A stretch of 64,000 nucleotides of DNA from Haloarcula halophila (GTDB taxonomy: Archaea; Halobacteriota; Halobacteria; Halobacteriales; Haloarculaceae): contig NZ_CP119561.1 of assembly GCF_029278565.1 (NCBI RefSeq), positions 186,001 to 250,000 on the forward strand. The letters are read 5' to 3'. The notes beneath the pieces are model-generated. The model did not search any database and was not told the DNA's origin. It was given only the letters and a program-made list of their open reading frames with translations. Position numbers and translations under genes: made by a program. The first letter of the stretch is position 1, and each line of letters begins with the position of its first letter. This document shows positions 1 through 64,000 of the stretch, piece by piece.

Positions 1-1574
1 ACGTCTTCGTAGGCTAGATGTGCGTCGATCAACGAAAACGTGTTACTGTCGACTCGCACGTCCAGTTCGCCTTCATCCAGTCGAAGCACGTAGATGCCCC
101 GGTCGGGACACCACATCGTCTTGAGGGCATTATAAATGTGTTCAGCCTGCGTTGTAGCGTGGTCTCGGACCGACGTATTTAGTGGTGTGGTCGCAATTGC
201 GCTATAGGCATGCAGAAATTTCGCAGCTGTATGAGTAAACCGACCATTCATATTCTCCCAAGCGTTTTCGCATTCAGTCGGTAACCCATCTGCCTCCAGC
301 GAGAGGTCCATCCCTTCTATCCCCAACTCCAAGGCCGTTTCGATATCTCGAATCGTGTCTTCAGGGAGTGATCCGTGGTGTGAAGAGAGGTAGTTCGCGA
401 GGAAAATAAGGACACTCGCTGTCTGGTCAGCTTGATATTGCGTTTCAGATCCCTCGAGGTGGCCGTTTGCCCATCCAGGTGCCAGGCGGCCATTCATTGG
501 CCACACACGATGGGGCCACCGCCCATCAGCCAGCTGCGTCCGGAGATACAACTGGGCGCTCTTCCGGTGTTGTTCCGCCACATCGAGGCCAAGTCTCTCG
601 CCAGCCTCCAACAGGAACATCGAGATCTCTCCGTCGTCCCGAAACCATGTGTACCCGTACCCGCCGGAGTACTGGTAATGTGGATCGAAATCGGGACCTG
701 CTATCCGAGCACCCGTCGGTGCCGAAAGGAGATCGAGGACAGTTAGATCCGTTTCGACAAGCCGGTTCGTATCATCGGTAAGCGGTTCTGGTCGTTGTTT
801 GGCAGTAAACGAATTCGAGGAGCTATAATGCTGTATCTGGTTACCGACCTGTTCGAGGCCGGCCGACCGTGGTTGTTCTTCGATGTCCGACAGTGTCGTA
901 ACGATGGTCGTCCGTCCATTTTTGAGTTCGGCACGGAAACTCACACCCCCTGTAAGACGGCTTCCCTCATAGCTCTCGGCAGCATCCTCTCGTGGGAACG
1001 ACTGTGGTTCGTCGGCCAGAATCTCGTCGAATGTCTCTAACACCTGTGGTGTAACTTCCAGTTCCGTCGACGCGCCGAGATAGTCGTGTTCTCTGTTATG
1101 ATACAGTTCCACAGTCTCGCCGTCGTGAATCAACTGTCCGATTCGCCCTTCCTGTCCCTCCGGGGTGAATTCGACGAATCCGACGATTTCGAGTCGGTCA
1201 GGGGCCTCACCTCGGAGTTCGAACACGGTTACGTGTGAGAGAGTATCGGTGAAATCGCGCTGTACAATATCGAACCGCTCGAAACTGTGGATCGTCTCGA
1301 CGAACGAAGCTCCTTCGGCTGTCTGTGTTGCTCCGTCGTTGGCATCAAACCATGTGACTCTCCCGTCGACCTGAACACCGAACCGGGATGCAGAGATTCC
1401 GTGGAGCCCGGAGAGTGGATACGAATAGTCTCGCAGTGACCCATCCGGACTAACGTGGACGAGTCGCCGTTCCGATCCAGTAAACTGTCCCAATTGCGTG
1501 CGCCGCTCACCAGGAAATCGGTCCTCTGTGTCTCTGTTTTGCTTGTAGTCATCAAGTGACCGTCGGAGTCCCAT
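1..1574 (-). CDS. Glycoside hydrolase family 15 (glucoamylase-like) protein, 3' end outside window
   Basis: The minus strand is open from an ATG at 1574 to the window edge, about 524 residues without a stop. It matches archaeal GH15 glucoamylase/trehalase-type proteins: an N-terminal beta-rich domain, then a helical-barrel start with the segment YSGGYGYTWFRDDGE around residue 285, where catalytic-domain substrate contacts sit. The stretch WPMNGRLAPGWANGHLEG follows. There is no signal peptide, so a cytoplasmic enzyme hydrolysing imported alpha-glucosides is likely. It is divergent from the sugar transport operon at 1671, which supports a joint role. The general acid and base residues lie at least partly beyond the window and cannot be checked. 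Confidence 0.85.
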   Translation of the reverse strand, partial: MGLRRSLDDYKQNRDTEDRFPGERRTQLGQFTGSERRLVHVSPDGSLRDYSYPLSGLHGISASRFGVQVDGRVTWFDANDGATQTAEGASFVETIHSFERFDIVQRDFTDTLSHVTVFELRGEAPDRLEIVGFVEFTPEGQEGRIGQLIHDGETVELYHNREHDYLGASTELEVTPQVLETFDEILADEPQSFPREDAAESYEGSRLTGGVSFRAELKNGRTTIVTTLSDIEEQPRSAGLEQVGNQIQHYSSSNSFTAKQRPEPLTDDTNRLVETDLTVLDLLSAPTGARIAGPDFDPHYQYSGGYGYTWFRDDGEISMFLLEAGERLGLDVAEQHRKSAQLYLRTQLADGRWPHRVWPMNGRLAPGWANGHLEGSETQYQADQTASVLIFLANYLSSHHGSLPEDTIRDIETALELGIEGMDLSLEADGLPTECENAWENMNGRFTHTAAKFLHAYSAIATTPLNTSVRDHATTQAEHIYNALKTMWCPDRGIYVLRLDEGELDVRVDSNTFSLIDAHLAYED

Positions 1575-1670
1575 ACCAGAGGTGGGGCGAACTGCAGATA
1601 AAGTTCTTGTGATATCTCAATTTAAATCCCTAAAGTATAAGTGTGCGTATTTTGATTGACAAAGCGGACA
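1575..1670. promoter_or_regulatory. Divergent promoter region between GH15 gene and sugar ABC operon
   Basis: This is a 96-bp AT-rich gap between divergent starts. The block TTTAAATCCCTAAAGTATAA at 1621-1640 is the most TATA/BRE-like stretch and lies about 30-50 bp from the rightward ATG. No repeat or operator is obvious by eye. Confidence 0.45.
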
Positions 1671-3167
1671 ATGTCAGAATACTCGAAAACGGATGGAAAG
1701 CGAAGCAGCATCTCGCGGCGACGGTTCGTCACGGGAGTTGGCGTCTCGGGGATTGCTGGTCTCGCAGGCTGTGCGAGTTCCTCGAACGATGGTGATGGCA
1801 ACGCGAACGATAACGGAACACAGGCCGGTGATGCCGGGAACAGCGGATCAACGACCGTCTCGTGGGGTTTCGATGCGACGGTGGTCCAGGACCACGCTGA
1901 TCAGGTTCGTGACGCACTTCATGACGAGGGTGGGCTTTCAGACGATATCCAAATCGAGTTCGAACAGGGCCAACCCGATAGCGGCAAGCGACGGGCCAAC
2001 TACAACCGGCTTCTGGGCTCACAGGAGACCAAACCTGACCTGTTCATGATGGACAACGGGTGGGTGAACATCTTCATCCAGAGGGGCCAACTTGCCAACC
2101 TCTCGGAGCTCCTGACCGAGGAGATGCTCTCGACGATCGACGAGGAGTATTTCAGTGGCTTCACCGAGACAGCTATTGACCCGTCGAGTGGCGACCTCTT
2201 TGGCGTGCCACTCTACCCCGATTACCCGACGATGCTGTACCGAAAGGACCTCGTCGAGCAAGCCGGCTACAGCCCCGAGTCGGAGAATTGGGCCACAGAG
2301 CCGATGACCTGGGAGGAGTGGTCGAACGTCGCGGCGGACACGGTTGACGCGATGGATGTCGAGTACGGCTTTACGACCCAGTGGGATATCTACGAGGGAA
2401 CCGCCTGCTGTACGTTCAACGAAGTCCTGTCTTCGTGGGGTGGCGCCTACTTCGGCGGTCGCGAGAACCTCTTTGGCCCGGTTGGCGACCGGCCCGTCAC
2501 CGTCGATTCCCAGCCGGTTATCGATTCGCTGAACATGATGCGGAAGTTCGTTCACGACGAGGACTTCGACAAACTCCAAGGGTACGGCGGCGGGTTCACC
2601 CCGACGGAGATCCTCGGGTGGATTGAGGACGGATCGCTTGCCCCGTTCCTCGACGGGAACGCGCTCTTCCACCGGAACTGGCCATACGCCATCAATCAGG
2701 CCGCCTCGGAGTTCGGCGACGACCTTGGAACGATGCCGATTCCCTACGCGGTCTCGGAAAGCAACGCGGAGTTCCCGGGTACTGGAGGGACGACGTCCGC
2801 ACTGGGTGGTTGGCACATTACTGTCAACCCTTACAGCGAGAAACTCGATGCAGTCACTCAGGTTATCGAGGCGACGATGAGCGAAGCGTTCCAACTGTTC
2901 CTATTAGAAATGGAGGGATGGCTGCCGCCACGGGGAAGCCTGTTCAACTCCAGCGAAGCGGCGAACATCGATCCGATGGGCAATTACATGGAGACGCTCC
3001 GCGTGGCCGGTGAGAACACGATGGCTCGCCCTGTCACATCGGTCTGGAGCGATCAATCCAGCAATATTTCCCAGCAAGCCAACCGCGCGGTCAATCAGGA
3101 TGTATCCTCCGCAGAAGCGATGGCCACTCTCCAGTCCCGGCTGAAGCAAACTGAGAGCAGCACCTGA
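1671..3167 (+). CDS. Extracellular sugar-binding protein of an ABC importer (Tat lipoprotein)
   Basis: This is the substrate-binding component of a carbohydrate ABC transporter. The ATG at 1671 is preferred over an in-frame TTG at 1656. The N-terminus carries SRRRF near residues 15-19 and the lipobox LAGC with Cys near residue 34, so export by Tat and lipid anchoring outside the cell are expected. An Asp/Asn/Gly-rich linker follows, then a family-1 type binding fold of about 440 residues with the segment YPDYPTMLYRKDL typical of maltose/trehalose-binding proteins. Permease and ATPase genes follow on the same strand. The exact sugar cannot be read from sequence; trehalose or maltodextrin is likely because of the GH15 neighbour. 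Confidence 0.9.
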   Translation: MSEYSKTDGKRSSISRRRFVTGVGVSGIAGLAGCASSSNDGDGNANDNGTQAGDAGNSGSTTVSWGFDATVVQDHADQVRDALHDEGGLSDDIQIEFEQGQPDSGKRRANYNRLLGSQETKPDLFMMDNGWVNIFIQRGQLANLSELLTEEMLSTIDEEYFSGFTETAIDPSSGDLFGVPLYPDYPTMLYRKDLVEQAGYSPESENWATEPMTWEEWSNVAADTVDAMDVEYGFTTQWDIYEGTACCTFNEVLSSWGGAYFGGRENLFGPVGDRPVTVDSQPVIDSLNMMRKFVHDEDFDKLQGYGGGFTPTEILGWIEDGSLAPFLDGNALFHRNWPYAINQAASEFGDDLGTMPIPYAVSESNAEFPGTGGTTSALGGWHITVNPYSEKLDAVTQVIEATMSEAFQLFLLEMEGWLPPRGSLFNSSEAANIDPMGNYMETLRVAGENTMARPVTSVWSDQSSNISQQANRAVNQDVSSAEAMATLQSRLKQTESST

Positions 3168-3229
3168 GCTGCGGTTGGATTTTACTCACTCAACACCATT
3201 ATGCGAACGACACTAGCGGGAGGCAATCC

Positions 3230-4222
3230 GTGAGCCCAGAGGCATCGACCCGCCAGTCCAGGGAATCACGCCGCTCTGGTATCCTTGTTGAACTGACTCG
3301 GCGAATGGAGAACTTGAGCGACACCCAATATGCGTATCTGTTACTGGTCCCAGTGTTCGTCCTGTTGGGTATCGTCGCGCTGTACCCACTGCTCAGGACC
3401 TTCGAGCTGTCGCTGTTCCGTCTCTCGACGGACTTCTCCTCGACGACCTTCGTGGGAGTCGGGAACTACGTCGAGCTGTTCACCGGTGAGCTGGATCGGT
3501 ACCTCCCCGGTGGGACCTCCTTCCTCCCGACCGAGCTAACACTGACCGGGATGCTCAACAGCGCCCTGGTCGTCACGATCGTCTTCGCCGTGGTGAGCGT
3601 CCTCTTCGAGACCCTGATCGGGCTGGGACAGGCGCTCATCCTCAATCAGGACTTCTACGGGCGTCGGTGGATCCGCGCGGCCATCATCATCCCGTGGGCA
3701 GTCCCGGTCGTTATCCAGGGGATGATCTTCTTCCTGATGTTCAACTCCAACATCGGGTTCGCGACGCCGTTCCTCGCGGATCTTGGGTTATTAGCGCCGA
3801 CGAACACGCTCAACGACACCGCCAGTGCAGTGTTTATCATCATCGTCGCTGACATCTGGAAGACCTCGGCGTTCATGGCGCTATTGATACTCGCCGGGCT
3901 CCAGAGCATCGACCGCGGCCTCTACAACGTCGCGAAGGTCGCGGGCGCGACCAAGTGGCAGCAGTTCAAGTACATCACCTTCCCGCTGATCCTGCCCACC
4001 ATCGGGATCGCCGTACTGTTCCGCTCCGTGCAGGCGATGCGGGTCTACGGTATCATCGACACCGTGTCGAGTTGTACCGTCGTTCCGTCGCTGTCCTGTA
4101 TGGTCGTGGCAACGTTCACGACGCGTGAGGGCGTGTCCGCCTCCATCGCGTTCGTCACTGCGGCGATCATCGGAATCGTGGTGATGGGAATTATCCTCTG
4201 GCAAGGGGAGGACGCGATCTAA
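3230..4222 (+). CDS. Sugar ABC transporter permease, MalF/UgpA type
   Basis: This is a 330-residue integral membrane subunit with a cytoplasmic N-terminus of about 30 residues and six predicted membrane spans. The cytoplasmic coupling (EAA) loop is visible as NVAKVAGATKWQQFKYITFP around residues 232-251. The start is GTG, 62 bp after the binding-protein gene. It pairs with the next gene to form the channel. Only one base separates the two permease genes, so translation is probably coupled. The C-terminal region with two cysteines (SSCTVVPSLSC) is somewhat unlike the family norm. Confidence 0.9.
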   Translation: MSPEASTRQSRESRRSGILVELTRRMENLSDTQYAYLLLVPVFVLLGIVALYPLLRTFELSLFRLSTDFSSTTFVGVGNYVELFTGELDRYLPGGTSFLPTELTLTGMLNSALVVTIVFAVVSVLFETLIGLGQALILNQDFYGRRWIRAAIIIPWAVPVVIQGMIFFLMFNSNIGFATPFLADLGLLAPTNTLNDTASAVFIIIVADIWKTSAFMALLILAGLQSIDRGLYNVAKVAGATKWQQFKYITFPLILPTIGIAVLFRSVQAMRVYGIIDTVSSCTVVPSLSCMVVATFTTREGVSASIAFVTAAIIGIVVMGIILWQGEDAI

Positions 4223-4223
4223 C

Positions 4224-5213
4224 ATGGCAACGACAACTGGCAACACCGACGCGAGTGACGAAGGCGGGATCAGTGGCTGGGCCAAACGAGTGATAGCCAA
4301 CCCCGAAGGCCTCTACAGGTCACTGTTCTACGCCGCGATGGTGTTTTTCCTCGTGACGACGCTGTTCCCCTTCTACTGGCTGGCCGTGCTGGCAGTCACG
4401 CCGGAAGGGAACCTCCTGGCCGGGAGTTTCCTGCCCCAGCTCGGTGGGTTCACCATCCCCCTGCCGACGCCGAAGGGGTTCAATCCGGAAGCGTTCATCA
4501 CGGTCTTCGAACAGGTACCGTTCCACCTGTACATGCTGAACAGCTTCGCGCTGGCGGTCACCACGACCATCATCGTCTTGATCGTCGCGAGTCTCGCGGG
4601 ATACGTCTTCGGTCGACTCCGATTCCCCGGCCGTGCGCTCCTGATGCTGGGTATCCTGGCGATCAGCTACTTCCCGCCGGCGGCGTTCGTCATCCCGCTG
4701 TTCAAGGCCTTCGCGGGCAACGAGCCGTTGTTACTGCCGTTCACACAGATACCGCTGTTCACGCCGCCGAGACTGTTGAACACGCCGGGATCGATGATTC
4801 TTCCCTTCAGCGCACTGTTCATGCCGCTGTCGATTTTCATCCTCACGACCTTCTACGGGCAGATTCCCGACGGGTTAGAGGACGCAGCACGCGTCGAGGG
4901 GACGACGCGACTCGGCGCGCTGTTCCGGGTCATCATGCCGCTGTCGGCGCCGGGTGTGGCGACGGCCTCCGTGCTGACCTTTATCGCGGTGTACAACGAG
5001 TATTTCTTCAGTTCGATCATGGCTACCTCGCCCGAGGCGGCGAAGTGGTCACCGATCGTCGGCGGGATACTCAGCTACCAGACCCAGTACACCACCCAGT
5101 ACAACCTCATGGCGGCTGCGAGTATCGTCGGGGTCCTCCCCGTCGTCATCCTCGTCGTCGTCGCACAGGAACGCATCGTCAGCGGACTGACCTCAGGAGC
5201 ACTCAAGGAGTAA
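4224..5213 (+). CDS. Sugar ABC transporter permease, MalG/UgpE type
   Basis: This is a 329-residue inner-membrane permease with six spans. Its coupling loop is visible as LEDAARVEGTTRLGALFRVI around residues 218-237, followed by MPLSAPG. It is the partner of the preceding permease in a heterodimeric channel. It starts one base after the previous stop, and the ATPase gene follows four bases after its own stop, so this is a tight operon. Confidence 0.9.
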   Translation: MATTTGNTDASDEGGISGWAKRVIANPEGLYRSLFYAAMVFFLVTTLFPFYWLAVLAVTPEGNLLAGSFLPQLGGFTIPLPTPKGFNPEAFITVFEQVPFHLYMLNSFALAVTTTIIVLIVASLAGYVFGRLRFPGRALLMLGILAISYFPPAAFVIPLFKAFAGNEPLLLPFTQIPLFTPPRLLNTPGSMILPFSALFMPLSIFILTTFYGQIPDGLEDAARVEGTTRLGALFRVIMPLSAPGVATASVLTFIAVYNEYFFSSIMATSPEAAKWSPIVGGILSYQTQYTTQYNLMAAASIVGVLPVVILVVVAQERIVSGLTSGALKE

Positions 5214-5217
5214 CACA

Positions 5218-6414
5218 ATGGCACGAGTCAAACTCGAACACGTCACGAAACGCTACGACGATCAAGGTGAAGTAGTCACCGCGGTCGACGACATGAACCT
5301 CGACATCGACCACGGCGAGTTCATCTGTTTCGTCGGTCCGTCCGGCTGTGGGAAATCGACGACCATGGAGACGATCGCCGGGCTGACAATCCCCTCCGAG
5401 GGGCAGATATTCATCGGCGACCGGGAGGTGACGAACCTCCCGCCGAAAGACCGGGGCATCGCGATGGTGTTCCAGAACATCGCGCTGTTCCCCCACATGG
5501 ACGTCTACGACAACATCAGCTTCGGCCTCCGACTCCGAGACTATCCCCAAGACGAGATCGACCGCCGCGTCGAGCGAGCGGCCGACATCGTCCAACTCGA
5601 AGGGATGCTCGGGCGGATGCCCGAAGAGATGTCCGGCGGCCAGCGCCAGCGTGTCGCGATCGCCCGGGCGATCGTCCGCGAACCGGACGTGTTCCTGATG
5701 GACGAGCCACTGGCGAACCTCGACGCGAAGCTGAAAGTCCACATGCGGACCGAACTTCAGCGCCTCCACAAGGAACTGGACACCACGATCATCTACGTCA
5801 CCCATGACCAGGAAGAGGCGATGACCCTCTCGGACCGGATCGCCGTCCTCAACGCGGGGAGTCTCCAGCAGATCGCACCGCCGCTGACCTGCTACAACGA
5901 GCCCGACAACCTCTTCGTGGCCGGGTTCATCGGCTCGCCGTCGATGAACTTCGTCTCGGCGACGGTCTCGGAGAACGCGCTGGAGACGCCGAACTTTACC
6001 CTAGAGTTCGATCCGACGACCGTCGAGGGCGTCGGTGTCGGTGACGATCTGACGATCGGCATCCGACCGGAGGACATCTATCCGTCCCAGGAACGAAGCG
6101 AGGTTCCCGACCCGTCGATGCCGATCCCGACACGGACGGACATCCTGGAACCGATGGGCGACGAGATCTTCGCCTACTTGCTGCTAGGCGAAGGGGAGAC
6201 CTCGATGGATCAAGAGCGGACGACCGACGACCAACTGCTGATGAGCATCGACCCCGATTCGGCGATCGCCGAGGACGAAGACGTCGAGGTCGTCATCGAC
6301 AGGCGGAACGTCCACCTGTTCGACTCCGCCTCGGGTGACGCGATCGTCCACAAGCTCGAACCGATCGGAGCCGGCGGCGCGACAGCCGGCAGCGAGGCGG
6401 AATCCGACGACTAA
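5218..6414 (+). CDS. Sugar ABC transporter ATP-binding protein, MalK/UgpC type
   Basis: This is a 398-residue ATPase that drives the importer. Walker A GPSGCGKST lies around residues 40-48, the Q-loop is VFQN, the signature is MSGGQRQR, Walker B is VFLMDEPLANLD, and the switch His is in YVTHDQEEA. The C-terminal third carries a TOBE-like regulatory domain (GIRPEDIY) of the MalK class. Length and motif order are normal. The acidic tail suits a halophile. It sits inside the sugar operon. Confidence 0.93.
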   Translation: MARVKLEHVTKRYDDQGEVVTAVDDMNLDIDHGEFICFVGPSGCGKSTTMETIAGLTIPSEGQIFIGDREVTNLPPKDRGIAMVFQNIALFPHMDVYDNISFGLRLRDYPQDEIDRRVERAADIVQLEGMLGRMPEEMSGGQRQRVAIARAIVREPDVFLMDEPLANLDAKLKVHMRTELQRLHKELDTTIIYVTHDQEEAMTLSDRIAVLNAGSLQQIAPPLTCYNEPDNLFVAGFIGSPSMNFVSATVSENALETPNFTLEFDPTTVEGVGVGDDLTIGIRPEDIYPSQERSEVPDPSMPIPTRTDILEPMGDEIFAYLLLGEGETSMDQERTTDDQLLMSIDPDSAIAEDEDVEVVIDRRNVHLFDSASGDAIVHKLEPIGAGGATAGSEAESDD

Positions 6415-6420
6415 CACACA

Positions 6421-6615
6421 ATGCCTGGTACCCTCTGGTGGAGCCTGATGCTGGTCCTGTTTTTCTTCTGGGCGTACGGCTTCGTGTCGTTCGTTCTGGA
6501 TCTGAAAAACACGATCATCCCGGGCGTCATCCAATACAGACGCGGCCGCCGCCGCCAGAAGGCACAGCAGCAACGCGACGAGGAACGAGAGGAAAAGGAA
6601 CGACAGCTGTACTGA
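6421..6615 (+). CDS. Small single-span membrane protein at end of sugar operon
   Basis: This 64-residue protein has one strong hydrophobic span (LWWSLMLVLFFFWAYGFVSFVL, residues ~4-25) and a highly charged, predicted coiled-coil tail rich in Arg, Glu and Gln. It begins six bases after the ATPase stop and so belongs to the operon. A role in stabilising or anchoring the transporter is possible but is inference. I do not recognise a named family. Confidence 0.65.
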   Translation: MPGTLWWSLMLVLFFFWAYGFVSFVLDLKNTIIPGVIQYRRGRRRQKAQQQRDEEREEKERQLY

Positions 6616-7300
6616 TCAACTCCTTGAGTGCGCTGATTCCACCGATATCGTCGCGAGCATTGTTCGCGTAGAAGATTGTGGACACCGCTGAGCGGTAGCT
6701 ATAGAGGCGAAGAGGCAAGATCTCCCTGCCAATGGTCCCAAAACCAACAATTTGTGGAACTTCCACGGGTGTATTCGTTTCCTACGACAGTACATGGGCC
6801 AACATAAAGACCGAGTCAAGAGTCTGTTCCTCGATGGACTGCTGTTCAATGTTCATATCCGAAATGCTCTATCTGGAGTGGTGACGAAGCATCCTCACTG
6901 GGAGTTGCCCTGTTTGAACGAGTCCTGAGAGCGTCGTTAAGATTGTCCCGAACCGGGTATTTGCAAGGGATGGGGAGACTCTAACCAAACCCGTTCAAAC
7001 CCCTCAAGTCGCCCGTGGGTGAAGGTTACCCGATATTTCAGCAGCGGTTCTATCTCGTCGGGCGAATGCGTGATCACGAACCGACCGTGGAAGCCATCTC
7101 GTTCTATCCACCCCTCGTGGACCCGCTTGTGGAACGGTTCAGTTGGTTTCAGTACTATATCGCGCAGCACCTGCATTCAGAGTATCGACGGTGTGCCATC
7201 AGGTGACACGACAGTTTTGAACAGCGTATAACTGGCACAATCGAATCACACTGGCCGGAGAAACCATTACCGAGTAGCACCAATTTGGTGTGACCTATCC
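6616..7300. other. No convincing gene; possible decayed insertion sequence
   Basis: These 685 bp have no ORF with haloarchaeal codon character. The segment around 6668-6720 (GCGTAGAAGATTGTGGACACCGC...) resembles the segment around 9390-9445 (GCGTAGGAGATTGTTGATACTGC...), as if both were remnants of one repeated element. No terminal repeats are visible. Confidence 0.4.
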
Positions 7301-7765
7301 ATGGAACAAGACCCACTGTTTCAGGAAGTACAGCGATTTCGTCAGCCGTGGCTCTGGGCGCTGCTCGGGGGAGTGGCACTGTTGCTGCTTGTGTTAGGGC
7401 CCATTTCGTGGGGAGGACTCGTGATCGTCATCCTGGTTGCAGGCCTGGTCTACAGTCTTCGTCTCCGGACCGAAGTGAGAGCCGACGGCATCTATGTCGA
7501 GATGTGGCCCCTGCATCGTTCCTTCCGTCGCATTTCGTGGGCGGAAACCGAGTCATACGAATCTACAGAATACAGCCCAATCGGTGAGTTCGGTGGCTGG
7601 GGCATTCGGTGGGCGCCTGGGAAAATCGCATACAACGTCAGTGGCAATCGTGGCGTCTGGATCGAGCGGACGGATGGACGGACAATCCTGATCGGCTCCC
7701 AACGACCGGAGGAGTTTGTCAGGGCCATCGAGGAGATATCCCCAGCCCTTCGTGAGGATACCTAA
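7301..7765 (+). CDS. Membrane-anchored PH-like domain protein, conserved haloarchaeal hypothetical (possibly DUF6141)
   Basis: This is a 154-residue protein. Residues ~20-50 form one or two close hydrophobic spans. They are followed by a cytoplasmic beta-rich domain with WGIRWAPGKIAYNVSGNRGV and VWIERTDGRTILIGSQRP, which reads like a small PH-type fold. No catalytic motif is seen. The function is unknown and the family assignment is from memory of similar sequences. It stands alone, flanked by non-coding DNA. Confidence 0.75.
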   Translation: MEQDPLFQEVQRFRQPWLWALLGGVALLLLVLGPISWGGLVIVILVAGLVYSLRLRTEVRADGIYVEMWPLHRSFRRISWAETESYESTEYSPIGEFGGWGIRWAPGKIAYNVSGNRGVWIERTDGRTILIGSQRPEEFVRAIEEISPALREDT

Positions 7766-8057
7766 ACGCGAGTCACTAACTCTTTGAAACGTCGCGAGAA
7801 TCCATTAATAGATACTGGGACTTCCCCGCTAAGACCCGGGTGATCTGTTTGACCACCTCTGCCGCCTCACACTGCTGTGAGGGACAGAAACCTGTCCGTT
7901 CCAAGGAATTCTGTGCGGACAGCCGTTGACACGACTGTCCGGCACAAGCGGTTCTCGAGTGCTGTTGCTAGCGAGAGGGGGAGAATGCGGCGGTACGGTC
8001 AATGGTTAGCGTTGGCCTAGCCAGAGTCCTGGCGGAATCGTGGCGTTCCTCACACTC

Positions 8058-8777
8058 CTATGCTGGTGCCGTCCTCACACCGTCGTTAGCCTGCTGTCGT
8101 TCGAGGCGTTGCACGAGATCTTCGTCGAAGACGATGCGTTTCTCGCCCCGTCGCTTCCGGACGGTCGCCGCGTCGTCGCAAAGGTCTTCGAGGATCTGGA
8201 TCACCCGCCGGACGGTCTCACTATGTGGCGTGATGTCCAGCCCGGCCTTCAGCACTGTCCCGACCTGGCCGGCAGTGAGACACCAGCCAGCTGGGGCCTT
8301 GTCGGCGTAGTCGCGGACATCCCTTGCAAGGAACCGAGCACGCTGCTGGTTGGCCGAGAGCTCGGTTTCGGCGACCGATTCGGGCAAGGCGACGATGTCC
8401 TCCAGTGGGGTCTCGGTCTCGATCGTCGGTGACTCTGGCTCCGGCTCTGCTTCCGCGAGGTCGCCTTCGGCGAGTCGGTCGCGAAGGTCGTCGAGGCGCT
8501 CCTGAAGATCGGTCTCTGCGACTTTCGTTTTCACTGCCCGTCCGAGTGGGTACCGAGTTCCATCGGTCGCGACAATCTGGATATCACGCTCGTCGCCACT
8601 GTCCCAGTCGATGTAGGCACGGGCTTCGAGTTCGTCGACGCGCTCCTGGAGGCGATCGCGTTCGGCCTCGGCCGCTTTCCGTTGTTCGCGTTCCCCCTCA
8701 AGTTCTGCTCGAAGCTCGGCCGTCTCCTCGGCGACAATCTCCTCAACCTCCTCGCGGGTCAGACAGTCCTCACACAT
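8058..8777 (-). CDS. Coiled-coil protein with C-terminal winged-helix domain, hypothetical
   Basis: I start it at the internal Met of MCEDCLTREEVEEI, because the longer reading adds an Arg/Trp-rich segment atypical for the organism. It encodes 239 residues. An N-terminal CxxC lies at residues 2-5, then a long Glu/Arg coiled coil to about residue 50. The linker is very acidic. A C-terminal region of about 90 residues (SANQQRARFLARDVRDY..., VRRVIQILEDL) looks like a helix-turn-helix domain. Similar proteins are common on haloarchaeal plasmids. DNA binding is inferred; no partner gene is adjacent. Confidence 0.6.
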   Translation of the reverse strand: MCEDCLTREEVEEIVAEETAELRAELEGEREQRKAAEAERDRLQERVDELEARAYIDWDSGDERDIQIVATDGTRYPLGRAVKTKVAETDLQERLDDLRDRLAEGDLAEAEPEPESPTIETETPLEDIVALPESVAETELSANQQRARFLARDVRDYADKAPAGWCLTAGQVGTVLKAGLDITPHSETVRRVIQILEDLCDDAATVRKRRGEKRIVFDEDLVQRLERQQANDGVRTAPA

Positions 8778-9081
8778 CCGGGTCCACCTCCGTTGACGTG
8801 CTTTCGCCAGTCGTTTGATGCCGATTCGCCCTCTCGCTGTAGGGAACAGCCAGGTGCATACTGCAGGCCTGCGTCTGGAATCGAACCAGGTCTTGCCGAC
8901 CACGGCGCGGGCAGGACCAGAGACTGCCCGGCTGCCGGGACGAGTGCTGTGGAACCCCTCGACAGCGAAGGTCCACGCACAGCTCTTGGTGGACGATGAG
9001 CGTGGATTCGGACAGTCGACGAGTCCCGCAGCGACGCAGCGATGTCTCTGGTCGTGGGGAAACGCTTATTATCGGGGCCTC

Positions 9082-9162
9082 AGAAGCAGGAGGTGTCCAA
9101 CCAAGGGGCTGAATTAACAGCCCCTTTGTTTCCTGCTTCTAATACCCATCAGCAGTGGGTAT
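9082..9162. repeat. Three stacked inverted repeats
   Basis: AGAAGCAGGA (9082-9091) pairs with TCCTGCTTCT (9131-9140). Inside it AAGGGGCTG (9103-9111) pairs with CAGCCCCTTT (9118-9127). Immediately after, ATACCCAT (9142-9149) pairs with GTGGGTAT (9155-9162). This could be a small structured RNA, a terminator pair or the subterminal hairpins of a lost IS200/IS605 element. Confidence 0.6.
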
Positions 9163-9319
9163 CGTGTGTTCCTCTCTTGACGCTAGTCGCGTTCTTAGGG
9201 ACGGTACTTCAACTTTCCGTCTGATGCGATTGGAAAGAAAAGTCGAATGGCTGTATATACCTTGAGACCCTTGTATTTGCTATTAGATCTCAGCCATCCA
9301 AGTCTCGGACACTGTTGTA

Positions 9320-9369
9320 CAGGCGGTACAAGGCGACTGCCCCGGGGCTTGACCCCAGGGTGAGTTCAC
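9320..9369 (+). mobile_element. Solo right-end remnant of an IS200/IS605-family (IS1341-type) element
   Basis: CAGGCGGTACAAGGCGACTG followed by the hairpin CCCCGGGGCTTGACCCCAGG resembles the 3' end/omega-RNA hairpin of haloarchaeal tnpB elements. A second copy with the same layout lies at 42330-42373. No tnpB is attached here. Confidence 0.5.
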
Positions 9370-9641
9370 GAGTTACTTCAATCGCTCTTGCGTAGGAGAT
9401 TGTTGATACTGCTGAGGAGTCGCTGTGGAGTCAAGGAGGACAAGCTGACACAGTATCTCAGAACGTTCCAGCTTCGGCGGAAACTATACCGAAAAACCGG
9501 AGCGAGATACACTCAAACACGCTGTCCGAGCGACACTCTGAAATCAACAATGACTGACGGTAACCTTCTGTTGGCGTCAGCCGGTAGATGGCTCCGAAGA
9601 CGACAGGCTAAAACCGCTCGCAAGAGTGGTCGAATCCGTAG

Positions 9642-10046
9642 ATGACCCGGTCACTGGAGCCCTCAAACTATGATACATCGAAGACGGTCAGCGCCGGGCG
9701 AAGCGACTGCCGAATCACGGTCGGGTTTGATCAGCAGGAGAACCACGTCCCGCGGTTTCTAGTTCAGCTCCACTACATCAACCTCCCGGATACGCCCCAG
9801 TGGACAGTCATCGCTCGGTTCGACCACAACGAAACGTCGGGGGGCGGCCACGATGTCTATCGGGAGGGGCTCCACATCGACGTCCGACGGCCGGATGGGA
9901 GCATGACGAAAGTCCACCCTCGCCACGGAGGACTCCCCAAAACCGAGGAGCCGTCATCCGCCGGTGTGTGGAGTCCCCTCGCCGACGAGGCACAGTACTT
10001 CATCGATGTCTACAACGGAGACATCTCGCCAGGAGCGCCTCGATAG
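9642..10046 (+). CDS. DUF7718-like hypothetical protein
   Basis: This is a 134-residue beta-rich protein without membrane spans. It holds the segments RFLVQLHYINLPDTPQWTVI and REGLHIDVRRPDG, which I associate with a family seen in haloarchaeal accessory regions, probably DUF7718. The role is unknown. A 53-residue protein follows 72 bp downstream on the same strand, and the two may be co-transcribed. Confidence 0.65.
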   Translation: MTRSLEPSNYDTSKTVSAGRSDCRITVGFDQQENHVPRFLVQLHYINLPDTPQWTVIARFDHNETSGGGHDVYREGLHIDVRRPDGSMTKVHPRHGGLPKTEEPSSAGVWSPLADEAQYFIDVYNGDISPGAPR

Positions 10047-10118
10047 TGGCCAGATGGAGGCTCGAATCCAGTACGTAACGTCATAACCCTCGAGCCTAGA
10101 CGCTCTAGTAGAGCTATC

Positions 10119-10280
10119 ATGGCGACCGACTCCGAGACGAACGACCCCAAGCCCCTCTCTCACGACGAGCTGAGTGAAGTGCTCGCCGAGGCGACGGGGA
10201 CAACTCCGGAAGAAATCGATCGCGGAGCCGAGGCTATCGAGATCGAGCCGCCTGAAGACGCGGAAGTCGTCTCCGAGTAG
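10119..10280 (+). CDS. Small acidic protein, 53 residues
   Basis: The ATG at 10119 opens a 53-codon frame ending at TAG. The product (MATDSETNDPKPLSHDELSE...) is strongly acidic with a predicted helical centre, normal for a halophilic protein. It follows the 9642 gene on the same strand. The function is unknown; its size and partner arrangement would fit an antitoxin or regulator, which is speculation. Confidence 0.5.
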   Translation: MATDSETNDPKPLSHDELSEVLAEATGTTPEEIDRGAEAIEIEPPEDAEVVSE

Positions 10281-10490
10281 ACTCTTCTGCCGCTGCTGAT
10301 ACCACTGTACAGAGAGAGGCTTCTGGTCGCCACTGAAAGGAAGGCATGACACGAGACCAAGACTGGAAGCAACCTGTTAATCCTGCCGTCTGCGGGGCCC
10401 ATTCCCGGTGTCAGTTTCCCCGAAACGTAGCCCGCTACCGGACAGTGACACCCCCAGTAGAATCCCGGTCGTCTCAACACTGCAATAAAG

Positions 10491-10937
10491 TCACTTCTCC
10501 CAAAGCGATTTGATACGTCCTTCGATAGCATCAAGCACAGTAGAATAGACGTCCAGCGGATGGCGCGATGACAGTGACAAATCGGTAGCCTCTATTGCAG
10601 TTGGCGGTTGGTGAAAGTGCAGTCGTGCATTGTGTGGATTGGGATGACGATCCCAGCGACACTCCCATCGGCTATCATCCTGATGCGTTTCGATGTAGTG
10701 GAACGAAAAATCTCCCGTCGTGAACCAGCGAATATCGAGTCGAGCAGCTACGACGGCTTCAGGATACTGTCCCGCGTCAAATAGGGCGTGAAGGAGGCGA
10801 GGTTCATAGGTGTCTGGATCGAATTCCGTCTCCACAATGAGTGTCTCAGTTCGAAGGTGCCGGTCTAAAAGCTGTAGCGTCTGTCGGTCGGGTGGACCTG
10901 GTGACCCTGCATTCGAATCTGCTGGGTCTGGCTCCAT
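10491..10937 (-). CDS. TumE-like toxin candidate
   Basis: This is a 148-residue protein with a central beta-rich segment and a His-rich core, RWDRHPNPHNARLHFHQPP, which resembles the TumE toxin family. It starts directly at the stop of the upstream helix-turn-helix gene (10938), so the two are translated as a pair. Known TumE partners are DNA-binding antitoxins, which suits this context. The killing activity is inferred. Confidence 0.65.
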   Translation of the reverse strand: MEPDPADSNAGSPGPPDRQTLQLLDRHLRTETLIVETEFDPDTYEPRLLHALFDAGQYPEAVVAARLDIRWFTTGDFSFHYIETHQDDSRWECRWDRHPNPHNARLHFHQPPTAIEATDLSLSSRHPLDVYSTVLDAIEGRIKSLWEK

Positions 10938-11465
10938 CTATGCTGGGATGAGATGTCCATCGTTCTCTGCGAGCTGACGGGCGAGTTCGTACAGTCGAAT
11001 GTCTCGAATCACACCACGCCACTCACTGACTGCAGCCATCCGGTCATGAATCGTCTCGTGGCTGGCGTCATCGTACACGCTCACAGCAGCTGGATCGGTA
11101 GCTTCAAATTCTTCTTCATAATTGGCCCGTTCGTCTTCAAGTTCACCGACCCGTTCGATAATCTCCTCGACAGTCAGTTCGTTCGCAATCCGACTGGCAT
11201 CTTGCCATTCTAGATATCCCTCGTTACGTTCGTACTGCGTGGATCGACCAGTACGGGTCACACTGACGATGCCCATGTCTACCAACCGGTCAAGATGCTT
11301 TTTTGCAGTGTTTGGAGAGCAACCTGCAATATCTGCAATTTCGGCTGCAGGGGTGGGCGAGGTAATTCCCATGGCAACATCGTAGACACGACTAAACGTA
11401 TCTTCGTCCTGCTGCCACCGCCGCTCGGTGGCTGATGGCTCCGGCGCCGGGTCAAACTCCGTCAT
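10938..11465 (-). CDS. Winged-helix regulator (DUF7342-like), putative antitoxin partner
   Basis: This is a 175-residue protein. Residues ~25-85 form a helix-turn-helix (TPAAEIADIAGCSPNTAKKHLDRLVDMG) with a wing (VSVTRTGRSTQYERN). A coiled-coil segment (ELEDERANYEEEFEA) and a helical tail follow. It precedes the TumE-like gene with no gap and probably represses their common promoter near 11466-11500. Confidence 0.7.
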   Translation of the reverse strand: MTEFDPAPEPSATERRWQQDEDTFSRVYDVAMGITSPTPAAEIADIAGCSPNTAKKHLDRLVDMGIVSVTRTGRSTQYERNEGYLEWQDASRIANELTVEEIIERVGELEDERANYEEEFEATDPAAVSVYDDASHETIHDRMAAVSEWRGVIRDIRLYELARQLAENDGHLIPA

Positions 11466-11521
11466 AGTTGCTACTACGATTTCAAATGCAATATATCTTT
11501 GTGAGCTTCATATATTTGCGT

Positions 11522-11761
11522 TCAGTTGAGCGATGCGGCTTCGACGGAGGAGACGTCGTCCGTTTTTTCGGTCTGCTCTCGAACGCGGCCGACGAACGCC
11601 CGAACTGGCTCGTGGAATTCGGTCTGTTCGATAGCAAGGATGGGATCGTCCTTCTGTAGCCGAGTCAGATCGATCGAAACGCAGTTTCGCTGTGGTGTCT
11701 CACGCACTCGAACCACACCGAGCGTATCGAGGAGGTCGACAGCTCTCCAGACTGTCGACAC
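11522..11761 (-). pseudogene. 5'-truncated winged-helix regulator fragment
   Basis: A GTG-started frame of 79 residues begins inside a helix-turn-helix (STVWRAVDLLDTLGVVRVRETPQRNCVSIDLTRL) and continues with a short C-terminal domain. The first part of the DNA-binding domain is missing, so it looks like the remnant of a regulator of the type found in haloarchaeal TA modules. Confidence 0.5.
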
Positions 11762-11796
11762 CCGTCTTTTTCATGCCACCGTCGAACTGATACGCC

Positions 11797-12514
11797 ATGT
11801 CGAACGACGACACTGTTGTCGGTGTCGACGCCTGTCCCGCTGGCTGGGTTGCGACTGTCATCACCCCCGACGGGGCGAATACTGAGACCTACGGGGAGTT
11901 CGCGGACCTTCGCAATGCGCACGACCACGCCAAGCATATCCTCGTCGATATCCCGATCGGACTTCCCGAGGCTGAGCGCCGGCGGTGTGACCAACACGCG
12001 AGAGACCTTCTGGGAAGCCGTCGCTCGTCGGTGTTCTGGCCACCCTGTGAGGCCGCAGCGAACGCAGACGACTATGAGGAGGCAAACCAGGCTCACAAGG
12101 ACACCGTCGGACACGGGCTGTCCCAGCAAGCGTTCTACATCAGAGAGAAGATCGTTGAAGTCGGCGCTGTTGTCGGCGATAAGTACGACGGACAGGTCAA
12201 GGAGAGTCATCCGGAGTTGTGCTTTGCCGCCCTAAACGACCAGCCGATCGCCTACGCAAAGTCTTCGCAACAAGGGCGTGCGCTCTGAATGTACCTCCTG
12301 TCCGAGACTCTCGAGAACGCAGAAGCGCTCTACGAAGAGACACGGGAGAACTACCTACGCAAGGAGGTCCCGCCGAGACGATATCCTCGATTCGATTGTG
12401 CTGGCTGTGACGGCCCGTCAGGACCTGCTGCATTCGGTTCCCAGCGATCCAGCGGCAGACGAACCACGAATTTACTATATAGAGCTGTCTGTCCCGGGAA
12501 TCACTGTGGATTAA
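11797..12514 (+). pseudogene. DUF429 family protein, broken by a stop and a frameshift
   Basis: Residues 1-163 read as a DUF429 protein (VVGVDACPAGWV, VDIPIGLP, SHPELCFAALND). An in-frame TGA follows at 12286-12288 where an Arg codon (CGA) fits. The same frame continues with YLLSETLENAEALYEETREN. Near 12370-12375 one extra C moves the reading to another frame, which carries on with RDDILDSIVLAVTARQDLL. Restoring both changes gives a full-length protein of about 238 residues. The function is unknown, a predicted RNase H-like nuclease family. Confidence 0.8.
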
Positions 12515-12538
12515 CCCGGTGGTTGTTATCAGAATTTC

Positions 12539-12579
12539 TTAACCAACATACCATCAATAAAGGAGGTTTTGTTGGTTAA
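12539..12579. promoter_or_regulatory. Long palindrome P1 (TTAACCAACA-N21-TGTTGGTTAA)
   Basis: Perfect 10-bp arms lie at 12539-12548 and 12570-12579. The site is between the decayed DUF429 gene and the SIMPL gene, about 158 bp upstream of the latter. It is one of eight copies in the window. Confidence 0.8.
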
Positions 12580-12736
12580 GGTTGTATGCTACCCCGCGGA
12601 CGAAGCAAGCTCCCAGATCGAAACGAGTCCCAGATGCTGACAACCGACCACAGGGGAAACTTCCACACTGAGTCCCAGTCGCAAGTACCAGACCGTCTGA
12701 CAAAATTTGATACTGTTCGAGAAGGTCGGTTCGGTT

Positions 12737-13351
12737 ATGCAATCGCCGACGGTGACTGTCGACGCCGTTGGTCGATCTGGGGCAGTCCCGGAGGTCGCGA
12801 TCGTGGAGGCCTACGTCACAGGTCCAGGTGACTCCGCGAAGGATGCGCGCGCCGTCGTCAAAGATCGAGCGGCCACGCTGCGAGAGTCGATTACCGCGGT
12901 CGCACCCGAGCAGGTCACGACAGTTGAGGTGCAGGTGCAAGATACGACTGAGGCGTTCGATCCCGCTACTGATGCGCCGTTCGAGGCAACCGAACGGTTC
13001 CAGATCGAGTGTGTCCTGGACCATGCCGAGTCGGTCGTGATCGACGTGACGAACGCCGGCGGCCAGATCCAGACGGTCCAGTTTCAGTTCCACGAGGAAA
13101 CCCGGCAGGCCCTCCAGAACGAGGCTATCGCCTCAGCGATGGACCGCGCTCGTGAGAAAGCCGAACGGATCGCAGCTGCCGAGGGCCTCACCGTGACAGC
13201 GATGCACGAGGCGACGACGAAAGACATGAGCTCTGGGTTCGAGAGCATCGTCGACGAGGCACTGGCCTCGAGTCAAGACGTTGATCTCCATCCAGCGCCG
13301 ATTACTGTTTCCGAGAGTGTCGAAGTCGTGTACGACTGCAGCGAGGAGTGA
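12737..13351 (+). CDS. SIMPL domain (DUF541) protein
   Basis: This is a 204-residue protein, started at the ATG (MQSPTVTVDAVG) rather than 30 bp upstream. It carries the SIMPL pattern: an N-terminal beta strand with GxG, a long helix (SAKDARAVVKDRAATLRESI), a central beta-sheet (VQFQFHEETRQALQNEAIASAM), and a second helix rich in charged residues. No signal peptide is seen, unlike most bacterial members. The function of the family is poorly defined. The phosphatase gene follows nine bases later, so the two form an operon. Confidence 0.8.
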   Translation: MQSPTVTVDAVGRSGAVPEVAIVEAYVTGPGDSAKDARAVVKDRAATLRESITAVAPEQVTTVEVQVQDTTEAFDPATDAPFEATERFQIECVLDHAESVVIDVTNAGGQIQTVQFQFHEETRQALQNEAIASAMDRAREKAERIAAAEGLTVTAMHEATTKDMSSGFESIVDEALASSQDVDLHPAPITVSESVEVVYDCSEE

Positions 13352-13360
13352 TCTGAGGGC

Positions 13361-13786
13361 ATGGACGAGGTTGCAGATGGATTGTTCGTCGGGACCACCG
13401 AGGACGCCAGTGACGAGGTGCTACTCCATGAGCACAACATCGCGACCGTTGTCTCGTTGACACACGGCGAACCACGCAGTGGGTTTCTATCTGATGTGAC
13501 GGTCGAAAGCGTCCCTATGACCGACGGTCCCCAGAACGATTCCCAAGCGTTTACCGAGGCTGTGCGCACGGTTGTTGCCCATCGAGACTCCGGCGACCGT
13601 GTCTTAGTTCACTGTTCGGCTGGAGCCTCTCGGAGTCCATCAGTCGCTGCGACCGCGATAGCCTGCCGCTCGGAGACCACACTCAACGACTCGTTCAATC
13701 AAGTACTCGAACGCCGGCCAGAAACTGACCCTCACGATGCACTGGTCCGGCAGGCCGCACGAGTCATAGACGGCGGCTTAGACTGA
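13361..13786 (+). CDS. Dual-specificity protein phosphatase family protein
   Basis: This is a 141-residue cysteine-dependent phosphatase. The P-loop HCSAGASRS (residues ~86-94) matches HCxxGxxRS with catalytic Cys and Arg, and the general-acid Asp is probably in VPMTDGPQND. It should remove phosphate from protein Ser/Thr/Tyr. It is nine bases behind the SIMPL gene. Confidence 0.88.
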   Translation: MDEVADGLFVGTTEDASDEVLLHEHNIATVVSLTHGEPRSGFLSDVTVESVPMTDGPQNDSQAFTEAVRTVVAHRDSGDRVLVHCSAGASRSPSVAATAIACRSETTLNDSFNQVLERRPETDPHDALVRQAARVIDGGLD

Positions 13787-13822
13787 TGTCAAATTAGTGT
13801 TCGTAGCATCGAAGGCATCCAA

Positions 13823-14119
13823 TTACGTCTCTTCATCCGAAGGGGGTCGACTCGAGAGCCGGTCGAACCGACTCTGCGCAGCGTCTTGGCGTGACTCCGT
13901 CGTGTCTGCGTCGTATGCCCAGTCTGTGATTGACCCGGACTCGATTTCAACAGAGAAAATCGCATCCTGTCCCGCAGCCTCGGGCATCGCTGCTTCCTCC
14001 AGGACTGCATTGCCGACCTCTGCTCCATCGCGTTCGAAAAACACCGTCGCGAACCCGTCCTCGATTGTATCGACGACTGCCGTGTATGTGCCATCGTCAA
14101 GGGCGATAGTTTCACTCAT
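13823..14119 (-). CDS. DUF3006 family protein
   Basis: This is a 98-residue small beta-barrel-type protein (YTAVVDTIEDGFATVFFERDG) typical of DUF3006, a family often placed next to ComEC/Rec2-type metallo-beta-lactamase proteins. Here it overlaps the stop of that gene by four bases. The function is unknown. Confidence 0.75.
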   Translation of the reverse strand: MSETIALDDGTYTAVVDTIEDGFATVFFERDGAEVGNAVLEEAAMPEAAGQDAIFSVEIESGSITDWAYDADTTESRQDAAQSRFDRLSSRPPSDEET

Positions 14120-15521
14120 TCGTATTGTTCTGTTAGTACAGTATCACTATCACTGTTGCGTACGATTACCGTATCGCCGCCGTTGTTCCAGATTGGTGAC
14201 CCCGATCCCCAGTACAGATCCGTCGCCGTATCTGTCCCTGACCCAGTGTGCAGCGTCACCGTCTCCCCGGCAGCCAGCGTGTAACCGTCCGGGAACGTGT
14301 AAGTCCGACCAGCGGCATCTGCGACGGTCCATCCAGACAACTCAAGCGACTCGTCGCCACCGTTGCGGAACGTGACTGTCTCGCCGGTGAGGTTCTGGCG
14401 ATCATCACCCGCTGGGTCAGCTGTGATCGACACAATTTCTAGCGCATTCGAATTCCCATCGGTATCAGCGACCGTCGCTGGTGACGCACCAGACTGGCCG
14501 CCGTAGCGATCTCGTTCAACCACGTCCCCACTGGTGCCTGGAGCGATCGCCGTTCCCTCGCGTACTGCTGTCGGCTCCGTCGGGGCCGCCTGCTGTGTTC
14601 GGACGGCGACACCGGAGCCGTCGCTCACGAGAACGATATTGCCGTGTGTTGCTGTCCAGTAGGCCGGAATCGACCGGTCAGCTGACCGTTCCAACACTGC
14701 CTCGGCGGGATGGCCATACTGTGACTCGTAGGCACTGGAGATGATGACTGCCTGGGGCTGGACCGTATCAAGCAGCGAGCCGCTCGTCGAAGAGGCTGAA
14801 CCGTGGTGGCCAGCTTTCAGAACCGTCGCCTGTAACTGCTCACCATAGGTGTCGACAAGATAGGCCTCCTGATCATCTTCGGCATCACCAGTCAGGAGGA
14901 AACTCGTCTCCCCGTAGGTGAGTTTGAGGACGATACTGTTCTCGTTACGAGCGCCGTTTTCGAGATAGGGCTGGGGCGGACCAAGCACAGCGACATCGAC
15001 ACCCTCCATCCGAACTCGGTCCCCCTCGCGGGTCTCGTACAGCGTCACACCGTGTCTTCGACGGCATCCAAGTACTCCGAATACGTCTGTGTACTCGCGG
15101 CGATACCGGGATCGTAGATCGCACCGATGCCGTCGGCTTCGGTCTCGTAGTAGTCGATAATCGCCGCGTTCCCGCCGATGTGGTCCGCGTCGTTATGCGA
15201 GACGACCAGATGATCCAGCCGCTCGATGCCGTGGGCCTGGAGATACTGCAAGACGTACTCGCCGTCGTCGGTGAAATGCCCTGTATCAACGAGCATCGTT
15301 TCTCCTGTGGGTCCGACCACGAGCGTACTCACCGACTGTCCGACGTTGATGAAATGGACCTCGACAGTTCCCTCGACTGCCGTCTGTGTTGCCCCAGCCG
15401 TCGTGGCTTCCTCCACCGGTGACTCGGTGGGCGACTCGATCGGACCACCTGAGACACAGCCAGCGAGGACAAGCAGCGTGACTAGAAAGATCGCAAGGAT
15501 AGACCGAGACGAGCTGGGCAT
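14116..15521 (-). pseudogene. Secreted ComEC-like metallo-beta-lactamase with lamin-tail domain, split by a frameshift
   Basis: The gene begins at MPSSSRSILA (15521), right behind a GGAGG, with a lipobox LAGC. The first frame (to 15045) carries the metal motif SHNDADHIGGN. It ends in TGA where a 2-nt duplication (GTGTGACG for GTGACG, 15043-15050) breaks the frame. The second frame (GTG at 15048) carries GDAEDDQ and AGHHGS of the same fold, then a lamin-tail domain (NALEIVSI...NGGDTVIVRN). The frames overlap as GTGA. Either the gene is dead or a frameshift/re-start joins the halves. Intact homologues are secreted nuclease-like proteins. Confidence 0.75.
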
Positions 15522-15627
15522 ACCTCCAGTTGGGACTGTGCATGCATAGGCACACGTGTTGGCGAGGACGTTGATACGCTGCTTCAGGATCGAGACAGAC
15601 TGAAACAAAAGAGTGGACAATGTTATC

Positions 15628-15668
15628 TTAACCAACATCAGCTCGGCAGGGGGGAATTAGTTGGTTAA
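15628..15668. promoter_or_regulatory. Long palindrome P2
   Basis: Arms TTAACCAACA (15628-15637) and AGTTGGTTAA (15659-15668, one mismatch) have a 21-bp centre. The site is about 107 bp upstream of the secreted metallo-beta-lactamase gene on the minus strand. Confidence 0.75.
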
Positions 15669-15810
15669 GGTCCATCTCAAGCCTCTAAGACTCTCTACCA
15701 GTGGCACCAGTTCCAGATTAGTATTGCCATGTCAAGTAGCCCCGTGATCGACGAACCTCCCCCGATACCCTGAGGAATCACCAATCTCGCAGGCCACAGT
15801 GCAGAAAATA

Positions 15811-17004
15811 TTATCGCACAATTGTTATGTTCCCGGAAAACACATCGTACGTAATCGGTCTTTCCTGACTTGGGGCCTCTGTTTGTTTTCTGAGTTTATG
15901 AACGCCATCTTCAGTAACTAATCCGCAGTTCGGATATTCGACACCGTTGTTAGAACTATCATACGGGCCGAGACTGGATTCTTGGTAGTCCTCATTGAGG
16001 AACGCGGGGTGGAAGGTCCATCGCGTCTGCGAAATCACTTTTTGAGCGTGGCGAGTCGCGTATTCCGAGTCAACCCAACTTGTGACTGTAGCACTTAGAT
16101 TCTCATCCGGAACGTTGACGATGACATCGTATGCTTCGTGTGAATCGATAGGGTAGTCATCAAGCCGTGTTTCACGGTATTGGAAGTCATCATCATCGTA
16201 TTTGGACTCATCGTACCACTCCAGAACGAGTTCCTTTGCCTGCTCTTTGGAGAAGCCATCCATCGGCGTGCTTGCGGCGTTGTTCGTCGAAAGATCGAGC
16301 GACTCGTGCCCGTATTGCTCATCAAATAGAGGCAGAATGTCCCACGGATTTTGCGCCATCCCACCACCTTCGGGCTGCTCCCCGGTCTGAAGCTGGTCAA
16401 TAAGGGTTTGCTTGGGGTCCATGTAATTGTCTTTGTCGATACTCCCACCGGCGATGAGTCCACCTGCCCGCGTGAGTGCGAACAAATCCAGATTACTCTC
16501 AAGGATGAGTACCGTGTTCGGATAGCTGTCGACCTCGATTTTTTCTGTTACTTCCAGAGTGTCTACGTGATATGTCTCCAACGTGTCCCCGACATCAACT
16601 CGCAACCGTTCCTTGGCTCCATAGGCTGTCTGGTACTCTTCATAATACCCGGCACCTGATACCATACTAACGACGCCTAGGTCAAGCGCTCTCTGCGGGG
16701 CGTCTTCAGCTGTCGCGACTAGTAGAGATTCCTCTGATAGGGATGGGAGGGCATTTTTAAAATAGTTCACCCAGTTCATCGTTATTCGCGGATAGCCATC
16801 AGGCGTCAACTGTTCCTCGTTGATTGTCGGTGTTTGATTGGTCTCAACCGGCTCCACCGATTCCACCTCAGTTTGCTCCTCAACATCCGGCGGGTCAGGG
16901 TCAGTTACTGATTCATTTTCGCCGCTACACCCCGCGATTGCGAGCATGCTAGCGATTCCACCTGTTCGAACAAACTGCCGTCGTGTGTACGATTTGTCAT
17001 TCAT
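15811..17004 (-). CDS. Tat lipoprotein of unknown function
   Basis: This is a 397-residue protein. The N-terminus YTRRQFVRTGG plus IAGCSG predicts Tat export and a lipid-anchored Cys near residue 26. An acidic linker and a large globular domain follow. No enzyme motif was recognised. It lies head to tail with the membrane protein at 17044, so the two may be one unit. Confidence 0.65.
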   Translation of the reverse strand: MNDKSYTRRQFVRTGGIASMLAIAGCSGENESVTDPDPPDVEEQTEVESVEPVETNQTPTINEEQLTPDGYPRITMNWVNYFKNALPSLSEESLLVATAEDAPQRALDLGVVSMVSGAGYYEEYQTAYGAKERLRVDVGDTLETYHVDTLEVTEKIEVDSYPNTVLILESNLDLFALTRAGGLIAGGSIDKDNYMDPKQTLIDQLQTGEQPEGGGMAQNPWDILPLFDEQYGHESLDLSTNNAASTPMDGFSKEQAKELVLEWYDESKYDDDDFQYRETRLDDYPIDSHEAYDVIVNVPDENLSATVTSWVDSEYATRHAQKVISQTRWTFHPAFLNEDYQESSLGPYDSSNNGVEYPNCGLVTEDGVHKLRKQTEAPSQERPITYDVFSGNITIVR

Positions 17005-17043
17005 AATGGGTTTTTGATGAGAATAGTAGTTGCTCAGTACAGT

Positions 17044-17907
17044 TCACTCCGTGTCGACTTCGACGCGCCCGATCGGAACGTAGTGGTTGGCAGCAGGCGA
17101 GAACTGCTCGGTAGTCGATACCGTGAATAGATATGTTCCGTCTTCAGTGGCCGTGAAAACGTACGTTCTCCGGAGCTCTCCTCCAGGTTCAATCCGAGGG
17201 CTTACTTCACCGACAGATACCCCTGTGTACTCGTCGTCAGAGGGGATGTCACTAGAGACCTCTGTTGCTGACTGGTACACCTCATCATCCTCAGTTACGA
17301 CAGCCAGATCGTCTTTCCAGACTGTGACTGGGTCTTCACCCAAATTTTCCATGCGGACGACGACAAGTATGTTTGTTTCGCCGTCCTGGCCGTCGGTTTC
17401 ACCTGGCTGGAGTGTCGGGACTGTTCGAACTTTCTCAACCGTGAACGCAACGGAACTGGTCGTTCCCTCGACGCTGAATTGTTCACCTGCATCGTGCTGT
17501 TTGATCGTTGGCGGGTCTGACTGACTTTCCTGGACATAGATGGCACCGAACGACGCCCCGGCGACGAGTAGTACGATGGTAGCCATGATAGCCCGTTCAA
17601 ATCTGAGTTCCACACGGCTCGTCAACAGATCTCTGGCCGGTGGCAGTGCTAACAATCCACTGAGGATACCGAGTACACCTCCGATCACTGTCGAACTCAG
17701 GAACAGTAGTCCCAGCAGGATGAGTACGATACCGCCGAGCCAGAACAGTGCCTCAACGATCTGGAAATTAAATTCTATTGCGGGAAGCAAGTACAGCCCC
17801 GCCACTATCAGAACAATCCCGATAGGTGGGGCGCCAAACAGAAACACAACGCCGAGAAGTAGCAACAAGAGACTGCCAATCCACAAGAGAACCGATTTGA
17901 CGTTCAC
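17044..17907 (-). CDS. Multi-span membrane protein with C-terminal DUF4352-like domain
   Basis: This is a 287-residue protein. The first ~130 residues hold four to five hydrophobic spans rich in Leu, Val and Gly. The rest is an extracytoplasmic immunoglobulin-like domain (FSVEGTTSSVAFTVEKVRTV...TNILVVVRMENLGEDPVTVW) of the DUF4352/telomeric-repeat-like fold seen in many surface proteins. Its role is unknown. Confidence 0.7.
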   Translation of the reverse strand: MNVKSVLLWIGSLLLLLLGVVFLFGAPPIGIVLIVAGLYLLPAIEFNFQIVEALFWLGGIVLILLGLLFLSSTVIGGVLGILSGLLALPPARDLLTSRVELRFERAIMATIVLLVAGASFGAIYVQESQSDPPTIKQHDAGEQFSVEGTTSSVAFTVEKVRTVPTLQPGETDGQDGETNILVVVRMENLGEDPVTVWKDDLAVVTEDDEVYQSATEVSSDIPSDDEYTGVSVGEVSPRIEPGGELRRTYVFTATEDGTYLFTVSTTEQFSPAANHYVPIGRVEVDTE

Positions 17908-18035
17908 ACGTCGGAGCTAATATGTCGGTAGGTAATATAATTACCGTATCCATTCAGCTTTTGTGTTGGAATTTCCCAATAATTTATCAGATGGATTGTC
18001 AACGAAGTGTCGCGGTGGCTGGAGTGAATAGATAA

Positions 18036-18818
18036 ATGTCTAACAGCATGTTCAGACGGGAGTTTGCCATATCAGGTGCTGGTATAGTTAGTGCATCGGT
18101 TGCAGGATGTTCCAGTTTTGGAGGCCCGAATATTTCAGAGGAAGAGTACCCCGCTGGAACCTCGCAAGACGGGATCACTGACCCTGCTACCATTGTTGGT
18201 TCAACACGTACTGCGTTGGCTAACAATGGGTACGATGTCAGACTAGAGCATGACGGGACAACATTACGCTTTCACAGTGGTTTCAAGGATAATCGCCACT
18301 ACCGGAAAGTTGGGGACTCTGATTTTGCCAATGAAGTGTATTTTGATGGTGAGACATTATACATAAAATACGAAACGCATAGTGGTTATGAATACTACAC
18401 AGGAAAAACAGAGAGATCTTTCAGCGACTTTCATGCATCGAACAGTTATTATAGAGAAGACCTCCCAGGCGATGAAGAGATCTTGTGGGCGAATATTATC
18501 AAACATATCCGAGGATACTATCTCCGGAATATTCTCGAAATTTCAGAATTTACTCCAGTACAGACCACCGATCGTAGTGGTCGGCCAGTTGTTGAATTCA
18601 AGATAGAAAGCGTAAGCCAGAATGCCTTTGATGATACTGTTGCGGAGTCAAGTGGGTCACTCTTAGTTGACCCGGAAAGTATAGCTCGCTCTGTAGATAT
18701 CAAGGTGAAAACTTCATCATCGGGCGAGACCGGCATAGCTGAAAACAGAAGCTACCAAATCCAGGAACTGGGAAGTACCGCTGTTTCCCGGCCTTCCTGG
18801 GTTGAGGAAGAATTTTAA
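18036..18818 (+). CDS. Haloarchaeal lipoprotein, hypothetical (DUF7537-like)
   Basis: This is a 260-residue protein with MFRREFAISGAG and SVAGCSS, giving a Tat-like signal and lipobox Cys. The mature part is rich in beta strands (HDGTTLRFHSGF, EVYFDGETLYIKYET), like halo lipoproteins that resemble LolA/LppX folds. GC content is lower than in the neighbours. It starts a rightward pair with the lipoprotein at 18843. Confidence 0.6.
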   Translation: MSNSMFRREFAISGAGIVSASVAGCSSFGGPNISEEEYPAGTSQDGITDPATIVGSTRTALANNGYDVRLEHDGTTLRFHSGFKDNRHYRKVGDSDFANEVYFDGETLYIKYETHSGYEYYTGKTERSFSDFHASNSYYREDLPGDEEILWANIIKHIRGYYLRNILEISEFTPVQTTDRSGRPVVEFKIESVSQNAFDDTVAESSGSLLVDPESIARSVDIKVKTSSSGETGIAENRSYQIQELGSTAVSRPSWVEEEF

Positions 18819-18842
18819 TGACCCGCTCGGGCTTATTAAGAA

Positions 18843-19946
18843 ATGACCAAGAACTTGTCCGATAGTTCACGTACAGATCGGAGAGCGGTGCTACGTACGT
18901 TAGGTGGCGTAGCCGCGAGTGCCAGTTTGACGGGATGTCTGGGGGCATTCGGTGAAGAAGAGCGCGATGTGACTCTCCGCGGTTCAAACTGGGTCAAACC
19001 GTCCGAAAACGGTCCCGGAATTTCATCCGGATATGCTGAACCCTACAATCTCTATAGCCAAGTGAAAACGATGAACGGCGTAACGTGGCCTGAGTTCGTC
19101 TCATGGCTGTCCGCGCCCGCAGCATACGTGAATGAACAGGGACGACTGCCACTCATTCCAAAAGATGTGGTAGCTGGTGGCGAGCCATTTGTCGTTGGGC
19201 AGGAGGGGAGTGGTTGGCACCATAGCCGAGACATTCCTGCTATGGCTGCGCTCACGATCGACAAGACGGGTGAAGCAGAAGAGCAACGTCATGTAGCTGT
19301 GTTCCAACTACCAGAGTCATCTTCGAAACCAGAATTGAAACAACGTTTGAAGGACCTGACATCAGCTAACGGACGTGAACTGAATGGGATGACTGTGCTG
19401 GAGGGAGGTGGGGGAGGACTCAGTGATAATGGGCAACTAATCCACAAAGTAACTGTAATCGAAGATGGACTATTGCTCGTAGAGGTTGGGTCAGATGGTG
19501 ACTTGACAGGTGACGAGAGTGACTATCACCTACAGGAAACGCTAGAGCGAGCCGGAACAGAGCGTAATCTGGATGATCACCCTGTCAGGCATGTCGCGAA
19601 CATGGATATCGTGACGACATACGGGCCGGCGTACATCGAAGACGGTGAGACAGCCCCACGTTCACAGTCCGTTGGTATCGACCTTGAGGAACAAACAAAA
19701 ACAGTGGTGGCTGCGTATCCAGATTCGGATAAGGCAGCCCAGACCGGAGAACAATTCAGTGTCGATGGCGGCAGTATTCAGTTCAGAGCTAGCGAAGGGA
19801 CTGCTCGATTCACGCCTATCGCCGTCGAGTATCGGGCGGTTCGACAGGAAGGTCGAGCTCTGCTGTTCCAAGCAGAGATTCCCGACCTTGTTGGGACGAT
19901 CAAAGAAGGCCCTCCCACGTGGTCGTACGGGATTGTCGATCGATGA
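18843..19946 (+). CDS. Tat lipoprotein of unknown function
   Basis: This is a 367-residue protein. RTDRRAVLRTLGG and LTGCLG give a twin-arginine signal and lipid-anchored Cys near residue 33. The mature domain has the segments MNGVTWPEFVSWLSAP and MAALTIDKTG but no recognised catalytic motif. It begins 24 bp after the preceding lipoprotein gene, so the pair is probably co-expressed at the cell surface. Confidence 0.65.
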   Translation: MTKNLSDSSRTDRRAVLRTLGGVAASASLTGCLGAFGEEERDVTLRGSNWVKPSENGPGISSGYAEPYNLYSQVKTMNGVTWPEFVSWLSAPAAYVNEQGRLPLIPKDVVAGGEPFVVGQEGSGWHHSRDIPAMAALTIDKTGEAEEQRHVAVFQLPESSSKPELKQRLKDLTSANGRELNGMTVLEGGGGGLSDNGQLIHKVTVIEDGLLLVEVGSDGDLTGDESDYHLQETLERAGTERNLDDHPVRHVANMDIVTTYGPAYIEDGETAPRSQSVGIDLEEQTKTVVAAYPDSDKAAQTGEQFSVDGGSIQFRASEGTARFTPIAVEYRAVRQEGRALLFQAEIPDLVGTIKEGPPTWSYGIVDR

Positions 19947-20013
19947 ATTCTTAGCTCCTGGCTATCCTTTGTCCGGCCCACAAACACATCCAACTCGCCG
20001 TCAGCGAGATTTT

Positions 20014-20199
20014 CTACGTCGACGGCTGATCGACGACGATGGCACCGCAGCGAGGACAGAGAAGCCGCTCGCGATGGAGGGCATCGTCCATGATCCAGTC
20101 GCCCTCGATCGGGCTGGCGTGCTCGCAGGTCGGACAGAACAGCGTCGTCTTGCTGAATTGCTGTTCTGTATCGTGGGTGGTGGACATTGCGAGGCTCAT
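20014..20199 (-). CDS. Small zinc-ribbon protein (DUF8106-like)
   Basis: This is a 61-residue protein with LFCPTCEHASP and LLCPRCGAIV, two CxxC knuckles 25 residues apart, enough to bind one Zn. The start overlaps the upstream stop (ATGA), indicating translational coupling with the two-span membrane protein. No function is known. Confidence 0.7.
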   Translation of the reverse strand: MSLAMSTTHDTEQQFSKTTLFCPTCEHASPIEGDWIMDDALHRERLLCPRCGAIVVDQPST

Positions 20200-20477
20200 G
20201 CCTTTGGCGAGTAGTTGTGACCGAGAGCAGCACAGACGATATTCAGGACGACCAAGCCACCGACCAGGAGCGGGCGGGTCGCGACGACGTTGGTCGCGAG
20301 CGTGCCTGCGATGACCAGCGGCAGCGGGATCGTCGCCCAGAAGGCGATACCCTGGAACAGGGACACGATCGTCTCAACGACCGTCGCCAGGAGTGCCTGG
20401 AGGTTCGATGCGACCGCGGGCGGGCGTGGGATGGAGGGATCGGCAGTGGACATGACTGAATCGCGTACGTCATCCAT
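20196..20477 (-). CDS. Small membrane protein, two to three spans
   Basis: This is a 93-residue protein with hydrophobic segments (ALLATVVETIVSLFQGIAFWA, PLPLVIAGTLATNVVA, LLVGGLVVLNIVCAAL). The start could also be the internal Met at 20453. It is coupled to the zinc-ribbon gene. Function is unknown. Confidence 0.6.
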   Translation of the reverse strand: MDDVRDSVMSTADPSIPRPPAVASNLQALLATVVETIVSLFQGIAFWATIPLPLVIAGTLATNVVATRPLLVGGLVVLNIVCAALGHNYSPKA

Positions 20478-20991
20478 GTACTGGTACCCCCTTATAAAGC
20501 GCAGACTATCAGTGTGGATTCGGCTCGCTTCACCCCTCGCCGGATCGTTTTACCACCTTTCACGGGGTCAAGAACCGGCCAGAAACCGATAGAACATCCA
20601 TGAGAGGTTTTAGAACCGCGAATAAACCGATAAAAAGAGCTCAGCAGGGAGCCCGTGGCGTGTTGTCATTCCTCTGCGTAACATACCCAACAAAGGGATG
20701 TTTCAGCGGCATTCGATAACCGCTGTCGGAGCGGGCACGCGAAGGTGGAAGGTACGCCTGTGCGGGAAGCAGTAGTCACCTCAGTGTGAATGTGAGGAGT
20801 GTACTGGTGCTTGGGTCATCCATGCGTGAAAAGTGTTCTGTAGACAAATTACCGAATGCTGATGTACCCTGATTTTTCAGGGGAGTAATACTCGTAGACG
20901 ACTCGATCGAGAAAGAAGACCACGAACCCTGGTTGAGTGGGCGAATTTCAGACGAAGAGGTTGAACTGACGATGTAATGGAGTGGAACACC

Positions 20992-21014
20992 CACCCCCCA
21001 TTTGCAATATGAGC
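20992..21014 (-). repeat. Origin-1 repeat, inverted copy
   Basis: Reverse complement of the GCTCATATTGCAAATGGGG-type repeat, ending in a C-tract. It mirrors the copy at 21340 across the AT-rich core. Confidence 0.75.
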
Positions 21015-21339
21015 TTCATCGATATAGCGTTGGGAGACGAGACCAGAGAAACACAGGCGTCGAACGGAAACACCTGCACAGGGGCCTCAAGTGCGAAAAG
21101 TGGATGAATAGGATCATCACTGGGAGAAGCTATCAAAAGATACTCTAGATACTCATACACTATCTGTATCTAGAACTAATTGCACTATGGGTTTAGTTTC
21201 AGTCGGGGGTATAAAAATATTTCCTATTATAGAATGTTATTTGTAAATCGGTGGTTCAGAACCTCTTAATATTGTTTTCCCAAAATACAGGCGTCTCAAT
21301 GGGTGGTCGTGAGGTCGACCCCCTTCCTTCGATGTCCCC

Positions 21340-21365
21340 GCTCATATTGCAAATGGGGGGTGGGT
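21340..21365 (+). repeat. Origin-1 repeat, direct copy
   Basis: GCTCATATTGCAAATGGGG with an extended G-rich end, 123 bp before the orc1 start. Together with 20992 it forms an inverted pair. Confidence 0.75.
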
Positions 21366-21487
21366 GTGAATTCTAACGTTCCCTGAAAAATCTGATCAGC
21401 TATTCAAGAAAAGTGTATCTGTTCAGCTCTCTTCTTGCAGGTGGTGGGAAAGGTATTTGCAAGATGCGGTTGAAACAACCGACAATC

Positions 21488-22852
21488 ATGAATCAGGAGT
21501 CGGGAAATGGCGACTCACAGCAACTATCTATCACCGATCAGCTCACAAGCGAGTATAATACCGTCTTCAAAAACAAGGATCTCATCGAGCCGGACACTAT
21601 CGTTGACGAGGACCGAATTGTCGGACGAGACGAACAACTTAATAAAGTCATCAACATCATCAAACCGGCTCTTCATGGAGACCAGCCCGAGGATATGTTA
21701 CTTCGTGGTCCTTCCGGTACCGGAAAAACTCTTATCGCCGGGACTGTCGCGACGAAGGCTATCAATATCGGTGAAACACGGGATATCGAGATGGAGTTCG
21801 TAGAGATAAACGGCAAACACAAGAAGTCGGAACATGAGGCTGTCCACCAGATTACTCACGAGTTTGAGCGAGCGCTGGACCTGAGATATACCTCGAAAAC
21901 TGGTGTCTCGACGAGCTCTCGCTACGATCGTCTCTTCGAGATTGTCGACGATCATCTTGACTTCGGAATCGTGATTCTTGACGAGTTAGACCTCCTCGTG
22001 GGAGACAACCGAAACAAAGACAAAGCGCCTGCGTTCTCGGATATTCTCTACAAACTCTCACGAGCAAAACGGATCGGCAAGATGGACAGCGCATTCACGC
22101 TTATCGTCACGACAAACAGTCCGAACAACTTGATGAACGGACTCAATTCCCGAACTGACAGTACGTTCAATCCAACCGAGGTCTCGTTCGCGGACTACAA
22201 CGCTGAGGAACTCCGAGAAATCTTGGAACACCGTCAGGATGCTTTCTACGAAGAAGCTCTCGACACGGAAGTGATCCCGTACGTCGCAGCGATCGCCGCT
22301 CAGGGCGAAGGGGACGCCCGTTTTGCGATTGACCTCCTTCGAGAGGCCGGAAATATTGCGAACCGACGTGAAGAAACCATCGTCACCACTGAGCACGTGG
22401 AGCAAGCGAAAAACCAAGTCGAGAAAAACTATGTCGTCGATATAATCGAAAATGTCTCCGTCCAGAAGCAAGTCTCGCTCTTCGCGGCTGCTATTGTCAA
22501 TCAATATGGCCAGCAGCAACTCAAGCAATCAGATTTGTTCACTGAACAGTCTGTGCCTGCTCCCGTCGCGCATACACTTTACAACTGGATCACTGAGCAC
22601 AAGGATATTGAGCAGCGTTCGAAGCACAGTTTTCTACGGTGGATGCGGGAGCTGGATACCTACGAGGTCATCGAGTTGAACCGGAAGGGACGGGGCAACG
22701 AGAGAGGTGTTTTCGCTGAGTATATCTTCCACAATCTCTCTGCTGAGGTGATGGTCGAGACACTAGCCGACAAGGACGATCGGCTTGCTGATATCTTGGA
22801 GGAAGAGGACATGATCAAACCGGTCGTTCGGAACAATCTCAAGAGTTTCTGA
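21488..22852 (+). CDS. orc1: Orc1/Cdc6-type replication initiator 1
   Basis: This is a 454-residue AAA+ initiator. I use the Met of MNQESGNGDSQQ at 21488; the longer reading covers leader DNA. Walker A is GPSGTGKT, Walker B is FGIVILDELD, sensor I is TTNSPNN, and a C-terminal winged-helix domain (residues ~330-450) should bind the flanking repeats. Eight copies of one repeat flank this gene, so it very likely serves this origin. Confidence 0.93.
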   Translation: MNQESGNGDSQQLSITDQLTSEYNTVFKNKDLIEPDTIVDEDRIVGRDEQLNKVINIIKPALHGDQPEDMLLRGPSGTGKTLIAGTVATKAINIGETRDIEMEFVEINGKHKKSEHEAVHQITHEFERALDLRYTSKTGVSTSSRYDRLFEIVDDHLDFGIVILDELDLLVGDNRNKDKAPAFSDILYKLSRAKRIGKMDSAFTLIVTTNSPNNLMNGLNSRTDSTFNPTEVSFADYNAEELREILEHRQDAFYEEALDTEVIPYVAAIAAQGEGDARFAIDLLREAGNIANRREETIVTTEHVEQAKNQVEKNYVVDIIENVSVQKQVSLFAAAIVNQYGQQQLKQSDLFTEQSVPAPVAHTLYNWITEHKDIEQRSKHSFLRWMRELDTYEVIELNRKGRGNERGVFAEYIFHNLSAEVMVETLADKDDRLADILEEEDMIKPVVRNNLKSF

Positions 22853-22894
22853 ACGAGATCCAAATAGAGAATATGGGTATGGTCAATTTTGGCA

Positions 22895-23268
22895 GCTCAT
22901 ATTGCAAACGGGGTGTCGCTTCGCCTTTGAACATGTTCAATCCGTTAGATGCTCATATTGCAAACGGGGTGTTGGTACCCAGTCATCGCCCAAGAATTCG
23001 CAAGCAGAGAGGCTAAAGCATAACTACATTTTGAGAGTGCGGTTGTCACTTTGATATTTTATACTTCAAATTTACAATCCATCAGGTTACGGTAGCTCAT
23101 ATTGCAAAAGGGGGGGATGTGGAGAATCTCCTGCGAAACGGGAGTTTCTGGCTTCAAGCTCATATTGCAAACGGGGAGTAGGTAGTGGGGCAATTGTTCA
23201 TGCGCTCATATTGCAAATGGGGTGGGTCGTGGAGCAACTGTACATAGACTCATATTGCAAACGGGGTG
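22895..23268 (+). repeat. Cluster of six origin-1 repeats
   Basis: Copies of GCTCATATTGCAAACGGGGTG lie at 22895-22915, 22951-22971, 23095-23115, 23158-23178, 23204-23224 and 23248-23268, all in the same direction. The copies vary mainly in the G-rich end. The interval contains no gene. These are the likely initiator-binding (ORB-like) sites. Confidence 0.88.
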
Positions 23269-23469
23269 TGATACAGGCCGTAAACGCATACCTCCGTCTT
23301 CAGGTCCGGGGAGAGGTCAACCAACTCGGAATCAAGTGTGTCCAGTCGTATCCATCGGAGCCCAGAGCAAACTGGTAGTGGAGAGTAGGATAATCTAGCC
23401 ACGAAGGCTCGTTCTCTCTTGACAATAATTAACAAAGAAGCGTGCATACAACCAGCTACAACGCCCTCC

Positions 23470-23646
23470 ATGACCAATATGTCATCAACTACCGACGGAA
23501 TCGGCCGATGTCCGGAATGTGATACGGACCTGACTCGGTTCCATATCCTACTTGAGTACGAAGATACAGATGGCGAGGATGCGATCTGGGCCGACTGTCC
23601 CAGCTGTGGCACAGTCGTCCATCCCGAACCTGCCGATGATACGTGA
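23470..23646 (+). CDS. Small zinc-binding protein (DUF7837-like)
   Basis: This is a 58-residue protein. GRCPECDTDLTRFHILLEYE and ADCPSCGTVV give two CxxC pairs. It belongs to the same family as the gene at 43936, which has CPECSEPIP and CPACETVV in the same arrangement. A second start lies at 23479. Its stop overlaps the start of the next mini-gene. Function is unknown. Confidence 0.7.
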   Translation: MTNMSSTTDGIGRCPECDTDLTRFHILLEYEDTDGEDAIWADCPSCGTVVHPEPADDT

Positions 23647-23779
23647 GCGTATCCGGGAGTTCGTGACTTCATCAGAACCGGTATTTGAGTGCCGACAGTG
23701 TGGCTATACCGTCGAACAGTCGGCAGAAACCTGTCCGGAATGTGGCTCCTCAAGCATTGCTCAATATAGAATTCAGTAG
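23636..23779 (+). CDS. Rubredoxin/zinc-ribbon mini-protein, 47 residues
   Basis: The ATG at 23636 lies inside the end of the previous gene (overlap 11 nt). The product has FECRQCGYTV and TCPECGSSSI, a compact CxxC...CxxC ribbon. Mini-proteins of this type are common in haloarchaea. Confidence 0.65.
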   Translation: MIRERIREFVTSSEPVFECRQCGYTVEQSAETCPECGSSSIAQYRIQ

Positions 23780-23891
23780 CGAGCGTCCAGCCAGACACTG
23801 ACGAATGGCATCATCAACTCTATTTGTCACCTGTACAACTCCCTAACTGTCGCGGGAGATTCTCGAACCCCCCAGGTTTGCTCCCGCGACG

Positions 23892-24935
23892 TTACTTCCA
23901 GGGATACGTTCCGAGACGCTCCTGATAGGTCTCGACTTGTTCTTCGAACTCCCTGTCAGCCAGATCCTCAGGAGTCGGATCGTTGCCGTGGGCATCGTCT
24001 TTGGTGAGGCCGTCCGGGAAATGATCGGGCGTGTCCTCGCCGCTGTCGTCCGTGGTCGGTTCGTGCCGAGGCTGGCAACAGTTGTTGCAGACCCAGATCG
24101 GCCGGTCCATGTAGGGATGACTCGTGAATCCGTCCGTTTCGATGTGCGTGTGGGTCCGCATGTCGGCACAGGTCCGGCAGTAGTACTCGTACTCGACAGA
24201 TGACTCGCTGACCATCCGGGTGACAGCATCGCCGTCGGGGTCGATCTCGTAGCGCTTGACGAAACCCGGGACGACCCAGTAGTCGTCCTCGGCGAGATTC
24301 ATCGCTGCCGAGAGGGCTTCGTAGGCTGTCGAGTTGGTCAGCGGCGTCCCGTCTTCGCGATAGATGATGGGCTCGGCATCTGGAGCGCCCCAATCGGTCG
24401 CCTTGACGGCGGCCTCCAGAATAGCCCGCCCCTCGGGGTGGTCGACCGACGCTTCCGGTGGTAGGTTCGGCCAGCCCTTCGCAAGCGTCCTCGATGGCTC
24501 AGAATTCAACTCCGCTCGGGGCATGACTTCCGCGTAGGGGACATCGAAGTCACGGGCCAGATCGCCTTCGCTCGCGATCGAAAAGGCTGCAGCTCCCAAC
24601 GCCCGTGCGTGGTAGTCGGAGTTAGCCTCGACGACGGCGATCACTACACGCCCGAACGACCAGGGCTCGACGGTCGCCTCCTGCATACTCTCGGGGACCG
24701 ACCAGTCACTGATTTCCTCGTTGGCACAGAATGGACACTCGAGCTCCCCTATGGGGATGTCCCGCCAGCAGGTCGCACAGGGACTGGTATCGTCCCTGTC
24801 ACGGGTCGGATAGTTGCCGGGCGGCCGCCCCGGATCACGACAGCCGCCATTGGGATCCGAGCTCGCGGCGCCACGGATGTCTGCAGGATCGAACTCAGGA
24901 TTTCGATCGGTCACACACCTTCTTGTTCTCGTCAT
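23892..24935 (-). CDS. Hypothetical protein with several Cys pairs
   Basis: This is a 347-residue protein started at MTRTRRCVTD. Upstream ORF sequence lacks halophilic composition. Residues ~50-70 hold CATCWRDIP and CPFCANEE. A central alpha/beta region (VVIAVVEANSDYHARALGAAAF) is followed by CRTCADMRTH and VCNNCCQPRH, so at least two zinc sites are likely. The leader contains CACCC-AGGT-GGGTG, a weak version of the shared leader hairpin. No function is recognised. Confidence 0.6.
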   Translation of the reverse strand: MTRTRRCVTDRNPEFDPADIRGAASSDPNGGCRDPGRPPGNYPTRDRDDTSPCATCWRDIPIGELECPFCANEEISDWSVPESMQEATVEPWSFGRVVIAVVEANSDYHARALGAAAFSIASEGDLARDFDVPYAEVMPRAELNSEPSRTLAKGWPNLPPEASVDHPEGRAILEAAVKATDWGAPDAEPIIYREDGTPLTNSTAYEALSAAMNLAEDDYWVVPGFVKRYEIDPDGDAVTRMVSESSVEYEYYCRTCADMRTHTHIETDGFTSHPYMDRPIWVCNNCCQPRHEPTTDDSGEDTPDHFPDGLTKDDAHGNDPTPEDLADREFEEQVETYQERLGTYPWK

Positions 24936-25126
24936 ATGATTTAAACCCTCACCCACCTGGGTGAAACTAAAACAGAACAGTTCGATAGAGGGGTGTCTCG
25001 GCAAGCAAATAACAGAAATTGCTACTCTGTTTTCCGCTTCAGCGTAACATGGGAGTGGGTTACTTTTCGGGCCTATTCTGGCCGTTGTCATCCAAGATAT
25101 CTCGATCGAAGTCGGGTGCTGGGGAG

Positions 25127-25152
25127 AACTGTTAAGACTAACTGTTAAGACT
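25127..25152. promoter_or_regulatory. Tandem 13-bp repeat in front of a RelE-type TA operon
   Basis: AACTGTTAAGACT occurs twice back to back (25127-25139, 25140-25152), ending 27 bp before the antitoxin ATG. It is a plausible operator for autoregulation by the antitoxin complex. Confidence 0.55.
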
Positions 25153-25179
25153 GTCAGGCCTGTACCTACGTGTAGAACA

Positions 25180-25374
25180 ATGTCAGCGGACAAGCGCATC
25201 CCAGTGACCGAGGAAACGCGAAAGGAACTCCACGAATTGAAAGAGCCGGGGCAGACGTACGATGAGCTCCTGCAAGAACTCGCCCAACAGCGACGACGAC
25301 AGGATCTGGAACAGCGCTTCCAAGAACTGGAAGAGGCTGACAGTGGCGATCTGACATCCCTTTCGGATGTCTGA
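25180..25374 (+). CDS. Antitoxin (DUF7557/RelB-like)
   Basis: This 64-residue helical, acidic protein opens with KRIPVTEETRKELHELKEPGQTYDELL, a short ribbon-helix-helix-like N-terminus. A charged helix that should wrap the toxin follows. It overlaps the RelE gene by eight bases. Confidence 0.8.
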   Translation: MSADKRIPVTEETRKELHELKEPGQTYDELLQELAQQRRRQDLEQRFQELEEADSGDLTSLSDV

Positions 25375-25660
25375 ATATGACGTCCTACTCGGTGAGGATG
25401 CCCGTGAATTCCTTAGCATAGCCGACGAGAAGACCAAGCGAATCTGCAAGGAGAAAATGGGTTATCTTGCCGAGAACCCATATCCAGGGCGCGGTCAGGG
25501 CGACAAAGAAAAGCTCCCTATTGACGGACGGCGTGACCGGTACCGTCTGCACATCTCCCGGACCTACACGGCCATCTACACCGTCTTGGAGGATGAAACA
25601 GAGGTCCGTGTGTTGGAGATTGTGCCAATCGACGAGGCGCACAAACGGTACGGTTTCTGA
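25367..25660 (+). CDS. RelE/ParE-family toxin
   Basis: This 97-residue protein has the RelE fold order: helix-helix (AREFLSIADEKTKRICKEKM), then beta strands with KLPIDGRRDRYRLHISRTYTAIYTV and RVLEIVPIDEAHKRYG. Family members cut mRNA on the ribosome or inhibit gyrase. The target here is unknown. It is translated with the antitoxin. Confidence 0.88.
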   Translation: MSEYDVLLGEDAREFLSIADEKTKRICKEKMGYLAENPYPGRGQGDKEKLPIDGRRDRYRLHISRTYTAIYTVLEDETEVRVLEIVPIDEAHKRYGF

Positions 25661-25735
25661 ACGGTTTTGCTGGCACTGGAGATCGTGGCAACTTTTGATC
25701 TCCTGGCAAACAGGTCGATAGAGGGGTGTCCTGTC

Positions 25736-26365
25736 CTACTCGTCGTCCGCGTCTTCCTGCAGATCCTCGACGAACTGTTCTCTGGAGTGGTCCAGATCGT
25801 ATTCGTTGATTAGATCGAGTGCTGCTAGCGCTGCACCGTCGCCGGCGATGTCTGGACCGAGGAGCTGGCTGAGATGTGCCACGGCGTGATAGGCGTGTTC
25901 GTGTTCCTCTGCGCCGGTCTGAACGTACTCCAGGAAGAACCGTCGCCACGCGGCCGCTGACCCACTGATGTTGATCGTCCAGGTGGCCGGGTCGTCCGAC
26001 GACGCCGACGGACGCTCGTAGTGTTCTGAGAGTTGGTCGAACAACCGGTCGATGATATCGCCCTTCCTGACCGTGGGACGGTGCGGGTTAAACTCCGGGG
26101 CAATGAGGTCGGTCCACTCGCCGTAGGACTGGATCTCGTGGGAGAGCGAGAGTCGGATTTCCTGTGTCTCCAGGGCTTCGGTGTGCTCCCAGTCCCCGAC
26201 CCGGCGAAACCGCTCTGCAACGCCGCGAGCGTCGACAGTCAGGGAGGGGAACGCATCGTCTCCGGCCGTCGATGTCGCCTTCTCGGTGTCCTGCTCGTCT
26301 GCGTCCGGTTCTCGGTACTCCTCGCCTTTCTCTGCTGGCAGTGTTGGTTGCTCTTGCGTCGACAT
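25736..26365 (-). CDS. Hypothetical acidic protein of the leftward accessory block
   Basis: This 209-residue protein has a disordered acidic N-terminus of ~40 residues, then an all-helical domain (WTDLIAPEFNPHRPTVRKGDIIDRLFDQL...AWRRFFLEYVQTG). No motif was recognised. It has the long form of the shared leader: hairpin 26397-26425, then a GACACAGAAC box directly before ATG, also found before the genes at 29005 and 45192. Confidence 0.6.
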   Translation of the reverse strand: MSTQEQPTLPAEKGEEYREPDADEQDTEKATSTAGDDAFPSLTVDARGVAERFRRVGDWEHTEALETQEIRLSLSHEIQSYGEWTDLIAPEFNPHRPTVRKGDIIDRLFDQLSEHYERPSASSDDPATWTINISGSAAAWRRFFLEYVQTGAEEHEHAYHAVAHLSQLLGPDIAGDGAALAALDLINEYDLDHSREQFVEDLQEDADDE

Positions 26366-26396
26366 AGTTCTGTGTCGTGAACGCTCTCTCTGGAAC

Positions 26397-26425
26397 GCCC
26401 CTCACCCCGCTGGGGCGCAGAAAAG
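26397..26425 (-). promoter_or_regulatory. Shared leader hairpin L1
   Basis: On the minus strand, TTTTCTG is followed by stem CGCCCC (26418-26413), a 10-nt loop with GGGGTGA, and stem GGGGCG (26402-26397). ATG of the 26365 gene is 32 nt further. Confidence 0.7.
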
Positions 26426-26430
26426 TGCGG

Positions 26431-27243
26431 TCAGTGGTCGCTGTCGAAGGCTAGCAACGACGCCTGCTCGCGGCCAGATAGCGTCGAGACGTTCACGTTC
26501 TGGGCTTCGGACGCCTGGCTAGCGTCGTCCTTGGACTGCTCCTTGGCCATGTTCTCGAACGCCGCGGTCAGCGAGTCCCGGAGGTCCTCGGTCTCGTCTT
26601 CGTCGAGTTCGCGAACACTCCCGCCCATCGGAGAGTGGGATGTCTGCCAGGCTCGTTGGTACTTGACGGTCAGCGAGTCGCCCTGGACGATGTACGCATC
26701 GATGTTGAAGAAACAGCAGTTTAGCGCTGCCATTTTGGCACAGAGCGGGTCCTTGTCCTGCCCGACGAACAGCGACGTGGGCTGGTGTCGAGCGCCGACC
26801 AGGAGCATCCGCCCGCTCCCGCAGGCCGGATCGAGGACTGTCTGTCGACCGTCGGTTTCGCTGTCGTCGACGATCCCGGAGATCTCGGCCATCATCTCGC
26901 AGACGGGGTGTGGGGTAAAGTGCTGACCGAAGGCGTCGCTGGACATCCCGTACTCTTCGTACACCGCCCCGAGAACGTCAGCATCGGTCTCGGCCATCCG
27001 TTCTTGCAGCTGACCGAATGCGTTGGCGAACAGATCCGCGGAGCGTTGCCCGTCGGGCTGGTCCATGTCGGCCCGCTCGCGATAACCTTCCAGAATTTCC
27101 AGATAGGGCTCGTCCCGGCGCTGAAGAGCGAACAACATCAACTCCACCCAGTCGCGAAAGACAGTGTGGGCGCTGTGGCCGCGCTGGCGGATCTGTTCGA
27201 GCGTCGCAATGAGGTCGTCGACGTCGACGTGTGGAGAAGCCAT
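26431..27243 (-). CDS. N6-adenine methylase-like protein lacking the NPPY motif
   Basis: This 270-residue protein resembles the methyltransferase core of HsdM-type enzymes: a helical start, AFGQHFTPHPVCEMMAEI (as in SAM-binding domains of N-6 methylases), motif I DPACGSGRML, then FVGQDKDPLCAKMAALN. After VQGDSL the catalytic NPPF/Y expected within ~20 residues is absent; the sequence reads SHSPMGGSVREL. It may bind SAM or DNA without methylating. It is preceded by leader L2 and palindrome P3. Confidence 0.75.
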   Translation of the reverse strand: MASPHVDVDDLIATLEQIRQRGHSAHTVFRDWVELMLFALQRRDEPYLEILEGYRERADMDQPDGQRSADLFANAFGQLQERMAETDADVLGAVYEEYGMSSDAFGQHFTPHPVCEMMAEISGIVDDSETDGRQTVLDPACGSGRMLLVGARHQPTSLFVGQDKDPLCAKMAALNCCFFNIDAYIVQGDSLTVKYQRAWQTSHSPMGGSVRELDEDETEDLRDSLTAAFENMAKEQSKDDASQASEAQNVNVSTLSGREQASLLAFDSDH

Positions 27244-27271
27244 CCTCTCACCTCTCTGGAGGAACAGAAAA
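27244..27271 (-). promoter_or_regulatory. Shared leader hairpin L2
   Basis: TTTTCTG, stem CCTC, loop carrying AGAGGTGA, stem GAGG, then ATG of the methylase-like gene with no gap. The loop contains a Shine-Dalgarno-like GAGGTGA. Confidence 0.7.
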
Positions 27272-27288
27272 CGGGGGATTGCTGCGTC

Positions 27289-27331
27289 TTAACCAACACA
27301 CCATACGCCTCCCCGGTCCAGTGTTGGTTAA
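27289..27331. promoter_or_regulatory. Long palindrome P3
   Basis: Perfect arms TTAACCAACA (27289-27298) and TGTTGGTTAA (27322-27331) have a 23-bp centre. It sits 46 bp upstream of the methylase-like gene. The right arm supplies the TAA stop of the upstream gene (27328). Confidence 0.8.
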
Positions 27332-27780
27332 GCACAGTGACCGAGGTCGTACAGATCAGCCAGTAGGCGCTGGAACACTTGCTGATCCGTCGGCCCGACG
27401 GGGTCGAGTTTCTCGGGGCGTTTGGCGAGGACACTGGCGAAGTCCTCGTCGGGAACCCAGCCGCTGGACTTCTCTGTCGCATCCCACTCCCCGACGATCG
27501 CCTGCGTGGCGTCTTCCGTGACGTAGACGGCTCGGATCGCTGGCCGCTCGCGCAGCGGTGCTCCGGTGACTTTCCGGCTGGCGGGTTTGACCTTCCACTC
27601 CAGCAAGAGCCCGGTGCGAACCTGGACTGCATACACGGGGACCTGCTCTGACGTTGGCGACTCGCGACGGCCGCCGTCGGCCCAAGATGGCGGCAGTGGT
27701 TCGGGATCCGATTCGTCTTTCCAGCGCCACGTTCGCTCCTGACTTGCGTTCCGTGAACTGGATCTGTAGGCACTACCCAT
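27328..27780 (-). CDS. Hypothetical protein
   Basis: This is a 150-residue protein. The Arg/Ser-rich N-terminus is followed by a beta-rich core (VPVYAVQVRTGLLLEWKVKPASRKVTGAP...AIRAVYVTEDATQAIVGEWDATEK) and a helical C-terminus. No motif is recognised. Its stop codon lies within palindrome P3. It has leader hairpin L3. Confidence 0.55.
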   Translation of the reverse strand: MGSAYRSSSRNASQERTWRWKDESDPEPLPPSWADGGRRESPTSEQVPVYAVQVRTGLLLEWKVKPASRKVTGAPLRERPAIRAVYVTEDATQAIVGEWDATEKSSGWVPDEDFASVLAKRPEKLDPVGPTDQQVFQRLLADLYDLGHCA

Positions 27781-27788
27781 AGCGGATC

Positions 27789-27814
27789 TCTCAGTTCCCC
27801 TGAGATGCAGAAAA
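27789..27814 (-). promoter_or_regulatory. Shared leader hairpin L3
   Basis: TTTTCTGCA, stem TCTCA, loop GGGGAAC, stem TGAGA, nine bases before the ATG at 27780. The stem bases differ from the G/C versions but still pair. Confidence 0.65.
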
Positions 27815-27885
27815 TCAGGCGTAGATTGCGCCTATCCCAACTTTCTTGCACTTAGCGCTAGTACGAAAGACCACGAGGACTCACC

Positions 27886-28251
27886 ATGAAAACAGCCGAG
27901 TCCCCCACCCCGACCAGCGATTGTTCTGTCCCGAACCAGCGGGTTGCCCACCAACCCGAGGGCACGCGAGACCTCGACTTCGAGACGATTCGCCAGTCCC
28001 GGTCGACGACCTGGACGGCTGCACTCGAGGCCAGCGTCGACATCGACCGCGGCGGTCGCCCGGACCTGTTTCTAGTGACTGTCGACGGCGACTGCCCGGC
28101 CAACTGCTCGCTCGCCAAGTATTCCACTGGCGAGCATGCTGGCTGGTGTAGCTGCCAGGTCTTCCAGTCGACCGAGGTCTGCCCGCATCTGTGTGTGCTT
28201 CGCCAGCGGGCTGCTCTCGGTGATCTTTCCCTCCCGACTCGCGAGCGCTAG
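27886..28251 (+). CDS. SWIM zinc-finger protein
   Basis: This is a 121-residue protein whose C-terminal half has the SWIM pattern CxC...CxH (WCSCQVFQSTEVCPHLCVL). SWIM domains bind DNA, RNA or proteins. It faces away from the 27328 gene, so the ~105-bp gap holds divergent promoters. A second, double-SWIM protein is at 32631. Confidence 0.75.
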   Translation: MKTAESPTPTSDCSVPNQRVAHQPEGTRDLDFETIRQSRSTTWTAALEASVDIDRGGRPDLFLVTVDGDCPANCSLAKYSTGEHAGWCSCQVFQSTEVCPHLCVLRQRAALGDLSLPTRER

Positions 28252-28253
28252 CG

Positions 28254-28562
28254 CTAGTGGTCCGGCAGCGCCTGTGCCTTCGCTGCTCCGCGGATCGCTT
28301 CGACGATCCGAAACAGGACTACTGCCAGCAGCAGGAACGAAACGATCCCGACGCCGTAGCCGAAGAGGGTCCCGGCCCGCATCGTCGCGACCAGCAGCGG
28401 CGATAGTGCCAGCCCGACGCCTGCTGAGGAGAATATCACCGTCGGCGCACTGGCGAGTGACTCGGAGACACCGTCCCGCCGAGACAGCAGAATCTCCAAC
28501 CCGATTCCGCCGAGCACACTCGCGAACCCGCCCACCAGTGCGAAGGCCTGAAACTCGTTCAT
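28254..28562 (-). CDS. Small membrane protein, three spans
   Basis: This 102-residue protein begins at MNEFQAFALVGG (28562), overlapping the upstream stop by ATGA. Three hydrophobic segments follow, the last being GIVSFLLLAVVLFRIVEAI. The pair structure suggests coupled translation with the soluble protein at 28559. Function is unknown. Confidence 0.65.
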   Translation of the reverse strand: MNEFQAFALVGGFASVLGGIGLEILLSRRDGVSESLASAPTVIFSSAGVGLALSPLLVATMRAGTLFGYGVGIVSFLLLAVVLFRIVEAIRGAAKAQALPDH

Positions 28563-29005
28563 CGCTGGTCCCCCAGGGTGATGGCGGCCAGTGGCTGGAC
28601 GTCGATGCGGCCGAGTTCCTCGTGATCGAGACACTCACAGAGCGCCTCCCGGACCGTTGCTCGCGAGCAGGGTTCGATGTCGACGCCGTTTCGAGGATCA
28701 TTCCGGAGTTGGACGTACTCGGCGTCGACGGTCAGTCCCGTGTGCTCGGTGCGACACCAGATCGTCTCGACACCGCCTTGCGTCTGTTTGGTGCGGTACC
28801 GAGCGGCCACTGGCTCGTGGCGAAGTTCGACCAGAACACACTCGACGAAGGCAGCCACCTCCGTTGGCGAGCGGAGCGTTGGGACCTTCGCTTCCAGCGA
28901 CTGCCAGGGAACCTGGTGTGTTGGTGCGTTGACCTCGTCGATGAGAATATCAGCGGGTTTGCTTGCTGGCTGTGCGACTCCGTCGGCCTGGCTGTTGACA
29001 GACAT
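28559..29005 (-). CDS. Hypothetical protein of the accessory block
   Basis: This 148-residue protein starts at MSVNSQADG, directly behind the GACACAGAAC box and leader hairpin L4. The core has strands and helices (PTEVAAFVECVLVELRHEPVAARYRTKQ, ETIWCRTEHTGLTVDAEYV). No motif is recognised. It is coupled to a small membrane protein. Confidence 0.6.
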   Translation of the reverse strand: MSVNSQADGVAQPASKPADILIDEVNAPTHQVPWQSLEAKVPTLRSPTEVAAFVECVLVELRHEPVAARYRTKQTQGGVETIWCRTEHTGLTVDAEYVQLRNDPRNGVDIEPCSRATVREALCECLDHEELGRIDVQPLAAITLGDQR

Positions 29006-29033
29006 CGTTCTGTGTCGGGACGCTCTCTGTGGA

Positions 29034-29063
29034 GCGCCCCTCACCCCCTGGGGGCGCAAAAAA
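29034..29063 (-). promoter_or_regulatory. Shared leader hairpin L4
   Basis: T-tract, stem GCGCCCC, loop CAGGGGGTGA, stem GGGGCGC (7 bp), then a long-form leader to the ATG at 29005. It is the most stable stem of the set. Confidence 0.7.
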
Positions 29064-29219
29064 CCGCTGTCGCGGCCGTCTGCCACCTACTCTATTTTGA
29101 AGGTTTGACAGTAACATCCCACTACCTTATTTCATATTAGAAAAGTGATTGATAGCCTCAATTTGTGTGCATAGTCAGCGTTGCACCAATTATATTTCTG
29201 AGAGTTGTCTATTACAGAT

Positions 29220-29837
29220 ATGGCCCTCGCTAGCAGTCAAGTAGATGAGATCGAACACTGGACGGGGAGACTCTTGGCGATTGCTGGCGTCCTGATATTC
29301 ATCGAAGCTACTAGCGGTGCCCTCAGTGATATTCTACGTGAGATTCCGTTCGCATGGCTTCTCAAGTCAATTCCGTTCGGAATCGGCTTCGTCTTACTCC
29401 CGCTCGTACTGCTTCGGTCGTATCAGTACCTCTCGGACCGTACACCGACATCAGCTGCCGTCGGGGTTGCGCTCGTGGCGGCGCTTCCGGTTGGGAGCAT
29501 CGCAATAGTAGCGTGGGCTGTCACAGCTGACGCCAGTGGTCTCGTCCCCGACGTAACGGTCCTACCAGTCAGTGTTGATACCGTCTTCTTCACGCTCTTG
29601 GCCGTGTTCGTGGGTGGCATTGGGACGTTCGGACTCTCTTTGCTTCGGTACGACCGAACTCGTCTGCTCGGTGGGTCGTTGCTAATGTTTGGATTGGCTT
29701 GGAGCCTCCCACTGGTTATCGTCGGACTCTCAGGAGTGTATCCGGAATGGCTATCGCCTCTTCTCGTCGTCTCAGTGGCAACAGCCATGATAGCCATCGG
29801 CTATTGCTTCCCGCTGGTCGAGCCTGAGAGTCAATGA
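29220..29837 (+). CDS. Six-span membrane protein, hypothetical
   Basis: This 205-residue protein is almost entirely hydrophobic, with six likely spans separated by short loops. I start it at MALASSQVDEIEHW, though an in-frame start 15 bp upstream exists. No transport or enzyme motif is visible. It is read rightward, against most of the block, and its leader lacks the shared hairpin. Confidence 0.6.
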   Translation: MALASSQVDEIEHWTGRLLAIAGVLIFIEATSGALSDILREIPFAWLLKSIPFGIGFVLLPLVLLRSYQYLSDRTPTSAAVGVALVAALPVGSIAIVAWAVTADASGLVPDVTVLPVSVDTVFFTLLAVFVGGIGTFGLSLLRYDRTRLLGGSLLMFGLAWSLPLVIVGLSGVYPEWLSPLLVVSVATAMIAIGYCFPLVEPESQ

Positions 29838-29898
29838 GAACAAACGTTGTACTCTACCGACCAGTCCAGCACCACCAGTTGAGCCGGGTCACGAACGA

Positions 29899-30891
29899 CT
29901 ATCCTCCGGTTGAGGAGGTGTGATAGGAAGTAGCAGATGTGAACGATGTGAGTTCCTCGATACGGTCTTCAAGCTCCGTAATCTCGGCTTGTAACTGCTC
30001 TACCTCATCGTCAGCAGCGTCGCTAGCCGCGAGCCGATCTTTCAGTCCTTGCAGCCGTGTTTCCTTGGACTCCTCGTCGACATCGGCTTTCCGGACGTAC
30101 TCGGTCGTGTCGAGTTCGTAGAGATCCGATTCTGCAAGCTCGGTCACCGCAAGTGCATCATCGACTTTGTTGCGGTCAAGACTGGTAACCCGTTCGCGGT
30201 CGATACCGGCCGCTTCCAACGCGTTCACCACCGTTTCTTCGTCCTTGAGCGCGCGCTGGCTACGCGTCGTCCGTTGGACCGAGCCGAACTGTCCACTGAC
30301 AGGTTGGTCGTGATGGAGCCGACTCAAGAGAACGTCGGCGATCTCTTTGCGAAGATCGTCAGCGCTACGCTGGACATCTGACAGCATCGTATAGAGATCC
30401 ACGAGTGCGTTCGTTTCGATCGCTGTGGGATCGGTCATATCGTGGCGTTCTAAGGCGTCGGTCAGCAGGAGCGCATCGCTATAGAGCTGTAAATCCGGCT
30501 CTTCGCGCTCAGTCTGTTCGTCTTCCTGTCCGGATGTGGCCAGTTGTGTAGTCGTTTCGAGGTCTGTCTGGCGGATGACGCCAATGTCTTCATCGACTTC
30601 CATGCGCGGGTGGAGTGACCAAACCGCAGCGAACGGCTCAGCGTCGGGTGGTAACCGGTCAAGATCGAACTCTTGAGCCGACGCATCGCTAACCCGACGG
30701 AACAGCGTCTCAAATTGCTCGCGTTGGAGTGGCCGTGTCTCGTCTTTTTCGACGTACTCGATGATAATTCGATGTTCCTGTGTATCGCTGATCCGGAACG
30801 GCGTCTGTGAAAGTGGTGTCACCAGCACCGCATCGGCTGAAAGCTCTTCAGCCTCGTCCAGCAGCGTGTGCCAACTAACACTGAACGACAT
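29899..30891 (-). CDS. Hypothetical protein with C-terminal coiled coil
   Basis: This is a 330-residue protein. Residues 1-110 form a mixed fold (SADAVLVTPLSQTPFRISDTQEHRIIIEYV). The middle is helical and acidic with a segment like a nuclease-associated domain (MLSDVQRSADDLRKEIADVLLSRLHHDQPVSGQFGSVQRT). The end is a coiled coil (DEVEQLQAEITELEDRIEEL). I recall similar proteins in haloarchaeal proviruses and plasmids without known function. It follows TFIIB. Confidence 0.6.
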   Translation of the reverse strand: MSFSVSWHTLLDEAEELSADAVLVTPLSQTPFRISDTQEHRIIIEYVEKDETRPLQREQFETLFRRVSDASAQEFDLDRLPPDAEPFAAVWSLHPRMEVDEDIGVIRQTDLETTTQLATSGQEDEQTEREEPDLQLYSDALLLTDALERHDMTDPTAIETNALVDLYTMLSDVQRSADDLRKEIADVLLSRLHHDQPVSGQFGSVQRTTRSQRALKDEETVVNALEAAGIDRERVTSLDRNKVDDALAVTELAESDLYELDTTEYVRKADVDEESKETRLQGLKDRLAASDAADDEVEQLQAEITELEDRIEELTSFTSATSYHTSSTGG

Positions 30892-30936
30892 ATCTAACCC
30901 ACTACTGCCGTCATCAAAGATGTACTGACCGAGTTC

Positions 30937-31836
30937 TTAGTCAAGGATGTGGGTCTGGAGTCGCTGGAACCAGAGCCGAATTGTCGTTGTCGAGAGATCG
31001 GTGGCCCCGCTCAGAGTTTCCTGCGTGATCCGCTGGTCGGCGTTCCGACTGGCGAGATACACCGCACCGGCTGCGATGCCCACCGGATTTCCGTTGATCT
31101 GGGCGGATTCAGTGGCCCGCTCGGCTAGCTGGCTCGCGTGCTGCTGCACGTCGTGGGGCACCCGTCGGGGAACGTCCGAGCAGACTTTTGGGACCCAATC
31201 AACGGGCAGGGTAACAGGAATCGGGAGTTCGAGATTTGCTTGAAATGCCCGGTAACAGGTCCAGGTATGCTCTTCTGAACACCGAGCGATCTCGGCCACG
31301 TCGCTCATGCGAACGACGCCGTTGCACCGGCCAGCAGCGTACACGGCGGCCGCTGCACCGCCTTCGATCGACCGCCCGTGCAGGAGGCTGGCGTCCTGGG
31401 CCTGCTGGAAGAGTGCCGCGGCTCGCTCTCTCACAGCGTGGGCCTGTTCGAGGGCGCTGACCATCCGGCGGATCTCGCCGAGGCCGTGCGCGAGATTCCG
31501 ATCGCGCTTGCTCTCGAACTTCGACTGGCTGTGGAGTCGCCGCTGTCGAGCAAGTCGCCGGCGCCGACTTGCGGAGATGTCCGACCTGTCGGCGGCCCCG
31601 ATGGTCGTCGAGAGGCCCCGGTCGTGGCGCAGGACTGTTCGGGGAGCGCCGGTCCGCTTGCACTCCTCGTCGTCGAACGAGCGCCACTCGGGGCCGTGGT
31701 CGACAGGCTGCTCGTCGACGACCAGGCCACACTCCGAACAGTGTGTTCCCTCGCTACTCGTGGCCAGGCTGGCGCTACACTCGGGACAGTTCTGCGTCGA
31801 TGCGTCGAGTCGTGTCTGGACAGGTCGCGAAGACAT
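30937..31836 (-). CDS. tfb: Transcription initiation factor IIB
   Basis: This is a 299-residue TFIIB. Its N-terminal zinc ribbon is CPECSAS...CSECGLVVDE. The B-finger region follows (GPEWRSFDDEE). Two cyclin repeats come next (MVSALEQAHAVRERAAALFQQAQ; VQQHASQLAERATESAQINGNPVGIAAGAVYLASR). Haloarchaea carry many TFB paralogues, and plasmid-borne ones often direct promoter choice. It could favour promoters of this element, an inference. It has leader L5. Confidence 0.93.
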   Translation of the reverse strand: MSSRPVQTRLDASTQNCPECSASLATSSEGTHCSECGLVVDEQPVDHGPEWRSFDDEECKRTGAPRTVLRHDRGLSTTIGAADRSDISASRRRRLARQRRLHSQSKFESKRDRNLAHGLGEIRRMVSALEQAHAVRERAAALFQQAQDASLLHGRSIEGGAAAAVYAAGRCNGVVRMSDVAEIARCSEEHTWTCYRAFQANLELPIPVTLPVDWVPKVCSDVPRRVPHDVQQHASQLAERATESAQINGNPVGIAAGAVYLASRNADQRITQETLSGATDLSTTTIRLWFQRLQTHILD

Positions 31837-31845
31837 GGAGAATCG

Positions 31846-31874
31846 CTCCTCTACCCGCCTCGGGAGTCAGAAAA
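31846..31874 (-). promoter_or_regulatory. Shared leader hairpin L5
   Basis: TTTTCTG, stem CTCC, loop with GGCGGGTAGA, stem GGAG, ten bases before the TFIIB ATG. It is one of the weaker stems. Confidence 0.6.
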
Positions 31875-31899
31875 CAACCGCGTCGGCTAGGAAGACGTT

Positions 31900-32310
31900 T
31901 TAGAGTCCGAGCCGCTCGTAGAATGTCCGTGGCTCAACGATTTCGATTCCCCGAAAAGTCTCTAGTCCAAGCAGATGCTTGTCGCCGGAGACGACGTAAT
32001 CGACGTTGCCAGCTACCGCTGCTTCGAGGAACTTGTCGTCATCCGGATCATCCTCCACAGCGGAGATCTCCACATCTGGGTCGACAAAATCGGCGAAGTA
32101 CCGAACCGTTTCAACCTCCTTCTGTACTTCCTCGGGGTCCAGATGGAAGCGATCAGGGTACTTCAGAAGCGTCTCCCTGAATTCGGTGAGTGTCTCCACG
32201 GAGACGATAATCTGGTAATCATCTTTGAATCCAGCGGTCATCAAATCGTGCGGAACACCGGTTGCGATGACTCCAGAAATTAGGACGTTCGTATCGAGAA
32301 CAGCCTTCAT
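31900..32310 (-). CDS. PIN-domain toxin (putative toxin component, PIN family)
   Basis: This 136-residue protein starts MKAVLDTNVLISGV, the typical PIN beginning with the first metal Asp. A further acidic residue is in SVETLTEFRETLL, then DDDKFLEAAVAGNVDYVVSGDKHLL supplies the distal Asp residues. It is a single-strand RNA endonuclease family. It overlaps the AbrB-type antitoxin gene by four bases. Confidence 0.88.
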   Translation of the reverse strand: MKAVLDTNVLISGVIATGVPHDLMTAGFKDDYQIIVSVETLTEFRETLLKYPDRFHLDPEEVQKEVETVRYFADFVDPDVEISAVEDDPDDDKFLEAAVAGNVDYVVSGDKHLLGLETFRGIEIVEPRTFYERLGL

Positions 32311-32567
32311 GTATCGCTATCTCGCCCTTCGTGAACGAGCTCGTTGATGTCGTCCATCGAAAGCTCGACCGTCCCCGATCGCCCCTCGACACGCGACTGA
32401 AACTCTTCGACGGAGGGCAGTTCGAGTTTCTTCAACATCAGGCCGTGTTCCGTCGGGACGACCATCAGTTTCGTTCCCTGCTCAAGTCCGAATTCGTCAC
32501 GGAGCCGACTCGGAATTGTGATTTGTCCTTTCGAGGTAACCGTCGTCAGTTCTGGTTCGTCAGTGCT
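32307..32567 (-). CDS. AbrB/MazE-type antitoxin
   Basis: This 86-residue protein, started at MSTDEPELTTV, has the swapped-hairpin DNA-binding motif TVTSKGQITIPSRLRDEFGLEQG. A C-terminal helix should bind the PIN toxin encoded next. Confidence 0.88.
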   Translation of the reverse strand, partial: STDEPELTTVTSKGQITIPSRLRDEFGLEQGTKLMVVPTEHGLMLKKLELPSVEEFQSRVEGRSGTVELSMDDINELVHEGRDSDT

Positions 32568-32630
32568 CATTATTTTCTCTATGTAAGAATTCCTTACGTA
32601 CATGCTTGAATGTTCTGCTGGATGGGTTGT

Positions 32631-33299
32631 CTAGGCGTCGGGAAGCTTGCCGTCGGGGCGGGGCACCAGCCCCTCGCGGATCTCGATATCGACCCGGCGG
32701 AGGTGCTTGCACCGATCGGCGGTGTCGGGACAGGTACACGTCTCCTCAAGGACGTCGACCTCGTAGCGACTGTCCGACGCCGAGTGAACCTCGTACACAC
32801 CGGGCTGTTCCAAGAAGGCGACGTCGATAGACTCGCGCTGGGCCCGCTTGGTCCGTGGCTCGTCTTCGGAGTGGACTGCGAAGGGGTCTTCGGCTGGATC
32901 GGTGACACTGCCATCGTCGACACGGGCCTGTGCGGCGCTCCCGTCGGCCACTGCTCGGCGCGGCTCGCCGTCGACGTGCATCCCGAACTGGTCGTCCAGG
33001 GCGTCGGCGCCGATCCACTCGGGGATGGGTCGCTCGCCGGTCGCGAAGGCGACCCGCTTGCGGTGCTTGCACTCCTGGCGGGGGTTGTACTGTTGCCAGG
33101 GACACTCGCACGTTCCCTGGGAGGTGTCGACGAGATACTCGGAGCCAGAACTGGAGTTGACCAGGAACAGACCGAGTGCGTCCCGCGCCCGGCCGATCGA
33201 ATCCAGGACGGTCATCACCTCGGTGAGTGCGGCGACGGTGCGTTTGTCCGGGCCAGCCTCCTCGACGTCGATCTTCGTCGTGGTCTCTGTGGTAGCCAT
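32631..33299 (-). CDS. Double SWIM zinc-finger protein
   Basis: This 222-residue protein has two SWIM-type motifs: CECPWQQYNPRQECKH (residues ~65-80) and CTCPDTADRCKH (~190-201). An acidic linker separates them. SWIM domains bind nucleic acid or protein partners; a role in replication or RNA metabolism of this element is inference. It has leader L6 in the long form. Confidence 0.75.
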   Translation of the reverse strand: MATTETTTKIDVEEAGPDKRTVAALTEVMTVLDSIGRARDALGLFLVNSSSGSEYLVDTSQGTCECPWQQYNPRQECKHRKRVAFATGERPIPEWIGADALDDQFGMHVDGEPRRAVADGSAAQARVDDGSVTDPAEDPFAVHSEDEPRTKRAQRESIDVAFLEQPGVYEVHSASDSRYEVDVLEETCTCPDTADRCKHLRRVDIEIREGLVPRPDGKLPDA

Positions 33300-33328
33300 G
33301 TGTTGCAGGCGGGACGTCCTCGTTGGGA

Positions 33329-33357
33329 CACCCCTCAGCCACCGGGGGTGCAGAAAA
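33329..33357 (-). promoter_or_regulatory. Shared leader hairpin L6
   Basis: TTTTCTG, stem CACCCC, loop CGGTGGCTGA, stem GGGGTG (6 bp), 30 nt upstream of the ATG at 33299. Confidence 0.7.
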
Positions 33358-33597
33358 TCAGCCCGGAATCTGCTCACCTGACTCGGATTCCTCTCGACGA
33401 AGCTCCCGCGCTCGCATCCGCAAGTACGATTGCACCGGCGTCCGGTTCCGGTGCTGGTTTTCGTACGCGAGGTACTGCTGGACGGTCTCGACAGAGCGCA
33501 TACAGCGAATCCCAGCGAGAATCGGCTGGAGGTGGTCGCCGTCCAACAGCCGCTCGGGCGGGAGTTCGTCGAGGATGGCGTCGCGATCGTCGCTCAT
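33358..33597 (-). CDS. Small helical protein, third gene of an operon
   Basis: This 79-residue basic/acidic helical protein (MSDDRDAILDELPPERLLDG...NRTPVQSYLRMRARELRREE) is coupled to the upstream gene by a four-base overlap. No family is known to me. Confidence 0.55.
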   Translation of the reverse strand: MSDDRDAILDELPPERLLDGDHLQPILAGIRCMRSVETVQQYLAYENQHRNRTPVQSYLRMRARELRREESESGEQIPG

Positions 33598-33899
33598 CGC
33601 TGGCCCTCCGGGCGCTCTTGCATGTGCTTGCGAGCTAAGGAGAGTCCCTCGTCGAGTGTATCCCGAGACCCGATCAACTTCCCAGCCCGCCGGAGCGCCC
33701 AGCCCTGGTTCGTCGACCGCAGGAGCAGCGCCGCCGTCGTCTCGGGAACGTGCCACCCGATCATGTTCCGCGTCCGGGCTTGGAACTCCCACTGGCCTAC
33801 GGTCGCGTCGATGGCCGCCTGCTCTTTGTCGATCATCGCCTCCGACCGTCGGACACCGGCGCCGAAGTCGCCCAGCGTTGCGGTCCCCTCCGAGCTCAT
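33594..33899 (-). CDS. Small hypothetical protein, second gene of an operon
   Basis: This 101-residue protein is mostly helical (EAMIDKEQAAIDATVGQWEFQARTRNMIGW, TTAALLLRSTNQGWALRRAGKLI). Both its start and stop overlap neighbouring genes by four bases, so the three small genes are translated together. Confidence 0.6.
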   Translation of the reverse strand: MSSEGTATLGDFGAGVRRSEAMIDKEQAAIDATVGQWEFQARTRNMIGWHVPETTAALLLRSTNQGWALRRAGKLIGSRDTLDEGLSLARKHMQERPEGQR

Positions 33900-34195
33900 T
33901 CCGGGGCCTCCTGTTGGGGCCAGCTGGCGACCGTTGCTTCGATGGCGTCGACGATCGTCGCGACTCGGGCCTCCAGCGGCGCCGTCTCGTCGAGGTCGAC
34001 GTCCAGGACCGTCCGCAGTTCCAGTACGTCCGGCAGATCCAGGATCTCCGAGTGCCGGGCGACCGCCCGCAGGACCACGGCTTCGAGGTCGTCGCTAGCG
34101 TCTTCGCCAGCGCTCCTCGCGATGGACTCGATGAACGCCGAGTGGTTCTGACACGAGACACCCACACTGCCGGGTCGAGACTGGTTTCGAGACAT
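33896..34195 (-). CDS. Small hypothetical protein, first gene of an operon
   Basis: This 99-residue acidic helical protein starts at MSRNQSRPGS, directly after leader hairpin L7 with the Shine-Dalgarno GGAGGTGA. Segments such as DLEAVVLRAVARHSEILDLPDVLELRTVL suggest a helical bundle. Function is unknown. Confidence 0.6.
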   Translation of the reverse strand: MSRNQSRPGSVGVSCQNHSAFIESIARSAGEDASDDLEAVVLRAVARHSEILDLPDVLELRTVLDVDLDETAPLEARVATIVDAIEATVASWPQQEAPE

Positions 34196-34223
34196 CCTCT
34201 CACCTCCAAGGAGGCACACAAAA
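34196..34223 (-). promoter_or_regulatory. Shared leader hairpin L7
   Basis: TTTTGTG, stem CCTC, loop CTTGGAGGTGA, stem GAGG, then ATG. An alternative pairing CCTCC/GGAGG would hide the Shine-Dalgarno sequence. Confidence 0.7.
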
Positions 34224-34283
34224 CCCGGGGGAGAGAGCTAGTCTGTCTGTAACGGTAGGAAACCGACGAGCTGTCAACTCCTC

Positions 34284-34625
34284 TTACAGCCAGTTAGAAC
34301 TGACATATTCCAGCGTGACATCCTTTTGATCGAGATACTCAGACATTTCGTGGACGATGTCGCCGACTTCGCGTGCAGCGAGCGTCTGGTCTTTCTGGAA
34401 GAGAACCCCTGGACTCTGAGAGAGGTCCATCTCGGTAAAGAAATCATCATCCTGGGTCAGAATCAGCCGATTTCCGGCCGTCGCGTAACTGGCGATAGCG
34501 GTATCAGAACTACCGACACCAAGTTCGGAGACGTCTCGAATCCACTCCACGTCGTGACTGAGCTTCCGGAGATACGTGACCGTCGCACGCTCAATATTCT
34601 CGTCGGCCAAAATACGATACGCCAT
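34284..34625 (-). CDS. DUF5615 PIN-like toxin
   Basis: This 113-residue protein starts YRILADENIERATVTYLRKLSHDV, with the DEN motif of DUF5615/Mut7-C-type PIN-like nucleases, and continues RLILTQDDDFFT with the second acidic cluster. It overlaps the DUF433 gene by one base and forms a standard DUF433/DUF5615 TA pair. Confidence 0.85.
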   Translation of the reverse strand: MAYRILADENIERATVTYLRKLSHDVEWIRDVSELGVGSSDTAIASYATAGNRLILTQDDDFFTEMDLSQSPGVLFQKDQTLAAREVGDIVHEMSEYLDQKDVTLEYVSSNWL

Positions 34626-34906
34626 CAGTCCCGGACGTCGTCAGGATCGGTGGTCAGGTGTTCGTGCTCTTCGATCGCTGCCTCTCTGTCGGCTTCTACG
34701 ACCTGCATCTCTTCTGGGTGATCGTAATAATACGTGAGTGCACGATACACATCTGCGACATCAATATCATGGCGGTCAGCGACAGTTCGGGGACTGAGAC
34801 CACGGTCTTCGATCTGTGTCTTGATGAACTGAACCGTGATTCGTCGTCCCTCTAGATGTGGCTCGTCATGGAGTTCACGAACGATCTGACGTGCCACTTG
34901 ACTCAT
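34625..34906 (-). CDS. DUF433 antitoxin
   Basis: This 93-residue protein contains EGRRITVQFIKTQIEDRGLSPRTVADRHDIDVADVYRALTYYYDHPEEM, the DUF433 helix-turn-helix with its Y-Y-x-x-H-PEE ending. It is the partner of the DUF5615 toxin downstream. Confidence 0.87.
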   Translation of the reverse strand: MSQVARQIVRELHDEPHLEGRRITVQFIKTQIEDRGLSPRTVADRHDIDVADVYRALTYYYDHPEEMQVVEADREAAIEEHEHLTTDPDDVRD

Positions 34907-34992
34907 ATTATTCTGTACACTCCGTCGGTACTTGAATTGCAGGCTTCAGAATATCAGCTACTGTACCAGGGGGCCACAATCGAGGGAGTTCT

Positions 34993-35328
34993 CTAACTGG
35001 TATTCAACGGCGGGAACCGAACCGACCCTCCGGCCCCGACGGCGTGGCTCACCGGCTCGAAAGGAACCGTGAGACTCCGAAGAATGTACTCCTCGCCATC
35101 GTACACGAAATTGAGTGAGGCTGTTCCCTGGGACTCGTACCCGCCGTCGCCGTGCTCGAAGACCGCCGTGAACCCGCAGGACCGAAGCGTGGTCTGGCCG
35201 TCGGCCTTTGCGAGATCGACATCGTTGTGTGACGCATCCTCAAACCACTGGACAGCTACGTTTCTAGCCGCCTGACGATCCGTCTCCAGAATGCTTACCA
35301 GACTTTCTTTAACAGTTGCTGGCAACAT
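34993..35328 (-). CDS. Hypothetical protein
   Basis: This is a 111-residue protein. An N-terminal helix (KESLVSILETDRQAARNVAVQWFEDA) is followed by beta strands (TLRSCGFTAVFEHGDGGYESQG, ASLNFVYDGEEYILRSLTVPFEP). No family is recognised. Its leader is AT-rich and lacks the shared hairpin. Confidence 0.5.
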   Translation of the reverse strand: MLPATVKESLVSILETDRQAARNVAVQWFEDASHNDVDLAKADGQTTLRSCGFTAVFEHGDGGYESQGTASLNFVYDGEEYILRSLTVPFEPVSHAVGAGGSVRFPPLNTS

Positions 35329-35373
35329 ATTTTCCCATTTCCCAAGGAAAATAACATAAAAATACTGTTTGAG

Positions 35374-35634
35374 TTATTTCTCTACCCACTGAGTAATACC
35401 TGACTGTCCCCTCTCTGTGGAAGCGTTGGGCTGCTCTGGGTCCGTCCCTGAACACTGCTCGTAGCCCGCAACCTCGCGGAGCGCTCGCTTGTCTCGCCCC
35501 GCATGGACAGCACAGGGATGCCCGCTTGGACGGTGACACTGGCTGCCGACGTCTGCGCCACAGGACGGGCAGGCAACCTCCAGCGCTGGGTCGCGCTCCC
35601 AGTGTTGCCCGCAGGTCGAACACTGGATGGTCAC
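35374..35634 (-). CDS. Zinc-ribbon protein coupled to the Mom/GNAT-like gene
   Basis: This 86-residue protein starts at a GTG that overlaps the upstream stop (GTGA). IQCSTCGQHW and VACPSCGADVGSQCHRPSGHPC carry a zinc ribbon and the C-x4-G-x-PC-xxH pattern seen in phage-type small zinc proteins. Its placement suggests it works with the upstream protein. Confidence 0.6.
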   Translation of the reverse strand: MTIQCSTCGQHWERDPALEVACPSCGADVGSQCHRPSGHPCAVHAGRDKRALREVAGYEQCSGTDPEQPNASTERGQSGITQWVEK

Positions 35635-36383
35635 TCTGACCACCGTCTGAGCGTCGACTGCTCGCGAACGCGCTCGACCGGGCAGAGAAACCGCCATTTG
35701 TATCGCTCCCGGATCGGCTTGTCCTCGCGGTTGCTCGCTTGGCCGGGCTCTCGATATCCCGTACAGGTCCAGCCTTTGTCTCGGAGGGCCCGAACCATCG
35801 CGCCGTCGAAATCGGCTCGGACCCACGTCAACAGGAATCGGATACCGCGCTCCTCGTGGTCACGAACGAACCGCTCCTGAGAGCGGGCTAGCGCTGCTGA
35901 CGCGAGGTTGGGCATCCGAACACCGAGACAGATCCGCGCGGCCTCGACGATGGTGTCGCCGGCGACGACCTCGCTGTCGACAACGGGTTTGTCTGTCGAC
36001 GGGAGGACCCGGCGGGCTGTTGGACGAATACCTCGTGGCAATGCCTTGACGTCGACGGGTTCGGGACGCAACTGGCCGTCGACGCCGTACCGGATTCGCT
36101 TCTTCGAGATCAGCGGATATCGGTAGGTGATCGCGCCGACGAGCGATTCCTGGAAGTACAGCCCATGGTGTGCCAGGTTGACCAACGGCAGCGAGTCCAT
36201 GTAGGAATGATGTGCCTCGTAGACGGCGGCTGCGGTCTCCCGGTTGATCGGGGCGACGTCGACGTGGTCGGCAAACCGGACCCCGAGCGGCGCCGTGAAC
36301 GGGTCGCCGCCGGCGTGGATCGGATAGTTACAGCTCGTCGACGGGCGATGCTGGAACGACTGCGTGGGTGGGTGAGTAGCCAT
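35631..36383 (-). CDS. Mom/GNAT-like protein, putative DNA-base modification type
   Basis: This 250-residue protein has a GNAT-like layout: AAAVYEAHHSYMDSLPLVNLAHHGLYFQESLVGAITYRYP, then TIVEAARICLGVRMPNLASAALARS and FLLTWVRADFDGAMVRALRDKGWTCTGYREP. This resembles phage Mom-family adenine modifiers and related acetyltransferases. I cannot confirm the active-site residues, so an ordinary GNAT is possible. A zinc-ribbon gene is coupled downstream. It has leader L8. Confidence 0.5.
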   Translation of the reverse strand: MATHPPTQSFQHRPSTSCNYPIHAGGDPFTAPLGVRFADHVDVAPINRETAAAVYEAHHSYMDSLPLVNLAHHGLYFQESLVGAITYRYPLISKKRIRYGVDGQLRPEPVDVKALPRGIRPTARRVLPSTDKPVVDSEVVAGDTIVEAARICLGVRMPNLASAALARSQERFVRDHEERGIRFLLTWVRADFDGAMVRALRDKGWTCTGYREPGQASNREDKPIRERYKWRFLCPVERVREQSTLRRWSE

Positions 36384-36410
36384 CCTCTCACCCGCTGGAG
36401 GAACAGAAAA
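36384..36410 (-). promoter_or_regulatory. Shared leader hairpin L8
   Basis: TTTTCTGTT, stem CCTC, loop CAGCGGGTGA, stem GAGG, then ATG without gap. Confidence 0.7.
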
Positions 36411-36422
36411 CCGCGGTATAGG

Positions 36423-37097
36423 CTACTGCGAGGTCTGTTTCGGAGCGACCAGAATGGCGTCAGTTGGTCCTTCCAAGAGCATCCCGTCCTCGCCCAAGTA
36501 GTACAGTGTGTACCGCTCGGGGGAGTACCGGTGGCCGTCGACGAGCGTCGCGAGCGCTCGCGACAGCAACCGCGCCGAGAACAGTGGTCGGCCCGACGGG
36601 AACGTCAGCCGTCCGGACTCCAGGGGTTCCCAGGCATCGAACCGAAACCCAGCTGGCGGCGTGTACGTTGCCCGGGAGACGGCGACGAGATACTCCTGTC
36701 CGTCGACGACCTTGCCGGTGGAACGACCACGACCCAGGCGGAGCTGGACGAACCCGTCATACTCGTTAGTCACTTCGTCCTGCCAAGAGATCGGGTTCGG
36801 GGCGTCGGCGTTGGGCACTGGCGGCCCTTGAACTGCCTGTTCCCGGAGGTGGATCTTCGCCGCTACCTCGCTTTCGAACTCCTCGCCGCAGGTGCAACGG
36901 AACTCCTCGTCCTCCCCGCAGTAGCCGTCGGTGTCCTCGATTCGGACTGTATCGCCCTCCCGCAATTTGATACGGTCGACGTACCGCCAGGAGTACGCCG
37001 CCTCGATCTCGTGGTCGCCGGCGAGCGTGACGAACTCGAAGCCGCCGGAGTGGTTGTGAGCCGTTTCCTCGGTCGGAGTGGAACTGTCTGTCGACAT
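36423..37097 (-). CDS. Hypothetical protein with a C2H2-like finger
   Basis: This 224-residue protein is started at MSTDSSTPTEE, behind leader L9. It has a beta-rich N-terminal domain (FEFVTLAGDHEIEAAYSWRYVDRIKLREGDTVRIEDTDG), then CTCGEEFESEVAAKIHLREQ, a short Cys/His finger. A C-terminal domain ends GEDGMLLEGPTDAILVAP. This last segment resembles the end-region of the protein at 47498 (LTGPEGTLLCSCMPV), so the two may be distant relatives. Function is unknown. Confidence 0.6.
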   Translation of the reverse strand: MSTDSSTPTEETAHNHSGGFEFVTLAGDHEIEAAYSWRYVDRIKLREGDTVRIEDTDGYCGEDEEFRCTCGEEFESEVAAKIHLREQAVQGPPVPNADAPNPISWQDEVTNEYDGFVQLRLGRGRSTGKVVDGQEYLVAVSRATYTPPAGFRFDAWEPLESGRLTFPSGRPLFSARLLSRALATLVDGHRYSPERYTLYYLGEDGMLLEGPTDAILVAPKQTSQ

Positions 37098-37124
37098 CCT
37101 CTCACCCTCTAGAGGAACAGAAAA
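37098..37124 (-). promoter_or_regulatory. Shared leader hairpin L9
   Basis: TTTTCTGTT, stem CCTC, loop TAGAGGGTGA, stem GAGG, then ATG. Confidence 0.7.
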
Positions 37125-37141
37125 CGGGGGTCGGCTACGTC

Positions 37142-37182
37142 TTAACCAACACACCAACGGCATCCAACCCAGTGTTGGTTAA
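37142..37182. promoter_or_regulatory. Long palindrome P4
   Basis: Perfect arms TTAACCAACA (37142-37151) and TGTTGGTTAA (37173-37182) have a 21-bp centre. It is 45 bp upstream of the 37097 start. The right arm includes the TAA stop of the upstream gene. Confidence 0.8.
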
Positions 37183-37835
37183 TTCCAGCGCCGGAGGTCG
37201 CTCTGTGCGTCTGTCTGCCCCAGGAACGACAGCCGATCGGAGTCGGGGACACGAACCGCCTCGCCGTCGCGAGCGACGTACTCGTTGAGGTAGCGGTAGT
37301 CCGCTTCCCGATAACTTCCGTCTTCGTTGGTCTCGGCCTCCGGCGAGACGTAGACGATGCTGAACGCGGGCAGGCCGAACGATCGGGTGCGAGAGACCTG
37401 GAGGACCATTCCATCACCAGGACCGTGGCACTCGAGGAGGTCCCCCCGATGCAGTTCCTCGTCGAGAGGTGGCCGCCCGCACTCTGCTCGCGTGAGTCCG
37501 TGACCGTCGTAGCTGGCCTTCCATGGCTTGAGCGGCTCCAGATCCTGATCGGGACAGACTCGTGCGGTCGTGTCGTCAAGCAACTCGACGATGAAGGGAT
37601 ACTGGCTTCCGTAGTGGTATTGGTAGTCTGGCGACCGCCGGGCTCGCTCGACGTGCGTCTCGACTGCTTCGCTGGCCATCTCCCGGCTCGGGAACAATCC
37701 CTGCCAGGAACAGTGGTGGTCAGCACAGACGGCCAGGAACCCAGTCTCAGTGGTCCGGATCGTCTCTCGATCGAGCGGGGTCCCGACGCGAACGTCGGCT
37801 GCCCGTTCGATATGACGACTTCGTGAGCTAGACAT
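37179..37835 (-). CDS. Hypothetical protein
   Basis: This 218-residue protein, started at MSSSRSRHIERA, overlaps the upstream gene end by eight bases. It begins with a possible small Cys/His site (CADHHCSWQGLFPSREMASEAVETHVERAR), resembling a C2H2 finger. A beta-rich domain follows (ADYRYLNEYVARDGEAVRVPDSDRLSFLG). Its stop codon lies in palindrome P4. The role is unknown. Confidence 0.55.
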   Translation of the reverse strand: MSSSRSRHIERAADVRVGTPLDRETIRTTETGFLAVCADHHCSWQGLFPSREMASEAVETHVERARRSPDYQYHYGSQYPFIVELLDDTTARVCPDQDLEPLKPWKASYDGHGLTRAECGRPPLDEELHRGDLLECHGPGDGMVLQVSRTRSFGLPAFSIVYVSPEAETNEDGSYREADYRYLNEYVARDGEAVRVPDSDRLSFLGQTDAQSDLRRWN

Positions 37836-38673
37836 CTTGGCCTCCCTCGCCGCCGTCGGTCGCGAGACTCGTCTGCCTCGTGGCACGGAACCGTTCGGGG
37901 ACGTCTTCGAATGCGTCCAGGCCTGCCTGCTCAGTGCCGTCGACGTCGACGCTACTGTGGTCTGTTTGCCACGAGGCACGTTCGCGCTCGAAGCCTCCGT
38001 CGAAGGCTGAGAGCTCCGATTCTCTGGCGGGCGTGGCGGCTGCATCGAGGGACTCGGCCCGGTCGGAGAGCCAATCCATCTGCTGGAACATCCCGTCGAA
38101 CTCCCGCACCTGGAAGGGGAACCGGACAGTCGCTTTCGGCGGGAGCGCTCGGTAGGTCTCGCGACCGGTTCGAATTGCGGTCGGCCGTCCGTCGAAGATC
38201 CCGCGCTCGCGAAGAGCATCAACGTAATCGCTGCCTGCCAGGACGACCAGCTCCCGACACGGGGACTCCTGTTGATCGGCGGCGAACGGGCGGCGGAGCC
38301 AGTCGCCCACCGCCGAGTGGACACGGAGCGCCCACCGATCTAGTCGGGTCTCGACTCGGTCCCCCGACGGGAGCTGGTAGTGTGGTTCTCCGTCGATTGG
38401 TTCGCCCCGCAGGTCCTCGATCGTTGTGTCGTACGGTGCGACCGTCTGGCGGGGCAGCAACACGCCGTGTTCGGTGGAGAGGACGCCCCAAGCGTTTGCT
38501 TGCCGGTCGGCGGTTCGTGCCCACTGGACGGCCGCCTCAGCGTACTTTCGCTTGACTGCGAAGTACGACGACGTGTAAAGGTTGCGAGCGTCGGCTGGAT
38601 CGTCGGTTTTCGCGTCGCCACAGCCGATGAGTACGAAGCGGCCGCGGGTTCGTTCAGTCTGCGTGGTGGTCAT
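37828..38673 (-). CDS. DUF6884-like protein
   Basis: This 281-residue protein starts at MTTTQTERT. The first 190 residues have FVLIGCGDAKTDDPADARNLYTSSYFAVKRKYAEA, WGVLSTEHGVLLPRQTVAPYDTTIEDL and LVVLAGSDYVDALRERG, a pattern I associate with DUF6884, a Rossmann-like family near the YaaA/queuosine-related group. A disordered acidic tail follows. Function is unproven. It has leader L10 and leads an operon with the 37179 gene. Confidence 0.7.
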   Translation of the reverse strand: MTTTQTERTRGRFVLIGCGDAKTDDPADARNLYTSSYFAVKRKYAEAAVQWARTADRQANAWGVLSTEHGVLLPRQTVAPYDTTIEDLRGEPIDGEPHYQLPSGDRVETRLDRWALRVHSAVGDWLRRPFAADQQESPCRELVVLAGSDYVDALRERGIFDGRPTAIRTGRETYRALPPKATVRFPFQVREFDGMFQQMDWLSDRAESLDAAATPARESELSAFDGGFERERASWQTDHSSVDVDGTEQAGLDAFEDVPERFRATRQTSLATDGGEGGQDV

Positions 38674-38679
38674 TCTCAG

Positions 38680-38708
38680 CTCCCTCGCTTCTGCAGGGAG
38701 GCAGAAAA
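38680..38708 (-). promoter_or_regulatory. Shared leader hairpin L10
   Basis: TTTTCTGC, stem CTCCC, loop TGCAGAAGCGA, stem GGGAG, six bases before the ATG. Confidence 0.65.
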
Positions 38709-38870
38709 TCGCTGTCAGCGGCCATGGATTCCGCAACCAGCGCCGTCTGTATCCTGACTGAGAACTGCCAATCGTAACGTGCGAGATACAGAGGATGAGT
38801 TCAGCATGGTACCCTCATTTCTTTCACGCTGAAGTCAGCGAACCAGCTGTTCAGTAGACGTGCAGAGTGA

Positions 38871-39158
38871 CTACTCAATTTCTAATTGACCACTTCCACC
38901 GCCCTCTTCACCGTCGTTCTCGTCCCATTCCAGTTCGAACTCGATACTCCGTTCAGTCATGTTGCCAGCCGGACCTTCGCGTTCAGCTTTGACCTCAAAT
39001 GTCGGCCGGGCAGGTGGGTTCAGCGCTACAGACTCGGAGCCTGCTTTCAGGTTGATCGCCTCGCCGCTGTCGAGATTGTCCGCGACTTTCCGGAGGTACG
39101 ATGCAATCTCTTCTCGACTCTGGTTGCTCTCTGACTTGAACAGGACTTCTTCAGGCAT
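38871..39158 (-). CDS. Amphi-Trp domain-containing protein
   Basis: This 95-residue protein follows the amphi-Trp pattern: VLFKSESNQSREEIASYLRKVADNLDSGEAINLKAGSESV, then a second strand set ending in FELEWDEND. It is a small cytoplasmic protein common in haloarchaea, with unknown role. Confidence 0.85.
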   Translation of the reverse strand: MPEEVLFKSESNQSREEIASYLRKVADNLDSGEAINLKAGSESVALNPPARPTFEVKAEREGPAGNMTERSIEFELEWDENDGEEGGGSGQLEIE

Positions 39159-39394
39159 ACAGGGGATCGTACACAGCCTGCACCGATAAATCCGCCCGGC
39201 GTATCGGGTAGGTGACCGTGATAATGGAGACGAGGTTACTGGCTATTGGTGCGATGAATCCGAAGATTGAGACGCTTTTCAGCTGAGTACGCTGTTTGGC
39301 CAATCAATACGGAGGGAGTTCATTCCGCTCGATTGAACGATGGGCTTCAGTTGTCTCTGGCTGGTGGTGAGTGTAGAAAATAGAACAAATAAAG

Positions 39395-40411
39395 CTAGTT
39401 ACGACCGAAGAGCCGCTCCCGAAGCGACCGAGACGATGGCCGCTCAGCCAGGAGGACCGGAGTATCGAGCGTTTCGATAACCCCCAATACCAGCGACCCG
39501 CGAACGATACGGGACAGCAGGCCACGTTCAGTTGCCCCGATAACGACCAGACTGTAGTCCTCTCCGATTCGTTCAATTGCCGTCTCAACGTCTCCTGTTT
39601 CGATGAGGATTTCTGTGGCCGATAACTGGTGGTCAGCCGCCCAATCGGTGATGAATTCGCGACCCGCCTCCTCGTCGCCGGCGTCGACGACGTGGAAGAG
39701 GGATACCGTCACGTCTGTGATGTCCTGGAGCGCACGAGCCACTTCCGCAGAAAGGTCGGAGGACGGACCACCGGCAGTCGGTACGAGCACGTCGGTAAGA
39801 GTCAGATCCTGTCCGTCCAGCACGAGAAAGTCACACGGGAGGTCGTGTGCCAGTTCGTCGAGGGCCCCTCCAGCACGGCCACCGGCGAACTGCGTCCCAC
39901 CGTACCCCATCACAACGGTGTCGGCATCGTTCGTCCGGGCCGCGTCGAACACCTCCTCGATTCCTCTGTGTGAGAGAATCGTTTTCGTCTCTATCGGCAC
40001 ATCGAGTGCGCCACCGTCGGCTTTCGCAGCCGTGAGCAGCTTCTCCGAGGAGGAGTCTATCCGCGACCGGTTTTCCGCAGCTGTGTCGAGTGCTGTCTGG
40101 TCCGGGGCGGTCACGATATGGGTCGCCAGCACCCGTCCGCCCTCGTGTTTCGCCAGCGCACTGGCGAGGGTGATGAGGGCGCTCTCGGTTCGTGGGTTCG
40201 ACAGCGCGACCATGATCGTCGGGCCCTCGTCCGCCGTCGGGGCGACGGCGTCTGCGGCACTGACCACCTGGTCGGGAAGCTCCTCGTCACGATGCTGAAT
40301 GTAGTCCGAGAGCACACCCTGCTGTGTGGTCTTGTTTCGGGCGTAGAGGAAGTACCACACCACTGCCGCGAGGACGAACCCGCCCGACAGCGCGATCTCA
40401 CGCTGGTCCAT
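39395..40411 (-). pseudogene. Truncated amino-acid permease: last membrane span plus two universal-stress domains
   Basis: The frame gives the final span (REIALSGGFVLAAVVWYFLYAR) and two UspA-like domains (TIMVALSNPRTESALITLASALA; LTDVLVPTAGGPSSDLSAEVARALQ), the C-terminal end of haloarchaeal APC-family transporter/USP fusions. The ~11 membrane spans that should precede are missing. Upstream DNA switches abruptly to an HNH gene in the other direction. The remaining 338 residues may still be made as a tandem USP protein. Confidence 0.75.
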
Positions 40412-41005
40412 GAACGGACCTGTCGGGCCTGTGGAACGCCGAGCGGACCCTACGGTGGCCCCGACAGTCCGGTGCTGCACGCCCACCACCAGACATCGCT
40501 GAGTCACGGCGGGTCGAACCACCTCGAGAATCTCGTCACACTCTGCGAGCGCTGCCACAACGAGGCCCACGACCACGATGTCAGCACCGGGGGCTCGCAA
40601 CGCCGGCGACAGGGCCAGTCCAGTGGCCACTCCCCCGTTGCTCGAGCTATCATGGGAGCGATCTTGGGACCGATCTGCCTGGTGCTAACGGTCCCGCTGC
40701 TGGTGTTCGGCGTATGGGGGTTCGGCCCCGTTGGGTCGACGCTACTGGTCCTGGGATTCAGTTTCGTCGGGATGCTGTTCGCGACGCGGTGGATCGCAAC
40801 GACGATCTGGGCAGGCTGGTGGGTGCTGTTCTTCGTCGGGCCAGCAATCTCGCTGCATCCCCTCTCGTTCTGGGAGTTGCTGCCGCCCCACCCATTGGGT
40901 AACCTGTTCTTCCTGGCGATCGCTGGTCCCTTGCTGGGCTTGTTCTGGGCCGCGTTCGGTGGCAACGTCGATTTCTCGGTGGACGACGACTCCATCTTCT
41001 CCTGA
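40412..41005 (+). pseudogene. N-terminally truncated HNH endonuclease fused to membrane domain
   Basis: From about 40412 the frame reads ERTCRACGTPSG...VLHAHHQTSLSHGGSNHLENLVTLCERCHNEAH, an HNH nuclease with both zinc knuckles and the catalytic His pair. A C-terminal region with three to four membrane spans follows. No start codon precedes the CxxC in frame within the homologous region; the open frame further upstream is the antisense of the truncated permease. It is therefore probably 5'-truncated at the same junction as the permease. Confidence 0.65.
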
Positions 41006-41098
41006 GCTTCTCTCTCGACGACGCTGGATACCGAGGAACTCTTGGACTCGTGTCAGAGGCAAACACTTATAGTTTCTAGTTTCGTAATTCTATACGAT

Positions 41099-41722
41099 AT
41101 GAGCTACGACACGGAACACGTTCGAAACGCGGGGGAAACTCCGAGGACGATTACGAACATTCCGGCGTTCACGGAGTTACTTGACAATACAGATCTTGCT
41201 GCCCTCTACACGTCGATCAGGCGGGCAGGAACGATGACCGGTCCAGAACTCGTCGAAACGACACCGGTCTCGAAAAAGACTGTCTACGATTACCTTCACA
41301 AGCTGGAACAGGCTGGTTTGATCAGCCAAGTTGGAGACGACGCCGGGACTGCTGTGTACGCAGCCGAGGAGTTCGAGCTGAAGCTGACAGTTCGTAACAC
41401 GCAGGTCTCGGTTACACCCGAACTTGTCGAAATCGTTGCGCATGAAGATGAGTATCCAGCTATCCAACGCGTTCTCGACGATAGTGGCCTCGTCACGTTC
41501 GCACTCGCACACGACCTTGTGAATGCACACAGCGAGGGAGATGTCACGATCCGACAGATGGCTGAACTTACAGGCCTTTCCACTGGAACCACGTACGATC
41601 TTGTCGAGGCGCTCTATTCGATTCTTGATCTTGGTGACGACAATTCGGCTGCGACAACATACACACCAGATGATTTCGACGACGAAGAAAGCAATCTACG
41701 ACACGAACTCTTCGACGAGTAA
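41099..41722 (+). CDS. Helix-turn-helix regulator, antitoxin-like partner of PIN gene (DUF7437-like)
   Basis: This 207-residue protein has an N-terminal winged helix (TMTGPELVETTPVSKKTVYDYLHKLEQAGLI) and a second helix-turn-helix towards the end (TIRQMAELTGLSTGTTYDLVEALY). It starts at the ATG within TACGATATGAGC. The PIN-like gene follows five bases after its stop. HTH-PIN pairs act as TA modules in haloarchaea. Confidence 0.75.
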   Translation: MSYDTEHVRNAGETPRTITNIPAFTELLDNTDLAALYTSIRRAGTMTGPELVETTPVSKKTVYDYLHKLEQAGLISQVGDDAGTAVYAAEEFELKLTVRNTQVSVTPELVEIVAHEDEYPAIQRVLDDSGLVTFALAHDLVNAHSEGDVTIRQMAELTGLSTGTTYDLVEALYSILDLGDDNSAATTYTPDDFDDEESNLRHELFDE

Positions 41723-41727
41723 CCGTA

Positions 41728-42297
41728 ATGGCGAAGAAATATACTGCAAACATCGCGGACACCGTGATGTTTCGGAATCTCGGGAAACATCCCAGTCCGC
41801 AGTTACAATCGCTTCAGCGTGCCGTTGCGGAAGGTGAGACCGAGATCTGGGTGCCAGCAGCGGTCTATCACGAACTCGCAGATACTGGAACCGTTGATTC
41901 ACCGGCAAACCCGTATCTTGATGCGGCAATCGAAGAAGGATGGCTTCGAGTGGCGACACCACTCCCCGGGAACCGATCTGACGGTTACGACCCCAATGCT
42001 GGCCAAGTAGAGCAAGCGCGGTTCGTCGCGGATTCGTTTCTCAACCAGCAGAGCAAGTACCCAGAGACGAACAACTGGATAGACGCGGCATTAGTTGCAT
42101 TAGCGGTTCGACTGTTCGAGCGGAACAGCCGAATCCGTATCATCACTCACACAGCTGACGCAAATCTGGCAGAGGCGTGTACTCGTATCCCGCCGGAGTT
42201 CGGATACTACGACATCAAGTCCCGATACTATAATCCGCCACAAACCGCAAAAACTGAATTTCCGACCGTTGAGAGCCTCACCTGGGATGAGCCATAG
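41728..42297 (+). CDS. PIN-like toxin
   Basis: This is a 189-residue protein. EIWVPAAVYHELADTG supplies the Glu after the second strand, NNWIDAALVALAVRLFE a mid Asp, and RIITHTADANLAEAC the last Asp of a PIN-type metal site. The first Asp of the fold is probably in TANIADTVMFRN. It is co-transcribed with the HTH gene. Confidence 0.75.
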   Translation: MAKKYTANIADTVMFRNLGKHPSPQLQSLQRAVAEGETEIWVPAAVYHELADTGTVDSPANPYLDAAIEEGWLRVATPLPGNRSDGYDPNAGQVEQARFVADSFLNQQSKYPETNNWIDAALVALAVRLFERNSRIRIITHTADANLAEACTRIPPEFGYYDIKSRYYNPPQTAKTEFPTVESLTWDEP

Positions 42298-42329
42298 ACA
42301 TCTTGTACTGACCGGAGTGAGGGAATCTA

Positions 42330-42373
42330 CAGGCGGAACAGGCCGAGTGCCTCGGGGCTTGACCCCGAGGGTG
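42330..42373 (+). mobile_element. Second solo IS1341-type right-end remnant
   Basis: CAGGCGGAACAGGCCGAGTG followed by the hairpin CTCGGGGCTTGACCCCGAGG has the same layout as 9320-9369. It lies upstream of the intact tnpB element and is not its own right end, which is at 43886-43932. Confidence 0.5.
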
Positions 42374-42611
42374 AAGGCCGTAAGCTCAGATGGGTGTTCC
42401 ACCGATGGCGCAGATCTATCTTGATTCAGCGAGAGAATCCCGCCCTTTCCGTGAGTGACGAGTGTTCCGACGCTCAGTCGGAACCGAGGAGCGAACAGGG
42501 CGGGCGTGAATCGCGTACGCTCCGGTAAGAAGGCGTCACTGCTTCGCTCGGCTGGATATTCAATACCGATACAAAGCCATTAAATCATCGTGCTGTCATA
42601 GGCTATGTATA

Positions 42612-43865
42612 GTGAATCTGGTCACGACACGCACCATTACAGCGACACTCACCAACGATCGTGGGGGTGTCGTGCAGGACCTCGATTCACTCGCTCGTTC
42701 CGGCAGTAAAATCTGGAACGTCGCTCGGTGGACTGCTGGCCATATCTGGGACGAAACCGGTGAAATACCCGAGGAAGGACCGCTCAAGTCCTACATGAAG
42801 AACCAACCGTGCTGGAAAGATTTGAACGCCCAATCAAGCCAGGCAATCGTCGAAGAATTGGCTGGCGCTTTCCAGTCCTGGTTCGAACAAGACAACCCAG
42901 ACGCTAACCCACCGGGCTACCGGAAACACGGTGACGACCGGCCACGCTCAACAATCACGTTCAAAGAAGACGGCTTCAAACTCGACTCCGAACACCAGCA
43001 AGTCCGGCTGTCGAAAGGGAAGAACCTGAAAGATGGGTGGAGTGACTTCATCCTCTGTGAATACGACACCGGCCCGGACGCAGACCTGACTGCCGTCGAG
43101 GACGTACAGCAGGTCCGTATTGTCTGGACCGGCGACCACTGGGAACTCCACTTCGTCTGTAAAATCGCCATCGACGCCACTGACTCAACTGGCGAGAAGA
43201 CGGCTGGTGTTGACCTCGGAATCTGTAATACTGCGGCTGTCTCAGTCGGGGATGAGACGTTGCTATATCCAGGGAACGCCCTGAAAGAAGACGCCCACTA
43301 CTTCCGCCAGGAAGAATACAATACAGAAGGCGAGAACGGCCCTAGCACCCATGCAGAGTGGGCACGCCAGAAGAAATCTCGGCGGCAGACCCACTACCTG
43401 CACGCACTCTCGAAAGATATCGTAGCGGAATGTGCAGACCGTGGCGTAGAGACGATAGCGGTCGGGCATCCCAAGAACATTCGTGTGGATGAAGACTGGG
43501 GCCGCCACGGGAACAAGCGTCTGCACGACTGGGCGTTTGACACCCTGCTGAGTCACATCGAGTACAAGGCTGAAGAACGCGGGATTGAGGTAGAGCGAGT
43601 CGATGAGTACGAGCTGGCCACGTCGATAACGTGCTGTGCCTGTGGGATGAAAGCCGATTCGAACCGTGTCGAACGTGGTCTGTACGTCTGTGAGAACTGC
43701 GAGTTGGTTGCTAACAGCGACTTGAACGCGGCGGAGAATATGCGAGCGACGGTAACTCCGAGTCCCTCTGTGGATAGGAGTAACGGCTGTCTGGCCCAGC
43801 CATCGGTGCGCCTGTTCGACAAATCGACGGGGCGAGTCGCCCCACAAGAACAGGTTTGCCCGTAG
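42612..43865 (+). CDS. tnpB: TnpB, RNA-guided nuclease of IS605 family
   Basis: This 417-residue protein (GTG start) has an N-terminal OrfB domain, the RuvC start AGVDLGICNTAAV (Asp), the zinc ribbon CCACGMKADSNRV...YVCENCELV, and the final ANSDLNAAENMR (Asp). The middle RuvC acid is normally in a VxxEDL or VGDL-like segment; here it reads IAVGHPKNIR, so the RuvC-II acidic residue seems lost. The C-terminus continues about 40 residues past the usual end. Confidence 0.88.
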   Translation: MNLVTTRTITATLTNDRGGVVQDLDSLARSGSKIWNVARWTAGHIWDETGEIPEEGPLKSYMKNQPCWKDLNAQSSQAIVEELAGAFQSWFEQDNPDANPPGYRKHGDDRPRSTITFKEDGFKLDSEHQQVRLSKGKNLKDGWSDFILCEYDTGPDADLTAVEDVQQVRIVWTGDHWELHFVCKIAIDATDSTGEKTAGVDLGICNTAAVSVGDETLLYPGNALKEDAHYFRQEEYNTEGENGPSTHAEWARQKKSRRQTHYLHALSKDIVAECADRGVETIAVGHPKNIRVDEDWGRHGNKRLHDWAFDTLLSHIEYKAEERGIEVERVDEYELATSITCCACGMKADSNRVERGLYVCENCELVANSDLNAAENMRATVTPSPSVDRSNGCLAQPSVRLFDKSTGRVAPQEQVCP

Positions 43866-43885
43866 ACCAGTAAATATCCCAACGC

Positions 43886-43932
43886 TTGCGGTGCGGTTCG
43901 GGAAGCCGCGCCCTTCAGGGCGCGGAGGAGGT
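43886..43932 (+). ncRNA. Right-end/omega-RNA hairpin of the tnpB element
   Basis: CTTGCGGTGCGGTTCGGGAA precedes the hairpin GCGCCCTTCAGGGCGC (43909-43924) and the terminal GGAGGAGGTCAC. By analogy with characterised TnpB systems the transcript 3' of tnpB forms the guide scaffold, with flanking DNA as guide. Confidence 0.55.
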
Positions 43933-43935
43933 CAC

Positions 43936-44088
43936 TTACACCGGCCTAACAACAGTCTCGCAGGCTGGACATTCAGCCCACACGCCAGTGTCTCCGTCAG
44001 CTTTCTCGTATTCGATCAGCAGCCACGCCGCTGGAATTGGCTCGGAACACTCCGGACACGTACCCAAGATCGGATCATCCGAAGTCAT
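43936..44088 (-). CDS. Small zinc-binding protein (DUF7837-like), paralogue of 23470 gene
   Basis: This 50-residue protein starts at MTSDDPILG. TCPECSEPIPAAWLLIEYEKADGDTGVWAECPACETVV has two CxxC pairs and clear similarity to the 23470 product. The IS element's right end stops just before its stop codon. Confidence 0.7.
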   Translation of the reverse strand: MTSDDPILGTCPECSEPIPAAWLLIEYEKADGDTGVWAECPACETVVRPV

Positions 44089-44235
44089 GCAAAGGGGAAA
44101 GATGGAAGGAGCGTGTGACAAAACCCTTCCACGCTCAGAGTGGATGGAGTGAAACCTAAGCCTTGTGTCGGTTTCACTTATCGAAACACTGGCAGACTCG
44201 ATATACAATTCAACGACGTATCGGAAGGGCGCCGA

Positions 44236-45192
44236 TCAGTCGTTTTCGACAGCGTCGATGAGGTCCGCTGCTGTTGAGGAGATGCGATCCAACCGGTCCC
44301 GTAGCGTCTCGGCTGCGTCCCCATCCCAGGCAGCGAGATAGAACGCCGAGTTGTCCGGGTCCAGCCCGAAGTGCCGACAGACGATGTAGGCGACGGCTTC
44401 GGCCTCGACCTCACGCTTGTCCCGCTCCGTGCCGTCTTCGACGTCGAAGTGGAGCTGGGCGTGGGCGAACTCGTGAATCAACACGCTCGCGACCGCGGCC
44501 CGGTTGTCCTGGTGCTCCACCTCGACCACGGGATTGGTCGTTGTCACGCTCCGGCGCGAACAGACGCCCTTTGCGGACCCGTGGTCCCACTCGTCGGAGT
44601 CGACGAGCTGGGCGTCGACGCCGATCTCGTCGGTCGCAGCCAGGAGGTCCTCGACGAGTCCCGCCGGGTCGCCGTGTGTCTCGGTCTCCAGTTCGGGCAG
44701 TGGCTCGCCGTCGGTCTGTGAGATGTCGAAGACGCTGGCTGGCCGGAACCCGACCAGTCCACGGGACCACTCGTCGGGGTCGGTCTCGTCGTACTCGCAG
44801 TCAGTGTTCTCGTGGTAGGACGGCGAGTTCCCGCACTCTGGGCACTTGTTGGTGATGATGGGTGCCCAGATCCAGATGGCCGACTCGCCTTCCTGGACGT
44901 AGCGGTCGAACTCGTTTTTCCAGGTGTTGTACCCCGCAACGCGGGTCGCCTCGGGGCACTGCATCTTGATGAGCAGCGTGTTCCGGGCCGAGTAGTCGTG
45001 GAACTTCGACTGGACGTCCAGCCAGCGCTGGAACTTCTCACTGGCTTGGGCTTCGTCGGTGAGGTCTGCAAGGTCCTCGACCCACCCGTTGAGGCGCTCG
45101 CGCATGTCGTCGGCACGGCTGTCCGAACCGTCGAAGAGAGTGGTCTGCTGGCTGTGCTCCTGGTCGGGGAGGTTGCTCTGTATCGTCGACAT
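44236..45192 (-). CDS. ArdC-like antirestriction protein (ssDNA-binding plus zincin metallopeptidase domains)
   Basis: This 318-residue protein, started at MSTIQSNLPDQ, has the N-terminal ArdC-type ssDNA-binding domain (FQRWLDVQSKFHDYSARNTLLIKMQCPEATRVAGYNTWK). A cysteine pair CPECGNSPSYHENTDC is inserted. The zincin domain follows (VASVLIHEFAHAQLHF with HExxH, and EVEAEAVAYIVCRHFGLD with the third ligand). ArdC proteins protect incoming plasmid DNA from restriction. Here the gene has the long shared leader with hairpin L11 and the GACACAGAAC box. Confidence 0.82.
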   Translation of the reverse strand: MSTIQSNLPDQEHSQQTTLFDGSDSRADDMRERLNGWVEDLADLTDEAQASEKFQRWLDVQSKFHDYSARNTLLIKMQCPEATRVAGYNTWKNEFDRYVQEGESAIWIWAPIITNKCPECGNSPSYHENTDCEYDETDPDEWSRGLVGFRPASVFDISQTDGEPLPELETETHGDPAGLVEDLLAATDEIGVDAQLVDSDEWDHGSAKGVCSRRSVTTTNPVVEVEHQDNRAAVASVLIHEFAHAQLHFDVEDGTERDKREVEAEAVAYIVCRHFGLDPDNSAFYLAAWDGDAAETLRDRLDRISSTAADLIDAVEND

Positions 45193-45777
45193 CGTTCTGT
45201 GTCGGATCGCGCTCTCGGGCACGACCCCGCACCTTCCCTGGGGGGCAGAAAATCCCGCTGCTGTACTGCTTGAGGGAGCTGGCTCAGGCTGTCAGAGAAC
45301 AGTGCTGTTTTCAGAACTACTGGGACGAACCAGCTGCTCAGTAGGTGTGCGTATTGGCTACAGACTCCCTTGGTATTAGGTTTTCAAGAGACGAGTGGAA
45401 CTGCGCATCCTATTATAATGGGGGGTGTGGGCGGAAAAGCAGACTCTGTCCCATGCTTCACGGTCATGGCCCAGTGTCCGTTCTTCCGTTTCAGCTGGGA
45501 TTATGATACCAACGCTATGAGTTCTGAATCGTAGCGCTTGTCAGAGGCGACCTTGTTCCAACATCCTGTTACTCTGTGACTGGGGATAACCCCTGCTTTA
45601 TTTTATATGATCAAAACAGATGGCTTATTGGTAACAAATTGGAATCGTATCGGTTTTATTCAATTGCTCACTACGTACCCTGTATTGACTGAATCACGGC
45701 TAATTGAATAAGTCGTTATTGCTGCAGCCGTCTTGTTTCAGAGTTGGGTGAGTGATTCTACTGTTTGGTAGACGTGC
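45193..45777. other. 585-bp AT-rich intergenic region
   Basis: Apart from leader L11 at its left end, I see no gene or clear repeat here. A G-rich stretch (ATGGGGGGTGTGGGCGG, ~45418-45434) and AT-rich DNA at 45598-45720 are the only notable compositional features. Confidence 0.4.
45225..45252 (-). promoter_or_regulatory. Shared leader hairpin L11
   Basis: TTTTCTGCC, stem CCCC, loop with AGGGAAGGTGC, stem GGGG, about 32 nt before the ATG at 45192, followed by the GACACAGAAC box. Confidence 0.6.
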
Positions 45778-46068
45778 TTAGGTACCGATCGAGTAACGAC
45801 CGTACTGGTAGGCAAGCCACAGGAGGACCGCCGGGATTGCAACGAATTTCAGGACATCGAACAGCGTGCTATAGAATACAATCGTCTCACCGATTGATCC
45901 GAGCTCAGGGAGCCACACCGGGAAATCCGAGGATCCCTGGCGAACACCACCGACAGCGATCGTGAGCAGCCACTCACCGATCAAGACCATGGTCAGCAGG
46001 CCGAGAAGGGCTATTCCTGGCCGACGGAGGGACGGTTTCTCACGGAACGGCACTATTAGGGACATTAG
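45778..46068 (-). CDS. Small membrane protein, hypothetical
   Basis: I start it at MSLIVPFREKP; upstream in-frame sequence lacks hydrophobic or acidic character. It encodes 96 residues with two strong spans (IALLGLLTMVLIGEWLLTIA; VLKFVAIPAVLLWLAYQYG). No family is known. Confidence 0.5.
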   Translation of the reverse strand, partial: LMSLIVPFREKPSLRRPGIALLGLLTMVLIGEWLLTIAVGGVRQGSSDFPVWLPELGSIGETIVFYSTLFDVLKFVAIPAVLLWLAYQYGRYSIGT

Positions 46069-46196
46069 ATTGACAACGGTCACCGTTCGTATACGCTTTG
46101 TGGCATTTCCATCGTTCTTCTCGTCTCGATTGGTATCGCTATGGACTGTACTGCCCGGTGAAGAGATGAAGAAAACAGTACAGACAGTGTTGTTGC

Positions 46197-46463
46197 TTAC
46201 TCGGTTTCGGCTGCCATCCACCCCTTGTGGAAGCACGCCAGCGCAGTGTTAGACTCGAATAGCTTGCCCGACGGATCGTGACAGATGACCCCCGCTCCCG
46301 GGATGAACGAGACCGTCCCTTGGTCGGCTAGCCGCTGGACAATGTCGCGGGCTCGTTGCTCGTCGATTTCGACGGTATCTGGCCGCTGTCGGTCGCGGTC
46401 CTGTGCGATCTGTCGGCGCTCGAAGCGCTCGTAGTCTGGCATTGCAGGATCCATCGTGCTCAC
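46197..46463 (-). CDS. Small hypothetical protein
   Basis: This 88-residue protein has a GTG start at 46463; an ATG three codons later is equally possible. It has a charged helix (YERFERRQIAQDRDRQRPD), then RARDIVQRLADQGTVSFIPGAGVICHDPSGKLFESNTALACFHKGW. Function is unknown. It is preceded by leader L12 and palindrome P5. Confidence 0.6.
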   Translation of the reverse strand: MSTMDPAMPDYERFERRQIAQDRDRQRPDTVEIDEQRARDIVQRLADQGTVSFIPGAGVICHDPSGKLFESNTALACFHKGWMAAETE

Positions 46464-46470
46464 GAGGGTT

Positions 46471-46498
46471 GCCCCTCACCCGCCAGGGGCGCAGAAAA
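46471..46498 (-). promoter_or_regulatory. Shared leader hairpin L12
   Basis: TTTTCTGC, stem GCCCC, loop TGGCGGGTGA, stem GGGGC, seven bases before the GTG start. Confidence 0.7.
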
Positions 46499-46503
46499 TC
46501 GGA

Positions 46504-46531
46504 TTAACCAACAGGATCCAGTGTTGGTTAG
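46504..46531. promoter_or_regulatory. Long palindrome P5, short-spaced copy
   Basis: TTAACCAACA (46504-46513) and TGTTGGTTAG (46522-46531) are separated by only 8 bp. It is the one copy with clearly different spacing, directly upstream of leader L12. Confidence 0.75.
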
Positions 46532-46567
46532 ACACACCACTGCTTCCGGAGAAAAACTGCCACTCAG

Positions 46568-47449
46568 CTACTCATCGGGCAGTTTCGGCGCGATGATGAA
46601 CTGGCAGGCTCCGTCCGCGTCGGGGAATTGCGACTTGACGACGAGTGGCACGTCGTCGCCGATGTGCAGAACACGGTTGGTCCCGCTTGGTAGCCCGTTG
46701 CTCACCGATGTGGCCAGATCGGCGTCAAACGCCGCCTGGACGTCAGCGGGGTCGAATGCAACCAGATCGGTCGCCTCCCGCCGATAGACCATGCTGTCGG
46801 TGTCTCCGACAGCCTCGAATCGGAGTTCGGCAGCGTCGGGGTCGACGATCAGATCGAACCGGTCGTTGGCCTTCTTTGCTGCCTTGAGTGCAAATTCGAA
46901 GTCCCCCTGGTCGAAGTGAGCCGTCGCTGGCAACTCCACGGGCGGAATATTCGGTGGATGGCGAAGCGACTCGACTGGTTCGAGGTCCACAGTTCGGGAA
47001 ATTCCGTTGATCGTGATCTCCAGCGCCCCGCTTGCGGCTTTGAGAGAGAACTGCGCGAGGTCGTCCGGTTCCCCGATCGAGAGTGCTTCTCGGACCCGGC
47101 CGACAGCCACCCCCAGCGTCCCCGGACCCGCCGTGAACGTCTCGAAAGAGTCTCCGTCGACACTCAGGTCGACCATCAGGTGGTTCATGACGTCGCCCGC
47201 CCTGATCGCGAGCGTCGACGTCGACACACCAACTCGAACCTCGTCCGCAACCGCCCCGGCGGCGGTGAAGATCTGATCGAACACCTGGACTTCGCCGCTA
47301 ATCCGGAGATGTCGGGGCGAATCCAACGTGAACAGGTCCTCGGTATCGAGGCCGTCTGGCTCGTCGCTCGTCGAGGACGCTTCGGACCCGCTGACGTCGG
47401 GGCTGTCGGTCGTCGTGTCGGTTCCACACGCTGCTGAGGACTGTGACAT
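46568..47449 (-). CDS. PCNA-like sliding clamp paralogue
   Basis: This 293-residue protein starts at MSQSSAACGT. After an acidic extension of ~45 residues the PCNA pattern appears: FDQIFTAAGAVADEVRVGVSTSTLAIRAGDVMNHLMVDLSVDGDSFETF, VAVGRVREALSIG, PVELPATAHFDQGDFEFALKAAKKANDRF and the closing VPLVVKSQFPDADGACQFIIAPKLPDE, like the C-terminus of haloarchaeal PCNA. It may load this element's PolB or block host functions. It is less conserved than a housekeeping clamp. It has leader L13. Confidence 0.82.
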   Translation of the reverse strand: MSQSSAACGTDTTTDSPDVSGSEASSTSDEPDGLDTEDLFTLDSPRHLRISGEVQVFDQIFTAAGAVADEVRVGVSTSTLAIRAGDVMNHLMVDLSVDGDSFETFTAGPGTLGVAVGRVREALSIGEPDDLAQFSLKAASGALEITINGISRTVDLEPVESLRHPPNIPPVELPATAHFDQGDFEFALKAAKKANDRFDLIVDPDAAELRFEAVGDTDSMVYRREATDLVAFDPADVQAAFDADLATSVSNGLPSGTNRVLHIGDDVPLVVKSQFPDADGACQFIIAPKLPDE

Positions 47450-47457
47450 TTCGAATA

Positions 47458-47486
47458 CCCTCCACTTCCCGGAGGGGAACACAAAA
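47458..47486 (-). promoter_or_regulatory. Shared leader hairpin L13
   Basis: TTTTGTGTTC, stem CCCTCC, loop GGGAAGT, stem GGAGGG (6 bp), eight bases before the PCNA-like ATG. Confidence 0.68.
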
Positions 47487-47497
47487 CGGGAGGCGGG

Positions 47498-48535
47498 CTA
47501 AGGAACGACCGAAGCGAGCCGATCGGTTCGGTAGTCAACCGTCCACGTTGAGTAACTCGATCTGATGCGGTACTCTCGGACGGTCGCGACGGCTTCGAGA
47601 CAGTCGTCGGATTGCTCCCAGCCGAACTCGTAGCCAGCGATAATCTCGCCGTCGACGCGGTCGTCGACGGAATGGTCAAGACCGTCCCACTCGGCAACGA
47701 TCGGCTCTCCGCTGGTCGGTGGCTGGATGCCACGCCCGATGGTGCCCTGGATCACGGATGGGTCGGTTACCAGACTGGCCAGCTGGGCTAGGTCGGGAGC
47801 GTCGATCGTCCGTTCCTCGCCGTCCTTGTCGACGAAGGTGTGGCGAGTCCGCCCGCGGAGCGAGTCGTAGGTGCAGTGGTCGGCCACTGCGCCGTCGACG
47901 TCTGCGAGCAACTCGACGAAGCGTGCGGCGCCAGCGAGAACTTTCGGGTCGTCTTCTTCGATCTCGATGGTGCCTGCAGACGTTGCGACCTGGGTTGTCG
48001 GCCCACCATCTTCTGGGCGGTCGACTGGCATACAACTGCACAGCAGCGTCCCTTCTGGCCCGGTCAGCACCCAGGGCTGGCGGCCACAGGGAATGAGAGT
48101 GTACTGGCTGGCCTTGTAGCGGCCCCCGCCAGTGAGCACTCGAAGCGCTTTCTCGACCGCCTGTCCGTCGATGCCGAATCCGTAGTCTTCGCTGCGTCCG
48201 TCGACGAAGGCAACCTGCGTGTCGATCTCGCTGAACTCCCCGTACGTTTCCGGGATTTCGAGCAGGTCCCCGTCGCCGTGCGTGGCAACATAGGCTCCGA
48301 CGTCGCCCTCGATCACCCACCGCGTCTGCTGGGGGCGAGCACGGCCCGCCGAGGTGTTGATCGAGGTCAGTGGTCGTCGAGTTGTGAGCCCCCAGTCCTC
48401 GTCAGGGGTTGCCCAGTCGACGCCGTCTCGATCGGGCGCACTGGCAATCGTGGCACACCGGGCAACGCTCTCTGCGTCGGGACTGAGGTCTGCGTCGCTG
48501 TCGATACTACTGAAGGATTGGAGCGATTCGGTCAT
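47498..48535 (-). CDS. Hypothetical acidic protein of replication-associated block
   Basis: This is a 345-residue protein started at MTESLQSFSS. After a disordered N-terminus it shows an alpha/beta core (TRWVIEGDVGAYVATHGDGDLLEIPETYGEF, AVEKALRVLTGGGRYKASQYTLIPCGRQPWVLTGPEGTLL), perhaps related to the 36423 protein, and a C-terminal beta-rich region. It directly precedes the PCNA-like gene. No function is recognised. Confidence 0.55.
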   Translation of the reverse strand: MTESLQSFSSIDSDADLSPDAESVARCATIASAPDRDGVDWATPDEDWGLTTRRPLTSINTSAGRARPQQTRWVIEGDVGAYVATHGDGDLLEIPETYGEFSEIDTQVAFVDGRSEDYGFGIDGQAVEKALRVLTGGGRYKASQYTLIPCGRQPWVLTGPEGTLLCSCMPVDRPEDGGPTTQVATSAGTIEIEEDDPKVLAGAARFVELLADVDGAVADHCTYDSLRGRTRHTFVDKDGEERTIDAPDLAQLASLVTDPSVIQGTIGRGIQPPTSGEPIVAEWDGLDHSVDDRVDGEIIAGYEFGWEQSDDCLEAVATVREYRIRSSYSTWTVDYRTDRLASVVP

Positions 48536-48543
48536 GTCAAGAT

Positions 48544-48570
48544 CCTCTCCACCTCCCCAGGAGGGCAAAA
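48544..48570 (-). promoter_or_regulatory. Shared leader hairpin L14
   Basis: TTTTTGCC, stem CCTC, loop with CTGGGGAGGTGGA, stem GAGG, eight bases before the ATG at 48535. Confidence 0.65.
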
Positions 48571-48639
48571 ATTCGAATCGGAGTCAGCAATTCAGTTGCA
48601 TATACTTAAATATATTAAATATGTCAGGATCGATCTTGA

Positions 48640-48678
48640 TTAACCAACAATGCTTTTCATGCGCGATTTGTTGGTTAA
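48640..48678. promoter_or_regulatory. Long palindrome P6 between divergent genes
   Basis: TTAACCAACA (48640-48649) and TGTTGGTTAA (48669-48678) with a 19-bp centre. It lies 17 bp before the rightward gene and 105 bp before the leftward one, adjacent to an AT-rich stretch with TATA-like elements. Confidence 0.8.
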
Positions 48679-48694
48679 TACGAGGCGACCGCTG

Positions 48695-49009
48695 ATGTCC
48701 TATGAGCCACCGACACCGCCAGCGGAACTCCCGACAGATCTCGTCAATACACTCAACGGCTACGACCAGCTCCAGCACGTCGCACGCTACGCCGATGAAC
48801 TGGCAGAGCACAAAGCTCGTGAGGCCCGTCTTGAGGAATCCGAGGACGACGAGATTGACGAGCGGCCAGACGATCTTCCGGACGACGTCCCGTCGAAGGC
48901 GACGATCACGATCAAGGAGATTAACGACAACCGCTACTACTACTGGCAGTGGCGAGAAGGTGATACGGTGACATCCAAGTACAAAGGGCCAGTCAACTCG
49001 GACGACTGA
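48695..49009 (+). CDS. DUF6788-like small protein
   Basis: This is a 104-residue protein. It has a helical N-terminal half and a C-terminal ITIKEINDNRYYYWQWREGDTVTSKYKGPV, a beta motif that resembles DUF6788 (Y-x-Y-x-x-Y-R-E-G...SKY-x-G). The start at 48695 directly follows palindrome P6. The function is unknown. Confidence 0.65.
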   Translation: MSYEPPTPPAELPTDLVNTLNGYDQLQHVARYADELAEHKAREARLEESEDDEIDERPDDLPDDVPSKATITIKEINDNRYYYWQWREGDTVTSKYKGPVNSDD

Positions 49010-49012
49010 ACA

Positions 49013-49635
49013 CACCACTGTGTCCGCTGTTCTCGATAACGATCAGTGAATGGCAGTCGAAGAACTGCGGACATGGTGGGGTGTAGATCCTTGCTTGAAT
49101 AGCTGTGTGGAGACAATAGGTAGGAGAGCCTGTATTAGTGTAGTTGACGCCAGGGGACGAAAAAATACCGAGATAGCCTTGTAGAGCACCCCACTGTGTC
49201 CGCCGTTCCTGATGCACCGATAGAAAAGATAACAAAATAACAGCGGACACGATGGGGTGCTATTGATAGAAGAGAGCATCCAGAGAGCGACTGACTTTCC
49301 ATTATATGGATTCAGTAAAAAAATGGAGACCCAAGCGTAGAGGGATACCCCCACCCCACCGTGTCCGCTGTTCTCTAGTAAGAAAGAGGGGAACTCCGAT
49401 GAATGTGGACAAAAAGAACGGACAGTAGTCCGCTCACTACAAGTATAACAAATTTTTCGGTAAGTACAAACCGCTATAATATAAACCTATCTTTAATAAA
49501 CTAGTAAGATGGGGTGGAGTTGAAAACAAGGGCCACCCTTTTCCACGATTACTGCGGACATAGTGGGGTGAGAGTGTTCGGCGTTCTTTTATACTCTCAG
49601 AACAGCGGAAACAGCGGACACTGCGGACAGGGTGG
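49013..49635. repeat. Origin-2 repeat cluster, left of second orc1
   Basis: Repeats of GAACAGCGGACAYNGTGGGGTG occur in both directions at about 49014-49034 (minus), 49061-49083, 49184-49209 (minus), 49239-49259, 49352-49374 (minus), 49551-49570 and a fused set at 49601-49635. AT-rich DNA at 49430-49500 may be the unwinding element. No gene fits in this region. Confidence 0.85.
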
Positions 49636-49668
49636 TTTTATTATCCTGCTCTTCAATGTGTTCGCTAA

Positions 49669-50907
49669 ATGGGCATGTTTGAACGGGATACCGAGATCTA
49701 TCGTAATCGCGATGCCCTTCGAGAGGATTACCAACCGGCTAAACTCGTCGGTCGCGATGAGGAACTTGAGCGATATAAAACAGCTCTCCAGCCGGTGATC
49801 AACGGTGAGCAACCCAACAATATTTTCCTTTACGGGAAGACCGGTGTTGGGAAGACTGCTGGGACTCGATTCCTCTTGGACCATCTCATCGAAGACGCCG
49901 CCCAGTACGATGACATTGAGCTGACCGTGAAGATCCTCAACTGTGATGGACTCTCCAGCAGTTATCAAATCGCTACCCGACTCGTCAACAAGTTTCGCGC
50001 CGACTCAAACCAAATCTCGACTACTGGATATCCGCGAGCGACTGTGTATGATATGCTTTGGTCGGAACTTGATGCGTGTGGTGGAACCATCATTATCGTA
50101 TTAGACGAAGTCGATCATATCGAAGACGACAGCATACTCTACCAACTCCCCCGGGCTAGGGCTAACGGCAACCTGACCGAGGCAAAAATCGGAATAATTG
50201 GGATTTCTAATGATTTCTCGTTTCGCGATGACCTTTCTCCTAAAGTTAAGAGTTCACTGTGCGAAGAAGAACTCCAGTTCCCAGCATATGATGCGAACGA
50301 ACTGATTGAAATTCTCTCACAGCGGGCCGAAGTTGCCTTTCACGAGGGAGTCATTGACGACGGCGTAGTTGAGCTGTGTGCTGCATACGGCGCGAAAGAC
50401 GCTGGTGACGCACGACAGTCTCTGGACTTACTGATGAAAGCCGGGGATTTGGCTCGTGATCACGACACTGACACCATCACCGACAATCTTGTTCGTGACG
50501 CCCGCGAAGAACTTGAGCGCGGACGGATTCGTGAAGGTATTTCCGGCCTTACCCAACACGGACACCTTGTTCTCTACGCCCTCCTCACGCTCGAGCAACA
50601 GGGGAAAACGCCCGTGCGCTCTCGTGACGTTCGCCCCCGATATACGAGCTTTGCTGAGCAAGTCGGCGCTGATCCATTAGTTCCACGCCGGATGCGGGAC
50701 CATCTCGGCGAACTCTCTATGCTCGGAATCATCTCCGCAGTTGAGCGAAACGAGGGGCGCCGTGGCGGGACCTATCGGGAATATTCGCTTGATATGGATA
50801 CTCAAATGATTCTGACTGCTCTCGAGGAAACAGTTGCACAGGTCGGAATCCACGAATCCGTTGCTCAGATGGTCGACCAGGAGACGACTCTCTCGGAATA
50901 TACCTGA
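49669..50907 (+). CDS. orc1: Orc1/Cdc6-type replication initiator 2
   Basis: This is a 412-residue AAA+ protein. Walker A is GKTGVGKT, Walker B is TIIIVLDEVDHI, sensor I is GISNDFS, and a C-terminal winged helix (residues ~300-400) holds RSRDVRPRYTSFAEQV. It is distinct from initiator 1 and flanked by its own repeat family, so it should act at this second origin. Confidence 0.93.
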   Translation: MGMFERDTEIYRNRDALREDYQPAKLVGRDEELERYKTALQPVINGEQPNNIFLYGKTGVGKTAGTRFLLDHLIEDAAQYDDIELTVKILNCDGLSSSYQIATRLVNKFRADSNQISTTGYPRATVYDMLWSELDACGGTIIIVLDEVDHIEDDSILYQLPRARANGNLTEAKIGIIGISNDFSFRDDLSPKVKSSLCEEELQFPAYDANELIEILSQRAEVAFHEGVIDDGVVELCAAYGAKDAGDARQSLDLLMKAGDLARDHDTDTITDNLVRDAREELERGRIREGISGLTQHGHLVLYALLTLEQQGKTPVRSRDVRPRYTSFAEQVGADPLVPRRMRDHLGELSMLGIISAVERNEGRRGGTYREYSLDMDTQMILTALEETVAQVGIHESVAQMVDQETTLSEYT

Positions 50908-50944
50908 TCAGGATAAACTGCAATCCTTCTCCTGGGTTCGATAA

Positions 50945-51048
50945 GAACAGCGGACATAGTGGGGTCCGAATTCCTGATCCTGGACTGCCCTCATCCGTTC
51001 TCGCCCTTCGTATAGGCTGACAAAAGAACGGCGGACATTGTGGGGTTC
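50945..51048 (+). repeat. Origin-2 repeats right of orc1
   Basis: Two copies, GAACAGCGGACATAGTGGGG (50945-50964) and GAACGGCGGACATTGTGGGG (51026-51045), match the left cluster and confirm that the repeats bracket the gene. Confidence 0.82.
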
Positions 51049-51201
51049 ACTTTGTTTCTTTCTCGCAGACCGATTGGAGAACTCCTTCGCCCGATTCTCC
51101 CATGCAAAACTGCGGAATGACCACACAGCGAATAGTGTCTTGGTAACACTGACTGCATACTGGTCGAAGCTTCGAAAATAGTGGTGTGGTCTGGTCAGAG
51201 C

Positions 51202-51486
51202 TTATTGGACATTAACCTCGATACCGGTGAGCGCCTCAAGCGACTCCACAACTGATCGAGGACTTTGTGTCCCCGTCGTTTCGATGGTGACTTCGACGGT
51301 CACATCCGTCGCCGACAGGCCGGGCTGAAGCTGCTTGATTTCCCCAGCAGTGACACCAGAGACACCATCCGCACGAGAGAGTCGCCGCTCAGCGTCGGTT
51401 AGCAGGTCACCGTCCGTCCCGTTCGGAACGCGGACAGTTACCGTCATCGTGGTCTGATTCGTTTCAGTGTCATTGGTGAGTGTCAT
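51202..51486 (-). CDS. Small hypothetical protein downstream of Ro60 gene
   Basis: This 94-residue protein starts at MTLTNDTETNQ; a Met four codons upstream is possible. Beta strands and a helix (MTVTVRVPNGTDGDLLTDAERRLSRADGV, DVTVEVTIETTGTQSPRSVVESLEALTGIEVNVQ) suggest a compact alpha/beta ferredoxin-like fold. It is the last gene of the tRNA/Ro60 transcription unit. No function is known. Confidence 0.6.
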   Translation of the reverse strand: MTLTNDTETNQTTMTVTVRVPNGTDGDLLTDAERRLSRADGVSGVTAGEIKQLQPGLSATDVTVEVTIETTGTQSPRSVVESLEALTGIEVNVQ

Positions 51487-51543
51487 TGTCGCCTCCATTG
51501 GTGAATTGACCCGGCAGGAGCGTTCCATCAGGAAACTCCAAAT

Positions 51544-51617
51544 GCGCGAGAGGTGATTCGAACACCTGTCCCAGCCATGGCACGGCTGCGTGATCGACCA
51601 GACTACACTACTCGCGC
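51544..51617 (-). tRNA. tRNA-Gly(GCC)
   Basis: Acceptor CTCGCGC/GCGCGAG, anticodon loop GTGCCAT with stem CAGCC/GGCTG, T-arm AGGTG/CACCT with TTCGAAT. It lies between the Ro60 gene and the small gene at 51202, on the same strand. Confidence 0.9.
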
Positions 51618-51636
51618 AGAAACTGCAATAAGTGGG

Positions 51637-53166
51637 TTAGGATGGGTCGTACGCCGCAATTTCGCCGATGACTTGCCCTGGCTCCTCGGCGTAGCCGATG
51701 AACTCTAGGACTTGTTCCGACCAGCCCGAGATGTTGTAGACGTCCTCGTAGCCCTCCGGTGTCACGAGGTCGCCGTACGCGGCAAGATCGACCATGTACA
51801 GCGCCGTCTCCGACGCGACTTCCTCGCGGTATGCCTCGAACGCATCACGAACTGTCCGGTCGCCATCGACCATTTGGACCGTCGAGTCCCAGATCTGCAT
51901 GTCGGTGAACAGGACGACGCGGTCGACCTCGATGTGCTCCTCGCGGAGGTAGTCGAGGACCTTCCAGCCGTTCGTCGAGTTCCCGACCTCAGTATCGATG
52001 CCCATGGCTGCCCGCTGGCGCTGGAGCACCGGCGTATCGACGTGCGTTGACACCTGCTGGAAATCCGACCCGAACCCGCCGATACGAGCGCCCTGCTCGG
52101 CCATCACCGCACCGAACAACGCACCGATCTCCTTGCGCTGGAGAGTGCTCCGATCGGAGAGTGTCGCAGTCATCGACCCGGAGAGGTCGACGCCGACGAA
52201 CGTGTCGCCGAGCCCGTCAGGGACGTGCTCGACGGCCACGTCGACGGCCTGTTCCAGCCAGCGTTCGACTGCAGGCGAATCGAGCCCTGCGTCCTGGAGC
52301 GCTTTGTACGCCTGGTAGTACCGGAACGGGTACAGCGGCGCCCGACGCACTGCTTCCAGATCGAGGTGGCCGATGATGGTTGCCTCGTCGACGCCGGCGT
52401 CGAGCATGTTGCGGAGGTTCCGGATCGTGGCGAAGATCGGGAGAGAGTACTCGTCATCTTCGATGAGTTGCTCCCATGCCTCGGCCGTGTTCCCCTGCTC
52501 GGAGATGACCGTCTCCCACGTGTTCGGCGACGGCAGGGGATCGACCTCCGGGTAGTCGTCGAGGTCTCCGCGCATGAACCGCTCGAACAATTCCTCTTGC
52601 TCTTCGTCGGCGGGCGTCGGGTGGATGCGGTTGAACACGTCGTGCAGCGTCACCTCACGACGTGGAAGTGCGTACTTCTCTAGGGTGTACGCGTCTGCCA
52701 TCCCGACCAGCGCGTCCTCGATACCGCGCCGTAGCGGCCAGGGCGCGGTCCCGGCGAACAGGTTGTCGTGGACGGCCAGCGCCGTCGCGGTCTCGTCCAT
52801 TCGCTGGACGATGGCCGGCGTCCATGCTCGGATGAGCGACTCGTCCGAGTCGTCTTTGAAGCGGTCGTCGTTGGCCGCGAGCACCAGCAGGACCTGGGGG
52901 ATATCCCGCAGGTGCATCTCCTGGCGGGCGTACGCGGCGAGTTTGAGGATGAACTCCGGGTCCTCGGATGCTGTGGCGTCGAACCGCTCGATGACCGCTT
53001 GGAGATGCTCAGTGTCGTCCTCGTAGTACGAGTCCTCCAGCAGCTGGTTGATCGTTCGTTTGTACAGTGCGAGTCGTGGGTCCGCAAGCTGGAACGCCTC
53101 ACCGCCCTCGTGGTTGGTGGTGCGTGTCGCCTCCGTGACCGTCTGTTTCGTATCGTTCAGCTCCAT
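51637..53166 (-). CDS. TROVE-domain (Ro60-type) RNA-binding protein
   Basis: This 509-residue protein has the Ro60 layout. A HEAT-repeat ring makes up residues ~25-340 (FDATASEDPEFILKLAAYARQEMHLRDIPQVLLVLAA; RDIPQVLL is a family hallmark). The vWFA-like domain that follows has the metal site DLSGSM and VVLFTDMQIWDS. Ro proteins bind misfolded RNAs and Y RNAs and can direct RNases in RNA decay. The gene sits directly downstream of a large tRNA array and four tRNA-like cassettes on the same strand, with another tRNA behind it. This placement suggests it binds those RNAs. Confidence 0.93.
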   Translation of the reverse strand: MELNDTKQTVTEATRTTNHEGGEAFQLADPRLALYKRTINQLLEDSYYEDDTEHLQAVIERFDATASEDPEFILKLAAYARQEMHLRDIPQVLLVLAANDDRFKDDSDESLIRAWTPAIVQRMDETATALAVHDNLFAGTAPWPLRRGIEDALVGMADAYTLEKYALPRREVTLHDVFNRIHPTPADEEQEELFERFMRGDLDDYPEVDPLPSPNTWETVISEQGNTAEAWEQLIEDDEYSLPIFATIRNLRNMLDAGVDEATIIGHLDLEAVRRAPLYPFRYYQAYKALQDAGLDSPAVERWLEQAVDVAVEHVPDGLGDTFVGVDLSGSMTATLSDRSTLQRKEIGALFGAVMAEQGARIGGFGSDFQQVSTHVDTPVLQRQRAAMGIDTEVGNSTNGWKVLDYLREEHIEVDRVVLFTDMQIWDSTVQMVDGDRTVRDAFEAYREEVASETALYMVDLAAYGDLVTPEGYEDVYNISGWSEQVLEFIGYAEEPGQVIGEIAAYDPS

Positions 53167-53223
53167 GCTATCACTGGCGTCGCAACAGTCGACGCCAAGG
53201 CCCGCTCACCACGAGCGGAGAAC

Positions 53224-53297
53224 GTCCCTGACAGGATTCGAACCTGTGACACCCGGCTTCGAAGGCCGGTGCTCGTTCCGGACTGAGCTACAGGGAC
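53224..53297 (-). tRNA. tRNA-Arg(TCG)
   Basis: Acceptor GTCCCTG/CAGGGAC, anticodon loop CTTCGAA with stem CCGGC/GCCGG, T-arm ACAGG/CCTGT. A regular fold, immediately upstream of the Ro60 gene. Confidence 0.93.
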
Positions 53298-53316
53298 AGG
53301 CAGTGGTCGGAAAATC

Positions 53317-53420
53317 GTTGGAGCGAGAAATACCGTGGTACCAGTTCCACCAGAGCGGCCGATCCGCTCCCGGGGCTCGAACCCGGATCTGTCGCTTGAG
53401 GGGCGAAGGAACGCTCCAAC
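53317..53420 (-). ncRNA. Permuted tRNA-like RNA, cassette 1
   Basis: On the minus strand the ends pair (GTTGGAGCG / CGCTCCAAC). Inside, in this order, lie a small hairpin TCGC-CCCTCAA-GCGA, a T-arm CCGGG-TTCGAGC-CCCGG, a closed acceptor helix GAGCGG-ATCGG-CCGCTC, the dinucleotide TG, and a D-arm GTGG-AACTGGTA-CCAC. All tRNA parts are present but the 3' half precedes the 5' half. GTCGA precedes the cassette and GATTTTCC follows it. Confidence 0.6.
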
Positions 53421-53458
53421 TCGACGACCACCGACTGAATGGTGGCGACGGGAAAACT

Positions 53459-53570
53459 ATCGAAGCGGGTCCGGTGTCGGGACGATCCTTTTGCCCGGAC
53501 GTCACGATAGGCCGGAGCCTACCGTCAGGACTTGAACCTGATGTATACCAGTTCGAAGGAACGCTTCGAC
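53459..53570 (-). ncRNA. Permuted tRNA-like RNA, cassette 2
   Basis: Terminal stem GTCGAAGCG / CGCTTCGAT. Inside are a T-arm TCAGG-TTCAAGT-CCTGA, directly abutting a closed acceptor helix CGGTAGGC-TCCG-GCCTATCG (8 bp), then TG and a D-arm-like ACGTCC-GGGCAAAA-GGATCGT. The order is again 3' half then 5' half. GTCGA stands in front and AGTTTTCC behind. Confidence 0.6.
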
Positions 53571-53607
53571 TCGACAGTCGCCATGACTGAGTGGAGGCCG
53601 GAAAACC

Positions 53608-53663
53608 GACGGAGCGGTGCGGGAGTCGAACCCGCTGGATGCCTGAGGAAGGAATACTCCGTC
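53608..53663 (-). ncRNA. Short tRNA-like RNA, cassette 3
   Basis: Terminal stem GACGGAG / CTCCGTC around the conserved TTCCTTCC and a T-arm GCGGG-TTCGACT-CCCGC; no D-arm. It is preceded by CGTCGA and followed by GGTTTTCC like the other cassettes. It is either a reduced form or a remnant. Confidence 0.5.
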
Positions 53664-53701
53664 TCGACGGCCACCAACGAATGGTGGGACACCGGAAAGT
53701 C

Positions 53702-53749
53702 GGTGGTGGGTGAGCTGCTGTTCCTTACAAGAGGAAGTAACCCACTACC
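53702..53749 (-). ncRNA. Y-RNA-like hairpin, cassette 4
   Basis: Terminal stem GGTAGTGGGT / ACCCACCACC (one mismatch), internal hairpin TTCC-TCTTGTAA-GGAA, no T- or D-arm. CGTCGA stands in front and GACTTTCC behind. The stem sequence GUCGAGGUAGUGGGUUA recalls the Ro-binding end of animal Y RNAs (GGUAGUGAGUU). Confidence 0.45.
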
Positions 53750-53814
53750 TCGACGGTGTCCCGAAAGCTTGTGCCAGGACTGAGCAAAGTCGAAGACTTT
53801 GCAAGGGCCGGAAG

Positions 53815-53888
53815 ACGCAGTCTTCCGGAAGTCGAACCTGGACCGCGTCCATACCACGGACGTGCGCTGCCGATTACGCCACACAGGC
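53815..53888 (-). tRNA. tRNA-Thr(GGT), atypical 3' end
   Basis: D-arm GCGT/GCGC, anticodon stem CGTCC/GGACG with loop GTGGTAT (GGT), T-loop TTCGACT. The 3' acceptor strand matching GCCTGTG is missing; instead a hairpin GGAAGAC-TGC-GTCTTCC follows. Probably not aminoacylated unless edited or completed otherwise. Confidence 0.6.
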
Positions 53889-53892
53889 AAAG

Positions 53893-53963
53893 GCCGGGTG
53901 CGAGACTCGAACTCGCTGCTCGTCCGTCACAGGGCCGAAGGTTGCCAGTTACCCCAACCCGGC
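53893..53963 (-). tRNA. tRNA-His(GTG)
   Basis: Acceptor GCCGGGT/ACCCGGC with an extra 5' G (53964) opposite a 3' C, the histidine identity feature. Anticodon loop CTGTGAC, T-arm GCGAG/CTCGC. Confidence 0.85.
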
Positions 53964-53992
53964 CACAGCGCGCCCACTCGCTGTGGGCGCAT

Positions 53993-54064
53993 GGAACGAC
54001 TAGAACTGGAACCTGGACACGCCGGTTCTTCAGACCGGGACACTCCCAGTTGCGCTATCGTTCC
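53993..54064 (-). tRNA. tRNA-Phe(GAA)
   Basis: Acceptor GGAACGA/TCGTTCC, anticodon loop CTGAAGA with stem CCGGT/ACCGG. T-loop TTCCAGT and an imperfect T-stem are unusual. Confidence 0.82.
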
Positions 54065-54069
54065 GCGAT

Positions 54070-54144
54070 GCTCCCGAGGGGAATCGAACCCTTGGCCTCT
54101 ACCTCGAAAGGGTAGCATCCCTCGCCAGCGGGGACTCCGGGAGC
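54070..54144 (-). tRNA. tRNA-Glu(TTC)
   Basis: Acceptor GCTCCCG/CGGGAGC, D-stem GTCC/GGAT, anticodon loop CTTTCGA, T-arm AAGGG/CCCCT. Confidence 0.88.
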
Positions 54145-54146
54145 AA

Positions 54147-54288
54147 GCCACGAGTCGGATTCGAACCGTTGCCAGACGTGCTCGCTTCGCTGTGCGCGAC
54201 TGGCAGGGCTCGAAAACCGCGAACGGTTTTCTTACCGACGATCTCCCGCTCTGCAAGCGGGTGCGTTGGACCACTCTGCCACCGTGGC
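54147..54288 (-). tRNA. tRNA-Cys(GCA) with ~68-nt insertion in the T-arm
   Basis: Acceptor GCCACGG/TCGTGGC, anticodon stem GCTCT-free CCCGC/GCGGG with loop TTGCAGA (GCA). The T-stem GTCGG/CCGAC is regenerated only if the insert between GTCGG and TTCGAAT is removed. The insert holds two hairpins (AAAACCG/CGGTTTT and CTGCCAG/CTGGCA). Non-canonical intron or disruption. Confidence 0.75.
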
Positions 54289-54333
54289 ACGAAGACAGGG
54301 CGGTGAGGAGATGGGGAGAGTGCAGGTCCCCAC

Positions 54334-54406
54334 GCCAGGCCAAGGAATCGAACCTCACACAAGGTGGGTAACAGCCACCCTCCCGCACCATGCGGGACCG
54401 CCCGGC
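54334..54406 (-). tRNA. tRNA-Asn(GTT)
   Basis: Acceptor GCCGGGC/GCCTGGC, D-arm TCCC-GCATGGTGC-GGGA, anticodon stem GGTGG/CCACC with loop CTGTTAC, T-arm TGAGG/CCTTG with TTCGATT. Confidence 0.8.
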
Positions 54407-54410
54407 AGAC

Positions 54411-54482
54411 TGGCCCGACGGGATTTGAACCCGCTATCTGCCGATTAAAAGCCGGCTGCCTGTTCTCATAGGCTCCGGGCCC
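54411..54482 (-). tRNA. tRNA-Lys(TTT)
   Basis: Acceptor GGGCCCG/CGGGCCA (one end mismatch), D-stem GCCT/AGGC, anticodon loop CTTTTAA, T-arm GCGGG/CCCGT. Confidence 0.86.
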
Positions 54483-54487
54483 ACAGT

Positions 54488-54558
54488 GTATCGACCCAGA
54501 ATCGAACCGGGGTCACCAACTTGGAAGGCTGGTGTCTTGCCAATTGGACCACCGATAC
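54488..54558 (-). tRNA. tRNA-Gly(TCC)
   Basis: Acceptor GTATCGG/TCGATAC, anticodon loop CTTCCAA with stem CCAGC/GTTGG, T-arm CCCGG/CTGGG. Confidence 0.88.
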
Positions 54559-54562
54559 GCAT

Positions 54563-54634
54563 AGGCGCGAGCGGACTTGAACCGCTGCCGACCTCGTTAT
54601 CAGCGAGGGACTCTGACCACTGAGCTACGCGCCT
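54563..54634 (-). tRNA. tRNA-Ile(GAT)
   Basis: Acceptor AGGCGCG/CGCGCCT, D-arm with AGCTCAGTGG, anticodon loop CTGATAA with stem CCTCG/CGAGG, T-arm AGCGG/CCGCT. Confidence 0.9.
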
Positions 54635-54638
54635 GCAT

Positions 54639-54710
54639 TGGCAGAGCAGGATTCGAACCTGCGATCTTGCCGATGTGAGCGGCACATCCACTCCACTGGA
54701 CTGTCTGCCA
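54639..54710 (-). tRNA. tRNA-Val(CAC)
   Basis: Acceptor TGGCAGA/TCTGCCA, anticodon loop CTCACAT with stem TGCCG/CGGCA, T-arm GCAGG/CCTGC. Confidence 0.9.
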
Positions 54711-54712
54711 AT

Positions 54713-54784
54713 GCTCCAGCCCGGATTTGAACCGGGGGCTCGGCCGTGAGAGGGCCGCGAGTTTGCCCGCTACTCCACTGGAGC
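54713..54784 (-). tRNA. tRNA-Glu(CTC)
   Basis: Acceptor GCTCCAG/CTGGAGC, anticodon loop CTCTCAC with stem CGGCC/GGCCG, T-arm CCCGG/CCGGG. Confidence 0.9.
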
Positions 54785-54788
54785 AGAT

Positions 54789-54914
54789 GGGACGGGCAGG
54801 ATTCGAACCTGCGTGACCACGTTAGAAGTGTGACGAAGGAACTCTCAGCGTCGCACCGGATTTCCGGTGAAAACCCGTTGAGAGAGTTGGTGAACCAGGC
54901 TCTTCCACCGTCCC
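54789..54914 (-). tRNA. tRNA-Arg(TCT) with ~50-nt insertion between D-arm and anticodon arm
   Basis: Acceptor GGGACGG/CCGTCCC, anticodon loop CTTCTAA, T-arm GCAGG/CCTGC. Between D-arm and anticodon stem is a hairpin CTCTCTCA...TGAGAG enclosing GGTTTTC, a hairpin ACCGGA/TCCGGT and GCGACG, then TTCCTTCG. The same TTTTC, hairpin, CGACG and TTCCTTC blocks occur between the permuted cassettes. Confidence 0.7.
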
Positions 54915-54953
54915 ACAGCGGCGGTTGACTGCGTAAACAGCTAACTGCCAGAT

Positions 54954-55025
54954 CTTCCCGGCACGAGTCGAACGTGCGTCTCCGCCTCTACAGGGCGGCG
55001 TCATCGACCGCTGGACCACGGGAAG
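54954..55025 (-). tRNA. tRNA-Tyr(GTA)
   Basis: Acceptor CTTCCCG/CGGGAAG, anticodon loop CTGTAGA with stem CCGCC/GGCGG, T-arm GCACG/CGTGC. Confidence 0.9.
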
Positions 55026-55032
55026 TGGATGG

Positions 55033-55159
55033 ACTCCCTAGGGGACTCGAACCCGGAGTCGCCCGCTTGCGGCGCGCGGTTTGAGCGGAGCGAGAACCGC
55101 GGATAGCGAACGGCGAAGCCGTGAGCAAGCGGGTGCTCTGCCAATTGAGCTAGGGGGCC
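55033..55159 (-). tRNA. tRNA-like gene with ~55-nt anticodon-loop insertion (Ala or Gly?)
   Basis: D-arm GCTC-AATTGGCA-GAGC and anticodon stem CCCGC/GCGGG are intact, but the loop reads TTGC...insert...GCAA with two inserted hairpins (ACGGC/GCCGT, CGCGGTT/AACCGCG). Splicing could leave GGC (Ala) or GCC (Gly). The acceptor and T-stem are degenerate, so it may be dead. Confidence 0.5.
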
Positions 55160-55188
55160 CCAGGAGGATTTGTCGTCGAAACTGCGAT

Positions 55189-55262
55189 TGCGGGACCACG
55201 ATTCGAACGTGGGTCTGCTGGTTATGAGCCAGCCGGGATCGACCAGGCTACCCAATCCCGCA
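55189..55262 (-). tRNA. tRNA-Met(CAT), initiator-like D-arm
   Basis: Acceptor TGCGGGA/TCCCGCA, D-region GGGTAGCCTGG as in initiators, anticodon loop CTCATAA with stem GCTGG/CCAGC, T-arm CCACG/CGTGG. No intron, unlike elongator tRNA-Met of many haloarchaea. Confidence 0.85.
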
Positions 55263-55266
55263 GCAT

Positions 55267-55348
55267 GTCGCCGCGAGGATTCGAACCTCGGCAGGACCTA
55301 CGCCAGCGGTTCTGAGCCGCCTCCCGTTGACCACTTGGGTACGGCGAC
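55267..55348 (-). tRNA. tRNA-Leu(CAG)
   Basis: Type II tRNA with long variable arm. Acceptor GTCGCCG/CGGCGAC, anticodon loop CTCAGAA, T-arm CGAGG/CCTCG. Confidence 0.9.
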
Positions 55349-55381
55349 GCACAATATCGGAGCCAGCACCGTGACTGGCAT

Positions 55382-55462
55382 GTCGCCAGCAGGATTCGAA
55401 CCTGCGATAGTCTGCACACACGGCCCTCAACCGTGCCCCGTTGACCACTTGGGTATGGCGAC
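55382..55462 (-). tRNA. tRNA-Leu(GAG)
   Basis: Type II. Acceptor GTCGCCA/TGGCGAC, anticodon loop TTGAGGG, T-arm GCAGG/CCTGC. Confidence 0.9.
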
Positions 55463-55467
55463 GCAGT

Positions 55468-55548
55468 TCCGCGGGAGGGATTCGAACCCTCGAAGAGCTG
55501 TTCAGCGGGTCTTAAGCCCGCCGCTGTTGGCCGCTTGGCTACCGCGGA
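55468..55548 (-). tRNA. tRNA-Leu(TAA)
   Basis: Type II. Acceptor TCCGCGG/CCGCGGA, anticodon loop CTTAAGA with stem GCGGG/CCCGC, T-arm GAGGG/CCCTC. Confidence 0.9.
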
Positions 55549-55551
55549 GAT

Positions 55552-55621
55552 GGGCAAGGATCGATTTGAACGACCATCGTCCGCTCTGGAGGCGGCCGTT
55601 TTCCCGTTAAACTACCTGCCC
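55552..55621 (-). tRNA. tRNA-Trp(CCA), intronless
   Basis: Acceptor GGGCAGG/CTTGCCC, anticodon loop CTCCAGA, T-arm GGTCG/CGATC. The ~100-nt intron usual for haloarchaeal tRNA-Trp is absent. Confidence 0.87.
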
Positions 55622-55625
55622 ACAC

Positions 55626-55710
55626 GGCGGGAGGGCGATTTGAACACCCGTGCCCTCGCAGGCACCGTGGTTCCAGCACGGCCCCTTGGCCGAACTAGGG
55701 GAACCCCGCC
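55626..55710 (-). tRNA. tRNA-Ser(GGA)
   Basis: Type II. Acceptor GGCGGGG/TCCCGCC, anticodon loop CTGGAAC with stem CCGTG/CACGG, T-arm GGGTG/CGCCC. Confidence 0.9.
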
Positions 55711-55714
55711 ACAC

Positions 55715-55795
55715 GGTGAGACGGAGAGTCGAACTCCGAAGCCTCTCGGCTCTCGATCTCAAATCGAGTGCAGTCACCTGTCTGCCTGTCTCACC
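55715..55795 (-). tRNA. tRNA-Ser(TGA)
   Basis: Type II. Acceptor GGTGAGA/TCTCACC, anticodon loop TTTGAGA with stem CTCGA/TCGAG, T-arm CGGAG/CTCCG. Confidence 0.9.
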
Positions 55796-55836
55796 TCGAA
55801 AGAGGGGTGTTCCTCAACCCTGCTTTCCAGCAGGAC

Positions 55837-55921
55837 GCCACGACCCGGATTTGAACCGGGGAATCCCTCTCGGGATACCTCCGTAGCAGGGAGGCGTCCG
55901 ACCAGGCTAGACCATCGCGGC
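55837..55921 (-). tRNA. tRNA-Ser(GCT)
   Basis: Type II. Acceptor GCCGCGA/TCGTGGC, anticodon loop CTGCTAC with stem CCTCC/GGAGG, T-arm CCCGG/CCGGG. Confidence 0.9.
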
Positions 55922-55925
55922 AGAT

Positions 55926-55997
55926 GGGTCGACGAGGAGTTGAACCTCGGTCTCGTGCACCCAAGGCACGGATCTTCGACCGCTAGACCATCGACCC
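55926..55997 (-). tRNA. tRNA-Pro(TGG)
   Basis: Acceptor GGGTCGA/TCGACCC, anticodon loop CTTGGGT with stem CGTGC/GCACG, T-arm CGAGG/CCTCG. Confidence 0.9.
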
Positions 55998-56027
55998 GAA
56001 AGCAATTGTGTGTCTATTCGTCTGTGG

Positions 56028-56066
56028 GTGCGAGGCCAGGAGTGACTGCGCTCCTGACCTCGCGGG
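56028..56066 (-). ncRNA. Long hairpin in a gap of the tRNA array
   Basis: GCGAGG-C-CAGGAG and CTCCTG-A-CCTCGC form a stem of about 13 bp with one mismatch around a short loop. It sits in a 200-nt gap between tRNA-Pro and tRNA-Asp that has no tRNA. A further hairpin GTCGAC-ATCGT-GTCGAC lies near 56144-56160. Confidence 0.4.
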
Positions 56067-56197
56067 GGCGTACTCTGACTGCCTGCGCAGTCTCGAATGC
56101 CACACCGGCTCATGCAGGTTGCAGACCCTTCCGGGTCCATCGCCGTCGACATCGTGTCGACCGCGTGTGCCTGCCTCGATGGGCATCCGATCGGAAC

Positions 56198-56269
56198 GCC
56201 GACGTCGGGATTTGAACCCGAATCGCAGCCGTGACAGGGCCGTATGCTTCCGAGTTACACCACGTCGGC
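56198..56269 (-). tRNA. tRNA-Asp(GTC)
   Basis: Acceptor GCCGACG/CGTCGGC, anticodon loop CTGTCAC with stem CGGCC/GGCTG, T-arm TCGGG/CCCGA. Confidence 0.9.
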
Positions 56270-56282
56270 ACGCGACGGCCAT

Positions 56283-56357
56283 CGCCCCGGGGAGAATCGA
56301 ACTCCCGACCTCGGGATTCAAAGTCCCGCGTCCCTCGCCAGCGGGGACTCCGGGGCT
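56283..56357 (-). tRNA. tRNA-Gln(TTG), intronless
   Basis: Acceptor GCCCCG/CGGGGC, D-arm identical in style to the Glu(TTC) gene, anticodon loop CTTTGAA with stem CGGGA/TCCCG, T-arm GGGAG/CTCCC. First tRNA of the array in transcription order. Confidence 0.88.
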
Positions 56358-56904
56358 TCACAGAGGCGCCGCTATCTGTGGGTGTCGTGTATTCGTGACC
56401 GCGGAGCGGGCAGCCCGCAACGGCCACACGTCCGCACCGCTATCCGATGCGGACTGGATCACTGTGCCGCGAGTAGCACCCAGACAGTCCACCCGTGATA
56501 GAGCAGGCTGTGTGGAGTGTGGCAGGCGGCAGGCCCGTGTTCCCCGGCCCCGAACGGGTAGTCCGCGTGAGGGGCCGCGTTATGCGGGCGAAGTAGTCCG
56601 GATATCGCCGGACGGAATCGCGTCGAATTGCTCGACGTCAGATTCCATCCGGAGCGTACTGTCCGGTTCGACACGCTGACCGTGTAGCAAACACGGGCCA
56701 CCCACGGCTATCGGCAGGGAAGCGGGCCGTTGGGTGGGTTTAGCAGTCAGCATGTCGAAGCACCTCGTCTGTGAGTCTAATTACTCCTCATGACTCGGGG
56801 TGTATTAATTCTGAGCGAGGTGTGTTACATAGGAACATGGTTGTGGTCTTCTCGATTTCATATCGCAACCGGGGTGTGGAGGTTCGGTCTTGTGTCGATC
56901 CTAA
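56358..56904. other. ~550-bp GC-rich structured non-coding leader of the tRNA array
   Basis: No gene was found. Strong inverted repeats are visible: GTCCGCA/TGCGGAC (~56429-56453), GGCCCGTGTT against AACACGGGCC about 140 bp apart, and CCACCCA-CGGC/GCCG-TTGGGTGG (~56700-56740). It may hold a structured RNA or the processed leader of the array. An origin-1-like repeat (TCATATCGCAACCGGGGTG) lies at 56858-56876. Confidence 0.45.
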
Positions 56905-56946
56905 TTAACCAACAAGTTCGTTCTGGACGATCCTTATGTTGGTTAA
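56905..56946. promoter_or_regulatory. Long palindrome P7
   Basis: TTAACCAACA (56905-56914) and TGTTGGTTAA (56937-56946) with a 22-bp centre. It overlaps the TAA stop of the polymerase gene and lies upstream of the tRNA array. Confidence 0.8.
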
Positions 56947-59108
56947 TCTCTCTCCGTATTCGCGAACGCTGTCAACTCCGGTACCCGTGTCTCCGCAAGT
57001 TCTCGGCGAATTTTTGACCGATTCCATCCCATTGGCGACAGCACACTCTCGACAGCTCTGACGAGTTGCGTCTCGTAATACGACGCATCGTACGACTCGA
57101 TCTCCTCATGAGCCAACGCGACCCGCTCTCGCGAGGTCTTCTCGTCGTTGACGACTACGTACTCGATGTCCTGTCCTGGGTGAACAGCCAGCTCCTGCTC
57201 CCGAGCCCGCTTCAGCGCCGCCACGTTCTGGGTGTTCTGTGTGTACCCCTCCAGCGGCTTGGAGACACGATTCCGTTCGACGAGCTGCTCGACCGGCACC
57301 GTTCCAGCGTGGAGGCGCTTGATGGCGTCTTGGAGACAGGCGAGTACGGCGTCCGGAGATCGAGTCGCGTCGAACCGTTCGAGACAGTCCCGCTGGATGT
57401 CCTCAATGAACGGCGAGGTCGACCGCTGCCGGGCTTCGATGCCTCTGATTTTGAACTCGTCTTCGTTGGCGACCTTCCCGAAATATTTCGTCAACGCACC
57501 GGCGTCGCTCTCGCGCTGCGGGACGAACGCCACCCATTCGTAATGGGCTTCGTGTTCGAGCCGAATCTCGACGCGCTCGGTGATTTCCGTTGCGAGTGCC
57601 TCGAGGTCCTCACGATCTTTGTCGTCAACGTCGGGGTCTGGGGTCACCCAAATGGAGTCGACGATACCGTGGACGACGCGCCAGCCGCCGGCTTCCAGCC
57701 GCTGTTTCGCCGTCAGCAGTATCTCGCGAGCGAATGCGTTGATTGCCTCGTGGCACTCGATGCGGCCGAACTTCGCGTTGCTGAACCCCTGATAGCCGAA
57801 GCAGGCGACAAGGATCCACTTCAGCGCTCCCGACCGCCCCTCGAGCTCTGCCAGTCGGTCCTCGTCAGGGTAGTCCCGATTCGTCTCGCGCCGGATTGCC
57901 GCCTTGATCTCGTCGCGAGCGTCGATGATCGGCTGTAGCACGTCGACGAGGTAGCCCTGCTCGTCGCAGATTGAGTATCCGAGTTCAGGGACATCGTTGC
58001 GGTCGCTGTGGCAGTCACAGCGGATGACATCTGGTGAGACGTTCCGGGTACAGATAATGTTCGGATACAGGCTCGAGAAATCGAGTTCGTGGACGTTCTC
58101 GTGGAGGCCGACCTCGGGTGCGAAGATGAAGCCACCACGGTCGGCATCGTGGAGCGTTCCCATCGGCTTGTAGAACTCGTGACGCCAGGAGTTCCACGGA
58201 ACGAGGACACCGCGATTGTGGGCCTCACAGATCTGAATCGCCGTAAGGACGTTCCCGATCGACGTCCACGCAAGTTCCTGAACCGGTTTCTTCGAGCGCG
58301 ACACGAGGTCGAGGACGCCATCGAGGTTCGTCTCCCCGTAGAAGAACGTGTTCGACTCGTCGATGATGGCCCGTCCGGGCACGTTGTATCGTGCCGGGGA
58401 GTGACCGACGCGACCGTAGCTTGAGTACGTCGACCGACTCGCCAGCTGTTGATAGTCCACATCTGGCCACCGACTCAGCGTGAAATCGTCGACGCCGGCC
58501 TCGGTCGCCATCTCGTAGAGGGTTGGGATGATCTCACTCGTCGAGCAGACCAAAATGTCCGGATCGTGTGTCTCGAGGGCTGCCTGGACGGCGGCTACAA
58601 GCTCCCTGGGTGAGCCAGCGACGGTGTCTCCGCCGACGGACAGCTCACCGTACACATCGTTGCTCGTTTCGGTCACCGGGACGCCGAGCCGGAGCGTCGA
58701 CAGTTCACTCGCCGGGGTCGGATCAGTCCTGGTCTCCAGACAGTACCGGAACTCTCGTGAGAAGTCCACGTTGAAGCAGGCGAGATCCCCAATCGGATAG
58801 TCCGACAGCTGGCGTGCTTGCCGAGCAAGCGAGGTGACGCAGCCGATATGGGTGACACCGACGGCGAGGACGGCTTCTTCGTACCGTCGAAAGCCAGACC
58901 GTCGTGAAACCCTCTCGGTCGCGACGACGTCCGGATGGTTCTCATACACGGACTGGAGTGCGGTGAGGTCGAGGTCGACATCGGGGTCACGAGGGGCGAC
59001 ATAGAAGCGTGGGGTGTAGTCATCGCGCACGGTTGCGACAGTACCGTCGGCTGTTGCGTCCCATTCTATGACGCGACCGTCGTCGAGGAAATCGATTGTG
59101 AACGGCAT
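56943..59108 (-). CDS. polB: Family-B DNA polymerase without its own active exonuclease
   Basis: This is a 721-residue polymerase (start MPFTIDFLDDG). Motif A is DFSSLYPNII and motif B is in LKWILVACFGYQGFSNAKFG. Motif C reads GIVDSIWV, so the usual DTD is IVD: the second Asp is kept, the first is lost. The N-terminal exonuclease-like domain has LACFNVDFSREF in place of the FDIE motif, so proofreading is probably dead. A separate DEDD exonuclease gene ends two bases upstream and likely supplies it. It is the last gene of the replication operon. Confidence 0.9.
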   Translation of the reverse strand: MPFTIDFLDDGRVIEWDATADGTVATVRDDYTPRFYVAPRDPDVDLDLTALQSVYENHPDVVATERVSRRSGFRRYEEAVLAVGVTHIGCVTSLARQARQLSDYPIGDLACFNVDFSREFRYCLETRTDPTPASELSTLRLGVPVTETSNDVYGELSVGGDTVAGSPRELVAAVQAALETHDPDILVCSTSEIIPTLYEMATEAGVDDFTLSRWPDVDYQQLASRSTYSSYGRVGHSPARYNVPGRAIIDESNTFFYGETNLDGVLDLVSRSKKPVQELAWTSIGNVLTAIQICEAHNRGVLVPWNSWRHEFYKPMGTLHDADRGGFIFAPEVGLHENVHELDFSSLYPNIICTRNVSPDVIRCDCHSDRNDVPELGYSICDEQGYLVDVLQPIIDARDEIKAAIRRETNRDYPDEDRLAELEGRSGALKWILVACFGYQGFSNAKFGRIECHEAINAFAREILLTAKQRLEAGGWRVVHGIVDSIWVTPDPDVDDKDREDLEALATEITERVEIRLEHEAHYEWVAFVPQRESDAGALTKYFGKVANEDEFKIRGIEARQRSTSPFIEDIQRDCLERFDATRSPDAVLACLQDAIKRLHAGTVPVEQLVERNRVSKPLEGYTQNTQNVAALKRAREQELAVHPGQDIEYVVVNDEKTSRERVALAHEEIESYDASYYETQLVRAVESVLSPMGWNRSKIRRELAETRVPELTAFANTERD

Positions 59109-59110
59109 CG

Positions 59111-59767
59111 CTATGATTGGCTGGAGACTGGCTCCAGAGATTTCATCGAGAAATCTGACGTCGAACAGTACCGTTCGGCGAGGTCCATCAGTGTCCGTGT
59201 CCGTCGAATATCGGCGACGTTGTGCAAGACCAGCGGCTCGAAATCTCTGGTCTTCCACGCGGTGACTGCTTCTGCACTATCGGCAAACGGATCCAAGTCA
59301 CCCAGGCCATCCCCGATGAGTTCCTCGTAGACTCCATCCAGAGTATCCTCAGACGTGTTAAACCGTGACTCGAAGACATCCAGCACCTCGACGTAGGGAA
59401 GATCAGCAAACGGCCACCCGATGTCGTGGGTGGTAAGCCGTGTCCGGAGGAACGGCAGATCGAAGCCACCGTTCCAGGTATCGCCGTTGTACGCGACGAG
59501 TTTGAACTCCCGGTCGGCGAACGTCGACTCGACAAACGTTGCCATCCCTTCGAGCAGCGCTGACTCGTTCTCGTGTGTTGACAGTGTGAGCGGCGTCCGC
59601 AGTTCTGCATTCAACCGGTCTTCGAGGCCTGACGGTACTGGGTCATCGCCGGTATTGAGAAACACGCGGGAACTGATTGCCGTATCGAAGCCGACGACAG
59701 TCAGTCGGTCCGAGGTCTCAAAGCCAGTCGTCTCGATATCGAAGGCGACTGTTTTGAGGTCGCTCAT
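59111..59767 (-). CDS. 3'-5' exonuclease (RNase H-like, DEDD family)
   Basis: This 218-residue protein has ExoI VAFDIETTG, ExoII YNGDTWNGGFDLPFL and the late motif VLHNVADIRRT with Asp, all acids of a DEDD nuclease. It resembles the exonuclease domain of family-B polymerases as a free subunit. It overlaps the upstream gene by four bases and abuts polB. Confidence 0.88.
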   Translation of the reverse strand: MSDLKTVAFDIETTGFETSDRLTVVGFDTAISSRVFLNTGDDPVPSGLEDRLNAELRTPLTLSTHENESALLEGMATFVESTFADREFKLVAYNGDTWNGGFDLPFLRTRLTTHDIGWPFADLPYVEVLDVFESRFNTSEDTLDGVYEELIGDGLGDLDPFADSAEAVTAWKTRDFEPLVLHNVADIRRTRTLMDLAERYCSTSDFSMKSLEPVSSQS

Positions 59768-60072
59768 TGTTCGTCTTCTCCCTCGTCCAGTGACTGTTGA
59801 TCGCGGAGTGGTTCTATGACGGCTTCCAGGTCCTCGATGCGCTCTTCATGGCCATCGAGGCGGGCTTGCTGTTCGAGGTCGATACTGAACAGAGCGGGGA
59901 CGACTGGATTCTGGTGGTTCAACAGACCGCTCGCGTCGGCGTGCTCACGAGCGTACTCGAACAACCGGTCGAAGCGCGGTTGGTCCCGGCGACGGAGCGC
60001 CCGTCGGAACTCCGCCCAGCGCTCTTCGATCGCCCGCAGCGCATCCCGATACGTTGGGTTCGTGCGCCCCAT
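59764..60072 (-). CDS. Small conserved protein of the replication operon
   Basis: This 102-residue protein, started at MGRTNPTYRDALRAIEERW, continues FRRALRRRDQPRFDRLFEYAREHADASGLLNHQNP and a C-terminal coiled coil. I recall a haloarchaeal family with this exact start near replication genes, without known function. Two bases separate it from the upstream gene. Confidence 0.75.
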   Translation of the reverse strand: MGRTNPTYRDALRAIEERWAEFRRALRRRDQPRFDRLFEYAREHADASGLLNHQNPVVPALFSIDLEQQARLDGHEERIEDLEAVIEPLRDQQSLDEGEDEQ

Positions 60073-60074
60073 CG

Positions 60075-61016
60075 TTAGTGCCCTCCAGTGCTGGTTGCCG
60101 TCCACGCATCCAGAAGGGGCCCTGTGGCGATGGACGTCGTCTCACCATCATCTGTTGTCGCCGTTCCGACGTCTGTCGTCTCCGCCGTGGATGTCGGTGA
60201 CGAGGGTTCGAGGCCGACCTGCGTAGCACGGGCTGTGAGTAGTTGCTGCCAGTACGCGAACGTCGTCTGGTAATATGCACCGTCGTCGACGGGATAGACG
60301 AGCGTCTCGAAGTCGTCACCGACGAACCGCGGCCCCATTCGGGTCTGCTGACACTCCAGATGGTGGTCGGCGGCTGTCGCGACCGGCTCGGTGAATTCGT
60401 CGACTGTACTCCGTGTGACGAGCACCGGAACGTCGTAGCCGTCAGCATATGTTGCTAGCAGGGCAAGCGTTCGCGCCTGTAACGTCGCAGCCTGTCCCTG
60501 CCGTAGCGTATCGTCGCTGCGGTACTGCGCATCGACTGCTGGCGCCACGATGAGAGACGGCGTGTGGGGAGATGAGTCTCCGTTATTTCCCCCTGACCGG
60601 TGAGCGGGAGTCCATGTGTCGACAGCAGTCGACTGGATAGACTGGTTTACAGCGGTCGAGAGATCACAGACGGCGCCGTAATGCTGGTAGGCGGTGAACC
60701 CGCGTGCAACCTGGATACGGTCGAGCAATCGCTGGCTGGGCGCAATCTGAGCGAGTGTGGTCGTCGTCGCGTGACCGTTCGCGTCAACCCAGAAGGCAGG
60801 ACCCTCGTGCAAGAGGAGATGATCGAGTACGAGTGACTGGAGGATTGGAACGCCACGGCCCCCTTCGACGTCAAGTAGCGTGATGCCGTCGTCGAGTGAC
60901 GGCAACAGCAACTCGTTCGTGGCCGGGTCCGCTTGATCAGCAAGGGATCGATTACGATCAGCGCCTCGGGTCGGCTGGTCCACTGCCAACCGGGTCGATG
61001 TCTGGTTGTCTCCCAT
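60075..61016 (-). CDS. RecA-fold-like protein of the replication operon
   Basis: This 313-residue protein, started at MGDNQTSTRLAV, has segments GITLLDVEGGRGVPILQSLVLDHLLLHEGPAFWVDANGHATTTTL and LIVAPAVDAQYRSD...ARTLALLATYADGYDVPVLVTRST, which follow the order of RecA/RadA-like ATPases. Walker A is degenerate, with no GKT. It may be a non-catalytic recombination mediator. It is the first gene of the operon, 156 bp behind palindrome P8. Confidence 0.6.
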   Translation of the reverse strand: MGDNQTSTRLAVDQPTRGADRNRSLADQADPATNELLLPSLDDGITLLDVEGGRGVPILQSLVLDHLLLHEGPAFWVDANGHATTTTLAQIAPSQRLLDRIQVARGFTAYQHYGAVCDLSTAVNQSIQSTAVDTWTPAHRSGGNNGDSSPHTPSLIVAPAVDAQYRSDDTLRQGQAATLQARTLALLATYADGYDVPVLVTRSTVDEFTEPVATAADHHLECQQTRMGPRFVGDDFETLVYPVDDGAYYQTTFAYWQQLLTARATQVGLEPSSPTSTAETTDVGTATTDDGETTSIATGPLLDAWTATSTGGH

Positions 61017-61134
61017 ACTCACACAGATAGCCACGACCCAGATAAGCCGCGGCGTGGCACTTCCGGGTTTCATGGAAAGCACGTCAGAGATAGTGAACCG
61101 CTCGGAGTCACGGGGTTTTCGCGGACGCTCGACC

Positions 61135-61158
61135 GTTTCCGGGAACGTTTCCAGAAAC
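61135..61158. repeat. TTTCCGGAAA-type repeats, left set of third initiator
   Basis: GTTTCCGGGAACGTTTCCAG carries two diverged copies of the TTTCCGGAAA motif that also occurs at 62418-62430 and 62500-62523 on the other side of the third orc1. Confidence 0.5.
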
Positions 61159-61171
61159 AAACCCACTCCTG

Positions 61172-61212
61172 TTAACCAACAATTGTGATACGCGCGACTA
61201 ACTGTTGGTTAA
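61172..61212. promoter_or_regulatory. Long palindrome P8
   Basis: TTAACCAACA (61172-61181) and TGTTGGTTAA (61203-61212) with a 21-bp centre, between the third orc1 and the replication operon, upstream of the latter. Confidence 0.82.
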
Positions 61213-61340
61213 GGCTACACAAACGAGTCTGATCTGGGCGCATTCGGGCCCCAAGCGAGTCAACAACCTCAGAAACGACTGTCCAAAGATAATCCGGCCT
61301 CAGTGCACTGAGTCCGGGCCAATTCTCGAGTTCCGCTTCG

Positions 61341-62369
61341 TCACTGCATCGGCGAGGTAGCGGCCGAATCCATGAGCGAGTATTCTCGATCTCGACTTGT
61401 CCCCTCTGCTTCGAGGAGGTTGTACTGGACCATCTTCGAGAGGTACGTTCGGACGGTCCGTTTCGTCCGTGGATCGTCGACTGCCTCGGCATACCGCTCG
61501 TGGATCTCGCTCGGTCCGATCGGACCATGGTCACGCACGATATCGTAGACGACTCGCTGGTGTGGAGTGAGCGAATCGAGACTCTTTTGCTTGATTTGTG
61601 CTCGAGCGTCCTCGGCCGCATCGAGGAGGAGATTGTTGGTAATTCGCTCGGAATTTTCGCGATCAGCCTTGCTGGCAGCCGTCCGGAGGATACCGATTGC
61701 TAGTCTGGCATCACCGGCGGCTGCGTCGGCGATCCGATAGAGTTGGTCGTCGGTGACGACGTCCTCGTCGAGACCCCACTTTACGCGGGCACGCAGAATA
61801 TCGTAGAGTTGCTCGTCGTGGTATTTGTCCATCCGAACGTGTTCACTGGCCCGGAGGCGGCTCACGAGCCGGTCGCCGACACGACTGAACAACTCTTCTT
61901 CCTTGTTCGCGATACAGACAATCGCGAACTGTGGCAAGCTGTGGAGGTCGTAGATGAGCCTTGGATCTTCGAGTTGATCGACCTCGTCGAGGATAATCAC
62001 CGAGCGAGGCCCATCGTACTGTTGGAGACGGTCGACAAGCTCATCGTGGGGAGTCGATTGCCGATGGATATCGATCGTCTCACCGAGATCATCGAGGATC
62101 TGATAGAGCGCTCGAAACCGGGTGTAGTTGCGCCAGCAGTTGACGTAGGTTGCTTCGACGCCCAGTACCTCTTCCCGAAGTCGTTCGGTGACGAATTGTG
62201 AGATACATGTCTTGCCCGTCCCGCTGGGCCCGGTGACGATGGCAGTGTCGGCGGGTTCGCCGTTTGTGATTGGTTCGAGAACGCTAGAGAGATGATTGAC
62301 TTCGGCGTCGCGATGCTCGACCTCCCGAGGGACGAAACCAGCACGGAGGACACGGGCATCGCGGATCAT
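61341..62369 (-). CDS. orc1: Orc1/Cdc6-type initiator 3
   Basis: This 342-residue protein is started at MIRDARVLRAGFVPREVEHRD; upstream ORF sequence is not coding in character. Walker A is GPSGTGKT, Walker B is SVIILDEVDQL, sensor I is CIANKEE, and a C-terminal winged helix follows (HERYAEAVDDPRTKRTVRTYLSKMVQYNLL). Repeats of TTTCCGGAAA flank it. Confidence 0.9.
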   Translation of the reverse strand: MIRDARVLRAGFVPREVEHRDAEVNHLSSVLEPITNGEPADTAIVTGPSGTGKTCISQFVTERLREEVLGVEATYVNCWRNYTRFRALYQILDDLGETIDIHRQSTPHDELVDRLQQYDGPRSVIILDEVDQLEDPRLIYDLHSLPQFAIVCIANKEEELFSRVGDRLVSRLRASEHVRMDKYHDEQLYDILRARVKWGLDEDVVTDDQLYRIADAAAGDARLAIGILRTAASKADRENSERITNNLLLDAAEDARAQIKQKSLDSLTPHQRVVYDIVRDHGPIGPSEIHERYAEAVDDPRTKRTVRTYLSKMVQYNLLEAEGTSRDREYSLMDSAATSPMQ

Positions 62370-62726
62370 TGGTATACTGCAATTGTTTTCCAGCCCGATA
62401 TAAAATGCTGGCTGGGGTGTTTCCGGAAAGAGGTCTTTCGGAGGGGGTAATACTGCCGTTGGTGGCTTCCGTCTGGTGGTTTTGATTGTGGAAGCTGACT
62501 GTTTCCGGAAACTTCCGGAAAATCGGTGAGGTGGTCGATGCGCTAATCGTGATCGTTGTAAGAACTGCTGTGATCTCGATTCCCACGTGAAGCATGACCA
62601 GCTGTTACTCAACCACTCATTGTGGGAGTCACCACTGCGAATCAGCCCGAGAAGACGAGGGAGTCTGTACCCATGTGTTCCCACAAGGGGGAACAACTTA
62701 TCCGACCGGCCTCCGTACTCCCTACT
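62370..62726. repeat. Non-coding region with TTTCCGGAAA repeats
   Basis: TGTTTCCGGAAAG (62418-62430) and TGTTTCCGGAAACTTCCGG (62500-62518) are palindromic iterons near the third orc1; no gene was seen. A third origin is possible but weaker than the first two. The promoter of the 62727 gene lies at the right end. Confidence 0.5.
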
Positions 62727-63038
62727 ATGAGTCAAGAATCGCTCGACGATACGATTAAATTCCGTGCTGGCCCGCTCAAGGAGGCGGCAAACGAACTCGA
62801 TGCCGTCCATCTTGGTGGCATCAATATCAGTGAACTCGGACGTGAGGGGCTTACTGAGATGCTTCGGAGAGCGATGACCGACGACGACAAAATCGCGATT
62901 TACGAGCGCTACTCGGCGGGCGATATCTCAGAGGACGCTGCTCGAGTACTCCTTGGCGAGGAGTTCGATTTGCTCCAAGAGGACACTGAGGCCTTCCGCG
63001 AGGCTACTGAGACGGACACCAGCGACTATCTTGTCTGA
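62727..63038 (+). CDS. Antitoxin-like protein upstream of PIN gene
   Basis: This 103-residue acidic helical protein is started at MSQESLDDTIKF. LHGG-like INISELGREGLTEMLRRAMT could be a ribbon-helix-helix-type segment, and SAGDISEDAARVLLGEEFDLLQED a UPF0175-like helical segment. The PIN-like gene starts directly after its stop. A TA role is inferred from this layout. Confidence 0.65.
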   Translation: MSQESLDDTIKFRAGPLKEAANELDAVHLGGINISELGREGLTEMLRRAMTDDDKIAIYERYSAGDISEDAARVLLGEEFDLLQEDTEAFREATETDTSDYLV

Positions 63039-63644
63039 ATGGCTGGTGGTGACACACGGTATCCGATCCTCGTCGATACGGATACGCTGATTGCTGTTGC
63101 GAATAGCTCGTTGTGGACCCAAATCACTGAACACGTCGGCCTCACAACGACAAACGTCTGTAAACAGGAGCTAGAGCGACACGCCGAGGAGACGCGCGAG
63201 ACCGCGCCTGAAGGGAGTCGCCCGTACCGACTCCATCACGGAAGCCGTGCTGCACTTGCGGCGCTTGCGGATGACGACACACCGCTCACGCAGGTGACGA
63301 GCGTGCCCCGGCCCCACGGCGCGGACGCCGGCGAGGAATCGCTCAGACAGGAAGTGGTACAGAACCCAGAGGCCATCGACTATGTTATTTTGATGGACGC
63401 GGCGGGCCGACGCTCGATCCGCCGCGCTGTTGACGATCAAGACGAAGATATCCGTGTCGTGACGCCGCCGTTTCTGTTCTACATTCTCTACGATAACGAT
63501 CTCATTTCTCGTCGCGAGTTCTGTGAAGCGTGTGGGGAGTTGTTGGAACGAGAAGGGTGGACTGGATACAAGGCTGTGAAAGCCGCATGGGAGGGGATTC
63601 CGATTGATTGCAGCGACATTCTTGACGACAATCTGCTCCCGTGA
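63039..63644 (+). CDS. PIN-like domain protein, putative toxin
   Basis: This is a 201-residue protein. YPILVDTDTLIAVANSSLW carries the first Asp of a PIN fold, TTTNVCKQELERH the Glu, and IDYVILMDAAGRRSIRRAVDD later acids. It overlaps the integrase gene by four bases, so antitoxin, toxin and integrase are one operon. Confidence 0.7.
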   Translation: MAGGDTRYPILVDTDTLIAVANSSLWTQITEHVGLTTTNVCKQELERHAEETRETAPEGSRPYRLHHGSRAALAALADDDTPLTQVTSVPRPHGADAGEESLRQEVVQNPEAIDYVILMDAAGRRSIRRAVDDQDEDIRVVTPPFLFYILYDNDLISRREFCEACGELLEREGWTGYKAVKAAWEGIPIDCSDILDDNLLP

Positions 63645-64000
63645 TCGAACTGGCTCCCGCAGCACCACGTGCTGATTCGATATCGCTCGCGGACTCCTTC
63701 GAACGCTACCTCCAAGACAAGGGGAAAGGGCGTGGTGGTGACGGCGGGAACTACCGTCGTAATGCAGCCCGCGAACTCAAACGGTTCGGCCGGTGGGCTG
63801 CCGGCGACTGCGGTCGGAACGAGTGGACGGGAATCGTCCCCGATGATGTCGACCGTGACCCAACTTTCGAAGATCTCGATGAACGAGTGTTCCGGGCGTA
63901 CGCCCGGCATCTCGGCAGTGACCGCGCGCTCAAGCAAAACACCATACACACGTATTACCACTATATCTCCGCATGGTGTGGCTGGTGTACGAACGAGGGA
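63641..64000 (+). CDS. Tyrosine recombinase/integrase, N-terminal part (runs off window)
   Basis: The GTG at 63641 overlaps the preceding stop. The visible 120 residues are a SAM-like core-binding domain (LADSFERYLQDKGKGRGGDGGNYRRNAARELKRFGRW...FEDLDERVFRAYARHLGSDRALKQNTIHTYYHYISAWCGWC), typical of haloarchaeal phage-type integrases. The catalytic domain is beyond the window. Confidence 0.85.
   Translation, partial: MIELAPAAPRADSISLADSFERYLQDKGKGRGGDGGNYRRNAARELKRFGRWAAGDCGRNEWTGIVPDDVDRDPTFEDLDERVFRAYARHLGSDRALKQNTIHTYYHYISAWCGWCTNEG

What the first reader, a model, noticed from the sequence alone, without database searches (positions are those of the whole stretch)
53302..53756. Row of permuted tRNA-like RNAs next to a Ro60 gene: candidate archaeal Y RNAs
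Four minus-strand cassettes share one plan: GUCGA, a stem of 7-10 bp, (C)UUCCUUC or UUCCUC, a body, the complementary stem, then a U-tract. The stem sequences all differ yet each pairs with its partner, which is covariation. In cassettes 1 and 2 the body is a tRNA in swapped order: T-arm, an acceptor helix closed by a short loop (GAGCGG/CCGCTC; CGGTAGGC/GCCTATCG), TG, then D-arm. The RNA ends lie where the anticodon arm would be. Known bacterial Y RNAs carry a tRNA-like module plus a stem formed by the ends that binds Ro60, and here the Ro60 gene is one tRNA away. I know of no described archaeal equivalent; alternatively these are permuted tRNA genes awaiting circularisation.
Basis: partly seen in the sequence, partly recalled or inferred. 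Interest (0 to 1): 0.95.

Follow-up and report, generated by a model that had tools for sequence, protein, structure and literature searches.

The report
Archaeal Y RNAs beside Ro60 gene
A salt-loving archaeon carries, just upstream of its gene for the RNA-binding ring protein Ro60, a row of small tRNA-like RNA genes that look like the archaeal form of the 'Y RNAs' known from animals and bacteria; one of them occurs in an ordinary, unscrambled tRNA layout that appears not to have been described.

Summary
Four minus-strand RNA cassettes (53303-53760) lie one tRNA upstream of a TROVE/Ro60 gene. Two bodies are permuted tRNA-like modules; one is a T arm only, one a plain hairpin. The 'U-tract' is the 3' side of the internal loop, not a terminator.
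Such cassettes sit upstream of TROVE in all 43 TROVE-positive genomes among 391 of the class; none was found in the 348 TROVE-negative genomes. They also occur in virus HGTV-1. UUNCUUC recurs in bacterial and phage Y RNAs beside their Ro60 genes, with the same arm order (T arm, acceptor hairpin, D arm). They are best read as archaeal Y RNAs; permuted tRNA genes are rejected.
A further find: 'tRNA-Arg(UCU) with intron' (54788-54914) is an unpermuted version, a normally ordered tRNA with the same Ro stem inserted between D arm and anticodon-like arm. It recurs in 27 TROVE-positive genomes, HGTV-1 and a distant archaeal family. Transcription and Ro60 binding are untested.

The parts
53303..53431 (-). 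Y RNA cassette C1 (type A): outer stem, UCGA/GAUUUUC loop, 9-bp stem, UUCCUUC, then T arm - acceptor hairpin GAGCGG/CCGCUC - D arm
   Evidence: 8 orthologues aligned, acceptor and Ro stems covary
53445..53581 (-). Y RNA cassette C2 (type B): T arm - acceptor hairpin - long bulged arm in the D-arm place
   Evidence: R1 match 48.5 bits
53594..53674 (-). Y RNA cassette C3 (type C): Ro stem with a T arm only
   Evidence: R1 match 54.2 bits
53688..53760 (-). Y RNA cassette C4 (type D): Ro stem with a small hairpin body
   Evidence: R1 match 47.7 bits
54788..54914 (-). Unpermuted Y-tRNA (looks like tRNA-Arg(UCU) with an intron): acceptor - D arm - inserted closed Ro stem - UUCCUUC - anticodon-like arm - T arm - acceptor
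54835..54884 (-). Ro-stem core of the Y-tRNA: CTCTCAACG / GGTTTTC / ACCGG-AAAT-CCGGT / GCGA / CGCTGAGAG / TTCCTTC
   Evidence: R3 match 75 bits
51637..53166 (-). TROVE/Ro60 protein gene, 509 aa, TROVE + Ro60-type vWA with DxSxS motif
   Evidence: Pfam PF05731 E 6.9e-21 and PF25045; best 13 PDB fold matches all Ro60
53222..53298 (-). tRNA-Arg(TCG) between C1 and TROVE; its 5' end lies 4 nt from the C1 3' end (possible RNase P processing point)
   Evidence: found at the same place in most of the 12 loci scanned
51542..51618 (-). tRNA-Gly(GCC) directly downstream of TROVE; found there in nearly all of the 12 related loci scanned
53766..56357 (-). tRNA gene array upstream of the cassettes (contains the Y-tRNA)

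Best explanation
The four cassettes and the split 'tRNA-Arg(UCU)' are archaeal Y RNAs, the non-coding partners of the TROVE/Ro60 protein encoded next to them. Shown by sequence: a conserved two-helix stem with an asymmetric internal loop (UCGA facing NNUUUUC), followed by UUNCUUC, carrying variable bodies of which at least one is tRNA-like in most well-covered loci, always upstream of TROVE on the same strand. Inferred: the stem binds the outer surface of the Ro60 ring through the loop, as in animal and bacterial Ro-Y complexes. The tRNA-like body then gates the ring or tethers a tRNA-recognising enzyme or an exonuclease, so that damaged or misfolded RNA (probably tRNA, given the tRNA array and, in HGTV-1, a nearby RtcB ligase) is sorted for repair or decay. 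The RNAs are probably cut out of one transcript with the tRNAs; RNase P cutting of tRNA-Arg would make the C1 3' end. Two topologies exist: permuted (RNA ends in the Ro stem, as in bacterial YrlA) and unpermuted (RNA ends in the acceptor stem, Ro stem as a closed insert between D arm and anticodon-like arm). They are circular permutations of one fold. My estimates: identity as Y RNAs about 0.93; the specific gate/tether function about 0.5.
For: Covariation of both stems and of the unpermuted element (0.39 against 0.137 +/- 0.021 shuffled). Co-occurrence with TROVE: R1 model in 37 of 391 class genomes, all TROVE-positive; R3 in 27, all TROVE-positive. The two TROVE-positive genomes left (G138, G282) were checked by fetched DNA, giving 43/43 against 0/348 (Fisher p about 2e-58; 6e-46 for R1 alone). 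In 715 kb of loci every R1 match below E 1e-3 lies upstream of TROVE on its strand. The TROVE protein has a Ro60 fold and an intact DLSGSM vWA motif; K163, R169 and H181 are invariant in 14 proteins and align in an HMM alignment with the KYkQR...H segment of human RO60. Same arm order as the Rfam YrlA consensus. UUaCuuC after the inner stem and CCga before it in the Deinococcus Y RNA consensus. UUNCUUC in Y RNA genes beside Deinococcus, Xanthomonas-phage and Caulobacter-phage Ro60 genes. HGTV-1 has both topologies beside its TROVE gene.
Against: No transcript or binding data. Rfam's YrlA and Deinococcus_Y_RNA models do not recognise the cassettes (no YrlA match at E <= 5; Deinococcus_Y_RNA 14.6 bits, E 8.3, gathering score 80). 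Some bodies (C3, C4) carry no full tRNA-like module. The TROVE model has only moderate confidence (mean pLDDT 66.5, low in the segment around H181). The R1 and R3 models were trained on TROVE loci, so absence elsewhere tests only this motif family. Linked inheritance of the whole tRNA-array unit can account for part of the co-occurrence.
Confidence: 0.88

Rival explanations
1. Permuted tRNA genes: the cassettes are tRNA genes in swapped order, spliced at a bulge-helix-bulge motif, circularised and then opened by RNase P and tRNase Z into working tRNAs.
For: C1 and C2 order T arm - acceptor hairpin - D arm, with RNA ends where the anticodon arm would be.
Against: No canonical BHB placement in any cassette (crude search, no positive control). 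No anticodon arm or anticodon. C3, C4 and the 35-nt-body type lack acceptor and D arms. The terminal stem keeps a fixed non-BHB loop in 56 distinct cores. Not found in TROVE-negative genomes.
Confidence: 0.03
2. The 'tRNA-Arg(UCU)' at 54788-54914 is an ordinary tRNA with an intron, unrelated to Ro60.
For: The acceptor, T arm and a 7-nt anticodon-like loop (CUUCUAA) are intact in the window. Deposited annotation calls the HGTV-1 homologue 'tRNA-Asp + Intron'.
Against: The insert carries the Ro-stem signature: covarying 9-bp stem, NNUUUUC/GCGA loop, UUNCUUC. It sits before the anticodon arm and has no BHB. The 'anticodon' drifts (UCU, UGU, UUU, UAU), U33 is lost in some, and in L008 the loop is replaced by UUCG. 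It was found only in TROVE-positive genomes (27 of 27).
Confidence: 0.07
3. The cassettes are transcription or RNA-processing signals of the tRNA array (cis elements), not free RNAs bound by Ro60.
For: They sit in a row between tRNA genes with only 12-13 nt between cassettes in the window and no obvious room for separate promoters.
Against: Bodies with covarying tRNA arms are not needed for a cis signal. Co-occurrence tracks TROVE, and bacterial Y RNAs have the same architecture and position. HGTV-1 and distant archaeal loci have the element beside TROVE without the array around it.
Confidence: 0.04

Closest known systems
Bacterial and phage YrlA-type Y RNAs (Rfam RF02553), e.g. of Salmonella and phages
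   Same: Gene just upstream of Ro60, often several in a row; stem formed by the ends, internal loop, inner stem, then T arm - acceptor hairpin - D arm; UUNCUUC after the inner stem in 4 bacterial/phage genes read.
   Different: Archaeal stem loop is UCGA/NNUUUUC; not recognised by the Rfam model; types with T arm only, hairpin only, or extended D arm; an additional unpermuted Y-tRNA.
Deinococcus radiodurans Y RNA (Rfam RF01053), which tethers Rsr to PNPase (PMC4726728)
   Same: Consensus has CCga before the inner stem and UUaCuuC after it, plus a T arm.
   Different: Weak model score (14.6 bits); the archaeal degradation partner is unknown.
Vertebrate Y RNAs
   Same: [quoted passage not shown] from memory, the sequence GGUCCGA resembles archaeal GGUCGUCGA.
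   Different: No tRNA-like module; upper stem serves in DNA replication; no clear homology beyond the Ro stem.
Haloarchaeal tRNA gene clusters with TROVE (PMC6333295)
   Same: Same genomic unit: a TROVE gene was reported in 20 of 29 archaeal tRNA clusters.
   Different: That paper's main text contains no mention of Y RNA; it records tRNA pseudogenes and introns, some of which may be these RNAs.
Permuted tRNA genes
   Same: Swapped order of tRNA parts.
   Different: No BHB found, no anticodon, not decoding tRNAs.

Membership tests
Y RNA (as a functional kind: Ro60-bound ncRNA) | Gene lies next to a Ro60/TROVE gene | tested here: met
   43/43 TROVE-positive class genomes; not found in 348 negatives
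Y RNA (as a functional kind: Ro60-bound ncRNA) | 5' and 3' ends form a helix interrupted by a conserved bulge or internal loop | tested here: met
   7-bp outer and 9-bp inner helices, UCGA/NNUUUUC loop; CGA invariant in 56 cores
Y RNA (as a functional kind: Ro60-bound ncRNA) | At least one Y RNA per locus has a tRNA-like module (bacterial type) | tested here: met
   types A/B in most well-covered loci, incl. window, L004, L005, L007, L008, L036, L038, L040; a few loci show only short-body cassettes in my scan
Y RNA (as a functional kind: Ro60-bound ncRNA) | Physically bound by Ro60 | not testable with these tools
   needs pull-down or binding assay
Y RNA (as a functional kind: Ro60-bound ncRNA) | Stable transcript | not testable with these tools
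   no RNA-seq data available
Rfam YrlA RF02553 | Covariance-model score at or above gathering (69 bits) | tested here: not met
   no YrlA match at the cassettes at E <= 5 or E <= 10
Rfam YrlA RF02553 | Order: terminal stem - inner stem - T arm - acceptor hairpin - D arm | tested here: met
   C1-type consensus structure against YrlA consensus
Rfam Deinococcus_Y_RNA RF01053 | Covariance-model score at or above gathering (80 bits) | tested here: not met
   14.6 bits, E 8.3
Permuted tRNA gene | BHB splice motif joining the permuted ends | tested here: not met
   no canonical BHB in C1-C4 or the Y-tRNA (crude, no positive control)
Permuted tRNA gene | Complete tRNA incl. anticodon after joining | tested here: not met
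   C3, C4 lack acceptor and D arm; C1, C2 have no anticodon arm
Ro60/TROVE protein | TROVE domain plus vWA domain with MIDAS motif, Ro60 fold | tested here: met
Ro60/TROVE protein | Y-RNA-contacting residues (human K170, R174, H187; which residues these are is from memory) | tested here: inconclusive
   archaeal K163/R169/H181 invariant and align there in a low-scoring HMM segment

The most novel reading that the evidence does not exclude
Archaea and an archaeal virus use two circular permutations of one Ro60-binding, tRNA-shaped RNA. One is permuted and YrlA-like. The other is an unpermuted 'Y-tRNA': a normally ordered tRNA body with the Ro60-binding stem grown between D arm and anticodon arm, now annotated as a tRNA with an intron. 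The unpermuted form would be the expected ancestor or sister of all tRNA-mimicking Y RNAs and would show how they arose from a tRNA.
Probability: 0.75. Interest if true: 0.88.

Novelty: new variant of a known kind. Interest (0 to 1): 0.83.

Why it matters
It would carry the Ro60-Y RNA system, known as an RNA quality-control machine in animals and bacteria, into a third domain with a defined RNA partner set, on plasmids, chromosomes and a virus that can be grown. The unpermuted Y-tRNA offers a concrete answer to how Y RNAs came to mimic tRNAs. The arrangement in which tRNA arrays, tRNA-like RNAs, Ro60 and (in HGTV-1) RtcB travel together makes a testable case for tRNA protection or repair by mobile elements. 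It also means some 'tRNAs with introns' in archaeal and viral genomes may be mis-annotated.

Tried and rejected
Rfam: the cassettes match no family at gathering score. Permuted-tRNA/BHB model: rejected. Intron reading of tRNA-Arg(UCU): rejected on anticodon drift, position and covariation. U-tract as terminator: rejected, it is the 3' strand of the internal loop. R1/R3 in bacterial and phage TROVE loci and in the distant archaeal loci: no matches below E 0.1, so the archaeal models do not transfer; there the signature was found by reading the sequence. Viral-contig scans with the TROVE proteins gave only two distant loci and HGTV-1 itself. PADLOC found nothing on TROVE or the small ORF. Literature searches found no description of archaeal Y RNAs, but most subscription papers, including the main bacterial Y RNA papers and a 2020 review, are not in the library, so an earlier mention cannot be excluded.

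Full report
Setting. The window is part of a 363-kb contig (G000 contig 3) of a haloarchaeal genome; it also carries a family-B DNA polymerase, Cdc6/Orc proteins and a PCNA-like clamp. The TROVE gene (51637-53166, minus) lies in a unit that reads, on the minus strand: tRNA array - four cassettes - tRNA-Arg(TCG) - TROVE - tRNA-Gly(GCC). The protein matches Pfam TROVE (6.9e-21) and the Ro60 vWA model. Its AlphaFold model, of moderate confidence (mean pLDDT 66.5), has Ro60 structures as its 13 best PDB matches, including the Ro60-RNA complex 1yvp, Deinococcus Rsr 2nvo and a Thermus phage Ro60. That TROVE genes sit in haloarchaeal tRNA clusters was already published (20 of 29 clusters, PMC6333295); Y RNAs are not mentioned there.

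Observation. All four cassettes are present. The common plan is: 7-bp stem b - UCGA - 9-bp stem a' - UUNCUUC - body - stem a - NNUUUUC - stem b'. The 'U-tract' is the 3' strand of the internal loop. Among 56 distinct cores, CGA and the T.CTTC of the linker are invariant, while most stem positions vary in a compensating way. On 42 distinct cores 13 of 16 pairs have changes on both sides; the covariation score is 0.58 against 0.24 shuffled and at most 0.19 slid. Because the scan required near-complete pairing, I rely on the variety of pair types and not on the percentage paired. RNAalifold, which does not know the intended structure, returns both stems plus T arm, acceptor hairpin and D arm for C1 orthologues, and both stems plus T arm and the extended arm for C2 orthologues.

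Distribution. 40 haloarchaeal TROVE loci were fetched. Pattern scans and the covariance model R1 find cassettes in 39 of them, always upstream of TROVE on the same strand; the exception, L009, is one of two TROVE copies on a contig whose other copy (L038) has cassettes. In 715 kb no R1 match below E 1e-3 lies elsewhere. Over 391 genomes of the class, 43 have TROVE; R1 rings in 37, all TROVE-positive. The model of the unpermuted form, R3, rings in 27, again all TROVE-positive. Of the six TROVE-positive genomes missed by R1, all have cassettes or the unpermuted form in the fetched DNA. So 43/43 against 0/348 (Fisher p about 2e-58). Caveat: the models come from TROVE loci, and the unit is inherited together.

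The unpermuted form. The gene that looks like tRNA-Arg(UCU) with an intron (54788-54914) contains the same element in the other circular order: stem a, NNUUUUC, closed hairpin b'-b, GCGA, stem a', UUCCUUC, all placed between D arm and anticodon arm. It was found with a matching acceptor stem in 32 fetched loci (some overlap), with different stem sequences that still pair, and in none of 500 kb of shuffled sequence. Covariation on 16 cores: 0.39 against 0.137 +/- 0.021 shuffled, 11 of 14 pairs with changes on both sides. The anticodon drifts (UCU, UGU, UUU, UAU), U33 is not kept, and in L008 the loop is a UUCG tetraloop, so it is not a decoding tRNA. Halovirus HGTV-1 has it too, deposited as 'tRNA-Asp + Intron', about 2.8 kb upstream of its TROVE gene and 1.2 kb downstream of an RtcB gene, together with two permuted cassettes, one ending just before TROVE. 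In a distant archaeal family of the same phylum (L060, L061) an unpermuted Y-tRNA lies directly upstream of TROVE, with UUACUUC kept and covarying stems. In L051 a permuted RNA matching Rfam YrlA at 33 bits lies there.

Link to known Y RNAs. Rfam's YrlA consensus has the same order: terminal stem, internal loop, inner stem, T arm, acceptor hairpin, D arm. The Deinococcus Y RNA consensus reads ...CCga-A-stem-UUaCuuC.... Y RNA genes directly upstream of Ro60 genes in Deinococcus taeanensis, Xanthomonas phage Olaya (two) and Caulobacter phage CcrPW carry UUCCUUC, UUACUUC, UUACUUC and UUUCUUC after the inner stem; in two of them (D. taeanensis and the second Olaya RNA) an anticodon-like hairpin follows, and in all four a T arm. 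The junction D arm - Ro stem - UUNCUUC - anticodon-like arm is therefore the same in these permuted bacterial-type RNAs and in the unpermuted archaeal Y-tRNA; they differ in where the circle is opened. The archaeal cassettes are not recognised by the Rfam models themselves.

Mechanism. Vertebrate Ro60 binds a seven-base-pair helix with a bulged cytidine and an opposite three-nucleotide bulge on the outer surface of its ring; D. radiodurans Y RNA gates Rsr and tethers it to PNPase (PMC4726728). In Salmonella the Ro60-Y RNA-RtcBA operon is switched on by broken tRNAs, and YrlA has been proposed as a competitive inhibitor of an anticodon nuclease (PMC7790460). By analogy I propose that the archaeal stem docks on the TROVE ring and that the tRNA-like body gates or tethers, in a system that handles damaged tRNA. 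Stem, loop, conservation and gene linkage are shown; binding, transcription, processing and function are inferred. In the archaeal protein K163, R169 and H181 are invariant and align, weakly, with the KYkQR...H segment of human RO60.

Verdict. The find is a new, widely conserved archaeal branch of Y RNAs with a topology that, as far as the searchable literature shows, is undescribed.

Noticed in passing
window 51202-51528 (-): A small ORF (108 aa) just downstream of TROVE and tRNA-Gly is conserved at the same place in 32 related loci (41-61% identity in the examples read), with no NCBIfam, PADLOC or Pfam match: a candidate partner of the Ro60/Y RNA unit.
   Followed up: partly
window 53766-53890, 54146-54288, about 55045-55160 (-): tRNA-Thr(GGT), tRNA-Cys(GCA) and a tRNA-Ala-like gene carry hairpin inserts (T loop, T arm, anticodon loop) that the Thr and Cys genes of L004 lack. 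They have no UUNCUUC/CGA signature and look like recent insertions that may disable the tRNAs.
   Followed up: partly
L043 5013-5144 (HGTV-1, KC292026): The deposited 'tRNA-Asp (gtc) + Intron' has the unpermuted Y-tRNA plan and is probably mis-annotated.
   Followed up: yes
L060 2214-2339 (-), L061 614-736 (+): A distant archaeal family of the same phylum has TROVE genes with an unpermuted Y-tRNA immediately upstream; its loop has UGCA where haloarchaea have CGA, resembling the UGC of the YrlA consensus.
   Followed up: partly
between cassettes, window 53582-53593, 53675-53687 and the same places in other loci: The short linkers between cassettes share a CACCATTCR / CATCACTCAT-like sequence; possible processing signal or cleavage site.
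   Followed up: no
anticodon-like arm of Y-tRNAs (window about 54817-54833, L010, L060) and L051 about 1230: The loop CUUGUAA/CUUCUAA recurs in the unpermuted Y-tRNAs of haloarchaea and of the distant archaeal family, and in the permuted L051 RNA, although it is not decoding; possible decoy for an anticodon nuclease or a modification-enzyme target.
   Followed up: no
window 43750-43926 (+): Rfam match to sot0042 (sense overlapping transcript RNA), 98.8 bits.
   Followed up: no
L044 about 1477 (+), L045 about 3992 (-): A further long cassette type (ATACTTC linker, about 110-nt body) lies deeper in the tRNA array, about 1.1-1.6 kb from the other cassettes.
   Followed up: no
L068 (Allomeiothermus silvanus plasmid pMESIL01): A bacterial plasmid TROVE gene is followed directly by an RNB-domain (RNase R-like) exoribonuclease gene, hinting at a different nuclease partner from PNPase.
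   Followed up: no
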